Source of the DNA: an uncultured Geobacter sp. | GTDB taxonomy: Bacteria > Desulfobacterota > Desulfuromonadia > Geobacterales > DSM-12255 | Direction: 5' to 3' | NCBI GenBank assembly: GCA_937860145.1 | Contig: CALMBF010000200.1 | Location: forward strand, 1 to 64,000 | DNA length: 64,000 bases | In this document: piece by piece, positions 1 to 64,000 of the stretch | How positions within the stretch are numbered: the stretch's first letter is position 1 | Layout of the letters: every line of letters begins with the position of its first letter | The notes under the pieces: model-generated | What the model saw: the letters and a program-made list of their open reading frames with translations, nothing else | What the model was told of the DNA's origin: nothing | Databases searched by the model: none | Program-made: the position numbers and the translations under genes

Positions 1-76
1 AGGGGGGACGGGACCCGGCGGGGCGTGGAGTGGTGACCAGGTCGGCCAGTCTCTGCTCGTCGATGCTTCTGATCAT
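1..76 (-). CDS. N-terminal fragment of an unidentified protein (runs off left edge)
   Basis: An ATG at 76-74 overlaps the TGA stop (75-73) of the radical SAM gene upstream, the ATGA arrangement typical of coupled genes. The frame stays open to the window edge and begins MIRSIDEQRLADL. The 25 visible residues are too few to assign a family. Position suggests a third member of the radical SAM / methyltransferase operon. The coupling is seen directly; the shared role is inferred. Confidence 0.5.
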   Translation of the reverse strand, partial: MIRSIDEQRLADLVTTPRPAGSRPP

Positions 77-1539
77 AGGTTGTTACCCGGCTTTCTCGTG
101 ATGAACTTTTCCGCCTCTGCGAGGTAGACGTTGCCGCTGTTCGTATAATCGTAGGGACGAACCTCGATGCGGTAGTTGATGGCGTGGTAGATCGCCTTGA
201 GCTCGTCCTTCGTCAGGTGGGGGGTGAACTTGACGAACCCCGGGTCGTCGATGTCCTCTTCCACCGACTGTTCCCGGGAAAGCCACTCCAGGTGGGCTAT
301 TTCATCCCGTATCAGGCCGTTTGCCAGGCACTGGCGGTAGAAGTCGGTACCCGGCAAAGCGGAGAGGTATTTCACCCGGGTCACCTCCTTGAACTCGTTA
401 CAGAAGTCAACCAGCTCGTCCATGCTCTCCCGGTTATCGCCAGGGGCGCCGATGATGAAGAGACCGCCGATCTTCACCCCGCACCTGCGGTGCAGCTGGA
501 TGGTGTCGATCATGGCGCTCTTGGCGATCCCTTTGCGGTAGCCGTCGAGGACCGCTTTTGATACCGATTCCATGCCGTACAGGATCAGGTCGAGACCTTT
601 CTCCTTCATCAGGAGCAGGGTCTCCTCGTCAAGGCCGGTCACCCGGTTGAACGCCGTCCAACGGAACTGGTGGTCACGGAAGACGGTGTGCATCAGTTTA
701 TGGACATGGGCACGGTCGGTGACGAAATTAAGGTCGTTCCACCAGGCCATTTGGAAGCCGCGGCTGGCATAGTAGTCGATTTCCCGCTTTACCCGGTCGA
801 TTGACTTGTAGTGCAACTGGGGGAAAGCACGGTAACAGAAGGTGCAGTTGCAGGGGCAACCACGGGCGGACGAGAGGTAGATCTCGGGGATCTGCCGGCC
901 CTGGAAGCGCTCCCAGGCGGAGAGATCCTGGAAGGGGATGACATCCAGGTTCGTGATCTGGGGGCGGGGGGCATTCGCCCGGACCCGGCCGCTTCGGTCG
1001 CGCCAGTACAGCCCGGGGATGTCAGTGAAGGGACGGGCGAACTCGTTGCGGCAGAGGTTGTCCAGGAGCTCGGTCAGGGTCAGCTCCCCTTCGCCGGCCA
1101 CGACGAAGTCGGCATCCGTGGCTTCGAGGAGGAGCTGCGGCACCGCCGTGGCCAGCGGTCCCCCGAGAATGATCGGTCGCTCGGGCCGTTCATCCCTGAG
1201 GATCTCGATCACCCGGCGGATGTAGGTGAAGCTGTCTCCCCAGACGCTGATGCCGATGATATCGCGGTCAGCGGCAACGCCTCTGATATTCTCCGGATCG
1301 AAGTCGTCCCTCTGGTCAAAGAGGCGGAAAGGGTGCCCCAGCCCTCTGATCAGTCCGGCCAGGATCGACGGCCCCTCGAAGGGGGCAGTATGGGCCCATT
1401 CCCATCCCCGGGGGACGACGAACACCGAGGGGGGAACAATGAGGCCGACGCTGACTGTCTGGGTAACCCGTGCTTCGTGGGGGAGGGGGAGGGCGGCCAG
1501 GCGGCTGATAGTCTGTTCGGGAGAGTAGGGGAGGGTCAT
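73..1539 (-). CDS. B12-binding-domain radical SAM protein
   Basis: This 488-residue protein has the layout of class B radical SAM enzymes. An N-terminal cobalamin-binding-like region (about 30-165, with ILGGPLA near 124-130 and AGEGE near 148-152) is followed by a radical SAM core with cysteines at 228, 232 and 235 (CPCNCTFC). Such enzymes use a [4Fe-4S] cluster, SAM and often cobalamin for methylations or rearrangements. The ATG at 1539 is preferred because it lies three bases after the TAA of the methyltransferase gene; a longer frame to 1611 would overlap that gene heavily. The substrate is not readable from the sequence. The adjacent methyltransferase suggests a small-molecule modification pathway. 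Confidence 0.85.
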   Translation of the reverse strand: MTLPYSPEQTISRLAALPLPHEARVTQTVSVGLIVPPSVFVVPRGWEWAHTAPFEGPSILAGLIRGLGHPFRLFDQRDDFDPENIRGVAADRDIIGISVWGDSFTYIRRVIEILRDERPERPIILGGPLATAVPQLLLEATDADFVVAGEGELTLTELLDNLCRNEFARPFTDIPGLYWRDRSGRVRANAPRPQITNLDVIPFQDLSAWERFQGRQIPEIYLSSARGCPCNCTFCYRAFPQLHYKSIDRVKREIDYYASRGFQMAWWNDLNFVTDRAHVHKLMHTVFRDHQFRWTAFNRVTGLDEETLLLMKEKGLDLILYGMESVSKAVLDGYRKGIAKSAMIDTIQLHRRCGVKIGGLFIIGAPGDNRESMDELVDFCNEFKEVTRVKYLSALPGTDFYRQCLANGLIRDEIAHLEWLSREQSVEEDIDDPGFVKFTPHLTKDELKAIYHAINYRIEVRPYDYTNSGNVYLAEAEKFITRKPGNNL

Positions 1540-1543
1540 GGTG

Positions 1544-2281
1544 TTACTTCTTCTGCGCCGTGAAGATGGTCCAGTTCCAGTCTTCGTAAACCTGGTCCCC
1601 TGCAACTTCAACCTGGTGTATGCTCCGGTACGGTTCGGGGGCGTTGGCTATGAGGGAGCAGATCTCGGCCTGTTTATCTGCCGACAGTTCGGGGGCCGCC
1701 GCCATCCAGCGGCTGATGTTCTCCCGCACCGTGAGCCTGCTGGTGGCAACGATGGAGAAGTGCGCCATTTCCAGTTCCCCTGCCAGGGTTTCGGCGGTGT
1801 AGAACGCTTTCAGCTGGAACTGCTTGCTCCGGTGGATATGCTCCAGCCAGGGACGGTCTTCGTCGGAAAAGGGGACCGTCTGGCTGAGGATGAAGATGCC
1901 ATCATCCTTCAGGACCCGGCTGACCTCTGCGAGGACCTTCTGGCCGTCGTCCAGAAGGAAGTATGCCTGCCGGAGGACAACGACGTCGAAGGATTTGTCG
2001 AGGAAGGGGATGTTTTCCGCGGGTGTGCAGATGCAGGGGAAGAAGCGATTGGCCTCCTCGGCCATGCCGGGGGTCAGGTCGACCCCGTTGATCTGCCAGC
2101 CGGCGGCGCGGAATGCCCGTCCCACCATGCCGGTTCCGCAGCATACCTCCAGCACGGCCCCCCCCCGTTTCCCCTCGGCAGCCGCAATGTGAGCCTGTAT
2201 CAGGGGCTGGTCGGCAATCCAGTTGGCCGAGGAGGAGTAGGTCTGGGCTCTGGTGCTGAACTGGGCAATTACTTTATTCAT
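1544..2281 (-). CDS. class I SAM-dependent methyltransferase
   Basis: A 245-residue soluble methyltransferase of the UbiE/Methyltransf_11 type. Motif I (VLEVCCGTG, residues 43-51) binds SAM, and an acidic residue follows in NGVDLTPGM. The start at 2281 has a GGAG Shine-Dalgarno; a longer frame begins at 2344 without one. It is the first gene of a tight minus-strand operon, with only four bases between its TAA and the next ATG. An inverted repeat lies just upstream at 2308-2335. The substrate is unknown; the radical SAM neighbour suggests secondary or cofactor metabolism. Confidence 0.85.
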   Translation of the reverse strand: MNKVIAQFSTRAQTYSSSANWIADQPLIQAHIAAAEGKRGGAVLEVCCGTGMVGRAFRAAGWQINGVDLTPGMAEEANRFFPCICTPAENIPFLDKSFDVVVLRQAYFLLDDGQKVLAEVSRVLKDDGIFILSQTVPFSDEDRPWLEHIHRSKQFQLKAFYTAETLAGELEMAHFSIVATSRLTVRENISRWMAAAPELSADKQAEICSLIANAPEPYRSIHQVEVAGDQVYEDWNWTIFTAQKK

Positions 2282-2307
2282 GGGGGTACTCCAATGCCTG
2301 TCTCTTA

Positions 2308-2335
2308 ATAGGTCAATCTGAAATAATAGACCTAT
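2308..2335. promoter_or_regulatory. inverted repeat, possible operator of the methyltransferase operon
   Basis: Perfect 7-base arms ATAGGTC (2308-2314) and GACCTAT (2329-2335) are separated by 14 bases, 27 bases upstream of the methyltransferase start codon. The half-site size and place fit a dimeric repressor site, but no regulator gene is nearby. A chance repeat is possible. Confidence 0.3.
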
Positions 2336-2391
2336 CCGCTTCAATTACAAAGCAAAAAATAATCTGCCCGCTGTAGGGGGGCTGAATTCCG

Positions 2392-2421
2392 TTGTTTTCA
2401 ATATTTGCCGTATGGTATAGT
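2392..2421 (+). promoter_or_regulatory. candidate sigma-70 promoter of the phnD-like / yedE operon
   Basis: A -35-like TTGTTT (2392-2397) is separated by 18 bases from a good -10 TATAGT (2416-2421), about 45 bases before the lipoprotein start. The -10 is convincing and the -35 is weak. Confidence 0.35.
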
Positions 2422-2468
2422 CATCAGGTTACTAATCCGGCACTCCTGCCGTTGCCCGCGAGATGCTC

Positions 2469-3383
2469 ATGACCAGAACTTTTTTGCGTTTCCCCCTTCT
2501 GCTGCTCTCCCTGGTCTTCCTCCTGACCACCATGACCGCCTGCAAGGAGAAGGGCCCCCGCCAGGTCGTCAAGATCGGCTACATGAACTGCAACAACGAG
2601 CAGGAGACCAAGCATCGCTTTCTCCCCCTGACCCGCTACCTTTCCGACAAGGTTGGGGTCGAGTTCGTCATGGTGCCGGTGGATACCCACGACTTCGAGA
2701 AGCGCTTCCAGGCCGGGGAGTTTGCCTTCACCCACACCAATTCCTACCTCTATATCCTCCTGCGGGAGCGTTACCAGTTGCAGCTCCTGGCATCGGAAAA
2801 GCGGGGCAACTTCGGCTCCCGCTCCGGCGGGGCGATCATCGCCCGCAAGGGGAGCGGCATAACCGAACTTTCCCAGATCAAGGGGAAACGGTTTGCCTTC
2901 GGACCCATGCTGGCCCCTACCGGTTACCTGGCCGAGTACGACCTGATGCTTCGCTCCGGCATCGATCCGGAAAAGGACCTGGGGACCTACACCATCCCCT
3001 CCGGTTCCTTCAAGCACGAGAAGCTGATCTACGGCGTACTCTTCGGCCAGTACGATGTTTCCGCCGCGACCCTCCTCGACCTGGAGACCATGACCAAGGA
3101 AGGGAAGATTTCCGCCGACGATTTCACCATTCTCGCCCAGACCCCCCTGATCCCCTACTGTACCTTCGGTGCTGCCGCCAAGACCGACCCCTCCCTGGTG
3201 GCCAAGGTGCGCAAGGCCCTGCTGGAACTCAAACCCATGGATACCGCAGAGGTTGACGGGGAAAATCTGAAGGTGCTCAAGGCCGCCTGGATCGACGGCT
3301 ACGAGGAGTTGACCGACAAGGATTACGATCCGGTGCGGGAGATGGCGAAACGGGTGAACATGCCCCCCTACCAGAAATTCTGA
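2469..3383 (+). CDS. PhnD-like periplasmic substrate-binding lipoprotein (orphan)
   Basis: A 304-residue protein of the phosphate/phosphite/phosphonate-binding (PhnD) family. The N-terminus is hydrophobic and ends in a lipobox (MTAC, Cys25), so it is probably anchored in a membrane as a lipoprotein. The body has the family features of a two-lobe periplasmic binding protein, for example FTHTNSYLY and the GSFKHEK segment. No ABC permease or ATPase lies beside it; three bases after its stop comes a TPR-like gene and then YedE. The real ligand is therefore unclear. Binding of a selenium or sulfur oxyanion is a guess from context only. An ATG six bases upstream is an alternative start. Confidence 0.8.
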   Translation: MTRTFLRFPLLLLSLVFLLTTMTACKEKGPRQVVKIGYMNCNNEQETKHRFLPLTRYLSDKVGVEFVMVPVDTHDFEKRFQAGEFAFTHTNSYLYILLRERYQLQLLASEKRGNFGSRSGGAIIARKGSGITELSQIKGKRFAFGPMLAPTGYLAEYDLMLRSGIDPEKDLGTYTIPSGSFKHEKLIYGVLFGQYDVSAATLLDLETMTKEGKISADDFTILAQTPLIPYCTFGAAAKTDPSLVAKVRKALLELKPMDTAEVDGENLKVLKAAWIDGYEELTDKDYDPVREMAKRVNMPPYQKF

Positions 3384-3386
3384 CCG

Positions 3387-3920
3387 ATGAAGCTAGACCG
3401 CTTTGACACAACTCTTGCCGTCCTCCTGGCCCTTTCCGTCACAGGGGGAGGTTACCTTGCCCTGGCGGCTCTCCCCGCCAAAGTCACTGCCATCGAAACC
3501 AGGAACATGGAGAAGGAACTGGCCACCCAGGCCCGGCTGACCCTCCTGGATAAACTGTATGCACCGGTGACCGCCTCTGTGCAGGAGGGAAACCTGCAGG
3601 AGGCCCTGCTCAAGCTCGAAGAGGTCAACACCCGCTATCCCGGTGAAGCACACGGCTACATCCTGAAGGGGGAGATCCTCGACAGGATGGGGCTGCCTGA
3701 CCAGGCTGCCACCAACTTTGTCCAGGGGATCAAGCTGAACGGCGATTACATCGACCGTCGCAGCCCCGTGACCCGACGGGACATCATCAGGAAGATTGTC
3801 GACACCCGCCTGGACGCTGCCGTAGCCGCCTATCGTTCCGCGCCGGGCAATCCGACCCTCAAGGAGAGCCTGGCCAACCTGAATTACCTGAAAAGCCGTC
3901 TGGCGGGAGGGTGCGAATAG
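3387..3920 (+). CDS. membrane-anchored TPR-like protein
   Basis: This 177-residue protein has one N-terminal membrane segment (about 8-28) and then an alpha-helical part. Residues 66-105 read like a tetratricopeptide unit (EALLKLEEVNTRYPGEAHGYILKG and the following helix), so a periplasmic scaffolding role is plausible. It sits between the PhnD-like lipoprotein and yedE with spacings of three and zero bases, so the three are surely co-transcribed. It may couple the binding protein to the transporter, which is inference. No enzymatic motif was seen. Confidence 0.7.
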   Translation: MKLDRFDTTLAVLLALSVTGGGYLALAALPAKVTAIETRNMEKELATQARLTLLDKLYAPVTASVQEGNLQEALLKLEEVNTRYPGEAHGYILKGEILDRMGLPDQAATNFVQGIKLNGDYIDRRSPVTRRDIIRKIVDTRLDAAVAAYRSAPGNPTLKESLANLNYLKSRLAGGCE

Positions 3921-4985
3921 ATGCGCCACGACCGCTATGTCATGACCATCGTTCTGAGCGGCCTCCTGCTCGGTTTCTTCGGGGTGATGCTTTCCGTCTG
4001 GGGCAATCCGGAAAACTCCGGCATCTGCGTCTCCTGCTTCATCGAGAACAGTGCCGGCGCCCTGGGGTTGCACAACAACTCCCGCCTCCAGTATCTGCGC
4101 CCCGAACTCATCGGTTTTGTCCTGGGAGCATTCGCCAGCGCCCTTGTGCGGCGGGAGTTCCGCTCCCGGGGCGGGAGCGCACCGCTGTTCCGTTTTGCTT
4201 CCGGCTTTTTCCTCATCGTCGGCTGTGCCGTCTTCATCGGGTGCCCCATCAAGCTCTTCCTCCGCTTCACCGCCGGCGACCTGACGTCGCTTTCCGGGGT
4301 GGCCGGCCTGGCAATCGGTGTCTGGGCCGGACTCAAGGGGCTCTCCCACGGCGTCGAGCTGGGGAGGGTATCCCCCTCTGCCGCGCCAGCCGGCTCCGGA
4401 CTCCTCTCGCCGGCATTCTTCATCATGCTGCTCTCGTTCCTCTTTGTCGCCCCCCCGTTTCTCATCGCTTCGGAGAAGGGGAGCAGCGCCCAGCATGCCT
4501 CCCTGCTCGTTTCCCTCGGCGTCGGCCTCTCCCTCGGTTTCTTTGCCCAGCGGAGCCGCTTCTGCATCACCGGCAGCGTCCGGGACATCCTTCTCATGGG
4601 GCGTCGTGCGCCGCTTCTCTGGGGGGGGATTGCCTTCCTCGGTGCGGCCTTGGTCACCAACCTGGCCACCGGCCGTTTCAACCCCGGTTTCTCCGGCCAG
4701 CCGGGTGCCCACCAGGAGTATCTCTGGAGCTTTCTCGGCATGGTGCTGGTGGGGTGGCTGTCGGTCCTGATCGGCGGCTGTCCGTTCCGCCAACTGGTCA
4801 AATCGGGCGAGGGGGATTCGGATGCGACCCTCGCGGTTGCCGGCATGTTCGCCGGCGGGGCGCTGGTACAGGGGTGGAACCTTGCCGCCACCTCGGCCGG
4901 AGTGCCGACCGGCGGCAAGATCGCCGTCATTGCCGGCTTTACCCTTCTCCTTGGTGGCAGCCTCCTCTTCAGGGCGAGGGAATGA
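3921..4985 (+). CDS. yedE: YedE-type selenium transporter (YeeE/YedE family)
   Basis: A 354-residue polytopic membrane protein with the hallmarks of the selenium-metabolism YedE branch. These are GNPENSGICVSCF near the N-terminus, the YLRPELIGFVLGAF helix, and the cysteine motifs FIGCPIK (about 110-116) and GGCPFRQL in the second half. YeeE/YedE proteins have two repeated halves and move thiosulfate or related sulfur/selenium species through conserved cysteines. The usual TusA/YedF sulfurtransferase partner is absent here; a PhnD-like binding protein and a TPR-like protein precede it. The selenium substrate follows from family naming and is not shown here. Confidence 0.85.
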   Translation: MRHDRYVMTIVLSGLLLGFFGVMLSVWGNPENSGICVSCFIENSAGALGLHNNSRLQYLRPELIGFVLGAFASALVRREFRSRGGSAPLFRFASGFFLIVGCAVFIGCPIKLFLRFTAGDLTSLSGVAGLAIGVWAGLKGLSHGVELGRVSPSAAPAGSGLLSPAFFIMLLSFLFVAPPFLIASEKGSSAQHASLLVSLGVGLSLGFFAQRSRFCITGSVRDILLMGRRAPLLWGGIAFLGAALVTNLATGRFNPGFSGQPGAHQEYLWSFLGMVLVGWLSVLIGGCPFRQLVKSGEGDSDATLAVAGMFAGGALVQGWNLAATSAGVPTGGKIAVIAGFTLLLGGSLLFRARE

Positions 4986-4994
4986 TCCCCGTCG

Positions 4995-5026
4995 GCTCCC
5001 GGTCGCTCCTCTTCTGCCCCGGGAGC
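4995..5026. terminator. possible weak terminator hairpin between yedE and def
   Basis: GCTCCCGG (4995-5002) and CCGGGAGC (5019-5026) can form an 8-bp stem between two convergent genes. No T-run follows on either strand, so it would not be a classical intrinsic terminator. Confidence 0.25.
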
Positions 5027-5099
5027 GGGGCGGAGTCTCTGGTTATGGCGTGATGTCGCGCCGTGGCGGGGACGTCGCGTAATAGCCTCCCGCAGCCCA

Positions 5100-5633
5100 T
5101 CATGCCTGGTTCCGTAGGCCCCTCAGATACTCCCTTTCCGTCACGAGTTCCCGCGTACTCTCCAATCGGTCGACGAAAACCAATCCGTGCAGATGGTCGA
5201 ATTCGTGCTGGAAAACCCGCGCCAGGAAGCCATCGAACTCCTCCTCACGCAGATCCCCCGTACGGTTCAGGTAGCGCACGCCGATCTTCGTGCTCCGGGA
5301 AACCTGTCCACGCACGCCGGGGATGCTGAGACACCCCTCCCACCCCTTCTCCATTTCTGACGACATCCAGACGATTTCCGGGTTGATTACCACCAGGGGC
5401 GGCACCTCGGGTGCATGGGGATAGCGGGGATTCGGCCGCGAAGCAACGGTGAAGATCGCGAACGACTCATACACCTGGGGGGCGGCGATCCCGACGCCAT
5501 CGACCTCCGCCACGGTCGCCAGCATATCATCCATGAGCGCCTGGAGGGCGGCATCGGCCGGATTGTCTATCTTAGTCGCGACTCTTCGCAGAACCGGTTG
5601 CCCCAACTGGGCGATCTGTCTCAGTATTGGCAT
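5100..5633 (-). CDS. def: peptide deformylase
   Basis: A 177-residue enzyme that removes the formyl group from the N-terminal methionine of new proteins, in the cytoplasm. All three family motifs are present: GVGIAAPQ (46-53), EGCLSIPG (99-106, metal ligand Cys101) and QHEFDHLHG (142-150, ligands His143 and His147, catalytic Glu144). Length is normal. It is a single gene here, without the fmt neighbour often seen, and is divergent from pcm. The 300 bases up to pcm show no recognisable promoter or RNA element. Confidence 0.96.
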   Translation of the reverse strand: MPILRQIAQLGQPVLRRVATKIDNPADAALQALMDDMLATVAEVDGVGIAAPQVYESFAIFTVASRPNPRYPHAPEVPPLVVINPEIVWMSSEMEKGWEGCLSIPGVRGQVSRSTKIGVRYLNRTGDLREEEFDGFLARVFQHEFDHLHGLVFVDRLESTRELVTEREYLRGLRNQA

Positions 5634-5934
5634 ATGGTCTCCCCTTTTTCCGGTGACGGTTGCTGCAGCCAGCCAAACCGGGCGGCTGAACTGCCGGTTA
5701 TCTGAATTCTAGTACCCAGGCGGCCGGGAAGCAACGGAGGGAGTGAGAAAATATTAAGGCGTACCTCATCCTGATACCCCGCCCTGCAGGTTGAAAATGT
5801 GTGATACGAACGTAAACTGAGAGACAGTGGGAGAGTTTTCACCCAGCTGATGTGGCAGGTGTTTGTCGCGTGTGCGCTAACGGTTCGCTGCATCAGCCGG
5901 TGTTCGGGCAGTGCCGTCCGCAACGGAGGAGACG

Positions 5935-6654
5935 ATGTGCCGACTATGTAGTGTCATTGCCGTTGTTGCCGCACTGATCCTCCGTATGTCCCCGCTTCAT
6001 GCAGCCGACGTCTTCCAGGAGCGACGGCAGGCAATGGTGGCACACGACATCAAGGGGCGGGGGATCAGGGATCGTCAGGTGCTTGCCGCCATGGGGAAGG
6101 TCCCCCGCCATCTCCTCGTGGATGACCGGTACCGCCACAGTGCCTATGCCGATCACCCCCTCCCCATCGGTGAAGGGCAGACCATCTCCCAGCCCTACGT
6201 GGTGGCGCTGATGACCGAGGCGCTCGGGCTCAAACCTGGCGACAGGGTGCTCGAGATAGGCACCGGGTCTGGATACCAGGCTGCTGTCCTGGCGGAGATC
6301 GTTGCTGAGGTCTACACCATCGAGATCCGTCAGCGGCTGGCCGAGCGTGCCACGCAAAAGCTGAAGGAGCTCGGCTACGGCACGGTGAGGGTGAGATACG
6401 GTGACGGATATTTCGGCTGGGAGGAGCATGCTCCTTTCGACGCGATCATCATCACCGCTGCGGTCAACCATGTCCCTCCGCCCCTCATCCGCCAGCTCAG
6501 GGCCGGGGGGAGACTGATTCTCCCCCTGGGGAGCACGGGGTTCTACCAGACCCTTACCCTGGTGACGAAAGGGAAGGGGGGGGAGCTGGATGTCAGGCAG
6601 CTCGACCCCGTCAACTTCGTGCCGATGACCGGCGAGGCCCTGCGGAAGAGGTGA
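5935..6654 (+). CDS. pcm: protein-L-isoaspartate O-methyltransferase, probably exported
   Basis: This 239-residue enzyme methylates L-isoaspartyl residues in damaged proteins and so starts their repair. It has the [12 protein letters not shown] substrate motif (79-90) and the SAM motif [13 protein letters not shown] (105-117). The start at 5935 follows a GGAGGAG ribosome site seven bases away. Residues 1-23 look like a Sec signal peptide ending in LHA, so this form probably works in the periplasm, as some deltaproteobacterial and gammaproteobacterial versions are thought to. The cytoplasmic form usually begins close to what is residue 30 here. Confidence 0.92.
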
Positions 6655-6663
6655 GACCTGCCG

Positions 6664-9030
6664 TCAGGGCTGACGACGGTGTTCCCGGCCAAGAAGGAGA
6701 AACGCCAGGGAATAGGCACCGGCCCCGAGGAGCAGCACCCCCCGGAACCCTGCGGTCATGGCGACCATGACCGCAAGGAGGGGGGCGAGGACCGACAGGG
6801 TGCCGTTGACTGCCCATGCCCAGGGGATCAGCCTTGGCCGCACCCGCCCGAGGAGGCGGAGGCCGGCCGGAAAGGGGATCCCCATGAGGGTGCCGGGGAG
6901 AGCCGCCAGGACGCAGAGAAAGGCGCTCCGGAGCATGAGCGGCCAGGGTTGGGCCAGTTCGAGCAGCCACGGCAGGGAGATGGCGTCGAGCAGCACGAGG
7001 AGGGGGAGGACCTGCAGTGTTGCCGGCCGCTCCATTGACGGGAACCGCTGGCCCAGGAGACTCCCGCACCCGGAGCTGACCAGGAGCGACGCAAGGACCG
7101 CCGCCATTGCCACGGGCGGCTGTTCGAGCAGGAGGATGGACTTCTGGATCAGCGCCACCTCCACGAACATGTAGGCAAGGCCGAGCAGTGCGAAATACGC
7201 CAGCATGCGGGGACCGTGGCCGTTGCCACGATCCCCGCTCTTTCCGCCCAGCAGCGGCAGGCAGACCAGCAGGATACCGATCGTCGCCACCTGCAGAAAG
7301 ATGGCCGCCAGGAGGTACCCCTCCTCCAGGAAATACTGCCACTTGTCCCCCATGGCACGATAAATCTCCCGAAGCTTGTCGAGCCTCAGGTGAAGGGAGA
7401 AGAAGGGGGCCTCGTCCCGTACCGGCCTGACGTCAAAGAGGTAGTCCGAGAAGAATCGTCCGCGCTCCGTGGGGGAGAGAATGGCCTGGAAGGCCCTGAA
7501 GTAATCCGTGTCCCTCGTGCGGACGTACCGGTTACTCTCCCCTTCGGATGCGCCGGGGAGCCAGGCCAGGTCGAAACGCCGGTCCCGGCTGAAACTCCTG
7601 ACAGACGCGATCTCGTCGGGAGTCAGGGGGGTCCGCTTGGCAACGATGGTGACGGTCCCCATGCTGCGGATTGCCGCCAGGTTCCGTGACGCCTCTTTCT
7701 CCCCCATCTCTTCCAGGGCAGTCGCCATGGTGGCGAGAATCCTCAGCTCGGTCCGCGGCGGCGGGAGGATGAAGAGATTCACGGCAAGGACCCCGGTGTC
7801 CGTCAGGTGGCCAAGATATTCACGGAGCGCCTCCACGGTGAAGCGGTAATCCTCGCCGATGCCGAAGGCCCCTGATGGCAGCGCCCCCTGGAGGGTAATG
7901 TCGATCAGGTCGAAACGCCGTCCCCCCCCTGCCAGCCACGACCTTCCCAGCCCGGTCCGGCTCTCCCCCCCATAAATGTTGCCACTGAAACGGGAGAACT
8001 CGTCCCTGATGACCTCCAGGAGGGCAGGGGTGCTCTCCACGGCCGACACCGCCTGTGCCCCGTGTCTCCGTGCCATCAGGACCGGCAGCCCCCCCATCGG
8101 GTCGAGGGCCAGGACGTCCCTCCTGTTTCCCATGGCATAGGGGAGAGCCGCCGGCAGGTTGTCGAGGAACGCGAGTGCCGCCGTATCCAGCGCCGAGGTC
8201 ACGGCATTCACCTCTCCCCCGTCGACACTGATGCCGATCTGCTCGGGAAGTCTCTCCAGGTAGCGGAGGGAGAGCCCCGGCGCATAGCGGACCGCCGGGC
8301 TGCGGAAGGTGTCGATCCGGGCGAAGGGGGTGTTCCGGGTGTCGATCTGCTGCGCGCCGGGGTAGCGCAGAGCGGTTTCCAGCCCCTTGTAGGGTGAGAT
8401 GCGCGGTTGGATGACGACGGGGCGGAGCACGAGGAGGGAGAGCAGGGGGAGGGCCAGAAGGCAGGCCAGCCCGCGCAGACGCCATCCCCCGGAAGATCCG
8501 GCTGCTGCGGTCACGACGAGGGCGAGAAACAGGACCGCCTGTTCGGGGGGGAGAATCCCCAGGAGGGGGAGGACCCCCAGTGAGCCGAGGCCTGCGCCGA
8601 CCAGGTCGGCGCCGTAGATGAGCCCGGCCTGTTCGCTCGACAGGCTGAATGCGGTGGTGATGACCAGCCCGGTGCAGAAGAAGGGGAGGGCGAGGAACAG
8701 ATAGATGGGGATTATGTGGAGAAGTTCCAGCGGTTCCCATGTGAGGCGGACCGGATCGAACGGGACCAGGTTGGCCAGGAAAAAGCCGCCGGGGAGGGTG
8801 GCGGCCAGCGCCAGGGTGTACCATCCCATGAGGTCGTGCCGCCTGAGGCCGGGAAAGAGTGCCAGGAGGGAGCCGCTTGCGGCACAGCCGAGCATGGCGA
8901 TGCTGACCACCATGAAGGCAAAGTGATACCAGAGGGTGATGGAGAAGGCGCGGGTCAGGAGTACCTCGAAGGCGAGGGTTGCCAGGGAGGTGAGGAAGAT
9001 GAGCAGAAGGATACCGGGCTCTCGTTTCAT
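6664..9030 (-). CDS. large membrane protein with a spermidine-synthase-like core
   Basis: A 788-residue protein with about a dozen hydrophobic segments in two blocks (roughly 5-210 and 575-785) around a soluble centre. The centre resembles the aminopropyltransferase/methyltransferase Rossmann fold (VLALDPMGGLPVL..., then SAVEST..., and later FDLIDITLQG). These spermine/spermidine-synthase-like integral membrane proteins are common in deltaproteobacteria and have no proven function. In the core, the usual GGGDG nucleotide-binding glycine run appears as DPMGGLP, so classical spermidine synthesis is doubtful. It converges with pcm (nine bases between stops) and diverges from a phosphatase gene. 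Confidence 0.75.
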   Translation of the reverse strand: MKREPGILLLIFLTSLATLAFEVLLTRAFSITLWYHFAFMVVSIAMLGCAASGSLLALFPGLRRHDLMGWYTLALAATLPGGFFLANLVPFDPVRLTWEPLELLHIIPIYLFLALPFFCTGLVITTAFSLSSEQAGLIYGADLVGAGLGSLGVLPLLGILPPEQAVLFLALVVTAAAGSSGGWRLRGLACLLALPLLSLLVLRPVVIQPRISPYKGLETALRYPGAQQIDTRNTPFARIDTFRSPAVRYAPGLSLRYLERLPEQIGISVDGGEVNAVTSALDTAALAFLDNLPAALPYAMGNRRDVLALDPMGGLPVLMARRHGAQAVSAVESTPALLEVIRDEFSRFSGNIYGGESRTGLGRSWLAGGGRRFDLIDITLQGALPSGAFGIGEDYRFTVEALREYLGHLTDTGVLAVNLFILPPPRTELRILATMATALEEMGEKEASRNLAAIRSMGTVTIVAKRTPLTPDEIASVRSFSRDRRFDLAWLPGASEGESNRYVRTRDTDYFRAFQAILSPTERGRFFSDYLFDVRPVRDEAPFFSLHLRLDKLREIYRAMGDKWQYFLEEGYLLAAIFLQVATIGILLVCLPLLGGKSGDRGNGHGPRMLAYFALLGLAYMFVEVALIQKSILLLEQPPVAMAAVLASLLVSSGCGSLLGQRFPSMERPATLQVLPLLVLLDAISLPWLLELAQPWPLMLRSAFLCVLAALPGTLMGIPFPAGLRLLGRVRPRLIPWAWAVNGTLSVLAPLLAVMVAMTAGFRGVLLLGAGAYSLAFLLLGREHRRQP

Positions 9031-9126
9031 GATACGGCCCCCATGAGGGTATAAGTGTATCAGGAAATCCGCCCGTTGACGCCATCCCCGGGATTATTCT
9101 GTATACTTGTATCCGGGAGACCGACT

Positions 9127-9798
9127 ATGCCCCCCCGCAGATTCGTCATATCCGACATTCACGGCTGTCACCGGACCTTCAGGTACCTGGTTTCGGAGGT
9201 GCTCAGGCTCGAACGCGCGGACGAACTCTATCTCCTGGGGGACATGATCGACCGGGGGCCGGACAGCCGGGGGGTGCTGGATTTCATCATGGGGTTGCGC
9301 GCCCGGGGATTCCGGGTTACGGGAGTCATGGGGAACCACGAGGAGATGCTGCTGCGGGCGGGGGAGAGTCCGGCAATGATGGAGCTGTGGCTCCTCAACG
9401 GAGGGCTGGCCACCCTCCGCTCCTTCAGGGCGACAGGGGTCGGTGACATTCCCGTCCAGTACCGGACGTTGCTGCGCGACCTTCCCGACTATGTCACGCT
9501 CGACGGTTTCGTCATCGTCCACGCCGCGCTCAACTTCGACATGATGGACCCCTTTGCCGACCGTGATGCCATGCTCTGGATGCGCGACTGCACCGTCATC
9601 CCCGCGCGAATCGGGGGGAGGCGGCTCGTCAGCGGCCACACGCCGGTCACGCGCCGCCAGGTGGAGGCATCGCTGGCCACGGACCGCATCCTCCTGGACA
9701 ACGGCTGTGTCTTCAGCGGCAGGCCGGGACTGGGGAGCCTGACGGCCCTGGAGTTGAACACCATGAAGGTCTGGTATCAGGACAACCTGGACAGGTGA
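9127..9798 (+). CDS. calcineurin-like serine/threonine phosphatase family protein
   Basis: A 223-residue metallophosphatase of the PrpA/ApaH-like group. The metal-binding blocks are in order: SDIHG (9-13), GDMIDRG (38-44), GNHEEM (69-74) and later SGHTPV. These proteins dephosphorylate phosphoproteins or cleave diadenosine tetraphosphate; which applies here cannot be told. The ATG at 9127 has a GGGAG ribosome site. A longer in-frame start at 9055 would lie in the promoter region shared with the divergent membrane protein gene. Confidence 0.88.
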   Translation: MPPRRFVISDIHGCHRTFRYLVSEVLRLERADELYLLGDMIDRGPDSRGVLDFIMGLRARGFRVTGVMGNHEEMLLRAGESPAMMELWLLNGGLATLRSFRATGVGDIPVQYRTLLRDLPDYVTLDGFVIVHAALNFDMMDPFADRDAMLWMRDCTVIPARIGGRRLVSGHTPVTRRQVEASLATDRILLDNGCVFSGRPGLGSLTALELNTMKVWYQDNLDR

Positions 9799-9807
9799 TG
9801 CTCCTTC

Positions 9808-10047
9808 TCACTCCCACCCTCCACCCCGCAGCGGCGCGAAGAGGTATTCAAGCCCGTTGACCTTGATCTCGTGGACAGTCCGCAGCATCTCGCCGAGCTT
9901 CCCTTCCGGGAACCCCTGCCGGGCAAACCAGACCACATAGGGCTCGGGGAGGTCGATCAGCCTCCTGCCGGCATACCTGCCGAAGGGCATCCTCATGCCG
10001 GCAAGTTCCAGCAGGGCCCTGTGATCGAAGGCGGTCTCCTCTTCCAT
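9808..10047 (-). CDS. DUF3820 family protein
   Basis: A 79-residue protein with the DUF3820 signature MPFGRYAGRRLIDLPEPYVVWF (22-43) and a conserved FPEGKLG. The family is small and of unknown function, though some members are annotated as quorum-sensing-regulated. The ATG at 10047 lies two bases after the dus stop, so translation is coupled to dus. The longer frame that runs back into dus is not credible as a start. Confidence 0.8.
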   Translation of the reverse strand: MEEETAFDHRALLELAGMRMPFGRYAGRRLIDLPEPYVVWFARQGFPEGKLGEMLRTVHEIKVNGLEYLFAPLRGGGWE

Positions 10048-10049
10048 GG

Positions 10050-11030
10050 TCACCCCAGTTTCTCCAGCACCGCGGTAAAAAGGGCCAGGCTTTTCGCCCG
10101 CCGCAGCTCCTTGAGCGGCTTTGCCAGGTCGGGATCGTCCATGTGGGAAACGATCGCCTTGAGCTTCCCCAGCACCTGGGTGTCGCCGCAAAACAGTTCG
10201 CCGTAGCGGGGCATCATCTGCCGCAGGTACCTGCCGATCTCTCTTCTGCGTTCATCGAGGAGGGGACGTGACGGGGCGCGTCCCCGGAGCCGTTCGAACA
10301 GCAACGGGTCGGCAATCGCCCCCCGCCCCAGCATCAACCCGGCCGCCCCGGTATCCGCCAGTACCCGCTCGCCGTCGGCAGCACTCCTGATATCGCCGTT
10401 GGCGATGACCGGCAGGCGGGTCGCCCGGACGGTCCCGGCAGTCACACCGTGGTCGGCGCTCCCGTCATACTCCTGGACCACGGTGCGGGGGTGGAGGATG
10501 ATAAAGTCGACCCCGGCCGATTCGAACAGGGGGAGGAGGGAGAGGATCTGCTCGGGATCGTCATAGCCTGCCCGCACCTTGACGGAAAAGGAGCCACTGA
10601 CCGCATCCCGCAGGGGGGGGATGACCTCCGCCAGGTCAGCGGGCCGCCGGAGCATGCCGCCGCCGGTGAGTCCGCTGGTCATGCGCCCGTACGGACACCC
10701 CATGTTGAGATTGATGTGCACCGCCCCCGCCTCCTGGGCGGCCCTGGCGGCCGAAACCAGCGCTTCCCGGCCGTGACCCACCAGCTGGACCACCAGAGGG
10801 ACATCCCCTTCGGCCGCCGCGATCTCCCGCAGATCGGCTGCTGACAGCCTTTTTACCTCTGCGGCGGCGTTGACCCGCATGAACTCCGTAAAGACGACGT
10901 CAGGTCGGACCTCCTGGATGAAGTGGGCCCGCAGGGCACGATTGGTCAGCCCCTGCATCGGTGCCAGCATCAGGGGTGTCGTGCCGGGCTGCCAGGGGAG
11001 GATGGATGTCTGGTGGGGGGTAACGGTCAT
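10050..11030 (-). CDS. dus: tRNA-dihydrouridine synthase
   Basis: A 326-residue flavin enzyme that reduces uridine to dihydrouridine in the tRNA D-loop. It starts with the FMN-barrel strand LMLAPMQGLTN (20-30) and carries the catalytic cysteine in NMGCPYGR (Cys112), then KVRAGYDD, HPRT and NGDI barrel motifs. The start at 11030 has a GAGG site; the longer frame to 11321 overlaps the upstream gene and lacks support. It is the second to last gene of the long minus-strand run and is followed by DUF3820. Which D-loop position it modifies cannot be read. Confidence 0.93.
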   Translation of the reverse strand: MTVTPHQTSILPWQPGTTPLMLAPMQGLTNRALRAHFIQEVRPDVVFTEFMRVNAAAEVKRLSAADLREIAAAEGDVPLVVQLVGHGREALVSAARAAQEAGAVHINLNMGCPYGRMTSGLTGGGMLRRPADLAEVIPPLRDAVSGSFSVKVRAGYDDPEQILSLLPLFESAGVDFIILHPRTVVQEYDGSADHGVTAGTVRATRLPVIANGDIRSAADGERVLADTGAAGLMLGRGAIADPLLFERLRGRAPSRPLLDERRREIGRYLRQMMPRYGELFCGDTQVLGKLKAIVSHMDDPDLAKPLKELRRAKSLALFTAVLEKLG

Positions 11031-11091
11031 GGAGCCTCGGTGGGGGCATGGGTATGAGCCCGACGGAGAGGGGAGCGGTCGCGGCAGGATG

Positions 11092-11970
11092 TCACCGGCA
11101 TGCCGGGTCGATCCCCTCCCACGAACCACCGAGCTGCTCGCCCCTTCCGCGGCACCCCCCCGTGCAGGATCCGGCATCGACGCAGCCGACGCACGCCGCC
11201 GGGAGACGCAGCAGTTTCTTCCGCAGCTCCTTTTTCGCCTCCCCCCTGGCGATGTCGCGAAGGGTGCCGGAGGCGAGGTCCCCCAGAGGGACCGGCATGG
11301 TCGGGCAGGGGTAGACGACACCCTTGGGGTCGATGGCGAGCATGGTGTTGGCCGCCTGGCAGCGCCCTTCGGGGAAGGGTGTATGGGGGAAAATCCCCCG
11401 CCAGAGGAAGGGGTCGTGGACGGTGACCCGCATGTCGGGATCCCGGGGAATGGGCGCCAGTTCAGCCGTCAGGGCCTCCAGCTCCCTACGGGAGAGGTAG
11501 AACGCCTCCTCGCCGGCGTAGAGCCGCTGCATGGGGAGGACGAGGCGGCGGCAGCCGCTGTCCGCTGCGAAGCGGAACAGGTCGGGGATCCGGCGCCAGG
11601 TGTCACCGGTGACCGGGAAGGAGATGCCGTCGACCCCCGGAGGCAGGGAGCGGTGAGGGGGGAACCGGTCCGGACCGGTGACCTGGATGAGGAGCTCTTT
11701 TGGCGGCGCGGCGGCGAGACGTTGCCCCACCTCCTCAGACAGCGCTTCCGGCGATAGGGTCAGGGTGACCGCCAGCCGCGCGGTGCGGCACTGCTCAAGG
11801 ATCGAAAAGCAGGCCTCCGGCACGGTGCTCCCGGTGGCGGTCAGGTCGAGGCTGAGAATCTTCAGGTCGATGATCTCGGCACAGATCTTACCGTGGTCCG
11901 GCGGTGCGGACGGGAGAGGGGTGAGGTCCCAGTAGAGCCTGATCGGCGTGGTCAGCTCGGGGAGGGTCAT
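11092..11970 (-). CDS. SPASM-domain protein without radical SAM cluster (GeoRSP SPASM type)
   Basis: This 292-residue protein ends in a SPASM-type cysteine set: Cys260, 263, 269, 273 and 291, with a further Cys in GRC and VYPC upstream. The spacing (CxxC-x5-CxxxC-x17-C) is identical to that of the neighbouring radical SAM protein. The N-terminal CxxxCxxC that would bind the SAM cluster is missing; the corresponding stretch reads LYWDLTPLPSAPP. Geobacter species carry such a pair together with a PqqD-like protein, named GeoRSP, with unknown product. The start at 11970 overlaps the radical SAM stop by four bases. It may be a structural partner or substrate-recognition subunit, which is inference. 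Confidence 0.85.
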   Translation of the reverse strand: MTLPELTTPIRLYWDLTPLPSAPPDHGKICAEIIDLKILSLDLTATGSTVPEACFSILEQCRTARLAVTLTLSPEALSEEVGQRLAAAPPKELLIQVTGPDRFPPHRSLPPGVDGISFPVTGDTWRRIPDLFRFAADSGCRRLVLPMQRLYAGEEAFYLSRRELEALTAELAPIPRDPDMRVTVHDPFLWRGIFPHTPFPEGRCQAANTMLAIDPKGVVYPCPTMPVPLGDLASGTLRDIARGEAKKELRKKLLRLPAACVGCVDAGSCTGGCRGRGEQLGGSWEGIDPACR

Positions 11971-12965
11971 GGCACCCAGCAGTGGGGGTCGGGGTTGTTG
12001 AAGTCGCCGGTCATGGCCAGGGCCCGGGCGCTGCAGCCGCCGAGGCATTCGGCGTAGTCGCTGCAGGAGGCACACTTCCCCTTGGGGGTCTTGTGGCGCA
12101 ACTGGTCCAGGACCTGGGATTCGTGCCAGACCTTTTTCAGGTCGTCCCTGACGATGTTGCCGATGACCGCCGGGATGAAGCCGCAGGGGGTTATGTCCCC
12201 GTTGGACTTGATGTTCAGGGAGAGCTTGCCGCAGACGCTCCCCTTGACCATGGCGGTCTCGTCCCGCATCCCCAGGGAGGCGATGATCGGGTCGTCCAGG
12301 GAGATGTCCAGGTCGGTGCACTCCTGCTTCCACGTCATTGCGTCCCGGTAGAAATCCTTCCACTGGGCGGGGGAGAGGTCCAGCTCGTCCTTGTTGGCCA
12401 TCCCCAGGCCCGAGCATTTGAAGTTGTGGAAATTCAGCTGGGAGGCACCGTGTTCCCTGGCCATCTTTACCAGGTCAGGGATGGTCGTGTGGTTGAAGGT
12501 GCAGATGACTGTGGAGATGGAGGTCTTGATGCCGGCCCCCTTCAGGTGGTCAAGGGCGGCCAGTGCCCGGACATGGCTCCCCGGCATGCCGCGGAACCTG
12601 TCGTGGACATCGGCGACGTGGCTGTCGATGCTGATGCCGATCTTGGCGAAGCCCGCTTCCTTCAGCCTGCCGGCCATGGCCCCGTCGATGAGGTAGCCGT
12701 TGCTGTTCATGGAGACGCGGAAACCGGCATCCGCGGCGTGACGGGCGATCTCCAGGATGTCGGAACGGAGCAGGGGTTCCCCGCCGCCGAAGTTGACCGC
12801 CATGACGCCGGCCCTGGCTGCCCTGGTCAGGCACTCCTTCAGGGTCGGCCCGTCCAGTTCGTCGCCGGTGTCGACCCGGCTGTAGCAGTGGCGGCAGCTG
12901 AAGTTGCAGCTGTTGTTGAGCGCCCAGTTGATGGTCAGGGGGGCTTTCAGGATGTACTCAGACAT
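11967..12965 (-). CDS. radical SAM/SPASM peptide-maturase-like protein (GeoRSP type)
   Basis: A 332-residue radical SAM enzyme. The SAM-binding cluster cysteines are 20, 24 and 27 (CNFSCRHC), and the GGGEPLL motif follows near residue 80. The C-terminal SPASM domain has Cys298, 301, 307, 311 and 329, which would bind auxiliary Fe-S clusters. SPASM enzymes of this architecture modify ribosomal peptides or protein side chains, as in PqqE, AnSME and sactionine synthases. The gene overlaps the PqqD-like gene by eight bases, and the pair fits a RiPP-recognition-element plus maturase unit. No precursor peptide gene was found beside it. Confidence 0.9.
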   Translation of the reverse strand: MSEYILKAPLTINWALNNSCNFSCRHCYSRVDTGDELDGPTLKECLTRAARAGVMAVNFGGGEPLLRSDILEIARHAADAGFRVSMNSNGYLIDGAMAGRLKEAGFAKIGISIDSHVADVHDRFRGMPGSHVRALAALDHLKGAGIKTSISTVICTFNHTTIPDLVKMAREHGASQLNFHNFKCSGLGMANKDELDLSPAQWKDFYRDAMTWKQECTDLDISLDDPIIASLGMRDETAMVKGSVCGKLSLNIKSNGDITPCGFIPAVIGNIVRDDLKKVWHESQVLDQLRHKTPKGKCASCSDYAECLGGCSARALAMTGDFNNPDPHCWVP

Positions 12966-13269
12966 AGGAGATATACCTTTTTTCGGCAAGTTCTTGCAGG
13001 AAATTTGCCACGTCATGGCGCAGAACGTCCGCTTCCACGTCGAATTCCTCCAGGAGCGCGGTGACCAGCTCTTCCTCGGTCAGACCGTCGCATCGTTTCC
13101 AGATCTCCGTGCCGAGCAGGTTGAGGGTCACCATGGTACCGTCGGCAAAGAGGATGGCGGTGCCGATCTCCCCTGCTTCTCCCCCCTGCTCGAGGAGGGC
13201 GGCGGCCTCTGCCGCGGCGTCGTCCTCTTCACGCCAGAGGATGTCGGGGTTTCTGACGATCCTCTTCAT
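12958..13269 (-). CDS. PqqD-family peptide chaperone (RiPP recognition element)
   Basis: A 103-residue protein with a PqqD-like winged-helix pattern: GTMVTLNLLGTEIWKRCDG (44-62), then the acidic helix TEEELVTALLEEFDVEADVLRHDVANFL. PqqD proteins bind the leader of a precursor peptide and hand it to the radical SAM enzyme. Its stop overlaps the radical SAM start, and it begins one base after the cupin stop, so the four genes form one translationally coupled unit. The N-terminal 40 residues are an extension relative to minimal PqqD and could hold another role. Confidence 0.82.
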   Translation of the reverse strand: MKRIVRNPDILWREEDDAAAEAAALLEQGGEAGEIGTAILFADGTMVTLNLLGTEIWKRCDGLTEEELVTALLEEFDVEADVLRHDVANFLQELAEKRYISYV

Positions 13270-13270
13270 C

Positions 13271-13591
13271 TCAGTCTCCGGCCACGTTCAGGGAGGCGAT
13301 GACCAGGTCGGAGGAGGCGCCGTTCCTGATGCCGTGGTCCTCGAAGGCCGGGACGATGACGATCTGGCCGACCGTGATGGTCTGGGTTGTTCCTCCGGTG
13401 GTGAACTGCCCCTCACCCTCGACGACCATCCAGATGTGGTTGCCATGGTGGGTGTGGGTGTGGACTTCCTGGCCGGGCTTCATGCAGAGCAGGCTGATGC
13501 GGGCATGGTCATCGGACCAGATCGTTTCCATGGAACGCTTGTCGTCGTTGAACTTTTTCAGCTGGGCGAGGTCGAGGATCGTTGTTTTCAT
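13271..13591 (-). CDS. small cupin protein
   Basis: A 106-residue single-domain cupin. Motif 1 is PGQEVHTHTHHGNHIWMVVEGEG (histidines in HTHTHHGNH, glutamate near EGEG) and motif 2 is QIVIVPAFEDHGIRN. The metal ligands expected for a mononuclear metal site are present. The ATG at 13591 follows AGGAG by nine bases. It is the first gene of the PqqD-radical SAM block, one base ahead of pqqD. Its role may be to act on or protect the product, but nothing in the sequence shows this. Confidence 0.8.
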   Translation of the reverse strand: MKTTILDLAQLKKFNDDKRSMETIWSDDHARISLLCMKPGQEVHTHTHHGNHIWMVVEGEGQFTTGGTTQTITVGQIVIVPAFEDHGIRNGASSDLVIASLNVAGD

Positions 13592-13658
13592 GGGCGTTCT
13601 CTCCTGTGTATGGTGATAGCAGCTATGATGCAAACGGCCGGTTACCCCGGCGCAGGGG

Positions 13659-15560
13659 TTATGCCTTGTGGGTCAGCTTGAGAAGCTTGCCGAGCAGTTC
13701 CGACGCCCGGTAGAAGAGGGGCGCGGCGACTGCCACGGGTATCTCCTCCTTCTGTGCCGCCTGGCCGTAGAAGTTGACGCCGAAACCGGACGACAGGCGG
13801 TTGATCCCCGCCAGGTCGCGGTCACCGGTCGATTCGCCGCCTGATACCACGAGCAGCCCTCCCCCGGTCCGGTTGAACGCCGTGATCGCTTTCAGTTCCT
13901 CCTCCCGGAGGGTCACCCCCGGCGGGAAGAAGAGCCAGACCTGGCTCTGCTTCTCCAGCAGGGCGGGGGAGAGTGCCGGCATGGTACTCCTGTTGGCCAG
14001 GACAAGCTTCCGGTCCGCACTGCCGAGGGCCGACAGCGGGGCTTTGTCCAGAAGCCGGTTGTCTCCCGTGGAGAGGTCGTAGACCAGGATGCTCCCCTTG
14101 GTCGTCGCGTTACTGTTCTGTTCGAGCCAGTTGGCGATATTCTCCACGTAGGTGCGGTTGTTCAGCCTGCCGGTGAGGTCGGTCCGGAAGCGTGCCATTC
14201 CTGCGTCGAACACGACCCCCCCCTCTGTACCCAGGTTGTTCGTGTAGGTGGCGACCAGCGGCTTGTCCGCGGGATCCAGCACGATGCGGACATTTTCCCC
14301 CTGTTTCCTGATGATGGCGGCGTTGCCGCCGGCGAGGGCACTGACCCCCTTGAGAATCGCGTTCCCCGTGTCGACCCCGGGGACGAAGAAGAGGATCTGC
14401 AGGCCGTAGGAGACCAACAGGGTGCCGGTGAAGCAGACGGCCATGTAGAGAACGAAAACCTTGCGCTTGAAGATGGTCCAGAACATGACGATGGTCGGGA
14501 TGGCGGTAACCGGTCCGCCGACCATGAAGGCCAGGGCTGCGCCGCTGTCGAGGGTGCCGCCGAGGGAGCTCTTGATGTGGTAGATGATGCTGGAGGCGCT
14601 GAGCTGGTGGAGGAACATGGGGACCGACCCGAGGGTCACCCAGACGATGTTGAGAGCATCCTTCCTGCCGAAGAAACGGTAGATCCAGTCGCCCGGCATG
14701 TACCGCTCAACCACTGCCCCGATGACCACACCGACGATGATGTATTTGCCGACCGGCCAGAGCATCTCCGCCGACTTGGCGAGAAAGATGATGAAGTTGT
14801 TGCTCGTCCGCAGGGCTACGCGGTTGCCGAACTTCTGCTTGCAACCGCACCGCAGCCGTTCGTCCGGGTAGTCCTCGTCGTGGAAATCCCCCCTGACGAT
14901 GGCCCCGTCGATGAAAACCTTTTTCGTCTCGAAACCGTACCGCTTGAGAAAATGGGTCACCAGGCCGGCGAAGATCCCCATGAACAGGGCCGCCAGGGTC
15001 CTGATGACGGTCCACTCCGGCCCCAGGTCGTTGAGGGTGAGGAGGTAGGTCGAGGGGCTCATGAGAGGGGAGGTCACCAGCAGGGACATGACCGGGGCCA
15101 GGGGGATGCCGGCAAAGAGGAGGCTGATGGCGGTGGTCAGGGTGCCGCAGGCACACAGGGGGGTGATGATGCCGATGAAGGAGGCGAGGAGGACGCTCAT
15201 GACGCCGTAACGGCGCAGGGTCGCCTGCAGTTTGACGGCGATCTTGTAGGTGCGGATGTACCCGCCCAGGAGCACGCCGACGATGAAATAGGGGAAGACG
15301 TCCCACAGTTCGGCCAGGATGCCGTGCTTGTCCGTCAGGAGGTCCCAGATTTCCATCCCGACCTGCACCGGGAGCGGGCCCGTCTTGACCCCTTCCCCGC
15401 CGTGGCTGGTCGGCCCGAAGGCCCAGACGTGCCAGACGATGAGGGAGAGGGAGAGGGCGATCATGCTGAACAGGGCGTAGTTGGCTTTTTTCTCGTGGTG
15501 GCCGTGTACCTGACAGGTCTCCGTGGAGGTGGTTTCTGCTGCTGTCGATGTCGTTGCCAC
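13659..15560 (-). CDS. ArsP/DUF318-type permease with a C-terminal soluble domain
   Basis: A 633-residue protein. Residues 30-395 form a polytopic permease of the ArsP_1 (DUF318) family, with the paired motif TPLCACGT (134-141) in the first half and GGPVTAIPT (348-356) in the second. A loop holds another CGC (238-240). Residues 395-633 are soluble and resemble a class I glutamine-amidotransferase-like or DUF4350-like fold (SGGESTGDRDLAGINRL), an unusual addition. Family members export organoarsenicals or transport unknown thiol-reactive substrates. The gene lies upstream of the cupin-PqqD-radical SAM block and 48 bases after the ResB-like gene. The N-terminus is rich in His and Cys (ETCQVHGHH), suggesting metal contact. 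Confidence 0.82.
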   Translation of the reverse strand: MATTSTAAETTSTETCQVHGHHEKKANYALFSMIALSLSLIVWHVWAFGPTSHGGEGVKTGPLPVQVGMEIWDLLTDKHGILAELWDVFPYFIVGVLLGGYIRTYKIAVKLQATLRRYGVMSVLLASFIGIITPLCACGTLTTAISLLFAGIPLAPVMSLLVTSPLMSPSTYLLTLNDLGPEWTVIRTLAALFMGIFAGLVTHFLKRYGFETKKVFIDGAIVRGDFHDEDYPDERLRCGCKQKFGNRVALRTSNNFIIFLAKSAEMLWPVGKYIIVGVVIGAVVERYMPGDWIYRFFGRKDALNIVWVTLGSVPMFLHQLSASSIIYHIKSSLGGTLDSGAALAFMVGGPVTAIPTIVMFWTIFKRKVFVLYMAVCFTGTLLVSYGLQILFFVPGVDTGNAILKGVSALAGGNAAIIRKQGENVRIVLDPADKPLVATYTNNLGTEGGVVFDAGMARFRTDLTGRLNNRTYVENIANWLEQNSNATTKGSILVYDLSTGDNRLLDKAPLSALGSADRKLVLANRSTMPALSPALLEKQSQVWLFFPPGVTLREEELKAITAFNRTGGGLLVVSGGESTGDRDLAGINRLSSGFGVNFYGQAAQKEEIPVAVAAPLFYRASELLGKLLKLTHKA

Positions 15561-15608
15561 GATAACGATTCCTTGTGGTTCAGCCGGTCGGGCTGGTGCT
15601 GTGTGGAG

Positions 15609-16520
15609 CTATTTCCTGAAAAAACGGCGGTACCAGGCGGCCACCGCCCCCAGGGAGAGGATGGTCATGCCGGCGTACACCACGTATTTCCCCGGGTCGC
15701 GGACAATCTGCAGACCGGCATAGGGGCGTTTCTCGTCGTCGAGACTGATCTGGGTGTTGAAAAAATCCAGGCCGTTCCAGTTGAGCGGCCTGTTGACCTC
15801 GGTCGTTCCCGCCATCACTCTGCGGCCGTTTTCCAGCAGTTCCAGGTCGACCCAGAACCTCTTGATGACGGCATCCTTGAAGGCAACCAGTTTGAAGCTG
15901 AAGGGGAAGCCGCTCGGCAGCGTCGTTGCGCCGGACGTGTCGGCTGTCCCCAGGGGGGTGCTCCCCTGGGTGACGGTGAGGGAAACGGTCTCTTTCCAGG
16001 GATCGAACCGGTCCGCCCTGACCGTGTAGTTGTCAAGCCGGAAGCTTTCGCCGGTGCTCAGGGTCTTCAGGGAGTACTTTTCATCCCCCTTCATGACGCC
16101 GATCTGCAGGGGGGTCGGATGAAACTCCGTATGTATCCGTGCTACCCGGATCTCCTTGCCGAACGGTACATCCTTCTGAAGGTCCCACCGGTAGACGTTG
16201 CTCGATGATTCCCCCTCGTAAATGTTGATGGTGGCAACATAGCCGGTGGCGGTCAGAACGCCGCCGGCGAGGACGATCAGGACGCCGGCATGGACGACCA
16301 GGGTCGTTGCCGCCAGGTTGCGCCACCGCCTGATCGTGCATAACGTGAGGTGGAGGCCGAACAGGACCAGCAGCAGGGTGAAGAGGGGGTGGTGGTAGTA
16401 GCCCCGCTGCTCTTTCAGCAGGGTGCCGGGAAGGGCAGCTGCTGCCAGTAACCCGAAGAGGATCAGGGAGAGCTCGGTTGAGGACAACCACTGTATGGCT
16501 TTCTTTCCGGCCGGTTGCAT
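15609..16520 (-). CDS. ResB-like cytochrome c biogenesis family membrane protein
   Basis: This 303-residue protein resembles ResB/CcsB of system II cytochrome c assembly. It has three N-terminal membrane helices (about 10-30, 44-62, 70-92), a long extracytoplasmic beta-rich domain, and a final helix (about 276-294). The segment NRPLNWNGLDFFNTQISLDD is typical of ResB. It is shorter than full ResB and no ResA/CcsA partner lies nearby. Its place between a permease and a solute-binding-like gene suggests it serves this operon rather than general cytochrome assembly. Confidence 0.78.
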   Translation of the reverse strand: MQPAGKKAIQWLSSTELSLILFGLLAAAALPGTLLKEQRGYYHHPLFTLLLVLFGLHLTLCTIRRWRNLAATTLVVHAGVLIVLAGGVLTATGYVATINIYEGESSSNVYRWDLQKDVPFGKEIRVARIHTEFHPTPLQIGVMKGDEKYSLKTLSTGESFRLDNYTVRADRFDPWKETVSLTVTQGSTPLGTADTSGATTLPSGFPFSFKLVAFKDAVIKRFWVDLELLENGRRVMAGTTEVNRPLNWNGLDFFNTQISLDDEKRPYAGLQIVRDPGKYVVYAGMTILSLGAVAAWYRRFFRK

Positions 16521-16541
16521 CAGGTGGAGTTACCGCCTCTT

Positions 16542-17114
16542 CTAGATCAGCTTCTTGGCTTTGAGGAACTCCCTGGCGACTTTCTTGCCGCCGTCGTCAC
16601 CCTTTGCCTTCAGCATCCTGCCATAGGCGGAGTCGGCCGTGATGCCGGAGAGTTTCTGCAGCAGTTTCGGCAGGGCCGGCAGGCTGCTGAGGATTTCACT
16701 GGAGATGACCGGGGCGAGCAGCTGTTGGGAGTTCCCCTGCACCTGGCCGTACGGTTCAAGCCAGATCATGTTGAGACTCCTGCGGTATTCGCTTTTGGCC
16801 GTTTCCAGGGCGGCCTTGCCGGTGGTTCCTCGGGGCTTGCCGATCATGTCCATGGCACGGTCGGTGCTTTCGATGACCATGGCGACTTCCCCTTTTTTCA
16901 CCGAATTGTACAGTTCCTTCTGTCCCTTGAACTTTTCGATCTTGACGGTTGTGCCGGTGCGGGCCGTGATCAGCTGGGAGGTCAGTTCCGCCAGGAGCTG
17001 CTCGTTCGGCGTGTCGATGATGCCGATATGCAGGGTTTTCCCCACACAGGCGTTGAGCGGGGAAACACCGATGGCACAAACTACCAGAAGCAGTGCCCAG
17101 AAGAGTCGTGACAT
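16542..17114 (-). CDS. periplasmic substrate-binding-like protein (OpuAC-like)
   Basis: A 190-residue protein with a signal peptide (about 1-22, ending near NACVG) and a short type II periplasmic-binding-protein fold. HIGIIDTPNEQLLAEL and TDRAMDMIGKPRGT read like part of a glycine-betaine/osmoprotectant binding protein. Only about one lobe and a half is present, shorter than the usual 280 residues. The start at 17114 follows AGGAGG. No ABC permease or ATPase is near, so it is another orphan binding protein. The last helix region, KKVAREFLKAKKLI, is strongly basic. Confidence 0.65.
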   Translation of the reverse strand: MSRLFWALLLVVCAIGVSPLNACVGKTLHIGIIDTPNEQLLAELTSQLITARTGTTVKIEKFKGQKELYNSVKKGEVAMVIESTDRAMDMIGKPRGTTGKAALETAKSEYRRSLNMIWLEPYGQVQGNSQQLLAPVISSEILSSLPALPKLLQKLSGITADSAYGRMLKAKGDDGGKKVAREFLKAKKLI

Positions 17115-17151
17115 GCTGAAACCTCCTGTTGTTGGAGAGCGATTCAAATTC

Positions 17152-17850
17152 CTATTCTACCGGCATTTGCAAATCAATTGCAACCGGTAAATTCCCGGCT
17201 GAGAGCTCTACTTCCCTGATGGGGGCGGTTCCGCCGGGGGTGGGGAAGGTCGTGGCACTCCCCAGGTAATAGTGACCCGGCGGCAGCTTCAGGCGATACC
17301 TGCCCGACTCGTCCGTCCAGGCCGAGATGTACTCGGGGAGTGTGGCCGTCACCATGCCGGTGCGGGCGTAGACGTATGCTCCGGCTACCCGTTTCCCCTC
17401 CCTATCGGTCAGGGTCCCGTTCAGCTCCAGCAGCTCTTCCCGGCTCTTCTCCCTTTTCTGGGCGAGTTCCTGCATGTCGGCCACGACGAAGTCCTGGGCC
17501 AGCTCGGTGTCGCCTTCAGGGGCAATCCTGACCGGCTCGCCCGAGTGCCGGTCTCCCGGCATGAGCGGTCCGAACCGCTCCCCCCTTTTGACCCTGGCCA
17601 CCGCCCAGTAGGTGCCGGCCGGCAGAACCATGCGGTAGGCACCGGTGAGGTCGCTCCTGGGGGAGATGAAGTCTGCCGGACGGCGGGTGTTTTTCGACGC
17701 GTAGAGATAAACTTCCGCGTCGGCCACCGGTTTGCCGTCGAGGGAAGCGATGTTCCCCCGCAGGGTGAAGGTGTCGCCTGCCGTGGCATGGACAGGTCCG
17801 GACAGGGCGGCAAGGGCAGAGAGCAGGAGTGGGGCAAGGGCTTTTTTCAT
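17152..17850 (-). CDS. secreted protein with carboxypeptidase-regulatory-like folds
   Basis: A 232-residue protein with a signal peptide (1-22, ending in VHA). It contains two repeats of the carboxypeptidase regulatory-like / CnaB beta-sandwich: FTLRGNIASLDGKPVADAEVYLY (28-50) and LNGTLTDREGKRVAGAYVYAR (about 143-163), each followed by GxYRxxLPxGxY. These folds bind or present ligands outside the cell. The start codon overlaps the stop of the upstream beta-helix gene (ATGA), so the two are translated together. It lacks catalytic motifs. Confidence 0.8.
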   Translation of the reverse strand: MKKALAPLLLSALAALSGPVHATAGDTFTLRGNIASLDGKPVADAEVYLYASKNTRRPADFISPRSDLTGAYRMVLPAGTYWAVARVKRGERFGPLMPGDRHSGEPVRIAPEGDTELAQDFVVADMQELAQKREKSREELLELNGTLTDREGKRVAGAYVYARTGMVTATLPEYISAWTDESGRYRLKLPPGHYYLGSATTFPTPGGTAPIREVELSAGNLPVAIDLQMPVE

Positions 17851-20321
17851 GGGACACCAGCCTGTTCCAGGGGGAGGGGGGCCGAGCGGAACGGCTCCAG
17901 CAGCACCTTGCCGATACCCTCTTCCTGTCTCCCATCATAGACCGTTTTCAGCGGCTCATCGGTCCCCCACCAGTTATCGGCGGCCCTGATGTCTTCGGTA
18001 TTGAAATCGCCGGAGCGGATGTTGTAGTCGCTGTTGTTACTGAAGTTGTTGTTCCGCACCAGGAGCCCGCCCCCCCGCTCCCGGACGAACAGCCCCACCT
18101 CGTTGCCGGTGATGACATTCTCCTCGATGAGGGCATTCCCCATGTACGCCCTGATGCCGATGCCGTTGTTCCGGAAGACCGACTGCCTGACCGTGACCGG
18201 TCCGCTGCGGAAACGCATGCCGCCGCCGTTGTCCCGGGCCAGGATATGGTCCAGGAGGAGATTGGTGAAATGGCCGTGGACCCCCCAGGTGGCGTACTCG
18301 ATGATCGCATGGGTGATGGTGCTGTCCGTTGCCTGTTCCAGGATGATCTCGTCCCACGCCTCCGGTTTCCGCTCCCCCAGGGAGGTGAAGCGGATCGGCC
18401 TGGCAGCCGTCCCCTCCGCGTTCAGTTTCCCCCGCACGATCATCCCGCTGCCGGGGGTAAAGCGGAGGGTGGTCCCCGGAACGATCGTGAGGGATGACCC
18501 GGGGTTGACCAGTGGGTGGCCGTTGAGCACGACTTCCCCGGACAGGGAGAGCTCTCCGTCGAGGGACTGGAGGGGCCAGGCAAAGGGGAACGGTTTTCCT
18601 GCCGGCGTTTCCGTACGTACCGTCCCCCGGGCGGGGTCGCGGTGTTTGTCGAAAACGACGTCGGCAGGGGTGTCCCCCCCCCACCAGTTGTCACCCGCCT
18701 CGATATCCTCCGCTCCCTCGTGGTCGATGGCATAGAGGCCGTTGGTGCTGATGTTGTTGCCGCTGATGGCGCCGCTGAAGGAGACCACGCCGATACCCCG
18801 CTCACCGTTGGCGGTGATCAGGTTCCCCCGGACAATGGCGCGCGCATCCTGGAGATTCAGCCCGTTGGCACCGTTTCTGCCGAGATAGTTGCCGCTTACC
18901 TCAAGGTTGTCCACGTTGCGCATGGCCAGACCGTTTTCACCGCTGTTGGCGACGACGTTGCCGCTGATCCTGCCGTAGTAGGCGTCCGCGATCATCATGC
19001 CGAACCGGTTGGCGTAGAGCATGTTCCCGCTGGCCGTGGCGTTCCCCTCGCGGATGCGAACGGCTTCCCTCCTGCTGCCGGAGGCACGGTTGTCGGTGAA
19101 GGTCAGGTTGCAGCGGAAGAAATTGACCCCCTGGTGGTTCCCCAGGAGCCGGTTGCCGGTGAAGGCGATGTACGAGTCCCGCCCCTGGACGCCGCTCCTG
19201 TTGGTGATGAACAGCGAGTCCCGGATCTCCACCGTGGATTCCTGGAACTGGATGGCGCGGTAGTTGTTGCGGAAGGTGGAGCCGCTGACGAGCACGGTCG
19301 AGTAGTGGAAGTGGAGGCCCCGGTAGGCATCCTCGATGATGCAGTTTTCGACCAGGTTCTCCGCCCGGTCGCTGTTCATGATGTTGATGGAGTCCCAGTC
19401 ACCCGGCTGGCGGTTCTTCTCCCCCGAGCGGAAGAGTATGGGCGACTGCTTCGTCCCCTTGGCCAGGATGACCCCCTGGACCAGCAGGCCGTTCTCGCCG
19501 ATCCGGTCGTTGTTGCTGTCGGTACGGGTGAATTCGACCACGGTCCCGGGGGCGATGATCAGTCTGCTCCCCTCGGGGATGCGCAGGTTCCCCTCGACAC
19601 GGATGCGACCGCTCCAGAGGGTATCGCCCACAAGCGCCTCGTTCTTGTAGCTCCGGGCGACCGGGGCGGCAGTCTCGGGCGGAGGAGGGGGCGTCGATTC
19701 GGCACCTTTCACCAGGGTCTCCCGCCACAGGTCCTTTTTCCTGTTGGTCTTGATCACGGTCTCGGCCATCGCAGGGTCGTTGCTGTCGATGGTCACCATG
19801 CCGTAATCGTTGCCCGTGATGCTGGTCCTGCTCAGGGATGCCCTGGTCGTGCCGCCGATGAGGGTCAGGGCGTAACGGTTGCCGCTCAGGGTCGAGCCGT
19901 CCAGGCGCAGGACGGCATCGAGGGCATAGATGGCGGATTCGGCGCCGCTGATGATGCAGTTGTCGATCATCGCCTCGCCGCCATCAAGGAGCACGCCGGC
20001 CCACTCCCCACCCGTCTTGCCGTCCTGGGAGAGAAGTCTTACCGGGTTTTCGTGGGTCCCTTCGATTTTGAGCCGGCCGCGGACCGAGATCTCCGTCAGG
20101 GGGGAGATGAACTCGGGGTCGGTCTTGGTGCTCTCCGCCGCAGCTACCTTCACGATGGTGCCGGGGCGGAGCGTCAGGGTGACCCCGGTCGGCACCAGCA
20201 CGTCTTCGCTCAGGGTCACCTCGTCCTGCCAGACGGTGTCGGCGGTGAGCACCGCTGCCCCTGCCGGCGCAGTGAGGAGGAGTGAGACGAGTATGAGGAG
20301 AAAGGGGAGAAGTCCGTGCAT
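17847..20321 (-). CDS. large secreted right-handed beta-helix protein (NosD-like)
   Basis: An 824-residue exported protein; the signal peptide is about 1-22. It consists of three parallel beta-helix blocks (roughly 25-200, 230-575 and 590-800), each opened by a near-identical entry such as VPTGVTLTLRPGTIVKV or IPEGSRLIIAPGTVVEF. Many turns read GNxxxxN, as in NosD and pectate-lyase-like folds. The motif DNWWG occurs near the end of the second and third blocks. NosD helps copper-site assembly in nitrous oxide reductase, but no nos genes are here. It is the first gene of the long minus-strand run, coupled to the next secreted protein. Confidence 0.82.
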   Translation of the reverse strand: MHGLLPFLLILVSLLLTAPAGAAVLTADTVWQDEVTLSEDVLVPTGVTLTLRPGTIVKVAAAESTKTDPEFISPLTEISVRGRLKIEGTHENPVRLLSQDGKTGGEWAGVLLDGGEAMIDNCIISGAESAIYALDAVLRLDGSTLSGNRYALTLIGGTTRASLSRTSITGNDYGMVTIDSNDPAMAETVIKTNRKKDLWRETLVKGAESTPPPPPETAAPVARSYKNEALVGDTLWSGRIRVEGNLRIPEGSRLIIAPGTVVEFTRTDSNNDRIGENGLLVQGVILAKGTKQSPILFRSGEKNRQPGDWDSINIMNSDRAENLVENCIIEDAYRGLHFHYSTVLVSGSTFRNNYRAIQFQESTVEIRDSLFITNRSGVQGRDSYIAFTGNRLLGNHQGVNFFRCNLTFTDNRASGSRREAVRIREGNATASGNMLYANRFGMMIADAYYGRISGNVVANSGENGLAMRNVDNLEVSGNYLGRNGANGLNLQDARAIVRGNLITANGERGIGVVSFSGAISGNNISTNGLYAIDHEGAEDIEAGDNWWGGDTPADVVFDKHRDPARGTVRTETPAGKPFPFAWPLQSLDGELSLSGEVVLNGHPLVNPGSSLTIVPGTTLRFTPGSGMIVRGKLNAEGTAARPIRFTSLGERKPEAWDEIILEQATDSTITHAIIEYATWGVHGHFTNLLLDHILARDNGGGMRFRSGPVTVRQSVFRNNGIGIRAYMGNALIEENVITGNEVGLFVRERGGGLLVRNNNFSNNSDYNIRSGDFNTEDIRAADNWWGTDEPLKTVYDGRQEEGIGKVLLEPFRSAPLPLEQAGVP

Positions 20322-20556
20322 GATATCCCGGGAATTCGCATGGTTGAAAGCAGGTTTTAATCATACACCAAGGGGTAGGATAAAATAAACCTTATATTGT
20401 CGGCAGGAGAAGGGCTGAACGGGAAGCCCCTCTGCTGGTCAAGCATTGTGCACGAACCCCGCGGGAAGTGACATAAACAGGCAGGGTTTTGTGGCAGGAC
20501 CCTTGGCCGGGGGGCGTTTCGTCTGTGTGGTCGTGTGATATCGACAGGTTACCTTG

Positions 20557-20572
20557 TGGCACGCCTTGTGCT
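20557..20572 (+). promoter_or_regulatory. sigma-54 promoter of nifV
   Basis: TGGCACG-CCTT-GTGCT at 20557-20572 matches the -24/-12 consensus (TGGCACG-N4-TTGCW) in all the -24 bases and in the GC of -12. It lies about 92 bases before nifV. No NifA site (TGT-N10-ACA) was seen upstream, which fits Geobacter, where the GnfM type of activator is used. Confidence 0.75.
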
Positions 20573-20606
20573 AGACGTGTGACCATACGAGAACAGAACT
20601 CTGCGG

Positions 20607-20645
20607 CAACGGCGCCCCGGGGGGGGAGATCCCTTCGGGGCGTTG
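20607..20645 (+). promoter_or_regulatory. leader hairpin of nifV, possible attenuator
   Basis: CAACGGCGCCCCG (20607-20619) can pair with CGGGGCGTTG (20636-20645), leaving a two-base bulge, and an inner GGG/CCC step is possible. It sits between the sigma-54 promoter and nifV and is followed by TTGTG rather than a clean T-run. It may be a weak terminator or simply leader structure. It ends 19 bases before the nifV start. Confidence 0.35.
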
Positions 20646-20664
20646 TTGTGCAAAGGGGGCGAAG

Positions 20665-21816
20665 ATGACAGCGACGAATCGGGAACGGGTGATTATCGAC
20701 GACACCACCCTGCGTGACGGGGAGCAGACGGCCGGGGTGGTCTTCAGCCGGGGGGAGAAGCTGGCCATTGCCCGGATGCTGGACGCCATGGGGGTCCATG
20801 AGCTGGAGTGCGGCATTCCCGCCATGGGGGCGGAGGAGCAGGATTCCATCCGTTCCCTGGTCGAGCTGGGGCTGAATGCCCGCCTCATCACCTGGAACCG
20901 GGCGGTTCCGGCGGATATCCGGGCCAGCATCGACTGCGGCGTCGGGGCGGTTGATATCTCCCTTTCCGTCTCCGACATCATGATCGAGCGCAAGCTGGGG
21001 AAGAGCCGGGGGTGGGTGAAGGCGCAGCTGAAGGCGGCCCTTGCCTTTGCCAAGCGGCACGGCCTCTATGTCTCCGTGGGTGGGGAGGACTCCAGTCGGG
21101 CGGACACCGGGTTCCTCCTGGAGTTGATGGCCATCGCCCGGGACGAGGGGGGGGACCGGTTCCGTTTCTGCGATACCTTGGGGATCCTCGACCCCTTTAC
21201 CCTGTACGATAGGGTTGCCGCCCTCCGCCAGGGGGTGCCGGAGCTGGAGGTCGAGGTGCACACCCACAACGACCTGGGGATGGCCACGGCCAATGCCCTC
21301 GCGGGGGTGCGGGCCGGCGCCCGTTTCGTGAACACCACGGTCAACGGGCTGGGGGAGCGGGCGGGCAACGCTCCCCTGGAGGAGGTGGTCATGGGGCTGA
21401 AACTCGCCTGCGGCATCGATACCGGCATCGACACCCACCGCTTCCGGGAGATATCCCGCCTGGTCGGCAAGGCAGCCGGACGGCCGGTACCGGAGTGGAA
21501 GGCGGTGGTGGGGGAGAAGGTCTTTTCCCACGAGTCGGGGCTCCACGCCGACGGCGTGCTCAAGGACCCGGCCAATTACGAGGGGTTCGACCCGGCGGAG
21601 GTGGGGCTGACCCGTCACCTGGTGGTGGGGAAACATTCCGGCGCCCACGGGCTGATGGAGCGCTACCTGAGCATGGGGCTCCCGGTCAGCCGTCCCCGGG
21701 CGGAGCAACTGCTGGTCCAGGTGCGGGCCATTGCCCAGCGGAACAAGCGCCCCTTAAGCGACGGCGAACTGACCAGGCTCTACTTCCTCACGGATCGGCT
21801 CTCCACCGCGGCCTGA
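20665..21816 (+). CDS. nifV: homocitrate synthase
   Basis: A 383-residue enzyme that condenses acetyl-CoA with 2-oxoglutarate to make homocitrate, the organic ligand of the FeMo cofactor. It belongs to the LeuA/HCS family: DTTLRDGEQTAGV (12-24), VHTHNDLGMATANALAG, NTTVNGLGERAGNAPLEE and the HESGLHADG segment. NifV is favoured over isopropylmalate synthase because of length, the AGV after EQT and the nif setting. It has its own sigma-54 promoter and lies 288 bases upstream of nifH. The short spacing from promoter to gene includes a hairpin. Confidence 0.92.
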   Translation: MTATNRERVIIDDTTLRDGEQTAGVVFSRGEKLAIARMLDAMGVHELECGIPAMGAEEQDSIRSLVELGLNARLITWNRAVPADIRASIDCGVGAVDISLSVSDIMIERKLGKSRGWVKAQLKAALAFAKRHGLYVSVGGEDSSRADTGFLLELMAIARDEGGDRFRFCDTLGILDPFTLYDRVAALRQGVPELEVEVHTHNDLGMATANALAGVRAGARFVNTTVNGLGERAGNAPLEEVVMGLKLACGIDTGIDTHRFREISRLVGKAAGRPVPEWKAVVGEKVFSHESGLHADGVLKDPANYEGFDPAEVGLTRHLVVGKHSGAHGLMERYLSMGLPVSRPRAEQLLVQVRAIAQRNKRPLSDGELTRLYFLTDRLSTAA

Positions 21817-21900
21817 CCGGGAGATGTGCTGAACAATAAAGCGGCTGCTGCTTCCCTTGAGGGCAGCGTGAGAGCGGTCGGGAGGTTTAAAGTTACGTGA

Positions 21901-22971
<1,071 letters not shown>

Positions 22972-22972
22972 T

Positions 22973-23091
22973 GACGAACGCTTTTGCGCCATCTCGGCGC
23001 CGTCCTGCGGGGCGTCCTTGTGCGGCGTAGCGCTGCTACGCCTCCGCGGCGCTCCTCGGTCGACACCGACCTGGCATCAAAATCGTTCGCC
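22973..23091. repeat. palindromic repeat, family A, copy 1 (nifH-nifD gap)
   Basis: About 119 bases that form an imperfect palindrome. The outer arms (GACGAACGCTTTTG at 22973 and its inverted partner ending 23091) and the centre GGCGTAGCGCTGCTACGCC (23024-23042) are symmetric. The same core recurs in the five other copies listed here. It starts two bases after the nifH stop. Confidence 0.8.
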
Positions 23092-23116
23092 AGTTGGTTT
23101 TAAAAACGACCTGACG

Positions 23117-23233
23117 GGTTCGCAAAAAGCTCCAGGCGCAAGGCGCACGAGGACCGGGGGGCGAGGCGTAGCAGCGCTACGTTGAGCCTCACGGCCCGGA
23201 GGGCAACGCCGCGGATGGACTTTTGGCGGAGCC
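23117..23233. repeat. palindromic repeat, family A, copy 2, inverted (nifH-nifD gap)
   Basis: About 117 bases with end arms at 23117-23133 and 23217-23233 and the core GTAGCAGCGCTAC (23169-23181), which is the reverse complement of the copy 1 core. The arms differ from copy 1, so it is a subtype. Copies 1 and 2 face each other, like a paired REP element, and copy 2 ends 17 bases before nifD. Confidence 0.7.
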
Positions 23234-23250
23234 GCAAAACGGAGACAGAT

Positions 23251-24690
23251 ATGTCAATAACTACTGTAGAAGGTATTACCAAGGAATCGACCCAGGCCGC
23301 CATCGACGAGGTCCTGGATATGTACCCCGAGAAGGGGAAAAAGAAGCGGGCACCCCACCTGGCCCCCAACGACCAGGCGTCGGGCAAGGCCTGCGTCAAG
23401 TCCAACAAGAAGACCGTCCCCGGCGTCATGTCTGCCCGGGGGTGCGCCTACGCCGGCGCCAAGGGGGTCGTCTGGGGCCCGATCCGGGACATGGTCCACG
23501 TCTCCCACGGCCCGGTCGGCTGTGGCTGGTACTCCTGGGGCACCCGGCGCAACCTGATGACCGGCCAGCTGGGGGTCGACCAGTTCGGCATGCAGTTCAC
23601 CTCCGACTTCCAGGAGAAGGACATCGTCTACGGCGGCGACAAGAAGCTGAAGACCCTCCTCTCCGAGGCCAAGGAGCTCTTCCCCCTGGCCAAGGGGATC
23701 TCGGTCCTCTCCGAGTGCCCGGTGGGGCTCATCGGCGACGACATCAACGCCGTAGCCAAGGCCACCGCCAAGGAGCTGGACATCCCGATCATCCCCTGCA
23801 ACTGCGAGGGGTTCCGCGGGGTCTCCCAGTCCCTGGGCCACCACATCAGTAACGACACCATCCGTGACTACATCATCGAGACCCGTGAGTTCAGCGAGCC
23901 GATCGGCCCCTACGACATCGCCCTCATCGGCGAGTACAACATCGGCGGCGACGCTTGGTCGACGAAACCCCTCCTGGAGGAGTGCGGCTTCAACGTCAAG
24001 GCGGTCTGGACCGGCGACGGCGAGATGGAGAAGATCGCCGCAACCCACCAGGTAAGGCTGAACGTCATCCACTGCTACCGCTCCATGAACTACATGTGCA
24101 AGGTCATGGAAGAGAAGTACGGTATCCCCTGGATCGAGCTCAACTTCTTCGGCCCGACGAAAATAAAGGAGAGCCTGCGGAAACTGGCCGAGCTGTTCGA
24201 CGACAGCATCAAGGAGAAGGTGGAGGCGGTCATCGCCAAGTACGATCCGGTCTGCCAGGCGATCATCGACGAAGTCAAGCCCCGCCTCGACGGGAAGAAG
24301 GTCATGATCTACGTCGGGGGGCTCCGTCCCCGTCACACCATCGGCGCCTACGAGGACCTGGGGATGGTCTGCGTCGGTTCCGGCTACGAGTTCGCCCACT
24401 CCGACGACTACGACCGGACGACACCGGAGATGCCCGACGCCACGGTGGTATTTGATGATGCGTCCGAGATCGAGCTTGAGCACTTCGCCCATACCATGAA
24501 GCCCGACCTGGTCGCCTCCGGCATCAAGGAGAAGTACATGTTCCAGAAGATGGGGCTGCCGTTCCGCCAGATGCATAGCTGGGACTACTCGGGGCCGTAT
24601 CACGGGTACAAGGGGTTCCCGATCTTCGCCAGGGATATCGACATGGCGATCAATAGCCCGACCTGGAACCTGGTGAAGTCACCCTTTTAG
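23251..24690 (+). CDS. nifD: nitrogenase molybdenum-iron protein alpha chain
   Basis: A 479-residue alpha subunit of the MoFe protein, which holds the FeMo cofactor and half of the P-cluster. P-cluster cysteines are Cys65 (SARGCAYAG), Cys91 ([12 protein letters not shown]) and Cys156 ([11 protein letters not shown]). FeMo-co ligands are Cys275 ([11 protein letters not shown]) and His442 ([12 protein letters not shown]). These identify the Mo form rather than VnfD or AnfD. The ATG at 23251 has a GGAG site; an upstream in-frame start at 23182 falls inside the repeat and is unlikely. Confidence 0.97.
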
Positions 24691-24692
24691 AC

Positions 24693-24809
24693 GGCTCCGG
24701 CTTTTGGGCCAGCTCGGCGTTTCCTTCGTCATCGCTTGTGCGGCGTAGCGCTGCTACGCCTCCGCGCTCTTCCTCGGAAGCCGCCGATCTGACCTCAAAA
24801 TCCGAGGCC
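24693..24809. repeat. palindromic repeat, family A, copy 3 (nifD-nifK gap)
   Basis: About 117 bases with inverted arms (GGCTCCGGCTTTTG at 24693 and its partner ending 24809) and the core GGCGTAGCGCTGCTACGCC near the middle. It begins two bases after the nifD stop and fills most of the 177-base gap to nifK. Confidence 0.8.
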
Positions 24810-24867
24810 GGTAGGTAATAAAACAGATTGTGGACAGATGAGTCCCAACTGACAAAGGAGAACTATC

Positions 24868-26337
24868 ATGGCTAACAACTTAGGCCTTGCAGTCAAACCG
24901 GTCACCGAAACTCCCGCCGCAGAGATCGAGCGGGTGGCGGCCTGGATCAATACGGAAGAGTACAAGGATCTCAACTTCAAGCGGGAGGCGCTGGTGGTCA
25001 TGCCCCCCCATGCCTGCCAGCCCCTTGGGGCCGAGCTGGTGGCCCACGCCTTCGAGGGGTCGCTCCCCTTTGTCCACGGCTCCCAGGGGTGCGCCTCCTA
25101 CTACCGCTCCACCCTGAACCGCCACTTCCGCGAGCCGGCGCCGGCGGTCTCCGATGCCATGACCGAGGACGGCGCGGTGTTCGGCGGCCAGAACAACCTC
25201 CACGAGGGGCTGGAGAACGCCATCGCCCTCTACAAGCCGAAGATGATCCCGGTCTTCACCTCCTGCATGCCGGAGATCATCGGCGACGATTTGACCGCCT
25301 TCATCAAGAATGCCCGGAACAAGGGGATCGTGCCGGAAGGGATGCCGGTCCCCTACGCCAACACCCCGAGCTTCAACGGCTCCCACGTGCACGGCTACGA
25401 CGCCATGCTGCTATCCATCCTCCAGACCCTCACGGAGGGGAAAAAGATGGAGGGGCGCTGCACCGGCAAGATCAACCTGATCCCCGGCTTCGACGCCAAC
25501 ACCGGCAACTTCCGTGAGTACAAGCGGATCTTTGCCGAGTTCGGCGCACCCCTGACCATCCTGGGAGACATCTCCGACGTGTTCGATTCCCCCTGCGACG
25601 GCACCTACCGGACCTACCCCGGCGGCACCCCCCTGGCGGACGCCGGTGACTCCGTCAACGGCAAGGCGACCCTCAGCATCGGCCCCTTCTCGGCCGCCAA
25701 GACCTTTGCCTGGCTCAAGGATAATTACGCCGGCCGGCACGTGGCCATCCCCATGCCCCTGGGGATCGCCAAGACCGACGAGTTCATCAAGAAGATCGCC
25801 GAGCTCACGGGCAAGCCGGTCCCCGACTCCATCAAGGAGGAGCGGGGGAGGGCGGTGGACGCCATGACCGATTCCCACCAGTACATCCACGGGAAGAAAT
25901 TCGCCCTCTACGGCGATCCCGACCAGCTCATCGGCTACGTCTCCTTCCTCCTGGAGATGGGGGCGGTCCCCTACCATATCCTCTGCAGCAAGGGGAGCAA
26001 GAAGGTGGAGAAGGAGATCCAGGCGCTCCTCGACTCCTCCCCCTACGGCGCCAAGGGGAAGATCTACATGGGCAAGGACCTGTGGCACCTGCGCAGCCTC
26101 CTCATGACCGATCCGGTGGATGCCATCATCGGCGACACCCATGGCAAGTTCATCGCCAGGGATGCCAATATCCCCCTGTTCCGCTACGGCTTCCCGGTCT
26201 TCGACCGGGTCAACAGGCACCGCTACCCGATCATCGGCTACCAGGGGGTGATCAACATGGTGACGGAGATCTGCAACAAGTTCATCGAGATCGTGGATGA
26301 GACGTGCGACGACCGCCACTTCGAGATGATGCGGTAG
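24868..26337 (+). CDS. nifK: nitrogenase molybdenum-iron protein beta chain
   Basis: A 489-residue beta subunit of the MoFe protein. It provides Cys50 (MPPHACQPLG), Cys75 (GSQGCASYYR) and Cys133 (FTSCMPEIIGDD) to the P-cluster. The C-terminal part carries RYGFPVFDRVNRHRYPIIGYQG, typical of NifK. An AAAGGAG site precedes the ATG. Downstream genes nifE, nifN and nifB are not in this window; a repeat and a strong terminator follow, so the transcript probably ends here. Confidence 0.97.
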   Translation: MANNLGLAVKPVTETPAAEIERVAAWINTEEYKDLNFKREALVVMPPHACQPLGAELVAHAFEGSLPFVHGSQGCASYYRSTLNRHFREPAPAVSDAMTEDGAVFGGQNNLHEGLENAIALYKPKMIPVFTSCMPEIIGDDLTAFIKNARNKGIVPEGMPVPYANTPSFNGSHVHGYDAMLLSILQTLTEGKKMEGRCTGKINLIPGFDANTGNFREYKRIFAEFGAPLTILGDISDVFDSPCDGTYRTYPGGTPLADAGDSVNGKATLSIGPFSAAKTFAWLKDNYAGRHVAIPMPLGIAKTDEFIKKIAELTGKPVPDSIKEERGRAVDAMTDSHQYIHGKKFALYGDPDQLIGYVSFLLEMGAVPYHILCSKGSKKVEKEIQALLDSSPYGAKGKIYMGKDLWHLRSLLMTDPVDAIIGDTHGKFIARDANIPLFRYGFPVFDRVNRHRYPIIGYQGVINMVTEICNKFIEIVDETCDDRHFEMMR

Positions 26338-26340
26338 GAG

Positions 26341-26533
26341 GAGCGCGGCTTTTTCGCCTTGGCGGCGTAAGTCTTCGTGGCTGGTTGTGCGGCGTAGCAA
26401 TCCCCCTCTCTATCTCTCCCCCAGGGGAGGAGATTACTCATTGCCCTCTCCCTCCGGGAGAGGGATAGGGTGAGGGTGGCTACGCCTCCGAAATCCTCGG
26501 CTGCCTTGATCTGACACAAAAAATCTCGCTCGC
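26341..26533. repeat. palindromic repeat, family A, copy 4, with nested repeat B
   Basis: The core of this copy is split. GGCGTAGC (26391-26398) and GCTACGCC (26479-26486) are the two core halves, with repeat B between them. The outer arms (GCGCGGCTTTTTCGCC near 26344 and its partner ending about 26533) are still recognisable. It starts three bases after the nifK stop. Confidence 0.75.
26399..26478 (-). repeat. nested repeat B, reverse orientation (after nifK)
   Basis: About 80 bases containing two hairpins: CTCTCCCCCAGGGGAG-like and CCCTCTCCCTCCGGGAGAGGG, ending in GGGTGAGGG. Read on the minus strand it matches the copies at 30873 and 34721 but is diverged in the middle. It lies inside the family A core. 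Confidence 0.75.
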
Positions 26534-26548
26534 AAATTGTCAAAAAAA

Positions 26549-26583
26549 GCGGGACACCCAGTAACTTGGTGTCCCGCTTTTTC
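26549..26583. terminator. bidirectional intrinsic terminator after nifK
   Basis: GCGGGACACC and GGTGTCCCGC form a perfect 10-bp stem with a nine-base loop. An A-run lies before it and TTTTT after it, so it works for nifK on plus and for the convergent membrane protein gene on minus. Confidence 0.9.
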
Positions 26584-26608
26584 TGTAAAGGGAAGTTTCG
26601 ATAGGTGT

Positions 26609-27547
26609 TCAGAACATCATCAGGTGCAGCACGCCGCGGATCAGGATGCCGGCCACCACGCCGGCAAGGGCCGGCCTGATGACGGAGGCGCAGCGGTTGC
26701 CGGCGGAGACCAGGACGGCGACGCCCACGATGTCGCAGGGGTTGGTGATGAAGCCGGCCATCCGGTTGAGCTCCTGGACCGTGACGGCCCCCTCCTTCAG
26801 GAGGTTGAGGGTGACCCCCATCATGGCGGTGCCGCCGGCCAGGTACTTGGTGGCCAGGGGGAGGACGGCGGCGGAGGGGAAGCCGATGAGGCGAAAGAGG
26901 GGGGTGATGAGGGTTTCCAGCAGGGCGATGGCGCCGGTGGCCTTGAGGATGTTCACCAGGAAGATCGCCAGGATGAGGATCGGGATCGTGCCGATGATGA
27001 CCTGGATCGCCTCCTGGCCGCCGGTGATCATGAGGTTGAGGATGGTGGACCGTTTGCCGTCCGCCGCGGTCGGGACCTCACCCGACTCGGGGGGGTGGGT
27101 GTCGTCGGCGGAGCGGGCGAAGACGTAGAAGGTGAGGGCGGCCGCCGCCAGGCCGCCGACCACGGAGGTCAGCATGATGGCCCCCAGGTCCAGCCCCACG
27201 GCCACCATGGGGAAGACCACGTTGGCCTGGGAGAGGGTGAGGATCATGGCCAGGGTGGCGGCGATCTGGCGCCGGGAGGTGCCGTCCCTCTCCATGATGG
27301 CCAGGGTGGCCAGGGGTGCGGCGAAGCTGACCAGCAGCATCTGTACGATGGCAAAGGCGCCGGCGCCGGGGATGCCGAAGAGCCTGAGGACCGGCCGGAG
27401 GAGGCGGGCTACCAGGGCGAGGACCCCCCGGGCCTCCAGCACCTTCATGATTGCCATCATGATCACCAGTACCGGCAGGAGCACGTAGAGGGCCAGGTCA
27501 AGTCCTGCCTTGCCCGACGAGAGCATTATCTTGATCACGTCTTCCAT
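26609..27547 (-). CDS. nucleoside-recognition (Gate) domain membrane protein
   Basis: A 312-residue membrane protein with two copies of the nucleoside recognition/Gate domain, as in spore maturation proteins SpmA/SpmB and the pore part of nucleoside transporters. The first half has SFAAPLATLAIMERDGTSRRQ and the second YLAGGTAMMGVTLNLLKEG. About eight hydrophobic segments are visible. The substrate is not known for this branch. It is the last gene of a mutM-cupin-membrane protein group, three bases after the cupin. Confidence 0.8.
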   Translation of the reverse strand: MEDVIKIMLSSGKAGLDLALYVLLPVLVIMMAIMKVLEARGVLALVARLLRPVLRLFGIPGAGAFAIVQMLLVSFAAPLATLAIMERDGTSRRQIAATLAMILTLSQANVVFPMVAVGLDLGAIMLTSVVGGLAAAALTFYVFARSADDTHPPESGEVPTAADGKRSTILNLMITGGQEAIQVIIGTIPILILAIFLVNILKATGAIALLETLITPLFRLIGFPSAAVLPLATKYLAGGTAMMGVTLNLLKEGAVTVQELNRMAGFITNPCDIVGVAVLVSAGNRCASVIRPALAGVVAGILIRGVLHLMMF

Positions 27548-27550
27548 CGG

Positions 27551-27886
27551 TCATCGCTCCGGTTTCATTGTCTCGGTGTCATTGCCGGCATCTGGCACCC
27601 TGCGAAAATCGTAATGCCCCACCCCCTGCACCAGCAGGTACTCGGCCATTCCGGGGGTGAGGTTCATCACCCGGTGCATCCGTCCCACCGGGACCTCGGT
27701 CCGCTCCCCGGGGAGGAGGGTGACGGAGGTCTCCGGCTGCCGGGTCTCCACGACGACGGTACCGCTCAGGCCGACGAAGAAGTCGGTCACTTCCGTGTGG
27801 AGGTGCCACTCCGTGGCGGCGCCTCCGGCCAGTTCCATGATCCGCACGGAAACGGTGTCGGTTCTGATGATCTCCCGGTTGGCCAT
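27551..27886 (-). CDS. cupin domain protein
   Basis: A 111-residue single cupin. Motif 1 is TEWHLHTEVTDFFVGLSGTVVVE, with the His-x-His and acidic ligand, and motif 2 is GRMHRVMNLT. It may bind a metal or a small ligand. It lies between mutM and the Gate-domain gene with gaps of 19 and 3 bases, so they are probably co-transcribed. No function can be assigned from sequence. Confidence 0.8.
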   Translation of the reverse strand: MANREIIRTDTVSVRIMELAGGAATEWHLHTEVTDFFVGLSGTVVVETRQPETSVTLLPGERTEVPVGRMHRVMNLTPGMAEYLLVQGVGHYDFRRVPDAGNDTETMKPER

Positions 27887-27905
27887 AGGTGCTCTCTCCC
27901 CTCAC

Positions 27906-28709
27906 TCACTCCTGGCAGCGGGGGCAGAAGACCGTGCTCCGGTTTCCCAGGCGGATTTCTTCCAGTGTCCCGCCGCAGCGGGTACAGTCCCCTTTCCCCC
28001 GTCCGTACACGGCGAACTCCAGGGGGTGGTAGGCGACCGAATCCTCCGCCACCCGGTAGGTGCTCCCCTGCCGTAGGGAGTCCTCCAGGACGGCGCGGAC
28101 GGTGTGGGCCAGGCGGCCGCACTCATGCAGGGTGAGGGTGGCTGCGGGGCGGTCGGGACGGATGGCGGCGCGGAACAGCGCCTCGTTGGCGTAGATGTTG
28201 CCGACCCCGGCAACGGTGGCCGAATCCATGAGGAGCTGTTTCACCGCGACCCGGCGCGACCTGCTCACGTGGAAGAGATAGTCGCCGTCGAAGGCGGCGG
28301 TCAGCGGTTCGGGACCGATGCCGGCCAGGAGCGGATGGGCCAGGGGGTCGTCGGGGGTCCAGGCCACGATGCCGAATTTCCGGGGGTCGTGGAAGCGGAG
28401 CACCGAGCCATCGTCGAACACGAGGTCGAGATGGTCGTGTTTGCCCGGAGGGGAGGGTGGGGACAGGAATCTGAGAAAGCCGGTCATCCCCAGGTGAACG
28501 ATCAGCCACCCCGTTTCGCAGTCGAAGAGCAGGTACTTGCCCCGCCTCGCCACACCGCGGATTATCCGCCCGGGGAGGATCGTTGCCAGTTCTCCGGGGA
28601 TCGGGAGGCGGAGCTTCGGGGCGCGGGTCACCACCTCCGCGACCCGTCTGCCCGCCAGTTCCTGCTCCAGCCTTCGTTTCGTCAGTTCCACCTCGGGGAG
28701 TTCGGGCAC
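27906..28709 (-). CDS. mutM: formamidopyrimidine-DNA glycosylase
   Basis: A 267-residue base-excision repair enzyme that removes 8-oxoguanine and ring-opened purines. The start is a GTG at 28709, because the mature protein must begin P-E-L-P-E-V-E, with Pro2 as the catalytic nucleophile and Glu3 beside it; AGGAGG precedes it. The H2TH region is in the middle (VAGVGNIYANEALFRA), and the C-terminal zinc finger has all four cysteines (CTRCGG...FCPRC). A longer ATG frame to 28805 would bury Pro2 and be inactive. Confidence 0.95.
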   Translation of the reverse strand: MPELPEVELTKRRLEQELAGRRVAEVVTRAPKLRLPIPGELATILPGRIIRGVARRGKYLLFDCETGWLIVHLGMTGFLRFLSPPSPPGKHDHLDLVFDDGSVLRFHDPRKFGIVAWTPDDPLAHPLLAGIGPEPLTAAFDGDYLFHVSRSRRVAVKQLLMDSATVAGVGNIYANEALFRAAIRPDRPAATLTLHECGRLAHTVRAVLEDSLRQGSTYRVAEDSVAYHPLEFAVYGRGKGDCTRCGGTLEEIRLGNRSTVFCPRCQE

Positions 28710-28964
28710 AAGCACCTCCTGGGCTGCCGCCACCTGCGTGCGCCTCGTCGGCTCACCCCTGCTCCAGGGGGACGGTCGGCAGCGTTGCCTCGGTTGTACC
28801 GTCACCCTGCGGCTCTGTCAAGCCAAACGGGGTGGCGGGGCACGGTGGAATAATATCGTTTGACAGTGGCGCCCCCCATTACCTATAACCCTCAGAGGGT
28901 ACCTTCCCCGCGGGGCGGAGGGGGAGGGGTGCCGGACATCACGAGCGGATGGCAGGGGTGAGAG

Positions 28965-30806
28965 ATGGGATACCGGAACCTTCAGGAGTGCGTGGCCGAC
29001 CTGGAACAGCGGGGGATGCTGAAGCGGATCGATACGTCGGTCGACCCAAACCTTGAGATGGGGTGCATCCAGCGGCGGGTCTACGAGGCGGGCGGGCCGG
29101 CGCTCCTCTTCACCAACCCCGCGGGGTGCTCCTTCCCCATGCTGGGCAACCTGTTCGGCACCCTGGAGCGGACCCGTTTCCTCTTCCGCGACACCCTGGG
29201 TAGGATCGAGAAGCTGGTGAGCCTCAAGATCAACCCGGCGGCGGCCCTGGGGGACCCTTTTGCCTATGCCGCCACCCTGCCGGCGGCCCTGAGCCTCCTC
29301 CCCCGGAAGGTTGCGGATGGCCCGGTCCTGCGGAACCGGACCACCCTCGACAAGCTCCCCCGGCTCAAGTCCTGGCCCCTGGACGGCGGCCCGTTCATAA
29401 CCCTCCCCCAGGTTTACTCGGAGAGCGCCGCGGCCCCCGGCTTTCGCCACTCCAACCTGGGGATGTACCGGGTGCAGCTCGCCGGCAACCGCTACGAGGC
29501 GAACCGGGAGGTGGGGGTCCACTACCAGATCCACCGGGGGATCGGGGTGCACCACAGTGAGGCGATCGAGAAGGGAGTCCCGTTCCGGGTGAGCATCTTC
29601 GTCGGCGGCCCGCCGTCCCTTACCGTGGCGGCGGTCATGCCCCTCCCCGAAGGGCTCCCCGAGCTCTCCTTCGCCGGCCTCCTGGGGGGGCACCGCCTCC
29701 CCATGGTCTGCCGGCCGGGCCGGCTCCCCATGCCGGCGGAGGCGGACTTCTGCATCACCGGGACCATCGATCCCCATAAGACCCTCCCCGAGGGGCCCTT
29801 CGGCGACCACCTGGGGTACTACAGCCTGGCCCACGACTTTCCGGTGCTCCGGGTGGAGGAGGTCTTCCACCGGGACGGCGCCATCTGGCCCTTCACAACC
29901 GTCGGCCGCCCCCCCCAGGAGGACACTTCCTTCGGCACCTTCATCCACGAGCTGACCGGTGAGCTGATCCCCACGGTCCTCCCCGGGATCAGGGGGGTTC
30001 ACGCCGTGGATGCCGCCGGGGTCCATCCGCTTCTCCTGGCCATCGGCAGCGAACGCTACGTCCCCTACGCCGAGCGGAGGGAGCCGATGGAACTCCTCAC
30101 CCAGGCGAGCGCCATCCTCGGCCAGGGGCAGCTCTCCCTGGCCAAGTACCTCTTCATCGCCCCCCACGAGGACGGTCCCCCGGATATCCACCACGTGGAC
30201 GAGTTCCTCCGCTTCGTGCTGGAGCGTGCCGACTGGCGCACCGACCTCCACTTCCAGACCGCCACCACCATCGACACCCTGGACTACTCGGGGAGTGCCC
30301 TGAACAAGGGGTCCAAGCTAGTGGTGGCCGTGGCCGGCCCACGGCGACGTTCCCTGGTCACGGAGCTCCCCCCTGGCCTGCGCCTGCCGGACGGTTTTTC
30401 CGCTCCCCGCATCTGTCTCCCCGGGGTGGTGGCGGTTGCCGGCCCCCCCAGCACGAGCGGCCGCAACGCCGCCGATCCGGTAATGGAGTCGTTCTGCCGG
30501 GCTCTGGAGGATGGAGGAGGGCTGCCGGCGGGATTGCCGCTCCTCGTGGTGGTGGACGACAGCGACTTCACCTCCCGCACCCTGAACAACTTCCTCTGGA
30601 CCGTCTTCACCCGCTCCAACCCGGCCCCGGACATCTACGGGGTCGATTCATTCACCCACTGCAAGCACTGGGGGTGCCGGGGGACCCTGGTGATCGACGC
30701 CCGGGTAAAGCCTCACCACGCGCCCCCCCTGGAGGAGGACCCGTCGGTGGTGGCCCGGGTGGAGGCGTTGGCAGCCCCCGGCGGGCCGCTCCACGGCCTT
30801 TACTAG
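28965..30806 (+). CDS. UbiD-family prenyl-FMN-dependent decarboxylase
   Basis: A 613-residue member of the UbiD family, which uses prenylated FMN to add or remove carboxyl groups on aromatic and unsaturated acids. The conserved middle has REVGVHYQIHRGIGVHH, AEADFCITG and the segment EGPFGDHLGYYS with active-site acids. It is longer than E. coli UbiD (about 490 residues) because of a C-terminal extension, as in other deltaproteobacterial members. The partner UbiX is not in the window. A menaquinone/ubiquinone or aromatic-degradation role cannot be chosen from sequence. Confidence 0.88.
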   Translation: MGYRNLQECVADLEQRGMLKRIDTSVDPNLEMGCIQRRVYEAGGPALLFTNPAGCSFPMLGNLFGTLERTRFLFRDTLGRIEKLVSLKINPAAALGDPFAYAATLPAALSLLPRKVADGPVLRNRTTLDKLPRLKSWPLDGGPFITLPQVYSESAAAPGFRHSNLGMYRVQLAGNRYEANREVGVHYQIHRGIGVHHSEAIEKGVPFRVSIFVGGPPSLTVAAVMPLPEGLPELSFAGLLGGHRLPMVCRPGRLPMPAEADFCITGTIDPHKTLPEGPFGDHLGYYSLAHDFPVLRVEEVFHRDGAIWPFTTVGRPPQEDTSFGTFIHELTGELIPTVLPGIRGVHAVDAAGVHPLLLAIGSERYVPYAERREPMELLTQASAILGQGQLSLAKYLFIAPHEDGPPDIHHVDEFLRFVLERADWRTDLHFQTATTIDTLDYSGSALNKGSKLVVAVAGPRRRSLVTELPPGLRLPDGFSAPRICLPGVVAVAGPPSTSGRNAADPVMESFCRALEDGGGLPAGLPLLVVVDDSDFTSRTLNNFLWTVFTRSNPAPDIYGVDSFTHCKHWGCRGTLVIDARVKPHHAPPLEEDPSVVARVEALAAPGGPLHGLY

Positions 30807-30810
30807 GAGG

Positions 30811-31001
30811 TTGTTGAAAAACGGCCATCTCGCCGCCGTCCTCGAAAGCCGCCGTGTGCGGCGTAGCGCTGCAACCCTCACCCAATCCCTCTCCCAGAGG
30901 GAGAGGGCAAGGCATGCTCTCCCCCTCTGGGGGAGAGATAGAGAGAGGGCTGGCCTCCGTGGGGCTTTCTGCGGGTGCGACGATCTGACCGTTTTTGAAC
31001 A
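30811..31001. repeat. palindromic repeat, family A, copy 5, with nested repeat B
   Basis: Starts five bases after the UbiD-family stop. The arm TTGTTGAAAAACGGCC at the left matches, inverted, GACCGTTTTTGAACA at the right. The core GGCGTAGCGCTGC is interrupted by repeat B at 30873. The rest of the 367-base gap up to dnaE (31002-31173) holds a GGCGGCGTCCGGCGCCGCCCGC-like stretch and no gene. Confidence 0.8.
30873..30953 (+). repeat. nested repeat B (after the UbiD-family gene)
   Basis: 81 bases with two perfect hairpins, CCCTCTCCC-AGA-GGGAGAGGG and CTCTCCCCC-TCT-GGGGGAGAG, bounded by CCCTCACCC and GAGAGAGGG. It is identical base for base to the copy at 34721-34801. Confidence 0.85.
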
Positions 31002-31173
31002 CCCAGAGTTTTCGGTCGGGAGGAGCACCGGCTGCCGCCGTTGACATTCTTTTCCGCTTCGTGTCATAATAACTAAATTATTTTAGCCTGGCTAAAAGCG
31101 GGCGGCGTCCGGCGCCGCCCGCTTCCTCCCTCGAAACCCCATGCCCGGTCAGACCCAGGAGCCCGTTGTCCCC

Positions 31174-34632
<3,459 letters not shown>

Positions 34633-34633
34633 A

Positions 34634-34850
34634 CGGTTGCTGAAAACGAAGTTTCAGCGCAGCTAAAAACAGCCATCTCGCCACCGTCCTCGAAAGCCGC
34701 CTTGTGCGACGTAGCGCTGCAACCCTCACCCAATCCCTCTCCCAGAGGGAGAGGGCAAGGCATGCTCTCCCCCTCTGGGGGAGAGATAGAGAGAGGGCTG
34801 GCCTCCGCGGGGCTTTCTGCGGGTGTGACGATCTGACTATTTTTGAGCAA
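34634..34850. repeat. palindromic repeat, family A, copy 6, with nested repeat B
   Basis: Begins just after the dnaE stop. A short hairpin GCTGAAAACGAAGTTTCAGC sits at the left end, then the family A half from about 34661 closely matches copy 5. Repeat B interrupts the core at 34721. The right arm ends near 34850. The 100 bases from there to accA show no gene. Confidence 0.75.
34721..34801 (+). repeat. nested repeat B (dnaE-accA gap)
   Basis: 81 bases identical to the copy at 30873-30953, in the same orientation and at the same point of the family A core. The identity over the whole length points to recent duplication or gene conversion. Confidence 0.85.
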
Positions 34851-34953
34851 CCTGAGCTTTTCGATAATTGAAACTTCTTTGCGGCCTTTGCGACTTAGCG
34901 GTGAACGGTTCGCATTTAAATATGAACGTACCGACAGTAAGGAGAAATAGATA

Positions 34954-35907
34954 ATGGCCAACCAAGTATATATGGAGTTCGAAAAACCGCTCATGGAGCT
35001 GGAGAAGAAGATCGAGGAGCTGGGGGAACTGTCCAAGGAGATGGACCTGACCAAGGAGATCGCCAAGCTGGAGAAGAGGGCCGAGGAGATGCGCGGCGAG
35101 ATCTTCAGCAACCTCTCCCGCTGGCAGACCGCCCAGATCGCCCGCCACATCAACCGTCCGTTCACCCTGGACTACCTGAACCTGGTCTTCACCGAGTTCA
35201 CCGAGCTCCACGGCGACCGCCTGTTCGGTGACGACCACGCCATCGTCGGCGGCCTGGCCCGCCTGGACGGGGAGCCTGTCATGGTGGTCGGCCACCAGAA
35301 GGGGCGGGACACCAAGGAGAAGGTCTTCCGCAACTTCGGCATGCCCAACCCGGAGGGGTACCGCAAGGCGTTGCGCCTGATGCAGATGGCCGAGCAGTTC
35401 AAGCTTCCGATCATCACCTTCGTCGACACCCCGGGCGCGTTCCCCGGCATCGGCGCCGAGGAGCGGGGACAGGCCGAAGCCATCGCCAGGAACCTGCGGG
35501 AGATGGCCTGCCTCACCGTGCCGATCATCGTCGTCATCACCGGCGAAGGGGGGTCGGGGGGAGCCCTGGCCATCGCCGTGGGGGACCGGGTGCTGATGCT
35601 TGAGCACTCCGTCTACGCCGTCATCTCCCCGGAAGGGTGCGCCGCCATCCTCTGGTCCGACGGCACCAAGGGTGCCCAGGCCGCCGAGGCCCTGAAGCTG
35701 ACCGCCAAGGACATCAAGGAGCTGGACGTCATCGACGAGATCATCAAGGAGCCCCTCGGCGGGGCACACCGGGACCACGAGGCCATTGCCAGGACTCTCC
35801 ACGAGGCCCTCTCCCGCAACCTGGCCGAGCTCAAGGGGAAATCCGGTGAGCAGCTGGTGGAGGAGCGCTACCAGAAGTTCCGGAAGATGAGCCGGTTCGT
35901 GGAGTAG
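34954..35907 (+). CDS. accA: acetyl-CoA carboxylase carboxyltransferase subunit alpha
   Basis: A 317-residue subunit of the enzyme that makes malonyl-CoA for fatty acid synthesis; with AccD it moves CO2 from biotin to acetyl-CoA. The N-terminal helical arm is typical ([16 protein letters not shown]), and the core has [23 protein letters not shown] and [13 protein letters not shown]. Length is within two residues of the E. coli protein. An AAGGAG site precedes the start. A strong terminator follows at 35951. birA, which attaches biotin to the carrier protein of this complex, is 8 kb away. Confidence 0.97.
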
Positions 35908-35950
35908 GGGGAACTTCCATAACCCTGCCGAACCACCTGGAAACGTTGTC

Positions 35951-35985
35951 AAGGCGCATCAGCTGAAAGCTGGGCGCCTTTTTTA
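35951..35985 (+). terminator. intrinsic terminator after accA
   Basis: AAGGCGC (35951-35957) pairs with GCGCCTT (35974-35980), with an inner AGCT/AGCT step, and a TTTT run continues the T-tract. It lies about 45 bases after the accA stop. Confidence 0.85.
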
Positions 35986-36139
35986 TTGCCCGGCGCCACT
36001 GGCCTGCGAGCCGGGCTAAATAAACGGGCCCCCTTGTAAATGGGGCAGAGAGGGGTAAACTAGGTTTAATGATGTGTTTGTATGGTTGAGGTGATTGCCC
36101 CTTCCGCGTCGTCGGAAGGGATCGGTAAAGGGGGCGCCC

Positions 36140-36955
36140 ATGGAGAACATCGGTCAGTATCAACAGCTTGCCACGACCTACCTCACAGAGATCGGTACCA
36201 AACTTCTTGCTGTCATTCTTTTCTGGCTGGTTGGCCGCTGGCTGATCAATTTTGTCGGGCAGATGCTGCAGAAGGTCCTGGAGAAGCAGCAGGTTGACCC
36301 CACCCTGATGCGGTACATCGGCAATTTTGTCGCCGTGACGCTGAATATCGTGCTGGTTGTCGCAATCCTCGGCTACTGCGGCATCCAGACGACCACCTTC
36401 GCAGCCCTTGTAGCAGGTATCGGCATCGCCATTGGTGCCGCCTGGGGAGGTCTGCTCGCCAACCTGGCAGCCGGAATTTTCATTATCGTGCTCCATCCGT
36501 TCAAGGTCGGCGATTTCATAACTGCTGGGGGGGTGACCGGCACCGTCAAGGAGATCGGGCTCTTTGTCACCACCATCAATACGCCTGACAACGTCATGAC
36601 CCTGGTGGGGAATGCAAAGATCTTCAGTGATACCATCCAGAATTTCACCAGCAACGACTACCGGCGGGTAGATCTGAAATGCCAGCTTGCGGGGAGTGCC
36701 GACCATGTTGCAGCCATGCAACTGCTGCGGACGAAGCTGGCCACGGTCCCCAACGTACTGGCGCAGCCCGCGGTGGAGGTGGAAATCCTCGAGTTCACCC
36801 TTGTGGGACCGGTGCTGGTCGTCCGGCCCTATTGCCATAACAACCATTACTGGCAGGTATATTTCGACGGGAACCGGATCATGCGGGAGGCTCTGGCGGA
36901 GGCGGGTTTCCCTTCACCGATGCCGGCACAGATGGTTGTCGTTCAGAATCAATAA
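36140..36955 (+). CDS. small mechanosensitive ion channel (MscS family)
   Basis: A 271-residue MscS-type channel that opens under membrane tension and protects the cell in osmotic downshock. It has three N-terminal helices (about 12-35, 55-78, 82-112); the pore helix with its Gly/Ala packing is AALVAGIGIAIGAAWGGLLANLAAGIFI. The cytoplasmic beta domain follows with HPFKVGDFITAGGVTGTVKEIGLFVT. The ATG at 36140 has a purine-rich site; an ATG at 36095 is less likely. Confidence 0.92.
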   Translation: MENIGQYQQLATTYLTEIGTKLLAVILFWLVGRWLINFVGQMLQKVLEKQQVDPTLMRYIGNFVAVTLNIVLVVAILGYCGIQTTTFAALVAGIGIAIGAAWGGLLANLAAGIFIIVLHPFKVGDFITAGGVTGTVKEIGLFVTTINTPDNVMTLVGNAKIFSDTIQNFTSNDYRRVDLKCQLAGSADHVAAMQLLRTKLATVPNVLAQPAVEVEILEFTLVGPVLVVRPYCHNNHYWQVYFDGNRIMREALAEAGFPSPMPAQMVVVQNQ

Positions 36956-36969
36956 CGGCTGCCTTGCCT

Positions 36970-37003
36970 CTCATGATCAAATGCATTCGTGCTTGATCAT
37001 GAG
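36970..37003. other. perfect inverted repeat between mscS and the OmpA-like gene
   Basis: CTCATGATCAA (36970-36980) and TTGATCATGAG (36993-37003) form an 11-bp stem with a 12-base loop. No T-run follows directly, so it could be a terminator-like structure for mscS or an operator for the porin gene. A TATACA box lies 16 bases after it. Confidence 0.45.
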
Positions 37004-37086
37004 ACATGATTGGTATACAAATTTTTAGTTTCGGGAATTAAGTTCCGTTCCCCCTTTGCGGGATCATCAACCATCAGGAGGAAAAC

Positions 37087-38547
37087 ATGAAGAAACTGCT
37101 TGCCCCGGTGGCCGCCCTTTCTGTGGCGACCCTCTGCTCTTCCCTGGCATTCGCCGAAAACAGGGCGGAAACATTCAGTATTACCCCGTACCTCGGCGGC
37201 TACCACTTCGACGGTACCCAGAAGATTGAGCAGAACATGGTGTACGGTCTGAAGGCAGGGTATAACATCACGAACAGGATTGGTCTCGAGGGGGGATTCG
37301 AGGCAGGCGAAACCGAGAGCAGCAATGACAACAATGATGTCAATTTCCTGAATTACCGCCTTGAAGCCCTCTACCACATGCTGCCCGCGAATCGCCTGGT
37401 TCCGTACCTGGCCGTAGGTTACGGTGGCATGAGGGTGAAGGCTGACAACGCGGATGCCCACCAGTCCGGATTCTTCGACTGGGGTGTTGGCGTGAAGTAT
37501 TTCCTGACCGACACTATTGCTCTGCGTGGTGACGCACGGCAGTTGGTCAGGGACAGCGGGTTGACGGTGTACAATCACGAGTACACGCTCGGCCTCGGTT
37601 TCATCTTCGGCGGGGCAAAGGCGGTGCCTAAAGTCGCTGAGCCCGCACCGGCGCCACCGGCACCGACCAGCACGCTCTCCGTTTCCCCGGAGACCGTCGC
37701 CAAGGGGCAGGCGGCAACCCTGAACTGGTCATCGCAAAACACCACGGGGTGCACCATCCAGCCCGGCATTGGAGCCGTCCAGACCAGCGGTTCCATGACG
37801 GTTACCCCTGCCGAATCCACCACGTATGCTCTCTCCTGCACCGGTCAGGGCGGCTCCACGAGTAGCAGTGCCGGCCTCAACGTGGCCCAGCCGGCTCCCC
37901 CGCCGGTGCTCGATTCTGACAAGGACGGCGTGCCCGATACCCTTGACAAATGCCCCAATACCCCGGCAGGGGTGAAGGTCGACAAGGATGGCTGCCCCCT
38001 CGATTCCGACAGGGACGGCGTTGCCGACTACCTGGATAAATGTCCCGATACCCCCGCGGGCGCGGCGGTCGACACGAACGGGTGCCCCCTCGATTCCGAC
38101 AGGGACGGTGTTGCCGACTACCTGGACAAGTGCCCCGGTACACCGGCCGGCGACAAGGTCGATGCCAAGGGGTGCACACTCCCCGTTGAGCTGCCGTGCC
38201 AGAGTATCAAGCTCGACATCGAGTTCGATACCAACAAGGCGGACATCAAGCCGGCCTATCACGATGAGCTCAAGAAGGTCGGGGACACGCTGAAGAAATA
38301 CCCCGGGGCCACGGCAGTCATCGAAGGGCATACGGACGACGTGGGGAGCAACGCGGCCAACCTGAAACTCTCCGACCGTCGTGCCAACTCCGTGCGCACC
38401 TATATCATCGAGAACTTCGGCATCCAGGCTGACCGCATTGCCGCCAAGGGCTACGGTGAGGAGAAGCCGATCGCGACCAACAAGACCGCGGCGGGCCGCA
38501 AGGCGAATCGCCGGGTCGTCGCGGTACTCACCTGCGGTGGCAACTAG
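37087..38547 (+). CDS. OmpA-family outer membrane protein with thrombospondin type 3 repeats
   Basis: A 486-residue outer membrane protein. The signal peptide is 1-23 (ending AFA), and the beta-barrel is about 24-178. A beta domain follows (200-262, LSVSPETVAKGQAATLNWSS). Then come three calcium-binding type 3 repeats of the form LDSDxDGVxDxLDKCPxTPAG (about 277-360). The C-terminal OmpA domain (375-486) binds peptidoglycan and has LKLSDRRANSVRTYI. The barrel-plus-repeats layout resembles OprF and adventurous-motility porins. A perfect ribosome site AGGAGG precedes it. A bidirectional terminator ends the gene. Confidence 0.9.
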   Translation: MKKLLAPVAALSVATLCSSLAFAENRAETFSITPYLGGYHFDGTQKIEQNMVYGLKAGYNITNRIGLEGGFEAGETESSNDNNDVNFLNYRLEALYHMLPANRLVPYLAVGYGGMRVKADNADAHQSGFFDWGVGVKYFLTDTIALRGDARQLVRDSGLTVYNHEYTLGLGFIFGGAKAVPKVAEPAPAPPAPTSTLSVSPETVAKGQAATLNWSSQNTTGCTIQPGIGAVQTSGSMTVTPAESTTYALSCTGQGGSTSSSAGLNVAQPAPPPVLDSDKDGVPDTLDKCPNTPAGVKVDKDGCPLDSDRDGVADYLDKCPDTPAGAAVDTNGCPLDSDRDGVADYLDKCPGTPAGDKVDAKGCTLPVELPCQSIKLDIEFDTNKADIKPAYHDELKKVGDTLKKYPGATAVIEGHTDDVGSNAANLKLSDRRANSVRTYIIENFGIQADRIAAKGYGEEKPIATNKTAAGRKANRRVVAVLTCGGN

Positions 38548-38571
38548 GCCGGAACTGCCCCTAGCATAGAT

Positions 38572-38607
38572 AAAAAAGGCGCCCTGATCTCGATCAGGGC
38601 GCCTTTT

Positions 38608-38608
<1 letters not shown>
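38572..38608. terminator. bidirectional terminator between the OmpA-like gene and the OYE gene
   Basis: GGCGCCCTGATC and GATCAGGGCGCC form a 12-bp stem closed by only two bases. A-run before and T-run after make it usable on both strands, for the porin on plus and the convergent oxidoreductase on minus. Confidence 0.92.
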
Positions 38609-39754
<1,146 letters not shown>

Positions 39755-40663
39755 TCAGGGCAGGCCGGTCAGGAACAGGTGCCAGACGTAGAGCGTTGCG
39801 AAGGATAGGGGGATGCCGATCCCGACGAGCATGCCGACAAGCTGGGGGTGCAGCCTGTGGTCGATGGCGATAATGCCCGCGGTTATCATCGGCGCCATGG
39901 CGGCTTCGAAGACCGTCACCTGAATGATTGTACCAGTGGCGCCGAGAAGGGCAACATAGAGGAGGCAGATGAGAGCCGGCCCCAGCAGGAGCTTGTAGGC
40001 AAGACCGGCGGAGAGAGGTTTCAGTATCGAGGTGATCCCGCCGAACTGGAGCTGGAAGCCGACCGAAAAAAGAGCCAGTGGCGTGAGGGTGCTGCCGAGT
40101 TTGTCCAGCATCGTCGCTCCCCAGTCGGGGAACGGCAGCGGCCTGAGCAGAAGCGCGAAGAGCAGGGCCTGGAACGGCGGGAAGAGGAGGACCTTGCGGG
40201 CCATCTGCCGTGGGGTGACGCTCCCTGAGGAGTAAACGGACGCGACGAGAATGCCGAGTGTGGAGAGGACCATGAACGAGCCGAGCTGGTCGGCGATGAT
40301 GCCGATCCCCAGGTACTCCTTGCCGAAGTAGGCCTCGATCATGGGGAGGCCGACGAAGGAGGTGTTCCCCAGGCCTGCCACCAGGATCAGTGCGCCGATC
40401 GTCCCCCGGTCAAGGTTGAACGCCCTGCCGGCGGAGGCGAACAGCACCCAGGCGCCGGCGAAAAGGAGCCAGGCCATGGCTGCCGTCAGGGCCAGCGAGG
40501 CATCCAGCTGCATCCCGTGGATGTGCCGGATCGCCAGGGCGGGGAGGGAGATGTGGATGATGAATCCGTTCAGCGCCGCCGGGGTTGGTGCGGGGAAGCG
40601 GCCGGTCTTCCTGAGTCCGATGCCTGCCAGAAGGCAGACCGCTAACAGGATTATGTTCGCCAT
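39755..40663 (-). CDS. AEC-family (auxin efflux carrier-type) transporter
   Basis: A 302-residue membrane protein with about ten hydrophobic helices in two halves, of the AEC family of the bile/arsenite/riboflavin transporter superfamily. Characteristic points are LNGFIIHISLPALAIRHI near the N-terminus and LGNTSFVGLPMIEAYFG in the middle. Family members carry organic acids such as malate. It lies 27 bases upstream of the frameshifted oxidoreductase and probably shares its transcript. Confidence 0.87.
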   Translation of the reverse strand: MANIILLAVCLLAGIGLRKTGRFPAPTPAALNGFIIHISLPALAIRHIHGMQLDASLALTAAMAWLLFAGAWVLFASAGRAFNLDRGTIGALILVAGLGNTSFVGLPMIEAYFGKEYLGIGIIADQLGSFMVLSTLGILVASVYSSGSVTPRQMARKVLLFPPFQALLFALLLRPLPFPDWGATMLDKLGSTLTPLALFSVGFQLQFGGITSILKPLSAGLAYKLLLGPALICLLYVALLGATGTIIQVTVFEAAMAPMITAGIIAIDHRLHPQLVGMLVGIGIPLSFATLYVWHLFLTGLP

Positions 40664-40688
40664 GGAGTATGGTCCCGTCCGTGATGGT

Positions 40689-40720
40689 TAAAAAAAAGGC
40701 GGGCACATGGCCCGCCTTTC
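40689..40720 (-). terminator. intrinsic terminator of the cytochrome gene
   Basis: On the minus strand GGCGGGCC and GGCCCGCC-like arms (AAAGGCGGGC ... GCCCGCC) form a hairpin followed by a run of eight T. It starts about 22 bases after the cytochrome stop. Confidence 0.85.
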
Positions 40721-40742
40721 TCATCCTCTTCAGGAATAATCC

Positions 40743-41765
40743 CTACATCTTGTGACACTTGACGCAGTCGTCGGAGCTCTTGAAGGCATCCTTGCCGTTG
40801 TGGCAGGCGCCGCAGGACTTGCCCTTGTCCATGTCCGCCATGGTCGCCTTGAGCGCGCCGGCCTTGTAAGGGAAGACCTTGGTATGGCAGTCGGCACACT
40901 TGTACATGCCGAGGTGGAACTCGTGGCTGAAGTTTGCCTCGCCCCCTTCGGTCTTGAAGACGATATTCCCCGGCTTGTACCCCTTGTGGCACTTGTCGCA
41001 CTCGCCCTTGACGGTGAAGGCGTCCGTGCCGTTGTGGCAGGTGCCGCAGGACTTGCCCGCTTCCATCTGGCTCATGGTGGCCTTGGTGGAACCGGCCCGG
41101 TACTGGAAGACCTTGGTGTGGCAGTCGGGGCACTTGAACATGCCGACGTGAACCTGGTGGCTGAAGACGGCGTCCGCGGCACCCTTCGTCTTGAAGGTGA
41201 TCTCCTTCGGCTTCATCCCCTTGTGGCAGTTGCCGCAGTTGCTGGCAACGGTGAACGCCATCTTGCCGTTGTGACAGGCGCCGCAGGTCTTGCCCTTCTC
41301 CATCTGGGCCATGGTGACGCTACGCTCCTTGCCCGTGATGACCCTGTCGTTGTGGCAGTTCCTGCAGGAGATTTTACCCTTTGCCAGGTGGGCCTCGTGG
41401 CTGAAGATCACCTCGGTCGCACCCTTGACCTTGTAGGAGATATTGCGCGGCTTCCCTTTATGGCACCTGACGCAGCTCTTCTCGTCCTTGACACTGAACG
41501 CCTTTATGCCGGTGTGGCAGGCGCCGCATGACTTGGTCTTCTCCATTTCGGCCATGGTGTAGCGCTTCTTCGCCTTGAGGTTGAAGATGGCGTTGTGGCA
41601 GACCTTGCAATTCTGGTTATACTTCTCCAGGTGGATGTCGTGACTGAAAACAACCGGCTCGGCGTTCTTGAACGTGAACTTGATGTCCTTGGTCTCTTTT
41701 GCCGCCGCCGCCAGGGGCAGGGTCAGAATGAGGGATATTGCCGCAAGGAAACGACCCATCTTCAT
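40743..41765 (-). CDS. dodecaheme c-type cytochrome with four triheme c7-like modules
   Basis: A 340-residue exported cytochrome with a signal peptide 1-22 (ending AAA). There are exactly 12 CXXCH haem-binding motifs. They fall in four repeats of about 75 residues, each with FSHxxHxxxxxCxxCH, then a TM-xxM-xxGKxCGxCH motif, then CxxCH. This is the c(7)-type triheme fold repeated four times, the same architecture as the Geobacter 12-heme nanowire cytochromes. It would carry electrons in the periplasm toward the outer membrane. The start at 41765 has a GAGGAG site. A good sigma-70 promoter lies upstream, and a terminator ends the gene, so it is monocistronic. Confidence 0.93.
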   Translation of the reverse strand: MKMGRFLAAISLILTLPLAAAAKETKDIKFTFKNAEPVVFSHDIHLEKYNQNCKVCHNAIFNLKAKKRYTMAEMEKTKSCGACHTGIKAFSVKDEKSCVRCHKGKPRNISYKVKGATEVIFSHEAHLAKGKISCRNCHNDRVITGKERSVTMAQMEKGKTCGACHNGKMAFTVASNCGNCHKGMKPKEITFKTKGAADAVFSHQVHVGMFKCPDCHTKVFQYRAGSTKATMSQMEAGKSCGTCHNGTDAFTVKGECDKCHKGYKPGNIVFKTEGGEANFSHEFHLGMYKCADCHTKVFPYKAGALKATMADMDKGKSCGACHNGKDAFKSSDDCVKCHKM

Positions 41766-41811
41766 ATATAACTCCTCAAAGTTGGAATAGATTAAGGTAT
41801 TTAGTCGTGCT

Positions 41812-41840
41812 AATATACACATCAGCCGGATGTCAGTCAA
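41812..41840 (-). promoter_or_regulatory. sigma-70 promoter of the dodecaheme cytochrome gene
   Basis: On the minus strand TTGACT (41840-41835) and TATATT (41817-41812) are separated by exactly 17 bases. It lies 47 bases before the start codon. This is the best vegetative promoter match noticed in the window. Confidence 0.75.
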
Positions 41841-41922
41841 TGTTTAATCCTTGTCCGGCGCAATCGTGCCGCCTTGTCCTCGCGGGTCGGGGAACACATT
41901 CTATGGGTGATCGGAGTGAGCC

Positions 41923-42459
41923 ATGAGACCATTTCTGCTGCTGGTAACCGTGCTGCTGGTTGTAGCGCCCGCCTACGGAGAGCTTTACGAGTGGGTCGAT
42001 GACAGCGGCAGTGTTAATTTCAGCGACAACCCCGAGCATATCCCCGCCAAGTATCGTGGTCGTGCAACGATGCGCGAGAGCACGTCGGATGACAAGGCGG
42101 AAAAGGTGGAAAGGGCGAAGGAGACGCCTCTCCAGGCTGAACCGGCCCCCAGGCCCGCCCCGGAGCTCTACGGCGGACGGCCCCTCTCGTGGTGGAAGGA
42201 TACGTACGCCGCCAAGTCGAACCGCCTGAAGGCACTTCAGGCCAGGCTGGCCAAGTTGAAGGATGAGGAGGTCGAGGCCCGGCGCAAGAGGCTGACTCTC
42301 CAGAGGACCAGGGACAGGATGGCCCTTGTTGCCAAGACGAAAGAGCATGACGAAACGGAGGCGAAGGTGACGGAGATGGAAAAGGAGCTGGCAGAGTTCA
42401 CGTCGCTTGCCGAAAGCTCCGGTCTCTCCATCGACATGCTGGGGGGGAGCAGTCGCTGA
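41923..42459 (+). CDS. secreted DUF4124 protein, copy 1
   Basis: A 178-residue protein with a signal peptide 1-19, the DUF4124 motif ELYEWVDDSGSVNFSDNPEHIPAKYRGRA (20-48), a proline-rich linker and a C-terminal coiled coil (about 95-165). The family is exported and of unknown role. A second copy of the same length and layout is at 52123. It is followed by nadC after 86 bases. Confidence 0.82.
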   Translation: MRPFLLLVTVLLVVAPAYGELYEWVDDSGSVNFSDNPEHIPAKYRGRATMRESTSDDKAEKVERAKETPLQAEPAPRPAPELYGGRPLSWWKDTYAAKSNRLKALQARLAKLKDEEVEARRKRLTLQRTRDRMALVAKTKEHDETEAKVTEMEKELAEFTSLAESSGLSIDMLGGSSR

Positions 42460-42545
42460 AGTCCAGAGTTGGCCGCCGTTTAGCGATTGCGGCGCCTTAA
42501 AAGCTGTGTTATACAATTTTGGGAAATTCTCAGGAGTGTGTGCGG

Positions 42546-43376
42546 ATGCAACAGATTGACTCGATCATCGCTTCGGCCCTGGCCGAGGATATTCATACCG
42601 GCGATATCACCACTGCCGCCCTGCTGGTGGAGGCGAAACCGATCCGCGGGTTTCTCAAGGCCAAGGAGGAGCTTGTCGTTTCCGGACTCGACGTGGCGGG
42701 GCGGGTGTTTGCCATGCTGGACAAGGGGGCGGTTTTTACCCCCCTGGTGAAGGACGGAGACAGGGTGCCGGCCGGCACGGTCATTGCCCGAATGTCCGGT
42801 GACGCCGCCCTGCTGCTGCAGGGGGAGAGGGTCGCCCTCAACCTGCTCCAGCGGATGAGCGGCGTGGCCACCCTGACCTCCCGGTATGTCCAGGCGGTTG
42901 CCGGGACGAAGGCCCGGATCGTCGACACCCGCAAGACGACGCCGGGACTGCGTGTGCTTGAAAAATATTCCGTGCGTGTCGGCGGCGGCATAAACCACCG
43001 TACCGGCCTGTATGACGGCGTGCTGATCAAGGAGAACCATATCGTTGCCGCCGGCGGCATCGCCGAAGCGGTGAAACGCGCCCGTGCCTACATCCCCCAC
43101 ACCCTGAAGATAGAGATCGAAACGGAGACCCTCGACGAGGTCCGGCAGGCGGTGGCGGCCGGCGCCGACATCATCATGCTGGACAACATGGATACGCAGG
43201 CCATGAAGGCGGCAGTCGATCTCATCGCCGGGCGCGCCCTGGTGGAGGCTTCCGGTGGCGTCAACCTGGGGAGCGTCAGGGGCATTGCCGAGACCGGCGT
43301 CGATATCATCTCCGTCGGAGCCCTCACCCATTCGGCCCCTTCCATGGATATTTCCATGCTCCTGGAGGCTGAGTGA
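42546..43376 (+). CDS. nadC: nicotinate-nucleotide pyrophosphorylase (carboxylating)
   Basis: A 276-residue enzyme that turns quinolinate and PRPP into nicotinate mononucleotide, in NAD synthesis. The family core is DTRKTTPGLRVLEKYSVRVGGG, followed by NHRTGLYDGVLIKENHI, and the C-terminal block SVGALTHSAPSMDISM is also present. The ATG at 42546 has an AGGAG site; the 42519 start is less likely. Its stop overlaps birA by four bases, and birA is followed by coaX, so this is a three-gene cofactor operon. Confidence 0.96.
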   Translation: MQQIDSIIASALAEDIHTGDITTAALLVEAKPIRGFLKAKEELVVSGLDVAGRVFAMLDKGAVFTPLVKDGDRVPAGTVIARMSGDAALLLQGERVALNLLQRMSGVATLTSRYVQAVAGTKARIVDTRKTTPGLRVLEKYSVRVGGGINHRTGLYDGVLIKENHIVAAGGIAEAVKRARAYIPHTLKIEIETETLDEVRQAVAAGADIIMLDNMDTQAMKAAVDLIAGRALVEASGGVNLGSVRGIAETGVDIISVGALTHSAPSMDISMLLEAE

Positions 43377-44380
43377 GCCGCAGGGGCGAGTCTGCTCCGG
43401 CCTCGGGCAGCGAACGGGTCCTCTCCCTGCTGCAGGAGCGGAGGGACTCCTTCGTCTCCGGTGCCGAGCTCAGCAGGATGATGGACATCTCCCGCAGCGC
43501 GGTCTGGAAACAGATCACGTCTCTCCGCAATCTCGGGTACGAAATTTCCGCCGAACCGTCGAAGGGGTACCGTCTGGAAGCAGCCCCCGATGCCCTGATA
43601 CCGGCTGAAATCAGGCAGGGGTTGGCTACCCGCGTGATCGGCAGCAAGCTCGTCTGCCTTCGGGAAACCGCGTCCACCAACACCGTTGCCTTCAGGATGG
43701 CCGAGGAGGGTTCTCCCGAGGGGACAGCGGTGATTGCCGACTGCCAGACCGGCGGCAAGGGGAGGCTCGGCAGGACATGGGCCTCGCCGCCCGGGGTAAA
43801 CCTCTACTGTTCGGTCATCCTTCGCCCGCCGATACAGCCGATGGCCGCACCCCAGCTGACCTTTCTCTCCGTGGTGGCGCTGGCGCGGGCCATCGAACGG
43901 CTGACACCGCTCTCACCGCGGATCAAGTGGCCCAACGACATTCTCATCGACGGCAAAAAGGTGGCCGGCCTGCTCAACGAGATGAGCGCCGAAACCGACA
44001 AGGTCAACTTCGTCGTGCTCGGCATCGGGGTCAACCTGAACATGACAAGCGACCAGTTTCCGGCGGATCTCCGTCATCCCGCCACCTCACTCTTCATCGA
44101 AAGCGGTACCAGGGTCAGGCGGACTGATTTTGCCCGCTGCCTGTTCCAGGAGCTGGACGAGGTCTACGGCCAGTTCCTCCGGGAGGGATATGGCCCGGTC
44201 CGCCAGGAGTGGCTGCAGCGCAGCAGGCTTGCGGGCGAACCGGTGACCGTGACGGAGAGTGGCAGGGTCACCCGAGGGAGGGTGGTCGGCATCGACGAAT
44301 ACGGTGCCCTCCTTCTCGAAGGGGAGGACGGGGCGACCCTGCAGGTTCTTGCCGGCGATGTCAGGCTGGTGAACGGATAG
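43373..44380 (+). CDS. birA: biotin-protein ligase and biotin operon repressor
   Basis: A 335-residue bifunctional BirA. The N-terminal winged helix (about 15-75, [28 protein letters not shown]) binds DNA. The ligase part has [40 protein letters not shown] and a C-terminal SH3-like domain. It activates biotin and attaches it to acetyl-CoA carboxylase and represses biotin genes. It starts with GTG and overlaps nadC by four bases. Confidence 0.95.
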
Positions 44381-44412
44381 TCATCATGGTGAAGCGGTCT
44401 GTGGAGGGTTCC

Positions 44413-45186
44413 TTGCTGCTGGTAATCGACGTGGGTAACAGCAATATCGTTCTGGGGGTCTATGACGGGAGCCACCTGCTCAAGGACTGGCGCATCTCCA
44501 CGGACAAATCGAAGACGACCGACGAATACGGCATCCTGGTGAACGACCTGTTCAGACTCGCCGGCCTCGGGTTCGACAGCGTCAGGGGGATCATCATCTC
44601 CTCCGTGGTGCCGACCCTCACGGGTGTGCTGGAGAAGCTCTCCGTGCAGTATTTCGGCTTCAAGCCCTATGTGGTCGGACCGGGGATCAAAACCGGCATG
44701 CCGATCCAGTACGACAACCCCCGCGAGGTGGGGGCGGACCGGATCGTCAATGCCGTCGCCGGCTTCGAAAAGTACCGCTGCCCGCTCATCATCGTCGATT
44801 TCGGCACTGCCACCACGTTCGACTATGTCAACAAGAAGGGGGAATACTGCGGCGGAGCCATCGCCCCGGGGCTGATGATCTCCATGGAGGCCCTGTTCCA
44901 GAAGGCGAGCAAGCTCCCCCGGGTGGATATCCTCAAGCCGCCGGCGCTGATCGCCAAGAATACCGTCAACTCCATGCAGGCCGGCATTTACTACGGCTAC
45001 GTGGGGCTGGTGGACGAAATTGTGGGAAGGATGAAGACGGAGTGCCGTGAGAACCCGCTGGTTATCGCCACCGGCGGCCTTGCCGGGTTGATTGCGCCCG
45101 AATCGAAAACAATCGAAAAAATCGAGGAGTACCTGACGCTAGACGGACTGAGAATTCTCTATCAACGAAATTGCGAACATCAGTAG
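44413..45186 (+). CDS. coaX: type III pantothenate kinase
   Basis: A 257-residue kinase for the first step of coenzyme A synthesis; the type III form uses no typical P-loop and is not inhibited by CoA. It begins [18 protein letters not shown] and has [15 protein letters not shown] and [11 protein letters not shown], the acetate-kinase-fold phosphate and adenosine motifs. A TTG at 44413 with GGAGG six bases upstream matches the family N-terminus. An ATG at 44386 would add nine residues without a ribosome site. Confidence 0.92.
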
Positions 45187-45258
45187 CAGCCGCCGGCACG
45201 CTCCGGGCCATCCCCGCAGCTCCCGCCGGGTCTACTTTACAATCCTAAGGGGGGCATC

Positions 45259-47340
45259 ATGGGAAAGTACGACACCGCAAAGATTCGTAACCTGGGAATC
45301 ATCGCTCATGGAGGTGCGGGCAAGACCTCACTGTCAGAGGCAATCCTGTACAATGCCGGTATGATCGACCGGCTCGGCAGGGTTGACGACGGCACGTCCA
45401 CAATGGACTTCGAACCCGAGGAGATCAAGCGGAAGATCTCCATCACCTCGTCCCTCGATCACTGCGAATGGCAGGGGCACTCCATTCACCTGGTGGACAC
45501 GCCGGGTTACGGCGACTTCATTGCCGATACCCGTGCCTGCATGCGGGCGCTTGACTGCGGTGTGATCATCCTCTCGGCCATCTCGGGCGTCAAGGTGCAG
45601 ACCGAAGAGGTCTGGTCCTGGGCCAACGAGTTCGAGATCCCCCGGATCGCCTTTGTCAACAAGATGGACCGGGAGCGGGCCAGCTTCCTCCGGGCCATCG
45701 ACGACATGGAGAAGGCGCTGAAGGCCCGCGGCGTTGCCATCCAGATCCCCCTGGGCGCGGAGGATTCGTTCGAAGGGGTCATCGACCTGATCAAGATGAA
45801 GGCCTACCGGTATGCCAAGGACGGTTCCGGCACCTTCACCGAGAGCGAGATCCCGGCCGACTACCTGGACGAAGCCACCCGGCTGCGGGAACAGATGGTG
45901 GAGACCGTTGCCGAGGCCTACGATGCCCTGACGGAAAAGTACCTGGAGAGCGGCGATCTGAGCGAGGAGGAGATCCTCGACGGACTGCGCGTCGGCACCA
46001 TGCGCAACACCTTTACCGCCGTGCTCTGCGGTTCCGCTACCGCGAACATCGGTGTGAAGCAGCTCCTGGACGCCATCTGCGCCTATCTCCCGTCCCCCCA
46101 GGACCGGACCAAAGCGGTGGGGGGCAACCCGAAGACCGAGGCCCTCGAAGAGAGAGCCCCCCTCGAATCCGAGCCGTTTTCCGCCCTCGTCTTCAAAACC
46201 ACCTCCGACCCCTATACCGGCAAGATCTCCATTTTCCGGGTTTACTCCGGCGTGCTCAACTCCGACTCGACGATCTATAACGCCACCAAGGGGATAGAGG
46301 AGCGGATCGGCCAGATCTACGAGCTGGAGGGGAAGAAGCAGAAGCCGATCAAGCAGGCCGTGGCCGGCGATATCGTGGCGGTGGCCAAGCTGAAGGAGAC
46401 CGTCACCGGTGACACCCTCTGCGACGGGGCCAAGCCGATCGTCTACGAGCCGGCGCCGCTCCTCAAACCGGTCATCTCCTACGCCATCGAGCCGAAGACC
46501 AAGAACGACGAGGACAAGATCCACGGTGCCCTGCACAAGATGATCGAGGAGGAGCCGACCCTTGAGTCCCACCGGGACGAACAGACCAAGGAGTTCATCA
46601 TCTCCGGCATGGGGCAGGTCCACCTGGATGTCATCGTCGAAAAGATGAAGCGCAAGTTCAACGTCGACGTTCTCCTGAAGACCCCCAAGGTCCCGTACCT
46701 TGAGACGATTCGCGCTACCGCCAAGGTGCAGGGCAAGTACAAGAAACAGTCGGGAGGCCGCGGCCAGTACGGCGACTGCTGGATCGAGATGTCCCCCATG
46801 CCGAGGGGAGAGGGGTATCTGTTCGAGGACAAGATCGTCGGCGGCGTCATCCCCCGCCAGTACATCCCGGCTGTCGACAAGGGGATCCAGGATGCCGCCC
46901 TTGAGGGGTTCCTGGCCGGCTACCCGGTAGTCGACTTCAAGGTCGCCCTGTACGACGGCTCCTTCCACACCGTCGACTCCTCGGAGATGGCATTCAAAAT
47001 CGCCGGTTCCATGGCCTTCAAGAAGGCGATGGAGGTCTGCAAGCCGGTGCTGCTGGAGCCGATCATGAATGTGAAGATCACCGTACCGGACGAAAACATG
47101 GGGGATGTCATCGGCGACATCAACTCCCGCAGGGGAAAGGTCGTGGGGGTCGAGCCGAAGGCGAACTCCCAGATCATCCGCACCGTCGTCCCCATGTCGG
47201 AGGTACTGGCCTACTCCAATGACCTCCGCTCCATGACCAGTGACCGCGGGCTCTTCAGCATGGAGTTCTCCCATTACGAAGAGGTGCCGTCCCATATGAT
47301 GCAGAAAATCATATCAGAGGTAACCGCTGCCAAGGGGTAA
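45259..47340 (+). CDS. elongation factor G-like GTPase (EF-G2 type)
   Basis: A 693-residue five-domain translational GTPase. Its G motifs differ from standard EF-G. The P-loop is AHGGAGKTS (16-24) instead of AHIDAGKTT. G3 is DTPGYGDF (80-87), with Tyr84 in place of the catalytic histidine of DTPGH. G4 is NKMD. The C-terminal domains IV and V are intact (QSGGRGQYGDCWIEM). This is the second EF-G branch, also in Mycobacterium FusA2 and Thermus EF-G-2, whose function is poorly known and whose GTPase is weak. A main fusA is expected elsewhere with the str operon. Confidence 0.9.
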   Translation: MGKYDTAKIRNLGIIAHGGAGKTSLSEAILYNAGMIDRLGRVDDGTSTMDFEPEEIKRKISITSSLDHCEWQGHSIHLVDTPGYGDFIADTRACMRALDCGVIILSAISGVKVQTEEVWSWANEFEIPRIAFVNKMDRERASFLRAIDDMEKALKARGVAIQIPLGAEDSFEGVIDLIKMKAYRYAKDGSGTFTESEIPADYLDEATRLREQMVETVAEAYDALTEKYLESGDLSEEEILDGLRVGTMRNTFTAVLCGSATANIGVKQLLDAICAYLPSPQDRTKAVGGNPKTEALEERAPLESEPFSALVFKTTSDPYTGKISIFRVYSGVLNSDSTIYNATKGIEERIGQIYELEGKKQKPIKQAVAGDIVAVAKLKETVTGDTLCDGAKPIVYEPAPLLKPVISYAIEPKTKNDEDKIHGALHKMIEEEPTLESHRDEQTKEFIISGMGQVHLDVIVEKMKRKFNVDVLLKTPKVPYLETIRATAKVQGKYKKQSGGRGQYGDCWIEMSPMPRGEGYLFEDKIVGGVIPRQYIPAVDKGIQDAALEGFLAGYPVVDFKVALYDGSFHTVDSSEMAFKIAGSMAFKKAMEVCKPVLLEPIMNVKITVPDENMGDVIGDINSRRGKVVGVEPKANSQIIRTVVPMSEVLAYSNDLRSMTSDRGLFSMEFSHYEEVPSHMMQKIISEVTAAKG

Positions 47341-47380
47341 TGGCGCCTCGATGACCCTGTGATACAAAGGAGAAAATGAA

Positions 47381-48469
47381 TTGAGCCTCTTCAACAAGAA
47401 AAACGATGCGGAAACGGAGTTCCGCGCTGAGGCAGGAACCGGCAAGAACAAGGTTTCGCTGTTGATCCTGCTGCTTCTGCTGGCCGCTTTCGGCTACCTC
47501 TACTTCTTCACCAGCCTGATCGTTCCCCGCGAAGCGCCGGCGCCGCCGAAGCCGGCCGTGCCCGCGAGCACCCCGCAGGTCAAGCAGAGCATGCCGCCGC
47601 GTCCGGCCAACTATACCGGTGCCGCGACTCAGCCGCAGGCAGCCGTACCGCAGCCTGCCGGGACCACGCCGGCTCCGGGAGCCCCGCCGCCGGCACCGGC
47701 GCCGGCTCAGGCAAAGGGAGGAGCTCCGGCTCCCGCCGCACTGCCGGCTGCAGTCCCGGCAGCGAAGAAGGAGGCTGCCCCCCCTGCCAGGAAGGAAGAG
47801 GCCAAGCCGGCAAAACCGGCCGAGCAGAAGCCGGCTGCACCGGCGGCAAAAAAGGAGGAGCCCAAGCCGGTGAAGACGGCGGAGAAAGCCGTTCCGGCCA
47901 AGCCTGCTCCAGCTGTTGCCCCGCCGGCAAAGAAGGAGCAGAAGCCCTCTGCTGGTGAAGCCAAGGCACAAGGGGCCAAGCCTGCGGAAAAGAGTGCTCC
48001 GAAAGCTCCGGCCCAGGCATATACCGTGGTCGTCGGAGAGTTCGCCGCTGCCGAGGTGGCCGGTGTCGAAGCCAAGCTGAAAAAGCAGAAGATACAGCCG
48101 GTGACAAAGCATGCGGTGCAGAAGGCCAGGCAGATGACCAGGCTGTACTACGGCGTTTACTCCGACTTCGACGCCTACGCGGCTGACCTGGACAAGCTGA
48201 AGCAGGCTTCCAAAGGGGCGTTTGCCATTGAAAAGGATGGCAAGTACTCCCTCTATGCCGGTTCATTCAGTTCTGCCGCACTTGCCGAAGCGGAGAGGAA
48301 GCGGCTTGCCGGCAAGGGGTTCAAGGTCGAAATGCAGCGGGTTTCGCTCCCGGCTTCCACCGTACAGGTGACAGCCGGGCCGTTCGCCGGCAAGGCCGCT
48401 GCCGACAAGGTCGTCGCCCGCCTGAAAGGGGAGGGACTGAAGGTGAAGGTCGTTCCGAAGGGGAACTAG
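47381..48469 (+). CDS. inner membrane protein with tandem SPOR domains
   Basis: A 362-residue protein with one transmembrane helix (about 25-48). A long Ala-Pro-Lys-rich linker (50-210) is followed by two SPOR-type repeats (AYTVVVGEFAAAEVAGVEAKL near 212 and TVQVTAGPFAGKAAADKVVARL near 325, with KYSLYAGSFSSAALAEAERKRL between). SPOR domains bind denuded glycan strands at division sites. It starts with TTG at 47381; the nearby ATG opens only ATG-AAT-TGA. An AAGGAG site precedes it. Confidence 0.8.
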   Translation: MSLFNKKNDAETEFRAEAGTGKNKVSLLILLLLLAAFGYLYFFTSLIVPREAPAPPKPAVPASTPQVKQSMPPRPANYTGAATQPQAAVPQPAGTTPAPGAPPPAPAPAQAKGGAPAPAALPAAVPAAKKEAAPPARKEEAKPAKPAEQKPAAPAAKKEEPKPVKTAEKAVPAKPAPAVAPPAKKEQKPSAGEAKAQGAKPAEKSAPKAPAQAYTVVVGEFAAAEVAGVEAKLKKQKIQPVTKHAVQKARQMTRLYYGVYSDFDAYAADLDKLKQASKGAFAIEKDGKYSLYAGSFSSAALAEAERKRLAGKGFKVEMQRVSLPASTVQVTAGPFAGKAAADKVVARLKGEGLKVKVVPKGN

Positions 48470-48479
48470 AAAGGTCATT

Positions 48480-49424
48480 GTGTCCGAAAAGGTCAGTATA
48501 AAGATCCCTGCCGCTCTGGCCGGCTTTGTCCGGCCGGAGGCAGCGGACGAGGATAAACTCAGGGTTGTGCGCTCCGAACTGGAGGCGACACCTCTGGAGC
48601 GGGCAACCCTTCTGTTTTTCCTCTGCTACGACAAAAAACCGCAGATCAAGGCGGCTGCACTCTCTGCCATGAGGGGGTTGCCGCTTTCTCTTGTCATGGA
48701 GATCGCCTCCTCTCCCTCCAGCCACCCCCGACTTGTCGATCTCGTTGCCAGGCTGCACGGGGGGGACCGGCAGATCTGCATCCTGCTGGCGGGGAGGGAG
48801 GACCTGCTCCCCGCAACCCGCGAGTTCGTTGCCGCAAAGCTTTGTGAGTTCGACGAGGGTGGCGCCCGGGAGCTGCCGCCGGTACAGCCTGCCGACGAGG
48901 AGGAGCCAGTAGCTGATGCCGGCTTGGCGGAGGACGGGGAAGGGGGTGAAGAGCTCCCCGCCGATGCCGCAGAAGAGGAAGAGCAGGAAGAAGAGGGGGA
49001 AGAAGAGGAGTTCAAGAGCAAGTACCAGCTTGCCCAGTCCATGGGGGTGGGTGACAAGATCAAGATGGCACTCACCGGCGACAAGGAGTGGCGCTCCATC
49101 CTCATCAAGGACACGAACAAGCTGGTCAATGGTGCCGTTGTCAAGAACCCGCGCATCACCGAACCGGAGATCCTGGCCATCTCCAAGTCCGCCATCCAGA
49201 ATGACGAGATTATCCGCGTTATCTGTCAGAACAAGGAGTGGACCAAGAATTACGAGATCCGCAAGGCCCTGGTGCTCAACCACAAAACACCTCTGCCGGT
49301 GGCGCTCCGCTACATGTCCTCCCTTACCGAGAAGGACCTGGGGGCCATCGCGAAGAGCAAAAACGTTTCCAGCGTGCTGTCGAACAATGCCCGCAGGATT
49401 TTGACGAACAAGAAGAAGAGTTAG
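48480..49424 (+). CDS. uncharacterised helical protein with acidic linker, partner of the GTPase gene
   Basis: A 314-residue cytoplasmic protein, start GTG. Residues 1-130 are helical repeats with HEAT-like alternation (LERATLLFFLCYDKKPQIKAAALSAM). Residues 130-180 are strongly acidic (EEEEQEEEGEEEE), and residues 180-314 form a second helical part ending in lysines. No catalytic motif is seen. It lies 12 bases before an MglA-like GTPase gene, so the two probably act together. Confidence 0.6.
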   Translation: MSEKVSIKIPAALAGFVRPEAADEDKLRVVRSELEATPLERATLLFFLCYDKKPQIKAAALSAMRGLPLSLVMEIASSPSSHPRLVDLVARLHGGDRQICILLAGREDLLPATREFVAAKLCEFDEGGARELPPVQPADEEEPVADAGLAEDGEGGEELPADAAEEEEQEEEGEEEEFKSKYQLAQSMGVGDKIKMALTGDKEWRSILIKDTNKLVNGAVVKNPRITEPEILAISKSAIQNDEIIRVICQNKEWTKNYEIRKALVLNHKTPLPVALRYMSSLTEKDLGAIAKSKNVSSVLSNNARRILTNKKKS

Positions 49425-49436
49425 GAGAGTAGCAGG

Positions 49437-50252
49437 ATGGCGCTTGTCAATGACGTGAAAAGGGAAATCAACGCAAAAATCGTCTATGTGGGGCCCAAGG
49501 GTGCCGGGAAAACCACGGCGATCCGTTACATATTCCGCAAGATCAAGCCGGAGTGCCGGAGCGAGCTGAAAACCAGCCAGATGGGCGATCACCAGCTGGT
49601 ATTCTTCGATTTCGCCTATCCCCAGCCGGTTGGCCCCGGCGGATACACCATACGCTTTCATCTGTATACCATCCTGATCGGCAACGGTGCCGCCCCGCCG
49701 TGGAAAATGCTCCTCAAGGGAGCTGACGGCCTGGTTTTCATGGCCGACTCCGCGCCGGAGCGGTTGGAGGATACTGTCGCCAGCTGCGCCCAGCTCTACG
49801 AAGCCCTGTCCCACTACGGCATCGGGACCGACAGCATCCCTCTCTCCATCCAGTGCAACAAGAGGGATCTGGCCGATGCGCTGCCGGTCCCCCGGATCGT
49901 TGCCGACACCTTCCCCCATCTGGCCGGTGCGGCCATGCCGGTGACCGCCCTCACCGGTGAGGGGGTGCTGGACGGGTTGCAGAAGGTTGTCCGGGCGATC
50001 CTGCACAACCTTGGTCAAACGGCTGCCGGCACGGCAGAGGTCACGACCGAGGAGCTGACCGTGGCGGACAGGCAGGCTGGACCTGTTCCACCGGCACCGG
50101 CCGGAGGAGCTGTCGCTTCCGGCTTCTCCGTCGAATCCGCCGGTGAGCCGGTCATGCTGGAGGACGGCATGCTGTCGGTGCCCCTCCGGCTGGTGGATGC
50201 ATCGGGAGCGTGCACGGCCGAATTCCGTCTCGCCATAACCATACTGTCGTGA
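49437..50252 (+). CDS. MglA-like small GTPase with C-terminal extension
   Basis: A 271-residue protein of the MglA/Rag-like bacterial small GTPase group. The P-loop is GPKGAGKTT (19-27), the G4 motif is NKRD (141-144), and TALTGEGV (about 170) is the SAK-like loop. Residues 190-271 are an added beta-rich tail not found in Myxococcus MglA. MglA sets cell polarity and pili switching; a similar polarity or regulatory role is inferred. No MglB roadblock gene is adjacent; the upstream acidic protein takes that place. Confidence 0.82.
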   Translation: MALVNDVKREINAKIVYVGPKGAGKTTAIRYIFRKIKPECRSELKTSQMGDHQLVFFDFAYPQPVGPGGYTIRFHLYTILIGNGAAPPWKMLLKGADGLVFMADSAPERLEDTVASCAQLYEALSHYGIGTDSIPLSIQCNKRDLADALPVPRIVADTFPHLAGAAMPVTALTGEGVLDGLQKVVRAILHNLGQTAAGTAEVTTEELTVADRQAGPVPPAPAGGAVASGFSVESAGEPVMLEDGMLSVPLRLVDASGACTAEFRLAITILS

Positions 50253-50262
50253 GGCTTGCCGC

Positions 50263-50952
50263 GTGTTTCTTGCATTTGACCCCATAATCCTGGGCAAGCT
50301 GGCGCTTGCCGCGCTCCTCGGCGGGGTGATCGGCCTGGAGAGGGAAATCCACGGCCGTCCCGCCGGTTTCCGCACCCATCTGCTCGTCTCCCTGGGAGCA
50401 TGCCTCTACGTGCTTGCCTCCATTCATTTCTATACCGCCTACGGCATCTTCAGCGGCACCGTCCCCCCGGGAGTGGATCCGGGGAGGGTGGCGGCCCAGG
50501 TGGTGACCGGTATCGGCTTCCTCGGTGCCGGTGCCATCATCCAGGAGAAAAGTTCCGTGCGCGGCCTGACGACGGCGGCCTGCCTCTGGGTGGCGGCGGC
50601 CATAGGCGTGGCCTGCGGGGTGGGACTGTTCGGCATCTCCCTGGCGGTCACGGTCATGTCCCTGGTCAGCCTGCTCCTGCTCAAACGGGTCGAAGCCATG
50701 CTCAGCCGGGATACCTATGTCTACCTGCGGGTCTGGAGCGAAACCAGGCCCGAACAGCTGGAAAAGATCCAGCAGCTCCTGCAGGAGTGCAGGATACAGA
50801 TCCTCAATTCGACCCTGGAGCTGAACGTGGAGACGAGCCAGTTCCATGTGGTGTTCCAGGTCAAGTACAATTCCAAGAAGCTGGCGTGCAGCCCCGTGGA
50901 CCGGGTCGCTTCCCTGGAAGGGATCAGGCGGGTCTCCCTCGGTTGGGAATGA
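50263..50952 (+). CDS. MgtC/SapB family membrane protein
   Basis: A 229-residue protein with four or five N-terminal helices of the MgtC family (LGGVIGLEREIHGRPAGFRTHLLVSLGACLY, then GIGFLGAGAIIQEKSSVRGLTTAACLWVAAAIGVACG) and a C-terminal ACT-like soluble part (about 150-229). In pathogens MgtC aids growth at low magnesium; in others it is linked to membrane potential. It starts with GTG at 50263, and its stop overlaps tlyA. Confidence 0.88.
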   Translation: MFLAFDPIILGKLALAALLGGVIGLEREIHGRPAGFRTHLLVSLGACLYVLASIHFYTAYGIFSGTVPPGVDPGRVAAQVVTGIGFLGAGAIIQEKSSVRGLTTAACLWVAAAIGVACGVGLFGISLAVTVMSLVSLLLLKRVEAMLSRDTYVYLRVWSETRPEQLEKIQQLLQECRIQILNSTLELNVETSQFHVVFQVKYNSKKLACSPVDRVASLEGIRRVSLGWE

Positions 50953-51710
50953 TGGAGAGGCAACCGTCAGGGGGAAAGAACAAGGAGAGGGCCGACAGGC
51001 TCCTCGTCGACCGGGGGCTGGTCCAGTCGCGGGAACGGGCCCGGGCACTGATCATGGCCGGGCAGGTGGTGGCCGGCGACCACAAGGTCGACAAGCCCGG
51101 CCAACTCCTGGACAGCTCGATCGAGCTGCGGATCAAGGAGGACATCCCCTATGTGAGCCGCGGCGGGTTGAAGCTGCAGAAGGCCCTGGACGAGTTTGCC
51201 ATCGATGTCGCCGGGTTGATTGTCATGGATGTGGGGGCCTCCACCGGGGGGTTCACCGACTGTCTCCTGCAGCGCGGAGCGCGGAAAGTCTTTGCCGTTG
51301 ACGTGGGGTACGGCCAGCTGGCGTGGAAGCTGCGCCAGGATGAACGGGTCGTTTCCCTGGAAAAGACCAACATCCGCTACCTAGAGCCTGACGCGCTTTC
51401 CGACGTGCCCGACATGGCGGTGATTGACGCCTCCTTCATCTCCCTTGAGAAGGTCCTTCCCAATACGCTCAGGCTGGTGAAGCCCGGCGGGACCGTGGTC
51501 GCCCTGGTGAAGCCACAGTTCGAGGTGGGGCGGGGTGAGGTCGGCAAGGGGGGGGTCGTCCGGGACCCGGAGAAGCACCACGAGGTCATCGAGTCCGTCT
51601 GCGGGGTGGCCCGGACCCTGGACCTCGAGATCCTCGGCGTTACCGAATCCCCCATACTCGGGCCCAAGGGGAACCGTGAATTTCTGCTGTACGTCAAGAA
51701 GCGTCTGTGA
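50949..51710 (+). CDS. tlyA: TlyA family rRNA 2'-O-methyltransferase
   Basis: A 253-residue enzyme with an N-terminal S4 RNA-binding domain (about 15-75, DRLLVDRGLVQSRERARALI) and an FtsJ-like methyltransferase domain (VMDVGASTGGFTDCLLQRGARKVFAVDVGYG; KPQFEVGRGEVGKGGVVRDP). TlyA methylates ribose of 16S and 23S rRNA cytidines and affects capreomycin sensitivity. It overlaps the mgtC-like gene by four bases; an ATG three bases later is equally possible. Confidence 0.92.
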   Translation: MMERQPSGGKNKERADRLLVDRGLVQSRERARALIMAGQVVAGDHKVDKPGQLLDSSIELRIKEDIPYVSRGGLKLQKALDEFAIDVAGLIVMDVGASTGGFTDCLLQRGARKVFAVDVGYGQLAWKLRQDERVVSLEKTNIRYLEPDALSDVPDMAVIDASFISLEKVLPNTLRLVKPGGTVVALVKPQFEVGRGEVGKGGVVRDPEKHHEVIESVCGVARTLDLEILGVTESPILGPKGNREFLLYVKKRL

Positions 51711-51742
51711 GGTATCATACTAACCGCTCCGGAGGATGAGAG

Positions 51743-52084
51743 ATGTCATGTCTGTTCTGCAAGATCATATCGGGTGAGATACCGGCAACGATCGTCTATC
51801 AGGATGACCGGCTGGTGGTCATCGAGGATATCAGTCCCGCAGCTCCGCTGCACCTGCTGCTGATCCCCCGCAAGCACATCGCCAGCGTGCTCGAACTGGG
51901 CGAGGTCGATGACCAGCTTGTCGGACACCTCTTCCGGGTTGCAGCGGATATCGCCAGGGAGCGGGGGGTCGCGGAGAACGGGTTCAGGATAGTCACCAAT
52001 ACCAACGGAGCGGCGGGACAGTCGGTGTTCCATATCCATTTCCACCTGCTGGCCGGCCGTCTCCTGCAGTGGCCGCCGGGCTGA
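51743..52084 (+). CDS. HIT family nucleotide hydrolase
   Basis: A 113-residue histidine-triad protein, HinT-like. The triad HIHFHLL (residues 97-103; His97, 99 and 101) and the N-terminal zinc pair CLFCKIISGEIP (3-14) identify it. HinT members hydrolyse aminoacyl-AMP and similar nucleoside phosphoramidates. It follows tlyA after 32 bases with a GGAGGATGAG site and is probably in the same transcript. Confidence 0.94.
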   Translation: MSCLFCKIISGEIPATIVYQDDRLVVIEDISPAAPLHLLLIPRKHIASVLELGEVDDQLVGHLFRVAADIARERGVAENGFRIVTNTNGAAGQSVFHIHFHLLAGRLLQWPPG

Positions 52085-52122
52085 CGAGGATGTCCGGAAC
52101 AACGAACAATCTGGAGGTAGGC

Positions 52123-52659
52123 ATGAAACGAATGATGATAGCCCTGGTTATGCTGGCGTTTCCCGTGATCTGCTGGGGGGAAATCTACAAGTGGGTTGAC
52201 GAGAGAGGGCAGGTCGGCTTTGCGGACGACCTGGGTAATGTGCCGGCAAAGTACCGCAAGTCTGCGACACTGATCAATGGCCAGGAACCGGCCGTTGAAA
52301 TCGTCGAAAAGGGCGAAGGGGAGAAGGAGCCGGCCAGGAAGGGCGAGGCGCAGCAGGGACAGGGAGCCGCCGGCGAGGAAAGGGCCAAGGCAAAGGCCAA
52401 GCCCCTTTTCGACGGCAAGGACGGTGAGACCTGGAAACGCGATTTCGCCCGCCAGAAGAGCGATATCAAGTCACTGGAGGACAACGCGGCGGGGATCAGG
52501 GCGAGAATGGCCAACCCGGGGAAGATGTCCCGGGGTGAGTACCTGACGCTGCAGAATACGCTGAGGGACCTGGAGGTCAGGATCTCGACGGCGCAGAAAA
52601 AGCTGGACGACCTCACGTCCGCTGCCGACAGGGCGGAGGTCCCGGCCGAGTTCCGGTAG
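52123..52659 (+). CDS. secreted DUF4124 protein, copy 2
   Basis: A 178-residue protein with a signal peptide 1-19, DUF4124 motif EIYKWVDERGQVGFADDLGNVPAKYRKSA (20-48), a low-complexity linker and a C-terminal coiled coil. It is paralogous to copy 1 at 41923 and has the same length, but the linker differs. The ATG at 52123 follows GGAGGT. It is the last gene of the operon; a terminator lies at 52749. Confidence 0.82.
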   Translation: MKRMMIALVMLAFPVICWGEIYKWVDERGQVGFADDLGNVPAKYRKSATLINGQEPAVEIVEKGEGEKEPARKGEAQQGQGAAGEERAKAKAKPLFDGKDGETWKRDFARQKSDIKSLEDNAAGIRARMANPGKMSRGEYLTLQNTLRDLEVRISTAQKKLDDLTSAADRAEVPAEFR

Positions 52660-52748
52660 GGGGAGCACTCCCACCCCATGCCCGGTGTGAAACGCGTCGC
52701 TGGGGATGACCTGTCAAAACAGGGTTCCCGTGGTATTCAGACCCGTCC

Positions 52749-52792
52749 GGAAGCGCCCCTCCTCTATGATGCGGAGGGGCGCTTCCGTTTTT
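52749..52792 (+). terminator. intrinsic terminator after the second DUF4124 gene
   Basis: GGAAGCGCCCCTCC and GGAGGGGCGCTTCC form a 14-bp stem with a ten-base loop, followed by GTTTTT. It lies 89 bases after the gene and closes the block before the kor operon. Confidence 0.92.
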
Positions 52793-52839
52793 CTCGGGGT
52801 GATGCCCTGTCCGCCCCTGTTTCGCCGTATCAAAAAATG

Positions 52840-52869
52840 TTGACGTTCAGGTAAACTATCTGCTAGGTT
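52840..52869 (+). promoter_or_regulatory. candidate promoter of the kor operon
   Basis: TTGACG (52840-52845) and TAGGTT (52864-52869) are separated by 18 bases, about 50 bases before korD. The -35 is good and the -10 is poor. Confidence 0.35.
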
Positions 52870-52919
52870 TTAATATTTGAAACTATTTGTCACGCCATCC
52901 CCGCTGTCAGGATCAGTAC

Positions 52920-53135
52920 ATGTCAAAAATAGTCATCGATGAAGCGCGCTGCAAGGGGTGCGGCCTCTGCACCATTGCCTGCCCCCGGAAACTGGTCACC
53001 CTGAGCGATGTCCCGAACAGCCTGGGTTACACCGTGGCCATCTTCTCCGAAGCGGAAAAGTGCACCGGCTGTGCCCTGTGCGCCGAGATGTGCCCCGATG
53101 TCGCCATCATGGTCTTCAAGGAGCCCCAGCCATGA
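52920..53135 (+). CDS. korD: 2-oxoacid:ferredoxin oxidoreductase delta subunit (2x[4Fe-4S] ferredoxin)
   Basis: A 71-residue ferredoxin with two cluster motifs, CKGCGLCTIACP (11-22) and CTGCALCAEMCP (48-59), each CxxCxxCxxxCP. It is the electron-transfer subunit of the oxidoreductase encoded next. Its stop overlaps the alpha subunit start by four bases. The D-A-B-C order matches korDABC of Geobacter, where the enzyme oxidises 2-oxoglutarate in the TCA cycle. Confidence 0.92.
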   Translation: MSKIVIDEARCKGCGLCTIACPRKLVTLSDVPNSLGYTVAIFSEAEKCTGCALCAEMCPDVAIMVFKEPQP

Positions 53136-54193
53136 GCGAAAAACTGTTCGTCAAGGGGAACGAGGCGGTTGCCATGGCGGCCATGGAAGCCGGTGTGCGC
53201 TGCTATTTCGGTTACCCCATCACCCCCCAGAGTGACATCCCCGAATACCTTTCCCGCGAGCTCCCCAGGGTCGGCGGCACCTTCATCCAGGCGGAGAGCG
53301 AAATCGGCGCCATCAACATGGTGCTCGGCGCGTCGGCCGCCGGCGTGCGGAGCATGACCTCCTCGTCGGGACCGGGGATATCCCTCAAGCAGGAGGGGAT
53401 CTCCTACATGGCCGGTTCCGAACTGCCGGGGGTCATTGTCGACATCATGCGTCAGGGGCCGGGGCTCGGCGGCATCGACGCCTCCCAGGCCGACTACTAC
53501 CAGGCGACCCGGGGGGGAGGGCATGGCGGCTACCGCATCATCGTCCTGGCGCCGGGATCGGTGCAGGAGATGTACGATCTGACCATGAAAGCCTTCGACC
53601 TGTCGGACACCTACCTCATCCCCGCCATGGTGCTGGCCGATTCGGTGCTGGGACAGATGAAGGAGTCCATCGTCCCCAATACCCGTCCCGTCTGTGACCT
53701 GCCGGCAAAGAAGTGGGCCGTGCGGGGATGGGCCGACGGCACGGAGCAGAACGTGGTCAAGTCCCTCAAGCTGGGCGACGGGGAGATGGAAAAGTTCCAC
53801 TGGGAGATGCACGCCCGCTATCGGCTCCTGGCGGAGCGTGAGAGCCTCTGGGAGGAGTACCGGACCGACGATGCCCGGCTGGTGGTGACCGCCTTCGGCT
53901 CCACGGCACGCATCTCCAGGACCGCGGTCGAGATGGCGCGGGAAGCCGGCATGCAGGTCGGACTGCTGCGTCCCATGACCCTCTTCCCGTTCCCGGCCAA
54001 GGCCTATGCCGACCTCTCCCGCCGCTGCAAACATTTCCTCGACATCGAGCTCAGTACCGGCCAGATGATCGACGACGTCCGCCTGTCGGTGGAGCGGGAT
54101 ACGGATGTGGAGTTCTACGGCCGTCCCCCGGGGGCCGGTTCCCTGCCGACGCCGGAGGAGATTTTCGAGCAGATCAGGAAGGTGTACCCATGA
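53132..54193 (+). CDS. korA: 2-oxoacid:ferredoxin oxidoreductase alpha subunit
   Basis: A 353-residue subunit. It contains the [19 protein letters not shown] motif (28-46) that contacts CoA/TPP, and [22 protein letters not shown]. The family covers 2-oxoglutarate and branched-chain oxoacid enzymes; 2-oxoglutarate is favoured by the operon type, but VorB is not excluded. The longer frame from 52958 is an overlap artefact. It overlaps korB by four bases. Confidence 0.9.
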
Positions 54194-54933
54194 CGCAGGT
54201 TTTCGGCAGATCCCCCAGCCTGAAGGACGTGCAGACCCACTTCTGCCCCGGCTGCCACCATGGTTCCATCCACCGCCTGGTGGCCGAGGCCATGGATGAG
54301 TACGGCATCCGGGACAAGACCATCGGCTGCGCCTCGGTCGGCTGTTCCGTCTTCCTCTACGGCTACTTCAACATCGACGTGGTGGAATCTCCCCACGGCA
54401 GGGCTCCGGCGGTGGCCACGGGGGTGAAGCGCGCCCGTCCCGACCGGATTGTCTTCACCTACCAGGGTGACGGTGACCTAGCGGCCATCGGCACCTCGGA
54501 GATCATCCATGCCGCCAACCGGGGTGAAGACATCACCGTCATCTTCGTCAACAACACCACCTACGGCATGACCGGCGGCCAGATGGCCCCCACCACCATG
54601 CCGGGGCAGAAGACCTCCACCTCCCCCTATGGCCGCGACATCAACAACGACGGGGCGCCGTTCAGGATGGCCGAACTCCTCTCCAACCTCGACGGGGTGG
54701 CCTTCTCCGCCCGGGTGGCGGTCAACAGCCCGAAAAACGTCCTTGCCGCCAAGAAGCTGATCAAGACCGCCTTCCGGTACCAGGTGGAGGGGCGGGGCTT
54801 TTCCTTCATCGAAGCCCTGGCGGCCTGCCCCACCAACTGGGGGATGCCCCCCCTGGCGGCCAACGAGCGGGTCGGGGGTGAAATGGTCCCCTATTTCCCC
54901 CTCGGTGTGTACAAGAATACCGACAATCTGTAG
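54190..54933 (+). CDS. korB: 2-oxoacid:ferredoxin oxidoreductase beta subunit
   Basis: A 247-residue thiamine-pyrophosphate subunit. The start [17 protein letters not shown] (18-34) and the TPP motif [30 protein letters not shown] (about 94-123) are diagnostic. Cysteines near the N-terminus (Cys19, Cys22) bind an Fe-S cluster in this family. It acts with the alpha and gamma subunits in the cytoplasm. Confidence 0.93.
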
Positions 54934-54948
54934 CGAGGAGCCGTTTCA

Positions 54949-55503
54949 ATGCGCCATGACGTCTTTATTGCGGGGTACGGCGGCCAGGGGGTTCTCCTGG
55001 CGGGCAACCTGCTTTCCTATGCAGCGATTCACGAAGGGAAGAACGTCTCCTTCTTCCCCGCCTACGGCGTGGAGAAACGGGGTGGTGCCGCCATGTGCAC
55101 GGTGGTCATCGCCGACGGCGACACCGGATCGCCGGTGGTGGGGCACCCCTCCGTGGGGGTCATGCTGAACCAGCTCTCCTTTGACAAGTATGCCGCCAAG
55201 GTCAAGGCGGGGGGGTACTGCATCGTCAACTCCAACCTGGTCGCGGCCGACGCCGCCCTCCTGCCGGGGGTCACGCTGGTCAGCGTGCCGATGAACCAGA
55301 TCGCCGTCGATCTCGGCGATCCCCGCATGGTCAACATGGTGGCCTGCGGCGCCTACGCGGCGGTGAGCGGAGCCCTGGCGCTGCCGTCACTCCATGAGGC
55401 GCTGAAGAAAGCCCTGCCGGAGCGGAACCACCGGTTCATCCCGGCGAACCTCAAGGCCATCGAGGCAGGGGCCGAGGTCGCCCGGGGGGCGACGGCTCCC
55501 TGA
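54949..55503 (+). CDS. korC: 2-oxoacid:ferredoxin oxidoreductase gamma subunit
   Basis: A 184-residue subunit of the pyruvate/ketoisovalerate oxidoreductase gamma family, with GYGGQGVLLAGNLLSYAAIHEGKNVSFFPAYGVEKRGGAA (8-47). It completes the korDABC set. It starts 15 bases after korB with a GAGGAG site. About 85 bases separate it from the tRNA-Cys gene, with no clear terminator. Confidence 0.92.
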   Translation: MRHDVFIAGYGGQGVLLAGNLLSYAAIHEGKNVSFFPAYGVEKRGGAAMCTVVIADGDTGSPVVGHPSVGVMLNQLSFDKYAAKVKAGGYCIVNSNLVAADAALLPGVTLVSVPMNQIAVDLGDPRMVNMVACGAYAAVSGALALPSLHEALKKALPERNHRFIPANLKAIEAGAEVARGATAP

Positions 55504-55586
55504 CGCGGTTTTTCTTCGTTGACATGGTGCGGTAAAAAAGGTATAAACGCTTCCTGCTGGTCAGGAAACTTGATCGGAATGTATAG

Positions 55587-55661
<75 letters not shown>

Positions 55662-55665
55662 ATAA

Positions 55666-56898
<1,233 letters not shown>

Positions 56899-56968
56899 TA
56901 TTCGGGCTGATTTGAGGCATCATCCAGAATTCAAATTTCAACATTAAGAAATACTTGGAGGTTAGCTG

Positions 56969-57286
56969 ATGATAGGTCTTGCATTCGCGATGGGAACCCC
57001 TCCCGGCGGTGCCGCCCAGGGCGGTCAGTCCCCCATTGCCAGTCTCATCCCCCTTATCCTGATGTTCGCGATTTTCTACTTCCTCCTCATCAGGCCACAG
57101 CAGAAAAAGGCCAAGGAACACCGTGCCCTGATGGAATCCCTGAAAAAGGGCGATCAGGTCGTGACAGCCGGCGGCATTCACGGCAAGATCACCGCGGTGG
57201 AGGAGGCAGTTGTCACCATGGAGATCGCTTCCGGTGTGAACATCAAGGTCAACAAGGGGCATATCGCCACCATCACGGAAAAGTGA
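56969..57286 (+). CDS. yajC: preprotein translocase subunit YajC
   Basis: A 105-residue inner membrane protein of the Sec holotranslocase. It has a single helix (about 24-44, LIPLILMFAIFYFLLIRPQQK) and a conserved cytoplasmic tail (LKKGDQVVTAGGIHGKITAVEE). TGGAGG precedes the start. It precedes secD by 177 bases, which show no other gene. Confidence 0.94.
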   Translation: MIGLAFAMGTPPGGAAQGGQSPIASLIPLILMFAIFYFLLIRPQQKKAKEHRALMESLKKGDQVVTAGGIHGKITAVEEAVVTMEIASGVNIKVNKGHIATITEK

Positions 57287-57463
57287 ACTGTCAATGCAAT
57301 GATCACAGTGTCCTCCCGCGGGGAGCGGGGCGGCTGAAGCAGTGCGGCAGTCGTGCGGCCGGCGATGAATTCAGCCCCTTATCCGCGAACCGCGTCACGA
57401 GACGCTGAGAAAACGGGGGTGCGCCATGGGGGCGCATCTGCCCATCTGAAAGGAGTAACCGGC

Positions 57464-59065
57464 ATGTCGAAAGGATTAACCTGGCGCGTTCTGCTGATCG
57501 TCGCCTTCCTGCTCCTGTCGGCCGTCTACATGACACCGACCCTCGTCTCCAAGCTTCCGTCCTGGTGGAGCGGCATCATGCCCAAGGACAAGATCCATCT
57601 CGGTCTTGACCTGCAGGGGGGCTCCCACCTGGTGATGGAGGTGGATACACCCAAGGCCGTCGAGGGGGCACTGGACCTTATCGCGACCGACCTGGAGGAC
57701 TCCCTGACTGCCCAGACGCTCCGCTTCAAGCGGATTGCCCGGGAAGGGGCCGACAAGGTGAAGCTGACCCTGTACGACAAGGGGACGGCCGAGACCGTGC
57801 AGGCGATGATCAAGAAGAAATACCCCGAGATGGAGCTTCTCCCCTCGTTTGAAGAGGGGGGCTTCAACGTTCTGCAGATCAGGATGAACGACAAGGTTGC
57901 TGCCGACCGTAAGGACAAGGCCGTTTCCCAGGCCCTTGAGACCGTTCGCAACAGGATCGACCAGTTCGGCGTCTCCGAGCCGGTCATCGCCCGCGAGGGG
58001 CTTACCAACATCGTGGTCCAGCTCCCGGGCATCAAGGACCCCAAACGCGCCATCGAGCTGATCGGCAAGACCGCCCGCCTGGAATTCAAACTGGTTGACG
58101 AAAATGTCAACCCGGCGACCGCCACCCCCGGGAGCATCCCGGAGGATGACGAGCTGCTGATGGAGAAGAAGGTCGACCAGGCGACCGGCGCCGTCAGCGA
58201 GATCCCGCTGGTGGTGAAGAAGAAGGCGATGATCACCGGCGACCTCCTGACCGATGCCCAGGTGCGGATCGATTCCCAGTTCAACCAGCCCTATGTTGCC
58301 ATCGAGTTCAACTCCACCGGAGCCCGGCTGTTCGACCAGGTGACGGCCGCCAACGTGGGGAAACGTTTTGCCATCGTGCTTGACAACACCATCTACTCCG
58401 CCCCCGTGATCAGGGAGCGGATCTCCGGCGGAAGCGCCCAGATCTCCGGGTCGTTTACCGACAAGGATGCGGCCGACCTCTCCATCGTGCTCCGCGCCGG
58501 TTCCCTGCCGGCCCCGGTCAAGATCATCCAGAACGTCACCGTCGGACCGTCCCTCGGTCAGGATTCCATTCACAAGGGGCTGCTGGCCGGTGCCATCGGT
58601 GTCATCCTGGTCGTCGTCTTCATGACCATCTACTACAAGGCGTGCGGTCTCGTCGCCAACCTGGGGATGGTCCTGAACATCGTCTACCTGATGGGCGCCC
58701 TTGCCGCCCTGGGGGCAACCCTGACCCTGCCGGGCATCGCCGCGATCGTCCTCCTCATCGGTATGTCGGTGGACTCGAACGTGCTCATCTTCGAGCGGAT
58801 CCGCGAGGAGCTCCGGCTCGGCAAGCCACCGGTCGCGGCCCTTGATGCCGGCTACGACAAGGCGTTTCTCACCATCATGGACTCCCACGTGACCACGCTC
58901 ATCACCGCTGCCGTCCTCTTCCAGTTCGGCACCGGGCCGGTCAAGGGTTTCGCCGTCTCCCTCAGCCTCGGCATCATCATCAATCTGTTTACATCGCTCC
59001 TGGCCACCAAAGTGGTCTTTGACTTCGCGCTCAGTCGTATGAACGTGAAGAGAATGAGCATTTAG
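57464..59065 (+). CDS. secD: protein translocase subunit SecD
   Basis: A 533-residue RND-type protein that uses the proton gradient to help protein export. It has one N-terminal helix, a long periplasmic domain with LGLDLQGGSHLVMEVD (about 43-58), and five C-terminal helices. GMSVDSNVLIFERIREEL carries the key aspartate of SecD. The start at 57464 follows AAGGAG; the earlier frame start at 57353 would add 37 unrelated residues. Nine bases separate it from secF. Confidence 0.96.
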   Translation: MSKGLTWRVLLIVAFLLLSAVYMTPTLVSKLPSWWSGIMPKDKIHLGLDLQGGSHLVMEVDTPKAVEGALDLIATDLEDSLTAQTLRFKRIAREGADKVKLTLYDKGTAETVQAMIKKKYPEMELLPSFEEGGFNVLQIRMNDKVAADRKDKAVSQALETVRNRIDQFGVSEPVIAREGLTNIVVQLPGIKDPKRAIELIGKTARLEFKLVDENVNPATATPGSIPEDDELLMEKKVDQATGAVSEIPLVVKKKAMITGDLLTDAQVRIDSQFNQPYVAIEFNSTGARLFDQVTAANVGKRFAIVLDNTIYSAPVIRERISGGSAQISGSFTDKDAADLSIVLRAGSLPAPVKIIQNVTVGPSLGQDSIHKGLLAGAIGVILVVVFMTIYYKACGLVANLGMVLNIVYLMGALAALGATLTLPGIAAIVLLIGMSVDSNVLIFERIREELRLGKPPVAALDAGYDKAFLTIMDSHVTTLITAAVLFQFGTGPVKGFAVSLSLGIIINLFTSLLATKVVFDFALSRMNVKRMSI

Positions 59066-59074
59066 GGGGGAACC

Positions 59075-59983
59075 ATGGAACTTATCGGCAAAACAAACAT
59101 AGATTTCATCGGTCTGAAGAAGATCTCCTTCATCATCTCCAGCATCATCGCCATCGTCGGCCTCATCGGCATGGTCCAGATGGGCCGTGGTGCGGCCAAC
59201 ATGGGGATCGACTTCTCGGGCGGTACCGAGGTGCAGCTGAAGTTCACCCAGCCCGTCGGCATGGACAAGGCGCGGGAGGCGTTGGCCAGGCATAACCTCA
59301 AGGATGCGACTCTCCAGGATATCAAGGAGGGGAACAAACTGATGGTGAAGATCGGCAAGACGACCCTGGCCACCGGCAAGGTCGCCGACACCATCGAGGA
59401 GGTGTTCAAGAAGGAGTTCCCCGGCAACGCCTTCGTGGTGGAGAGCTCCACCGAGATCGGCCCGTCAGTCGGTGACAAGCTCCGGAAGGACACCCTGACG
59501 GCCATCTTCATATCCATGATCGGCATCATCATCTACATCGCCTGGCGGTTCGACTTCAAATTCGGCGTCGGCGCCACCCTGGCAACGCTCCATGACGTGC
59601 TGGCCATGTTTGCCGTATTTTACCTGCTGAACAAGGAGATCAATCTCCTCTTCATCACGGCGGTCCTGACCATTGCCGGTTACTCCCTGACGGATACGGT
59701 CGTCGTCTTCGACAGGATACGGGAGAACCTGCACAAGAACCTGAAGGAGGCGATGCACGTCGTCTTCAACAGGAGCATCAACGAAGTGCTTTCCCGGACC
59801 ATCGTCACCTCCCTGACCGCTTTTCTTGCCGCGCTTGCCCTCTTCTTTTTCGGGGGGGAAGTCATTCATGATTTTGCCCTTGCCCTTGTTATCGGAATCG
59901 CTGTAGGGACCTATTCGTCGATCTTTGTCGCCAGCCCGATCGTCTCCCTCTGGGAGGAGAAGGGTGCCAAGGCCAAGGCCTGA
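59075..59983 (+). CDS. secF: protein translocase subunit SecF
   Basis: A 302-residue partner of SecD. It shows GIDFSGGTEVQLKF (about 47-60), the periplasmic P4 domain, and the membrane motif LTDTVVVFDRIRENL. Domain and length are normal. It is separate from secD rather than fused. It is 30 bases from the next gene and may share its transcript. Confidence 0.96.
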   Translation: MELIGKTNIDFIGLKKISFIISSIIAIVGLIGMVQMGRGAANMGIDFSGGTEVQLKFTQPVGMDKAREALARHNLKDATLQDIKEGNKLMVKIGKTTLATGKVADTIEEVFKKEFPGNAFVVESSTEIGPSVGDKLRKDTLTAIFISMIGIIIYIAWRFDFKFGVGATLATLHDVLAMFAVFYLLNKEINLLFITAVLTIAGYSLTDTVVVFDRIRENLHKNLKEAMHVVFNRSINEVLSRTIVTSLTAFLAALALFFFGGEVIHDFALALVIGIAVGTYSSIFVASPIVSLWEEKGAKAKA

Positions 59984-60013
59984 TCCCCGGTATTACGGAA
60001 GGAAGGAGTAATC

Positions 60014-60619
60014 GTGAAGAAAGAGAACCTGGTATTTATCGTCGTTGCGCTCCTGGTGGGTCTGCTGGGCGGATTCCTCATTTTCAGCGTCACCAACAAG
60101 AACAAGGGGGGCGGGTCCCAGGGGATGCCCTCGGGAGTGCCGATGGGGAGCGGGTCCCCCACCGACTACAGCCAGCGGATCGCCGAGGCTGAGAAGATCC
60201 TGGCCCAGGACCCGAAGAACTACCAGGTATGGGTCCAGCTGGGGAATGACTATTTCGATACCGAGCAGCCCCAGAAAGCGGTGAATGCCTATGGCAAGGC
60301 CCTGGAGATCGACTCCAGCCGTCCTGACACCCCGAACGTCCTCACCGACCAGGGGGTCATGTACCGCAAGATGGGTCTGTTCGACAAGGCCGTGGCAAAT
60401 TTCGAAAAGGCCAGCACCATTGACCCCAAGCACCTGCAGAGCCTGTACAATCTCGGGGTCGTCTATGCCAATGACCTCAAGCAGAATGACAAGGCGATCG
60501 CCGCCTGGCAGCGCTACGTCGCTCTCGACGCCATGAGTCCCCAGGGGCAGCAGGTCAAGGCGATGATCGAAGAGCTGAAGGCGGGTGGCGGACCTCCCAA
60601 GGGCGGCTCCTGGAAATAG
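60014..60619 (+). CDS. membrane-anchored TPR protein
   Basis: A 201-residue protein with an N-terminal membrane helix (7-27), a Gly/Pro-rich linker and three tetratricopeptide units (about 67-100, 108-140 and 142-175; for example YQVWVQLGNDYFDTEQPQKAVNAYGKALEID). It starts with GTG or the ATG-like codon at 60014 after an AGGAG site. Similar proteins act in cytochrome c or protein-complex assembly in the periplasm; no specific role can be given. A terminator follows. Confidence 0.82.
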   Translation: MKKENLVFIVVALLVGLLGGFLIFSVTNKNKGGGSQGMPSGVPMGSGSPTDYSQRIAEAEKILAQDPKNYQVWVQLGNDYFDTEQPQKAVNAYGKALEIDSSRPDTPNVLTDQGVMYRKMGLFDKAVANFEKASTIDPKHLQSLYNLGVVYANDLKQNDKAIAAWQRYVALDAMSPQGQQVKAMIEELKAGGGPPKGGSWK

Positions 60620-60626
60620 ATGTTCG

Positions 60627-60654
60627 AATCCCCGCGCAAGCGGGGATTTTTTTT
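60627..60654 (+). terminator. intrinsic terminator after the TPR gene
   Basis: TCCCCGC and GCGGGGA form a 7-bp stem with loop GCAA, followed by eight T. It sits in the 48-base gap before recJ, whose start follows 14 bases later, so recJ probably needs its own promoter or read-through. Confidence 0.9.
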
Positions 60655-60667
60655 GTGGAGAGTGTGC

Positions 60668-62401
60668 ATGCAACCGGTGACGGAACGGACATGGAGCCTG
60701 AAGGAGCACGATGACGAAACCCTGGGGGAGCTGCTGGCAGGTGGCGACATCCCCCCTCTGATCGCCCGCCTGCTCAGTGCCAGGGGGATACGCTCCCGGG
60801 AGGAGATGAAGCAGTTTCTCTCCCCCTCCCTTGCGGACATGGCAGACCCTTTCCTGCTCAAGGGGATGGCCGGGGCAGTGGAGCGGCTGGCGGTTGCGCG
60901 GGAGAGGGGGGAGACGGTCTGTATCCACGGTGATTATGACGTGGATGGCGTGACATCGGTTGCGCTTCTGCTAACCTTTCTCCAGGGGGTGGGGTTCCCG
61001 GCGGTCTACGTGATCCCGCTGCGTCTCGAGGAGGGATACGGCCTCTCCACCGACGGGGTGGACGAGGCGGCGCGCCTTGGCGCGAGCGTGCTGATCACGG
61101 TGGACTGCGGCATTACCTCCCTCAGGGAGGCGGCCTACTGCCGGGAGAAGGGGGTCGACCTCATCATCACCGACCACCACACGCCGGGCGAGACCCTTCC
61201 CGACGCCCTGGCGGTCATCAACCCGCTGCAACCCGGTTGCAGCGCCCCGTTCCGGCAGCTGGCCGGTGTCGGCCTGGCATTCAAGCTCGCGATCGCCCTC
61301 CGGAGCCGCCTGCGAGCCGACGGCTGCTTTGCCAACGGCGGCGAACCGAACCTTCGGGAGTACCTCGACCTTGCTGCCCTCGGCACCATCGCGGACCTGG
61401 TCCCCCTGAAAGGTGAAAACCGGATCATTGCCGCTTTCGGCCTGAGGGAGCTGACCGCCTCCCGGCGCACCGGGATCAGGGCGCTGAAGAAGGTTGCCGC
61501 CGTCACCGATCCGGTCGGGTGCGGCGACGTGGGGTTCCGCCTGGCGCCCCGTCTCAACGCCGCGGGGCGCCTCGACGACGCCAGGCGGGGGGTGGAACTC
61601 CTCCTCTCCTCGGACCCGGACGAGGCTGCCGTCATCGCAGCCGAACTTGACGCCGCCAACCGGGAGCGCCAGGAGATCGAGAAGGAGATCCTGGCAGATG
61701 CCCTTGCCCGTGCCAGGAGCGCGACCATGGCAGGGCGAAGCGCCATCGTGATGGCTTCGGACACCTGGCATCCGGGGGTTATCGGCATCGTCGCCTCCCG
61801 GGTGGTGGAGGCCTTTCACCGGCCGGTCATCCTCATCGCCCTCCAGGATGGGATCGGCAAGGGGTCGGGTCGGAGTATCCCCGCCCTGCACCTCCACGAT
61901 GCCATTGCCGCCTGCAGCGAACATCTGCTCAAGTTCGGCGGCCACAAGCAGGCGGCCGGCCTGACGGTGGACGAGAAGACCCTCGAAGCGTTCATCGCCC
62001 ACTTCGACGAGGTCGTCGCGGGTCAGCTTACGGAGGAGGATTTCACCCCGGTGCTCCAGATCGACGCCGAACTCGCGCCGGAGGAGATCACGCCGGAACT
62101 GGTCGGGCTCCTCGCTCCCCTGCGCCCCTTCGGCATGGGCAATCCCGAGCCACTCTTCATGCTGCGCGGCGCCCGGGTGCTGCAGAGCAGGGTGTTGAAG
62201 GATACCCACCTGAAACTGAGGGTCGCGGCTGCGGGGAGGGAGTTCGAGGCCATCGGGTTCGGCATGGCGTCCCGGGGGATCGAGACGGGAGTGGTCGATA
62301 TCGCCTTTGTCCCCGAGCTGAATACCTGGAACGGGAGGGAGAGCCTGCAGTTGCGCCTGAAGGACATACGCAGGAACGGGGTGGACGATGGAGCGCTCTG
62401 A
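60668..62401 (+). CDS. recJ: single-stranded-DNA-specific exonuclease RecJ
   Basis: A 577-residue 5'-3' exonuclease in recombination and mismatch repair. The DHH-family metal motifs are in order: HGDYDVDGVTS, TVDCGITS, ITDHHTPGE, RLNAAGRLDDA, GKGSGRSIPALHLHDAI and FGGHKQAAG. The C-terminal OB-like domain is present. The ATG at 60668 has a GGAG site, and the earlier frame start at 60620 overlaps the terminator. It overlaps the next gene by 14 bases. Confidence 0.95.
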   Translation: MQPVTERTWSLKEHDDETLGELLAGGDIPPLIARLLSARGIRSREEMKQFLSPSLADMADPFLLKGMAGAVERLAVARERGETVCIHGDYDVDGVTSVALLLTFLQGVGFPAVYVIPLRLEEGYGLSTDGVDEAARLGASVLITVDCGITSLREAAYCREKGVDLIITDHHTPGETLPDALAVINPLQPGCSAPFRQLAGVGLAFKLAIALRSRLRADGCFANGGEPNLREYLDLAALGTIADLVPLKGENRIIAAFGLRELTASRRTGIRALKKVAAVTDPVGCGDVGFRLAPRLNAAGRLDDARRGVELLLSSDPDEAAVIAAELDAANRERQEIEKEILADALARARSATMAGRSAIVMASDTWHPGVIGIVASRVVEAFHRPVILIALQDGIGKGSGRSIPALHLHDAIAACSEHLLKFGGHKQAAGLTVDEKTLEAFIAHFDEVVAGQLTEEDFTPVLQIDAELAPEEITPELVGLLAPLRPFGMGNPEPLFMLRGARVLQSRVLKDTHLKLRVAAAGREFEAIGFGMASRGIETGVVDIAFVPELNTWNGRESLQLRLKDIRRNGVDDGAL

Positions 62402-63287
62402 ACGGTTCAGCCAGGCGGACCGGATAATCAAGGTGGGGTTCTGGGTCAATGCCCTGCTGATGGTCATGAAGCTGCTGGCCGGCCATCTCGGCCGTTCCGA
62501 GGCGGTCTTCGCCGACGGCATGGAGAGCGCCTGCGATTTCGTCGCCATCCTCTCCACCATGCTGGCCCTGCACATCGGCCGCAAGCCTTTCGACGAGCGC
62601 CACCCCTATGGTCATGGCCGGGCGGAGAGCCTGTCGGCCATCCTCGTCTCCCTGATAATTTTCTCCACCGGCTGCTGGATCCTCTACAAGTCGGTCGTCA
62701 CCATCAGCCGGGGGGAATCGGCCATCCCTGAGTGGATGGCGGTGCTGGCCGCTTTTCTGACGATCATCATCAAGGAGTGGCTCTACCGCTTTTCCATGAA
62801 GAGCGGCAGCCGCCTGGAGAGCCCCGCCCTCCTTGCGGTCGCCAAGGACCACCGCAAGGATGCCGTCACCTCCGTCGCCACCCTGGTCGGCGTCACCGGC
62901 GCGTTTTTCGGCATCACGATCATGGACCCCCTCGCCGCCGGTCTCACGGCCTTCTTCATCTTCCACATCGCCTGGGAAACCTTCCGCTCGGCGGCTCACG
63001 ACATCATGGACGGCCAGCCCGGGGAGGAGCTGCTGCAGACCATCACCCACATGGCCGAAGCCGTCGAAGGGGTCGAACACGTCCACGAGATCAGGGGACG
63101 CCGTTCCGGCCAGTACCTGATCATCGACCTGAAGCTGGACATGGACCCGGAGATGACCGTCAAGGAGTCCCACGCCATTGCCACGCAGGTGAAGAGGGTC
63201 ATTTTCGATCGTTACCACAACGTGGGGGATGTGATGATCCATATCAATCCCCACGATGAAGAGCACGAAGACCTGATACGGCTCTGA
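62388..63287 (+). CDS. cation diffusion facilitator transporter
   Basis: A 299-residue metal/proton antiporter with six helices and a C-terminal ferredoxin-like domain. The metal site residues are Glu46 and Asp50 in helix 2 (FADGMESACDF) and Asp154 and Asp158 in helix 5 (AKDHRKDAVTS). Zinc transporters such as YiiP have Asp/Asp and His/Asp instead. The all-acidic set resembles manganese or iron exporters, so Mn or Fe may be the substrate; this is inference. The start lies inside the end of recJ. Confidence 0.9.
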   Translation: MERSERFSQADRIIKVGFWVNALLMVMKLLAGHLGRSEAVFADGMESACDFVAILSTMLALHIGRKPFDERHPYGHGRAESLSAILVSLIIFSTGCWILYKSVVTISRGESAIPEWMAVLAAFLTIIIKEWLYRFSMKSGSRLESPALLAVAKDHRKDAVTSVATLVGVTGAFFGITIMDPLAAGLTAFFIFHIAWETFRSAAHDIMDGQPGEELLQTITHMAEAVEGVEHVHEIRGRRSGQYLIIDLKLDMDPEMTVKESHAIATQVKRVIFDRYHNVGDVMIHINPHDEEHEDLIRL

Positions 63288-63428
63288 AAATGCGCCGTTT
63301 GACCCGGCGCGCTGTCCGATTCTGTGTGCCGCCCTGTGTACGTTGTTGTGTGACGGAGTGCTGCCCTGTCTCCCCCTGACTCGCCGGGCGCCTTGAACGT
63401 GCGAAAATATCGCGTTTTCAGAACATTG

Positions 63429-63527
63429 ATGCGAAACCTGTTTGAGCAGCTAGCTGAGCAGCACCTGACCGAGATCCTTAAAGACATGGAGTTGCTGCAG
63501 GAGGAGGGACGTACGCAGGGCGGGTGA
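63429..63527 (+). CDS. possible 32-residue peptide, doubtful
   Basis: A short ORF from ATG to TGA encodes 32 residues of mostly helical, acidic character (NLFEQLAEQHLTEILKDMELL). It could also start at GTG 63399. No ribosome-binding site is visible. It ends 17 bases before a strong terminator, which is the only support. The rest of the 310-base gap from 63288 to 63597 shows nothing else. Confidence 0.25.
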   Translation: MRNLFEQLAEQHLTEILKDMELLQEEGRTQGG

Positions 63528-63543
63528 CATAACCGGTCGACAC

Positions 63544-63572
63544 AAAAAAGCCGTCGTGAAGACGGCTTTTTT
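63544..63572. terminator. bidirectional intrinsic terminator
   Basis: AAAAAAGCCGTC and GACGGCTTTTTT form a 12-bp stem around loop GTGAA, so the tract is T-rich on both strands. It separates the recJ-CDF block from the convergent beta-helix gene. Confidence 0.9.
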
Positions 63573-63597
63573 GTGTCGACTGAATCTGCTGCAAAGA

Positions 63598-64000
63598 CTA
63601 ACGGTTGGGGATCTGCCGGCCCGTTTCGTCCACGTTCTGCTTCAGCCGCAGCCGCTGCTCTGCCGGGATCTCCCCCTGTATGACGCTGTTGTTGATGACG
63701 AGCGTCGCTGCACCGCCGCTGAGGAGAGCCTTCCCGGGGCTGTAGATTTTCGACGCATCCACCGTGGTTGGCTGGTGGTCGGTTATGATGCCGATATTGT
63801 CGTCTCCTCCGCTCAGGTTGACGGTGGTGTTGGTGATGGTCGCCCGGCAGTCGCGGACATCGATCCCCCGGTTGCCCCCCTCGGCATCCAGGATGGTCCC
63901 CAGCAACTGGCTCTTGTCGATGGTGAGGGTCCCGCTCATCGCCTGGCCGTTGGCGCAGTCGATCACGTGGGTATGCCCCTCCTTGGCGGCAGATGCCGCC
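63598..64000 (-). CDS. partial secreted-type beta-helix protein (runs off right edge)
   Basis: The C-terminal 134 residues of a longer protein are visible; the frame is open to position 64000. The pattern of short beta-strands with Asn and Gly at turns (NRGIDVRDCRATITNTTVNLSGGDDNIGI) fits a right-handed beta-helix, as in pectate-lyase-like and adhesin proteins. A GTG at 63966 is only an internal codon. The N-terminal signal and the family cannot be seen in this window. A terminator faces its end at 63572. Confidence 0.6.
   Translation of the reverse strand, partial: AASAAKEGHTHVIDCANGQAMSGTLTIDKSQLLGTILDAEGGNRGIDVRDCRATITNTTVNLSGGDDNIGIITDHQPTTVDASKIYSPGKALLSGGAATLVINNSVIQGEIPAEQRLRLKQNVDETGRQIPNR

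Follow-up and report, generated by a model that had tools for sequence, protein, structure and literature searches.

A short peptide family ending in VHPC is very probably the substrate of the GeoRSP radical SAM cassette and travels with it across bacterial phyla

We have found a family of short peptides ending in VHPC that is very probably the substrate of the GeoRSP enzymes, judging from the motif of the peptide, the fold of its putative recognition protein and the co-occurrence of peptide and enzyme. GeoRSP reaches beyond the Geobacterales and travels with the VHPC peptide across several bacterial phyla. Taken as a whole, and with a metal or surface-protein role of the product included, we consider it likely that the cassette performs a RiPP-type or peptide-derived-cofactor maturation of a VHPC precursor. 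The GeoRSP family itself is already known and was named years ago without a substrate. The candidate peptide, the pseudo-radical-SAM partner, the larger operon and the position of a cupin outside the core are new as far as the searched literature and databases show. The open literature held nothing relevant on GeoRSP, its TIGR numbers, VHPC or the NikR of G. uraniireducens. Neither Pfam nor NCBIfam contains a family matching the peptide or lists a substrate family for GeoRSP, whereas a cognate short peptide was found here.

The cassette lies in a 64,000-nucleotide stretch of DNA from an uncultured Geobacter sp. (contig CALMBF010000200.1, positions 1 to 64,000), which is called the window below. 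A sequence-only reading of this DNA had described four tightly packed genes, and they lie where it placed them, all on the minus strand. One base separates the genes for a cupin (13271..13591, 106 aa; Pfam Cupin_2, 2.7e-13) and a PqqD-family peptide chaperone or RRE (12958..13269, 103 aa). The latter overlaps the gene for the radical SAM/SPASM maturase (11967..12965, 332 aa; Pfam Radical_SAM, 1.3e-23, and SPASM) by 8 nt, and this in turn overlaps the gene for the SPASM-only protein (11092..11970, 292 aa; Pfam SPASM) by 4 nt (ATGA). However, the boundary had been drawn too short. Since the gaps do not exceed 67 nt and several genes overlap, we infer that these four genes are the tail of a nine-gene operon on the minus strand (20321-11092), with the GeoRSP genes at its end.

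The operon starts with a gene for a secreted NosD-like right-handed beta-helix protein (17847..20321, 824 aa; Pfam Beta_helix, 7.8e-32, and NosD, 2.6e-22), which is kept upstream of the cassette in relatives and scores 32 bits against a cut-off of 300 for the NosD copper-maturation model TIGR04247. It is overlapped by 4 nt by the gene for a secreted CarboxypepD_reg-like protein (17152..17850, 232 aa; Pfam CarboxypepD_reg, 1.9e-13, with a sub-threshold match to DUF4198). This is followed by a small OpuAC-like periplasmic substrate-binding protein (16542..17147, 201 aa; Pfam OpuAC, 3e-9), and the positions of both are conserved. Next come a ResB-like membrane protein (15609..16520, 303 aa; Pfam ResB, 8e-17) and an ArsP_1-type permease with an extra C-terminal domain (13659..15560, 633 aa; Pfam ArsP_1, 8e-37), the latter at 106.5 bits against a cut-off of 300 for the SO_0444-type Cu/Zn efflux model NF033936. 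All of these genes are on the minus strand. A tRNA-dihydrouridine-synthase-like gene comes after the SPASM-only gene. Scans for promoters and terminators gave no more matches than chance, and no plasmid-borne copy of the region was found. Directly past the operon and in the opposite direction, ORFs judged from their sequence to be homocitrate-synthase-like and nifH/nifD/nifK-like occupy 20665-26337 on the plus strand. On its other side, the minus-strand ORF at 6664-9030 encodes a membrane protein of 788 aa that matched no Pfam family and had no significant NCBIfam hit.

All three core proteins, encoded side by side, exceed the curated NCBIfam cut-offs for GeoRSP: the PqqD-like protein reaches 143.3 bits for TIGR04302 (cut-off 100), the radical SAM/SPASM protein 601.2 bits for TIGR04303 (cut-off 400) and the SPASM-only protein 314.2 bits for TIGR04304 (cut-off 300). 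The assignment to GeoRSP made in the sequence-only reading was thus right. The window's genome has a single radical SAM copy above the TIGR04303 cut-off; 35 of 141 Geobacterales genomes likewise have one copy each, as do 27 of 395 genomes of a phylum sample. GeoRSP had been tied to Geobacter. Its presence there holds, among others in the Geobacterales relatives Geomobilimonas luticola, Geotalea toluenoxydans and Geobacter sp. AOG1, but it is not confined to this group. It was also found in Desulfuromonadales (Geothermobacter, Geoalkalibacter), in many Nitrospirota MAGs and in a few other MAG lineages. In the relatives, the radical SAM gene comes immediately after the PqqD gene with the SPASM gene alongside, and these three stay together in at least two phyla; the cupin is not kept everywhere. 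Genes for NosD-like, PhnD-like, TPR and YedE-type (TIGR04112, 404 bits) proteins recur near the cassette in Geobacterales, Desulfuromonadales and Nitrospirota. The ResB-like gene was found in all 35 GeoRSP-positive Geobacterales genomes, even where it is unlinked to the radical SAM gene, and in 2 of the 106 GeoRSP-negative ones. Compared with GeoRSP as catalogued, we therefore describe a larger co-conserved operon and a range reaching the Nitrospirota.

The cupin had been proposed to take part in the modification, and its distribution across loci rules out a core tailoring enzyme. It is present at 33 of 76 GeoRSP loci; all 33 have an ArsP-type permease, and no locus without this permease has the cupin. 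Because it is found only together with the ArsP-type permease, we conclude that the cupin is a partner of the permease and not of the maturase. The Desulfuromonadales loci are without it, and at eight Geobacterales loci a NicO-type permease takes the place of the ArsP type.

The recognition protein points to a peptide substrate. A winged-helix PqqD fold is confirmed by Pfam (PqqD, 4e-18), by profile comparison and by an AF2 model (pLDDT 95) whose best Foldseek matches are the complexes of the lasso RRE TbiB1 with its leader (5v1u/5v1v); TfuB1 and PqqD also match. Profile comparison of the sequence also places leader-bound TbiB1 nearest. The expectation that an RRE stands beside a radical SAM/SPASM maturase is therefore borne out. 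The leaders of actinobacterial lasso peptides have a conserved YxxPxL motif that is recognised by the RRE (PMC6784204, PMC10368454), which resembles the YxxP[KR][VI] of the VHPC peptide. This stretch fits an RRE-bound leader, as far as motif and predicted fold can tell, and a leader near the N terminus would leave the VHPC end as the core. Unlike lasso systems, GeoRSP would use a radical SAM enzyme rather than a cyclase for maturation. Its PqqD-like protein scores 30.3 and 26.2 bits on the two lasso PqqD-family chaperone models, with cut-offs of 80 and 70, respectively.

The enzymes have the features of a peptide-modifying pair. The radical SAM enzyme has a CxxxCxxC motif at 20/24/27 and SPASM cysteines at 245, 261, 298, 301, 307, 311 and 329, all invariant in 28 aligned sequences. 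Its nearest solved relatives are SkfB and PqqE, and by HMM scores alone its nearest other families are AhbD (199 bits), NirJ2 (191), NirJ (168) and MftC (164). These are enzymes that decarboxylate or cleave side chains. The MftC equivalog has a cut-off of 265 bits, and the PQQ equivalogs were likewise missed (PqqE, 123 against 381 bits; PqqD, 35.4 against 46 bits). The SPASM-only protein lacks CxxxCxxC and has seven invariant SPASM cysteines (204, 222, 260, 263, 269, 273 and 291). Its AF2 model (pLDDT 92) matches the barrel and SPASM fold of SuiB, PqqE, CteB and SkfB in Foldseek, and it is predicted to be a pseudo-radical-SAM barrel partner.

The peptide was first seen in an all-against-all comparison of neighbourhood ORFs, as a tiny conserved ORF ending in YIKPRVVGSSNVHPC that adjoins the radical SAM gene, and a six-frame search recovered it at many GeoRSP loci. 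The family has 17-22 residues and the form MKKx(0-2)YxxP[KR][VI]xGxxxVHPC-stop. The peptide gene lies directly between those for the radical SAM and SPASM proteins in Desulfuromonadales and other lineages; Geobacterales and Nitrospirota mostly have multiple, scattered copies. With Y-x-x-P-[KR]-[VI]-x5-VHPC-stop as the DNA search pattern, three exact matches were obtained in the genome to which the window belongs (C48:10-57, C62:16359-16406 and C134:11291-11338), one copy reading MKYVKPRVVGSGSVHPC. All three lie outside the window, and strict and relaxed scans alike found no peptide inside it. Nearly all copies are preceded by a Shine-Dalgarno-like (AGGAGG-like) site, with the start codon only a few residues ahead of the motif. 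Third codon positions are near-saturated, but the Gly codon, although left free by the pattern, hardly varies at its first two positions. Y, P and VHPC are fixed by the pattern, and conservation there comes partly from the selection of matches. One Nitrospirota MAG (G537, loci L350 and L351) has 14 copies set amid secreted-looking proteins of about 265-335 aa; an additional Cys (SVCVHPC) is present in many of these copies.

The peptide follows the enzyme closely. In Geobacterales, it was found in 33 of the 35 GeoRSP-positive genomes and in 5 of the 106 negative ones (p = 1.7e-24, kinship ignored). The phylum sample gave 23 of 27 against 3 of 368 (p = 4e-30, kinship ignored). Three of the four misses in that sample are a Phe-for-Tyr variant, and when this variant is allowed 26 of the 27 positives have the peptide. 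Of the three genomes with the peptide alone, two encode a divergent GeoRSP PqqD. We also considered 30 GeoRSP-positive genomes, mostly Nitrospirota, that were picked for having no peptide near the radical SAM gene; 27 of them have it elsewhere, in up to 14 copies, and a reversed pattern matched in none of the same 30. Among the five peptide-positive, GeoRSP-negative Geobacterales genomes, four are only 66-81% complete, and one of the five (G013) has the ResB-like gene. G103, which is 97% complete, has the peptide and neither a GeoRSP radical SAM nor a PqqD protein. Conversely, no recognisable peptide was found even with a loose pattern in two near-complete, enzyme-positive Geobacterales genomes (G046 and G090) or in G312. 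Two of the marks of a RiPP or peptide-derived cofactor system were found here, namely a PqqD-like winged-helix RRE and a genetically encoded, co-occurring candidate precursor, the latter outside the window. The sequence-only reading was right to name no product; a target can be proposed, however, given a peptide family that travels with the cassette.

During maturation, the PqqD-like RRE would hold the N-terminal YxxP[KR][VI] stretch of the precursor and present the VHPC segment at the C-terminal end to the radical SAM/SPASM maturase. Its SPASM-only partner would be catalytically dead with its auxiliary Fe-S site kept, and would probably help to bind the substrate or to transfer electrons. The most likely target of the radical SAM enzyme is the C-terminal Cys. 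This Cys could form a thioether to a nearby residue, or the C-terminal residue could undergo oxidative decarboxylation or cross-linking, as in the related MftC. Outside the cytoplasm, the co-conserved proteins of the NosD-like, ResB-like, substrate-binding and metal-permease types may then take over the product, which may serve giant secreted cytochromes or other large surface proteins, or bind a soft metal such as nickel. We offer the modification site, the type of bond, the export and the metal role as weak inferences.

The neighbours of the scattered peptide genes give hints of this later role. In 36 of 79 scattered contexts from Geobacterales and Nitrospirota, the peptide gene comes immediately 3' of an ORF that has 800 codons or more, compared with 1.4% of random positions. 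Eight or more haem motifs are present in 21 of these 36 large ORFs, and others are of FN3/propeller or Big/lipoyl type; shorter FG-GAP/ASPIC proteins were also found beside peptide genes. In the window's own genome, the C62 copy lies behind a protein of about 35 haem motifs and the C134 copy in front of another multihaem protein. Elsewhere, the peptide gene precedes unrelated genes or lies at a convergent end. Many of the multihaem giants upstream of peptide genes share a C-terminal WNxxTPW, and FN3 giants in this position have GDGTC[PQN] (loci with shared C-terminal motifs: L147, L153, L168, L171-L173, L176, L183, L300; L157, L163, L178, L347, L356). As for metals, NikR adjoins the peptide gene in 5 and CbiM in 5 of 153 contexts, in two phyla. 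NikR and/or CbiM-type Ni/Co uptake genes beside VHPC genes were seen in Nitrospirota and Geobacterales (L341, L346, L160, L161, L071, L179). These neighbours, together with NicO in the operon of some relatives, suggest a nickel role of the product. Nickel genes are less common beside the peptide than YedE-type selenium transporters and PhnD-like proteins, which could point to a role other than nickel. We tentatively propose, while regarding it as doubtful, that one shared radical SAM pair turns the VHPC peptides, many of them encoded beside different giant extracellular proteins, into moieties with a redox function or with affinity for a metal, perhaps nickel, and that these moieties serve the giants or are attached to them. 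On this proposal, the peptides may form a widespread RiPP-like class of up to 14 candidate copies in a single genome, and the giants may include multihaem cytochromes with a possible part in extracellular electron transfer.

The main rival to a metal role keeps the peptide as substrate and makes the product a redox cofactor, similar to PQQ or mycofactocin, of the giant extracellular proteins. We find this plausible and still rather less than probable: the short RRE-dependent precursor, the MftC-like enzyme and the link to giant extracellular proteins, multihaem and other, agree with it, but partners of several unrelated folds (FN3, Big/lipoyl, FG-GAP/ASPIC and multihaem) would be unusual for one cofactor-enzyme pair, and the metal permeases and NikR point to a metal. 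It is unlikely that the GeoRSP enzyme modifies a residue in a large protein such as a giant cytochrome, with the short ORF serving its neighbours only as a leader or as a regulatory peptide. The position of scattered peptide genes 3' of giant secreted proteins with shared C-terminal motifs would fit, but in many genomes the peptide is inside the maturase cassette, and the copies elsewhere that precede unrelated genes or lie at convergent gene ends do not suit this explanation. Moreover, the peptide tracks the enzyme across phyla rather than one class of giant proteins, and its YxxP motif fits RRE leaders. Less probable still is a tetrapyrrole or haem-related small molecule as the target, with the peptide as carrier or unrelated: the AhbD and NirJ2 scores, the almost perfect co-occurrence of the ResB-like gene of the operon and the multihaem proteins nearby speak for it, but the AhbD and NirJ scores are far under their cut-offs of 500 bits or more, and pathway membership was rejected on them. 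The peptide enzyme MftC comes close to these scores, a dedicated RRE and a SPASM partner of peptide-maturase fold imply a peptide substrate, and a peptide accompanies the enzyme.

For the preferred reading, maturation of a VHPC precursor, close known counterparts are mycofactocin (MftA/B/C) and PQQ (PqqA/D/E), in which a PqqD-fold RRE is likewise combined with a radical SAM/SPASM maturase and the precursors are very short, like the VHPC peptide. Unlike these systems, GeoRSP adds a putative pseudo-radical-SAM SPASM partner, and its candidate precursor, with VHPC at the end, is encoded in multiple scattered copies. With a conserved candidate of 17-22 residues matched to an RRE and radical SAM pair, the GeoRSP target is now directly testable by co-expression. 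A product that did serve giant multihaem or surface proteins would represent a missing maturation step in metal-reducing bacteria and an addition to the peptide-derived cofactors or metallophores.

Several further radical SAM genes were observed. A true MftC, the radical SAM maturase of mycofactocin, is also encoded in the window's genome (L002, G000:C64:18944-19903, minus strand; 351 bits, cut-off 265). In Geotalea toluenoxydans (L237, 9953-11794), the radical SAM and SPASM-only proteins form one 613-aa ORF in which part of the radical SAM C-terminus is unmatched, either a natural fusion or an assembly join. In Cellulomonas carbonis (L257, 10001-10921), a radical SAM protein has GeoRSP as its best family at 176 bits, under the cut-off of 400, and is possibly a distant actinobacterial branch of GeoRSP.
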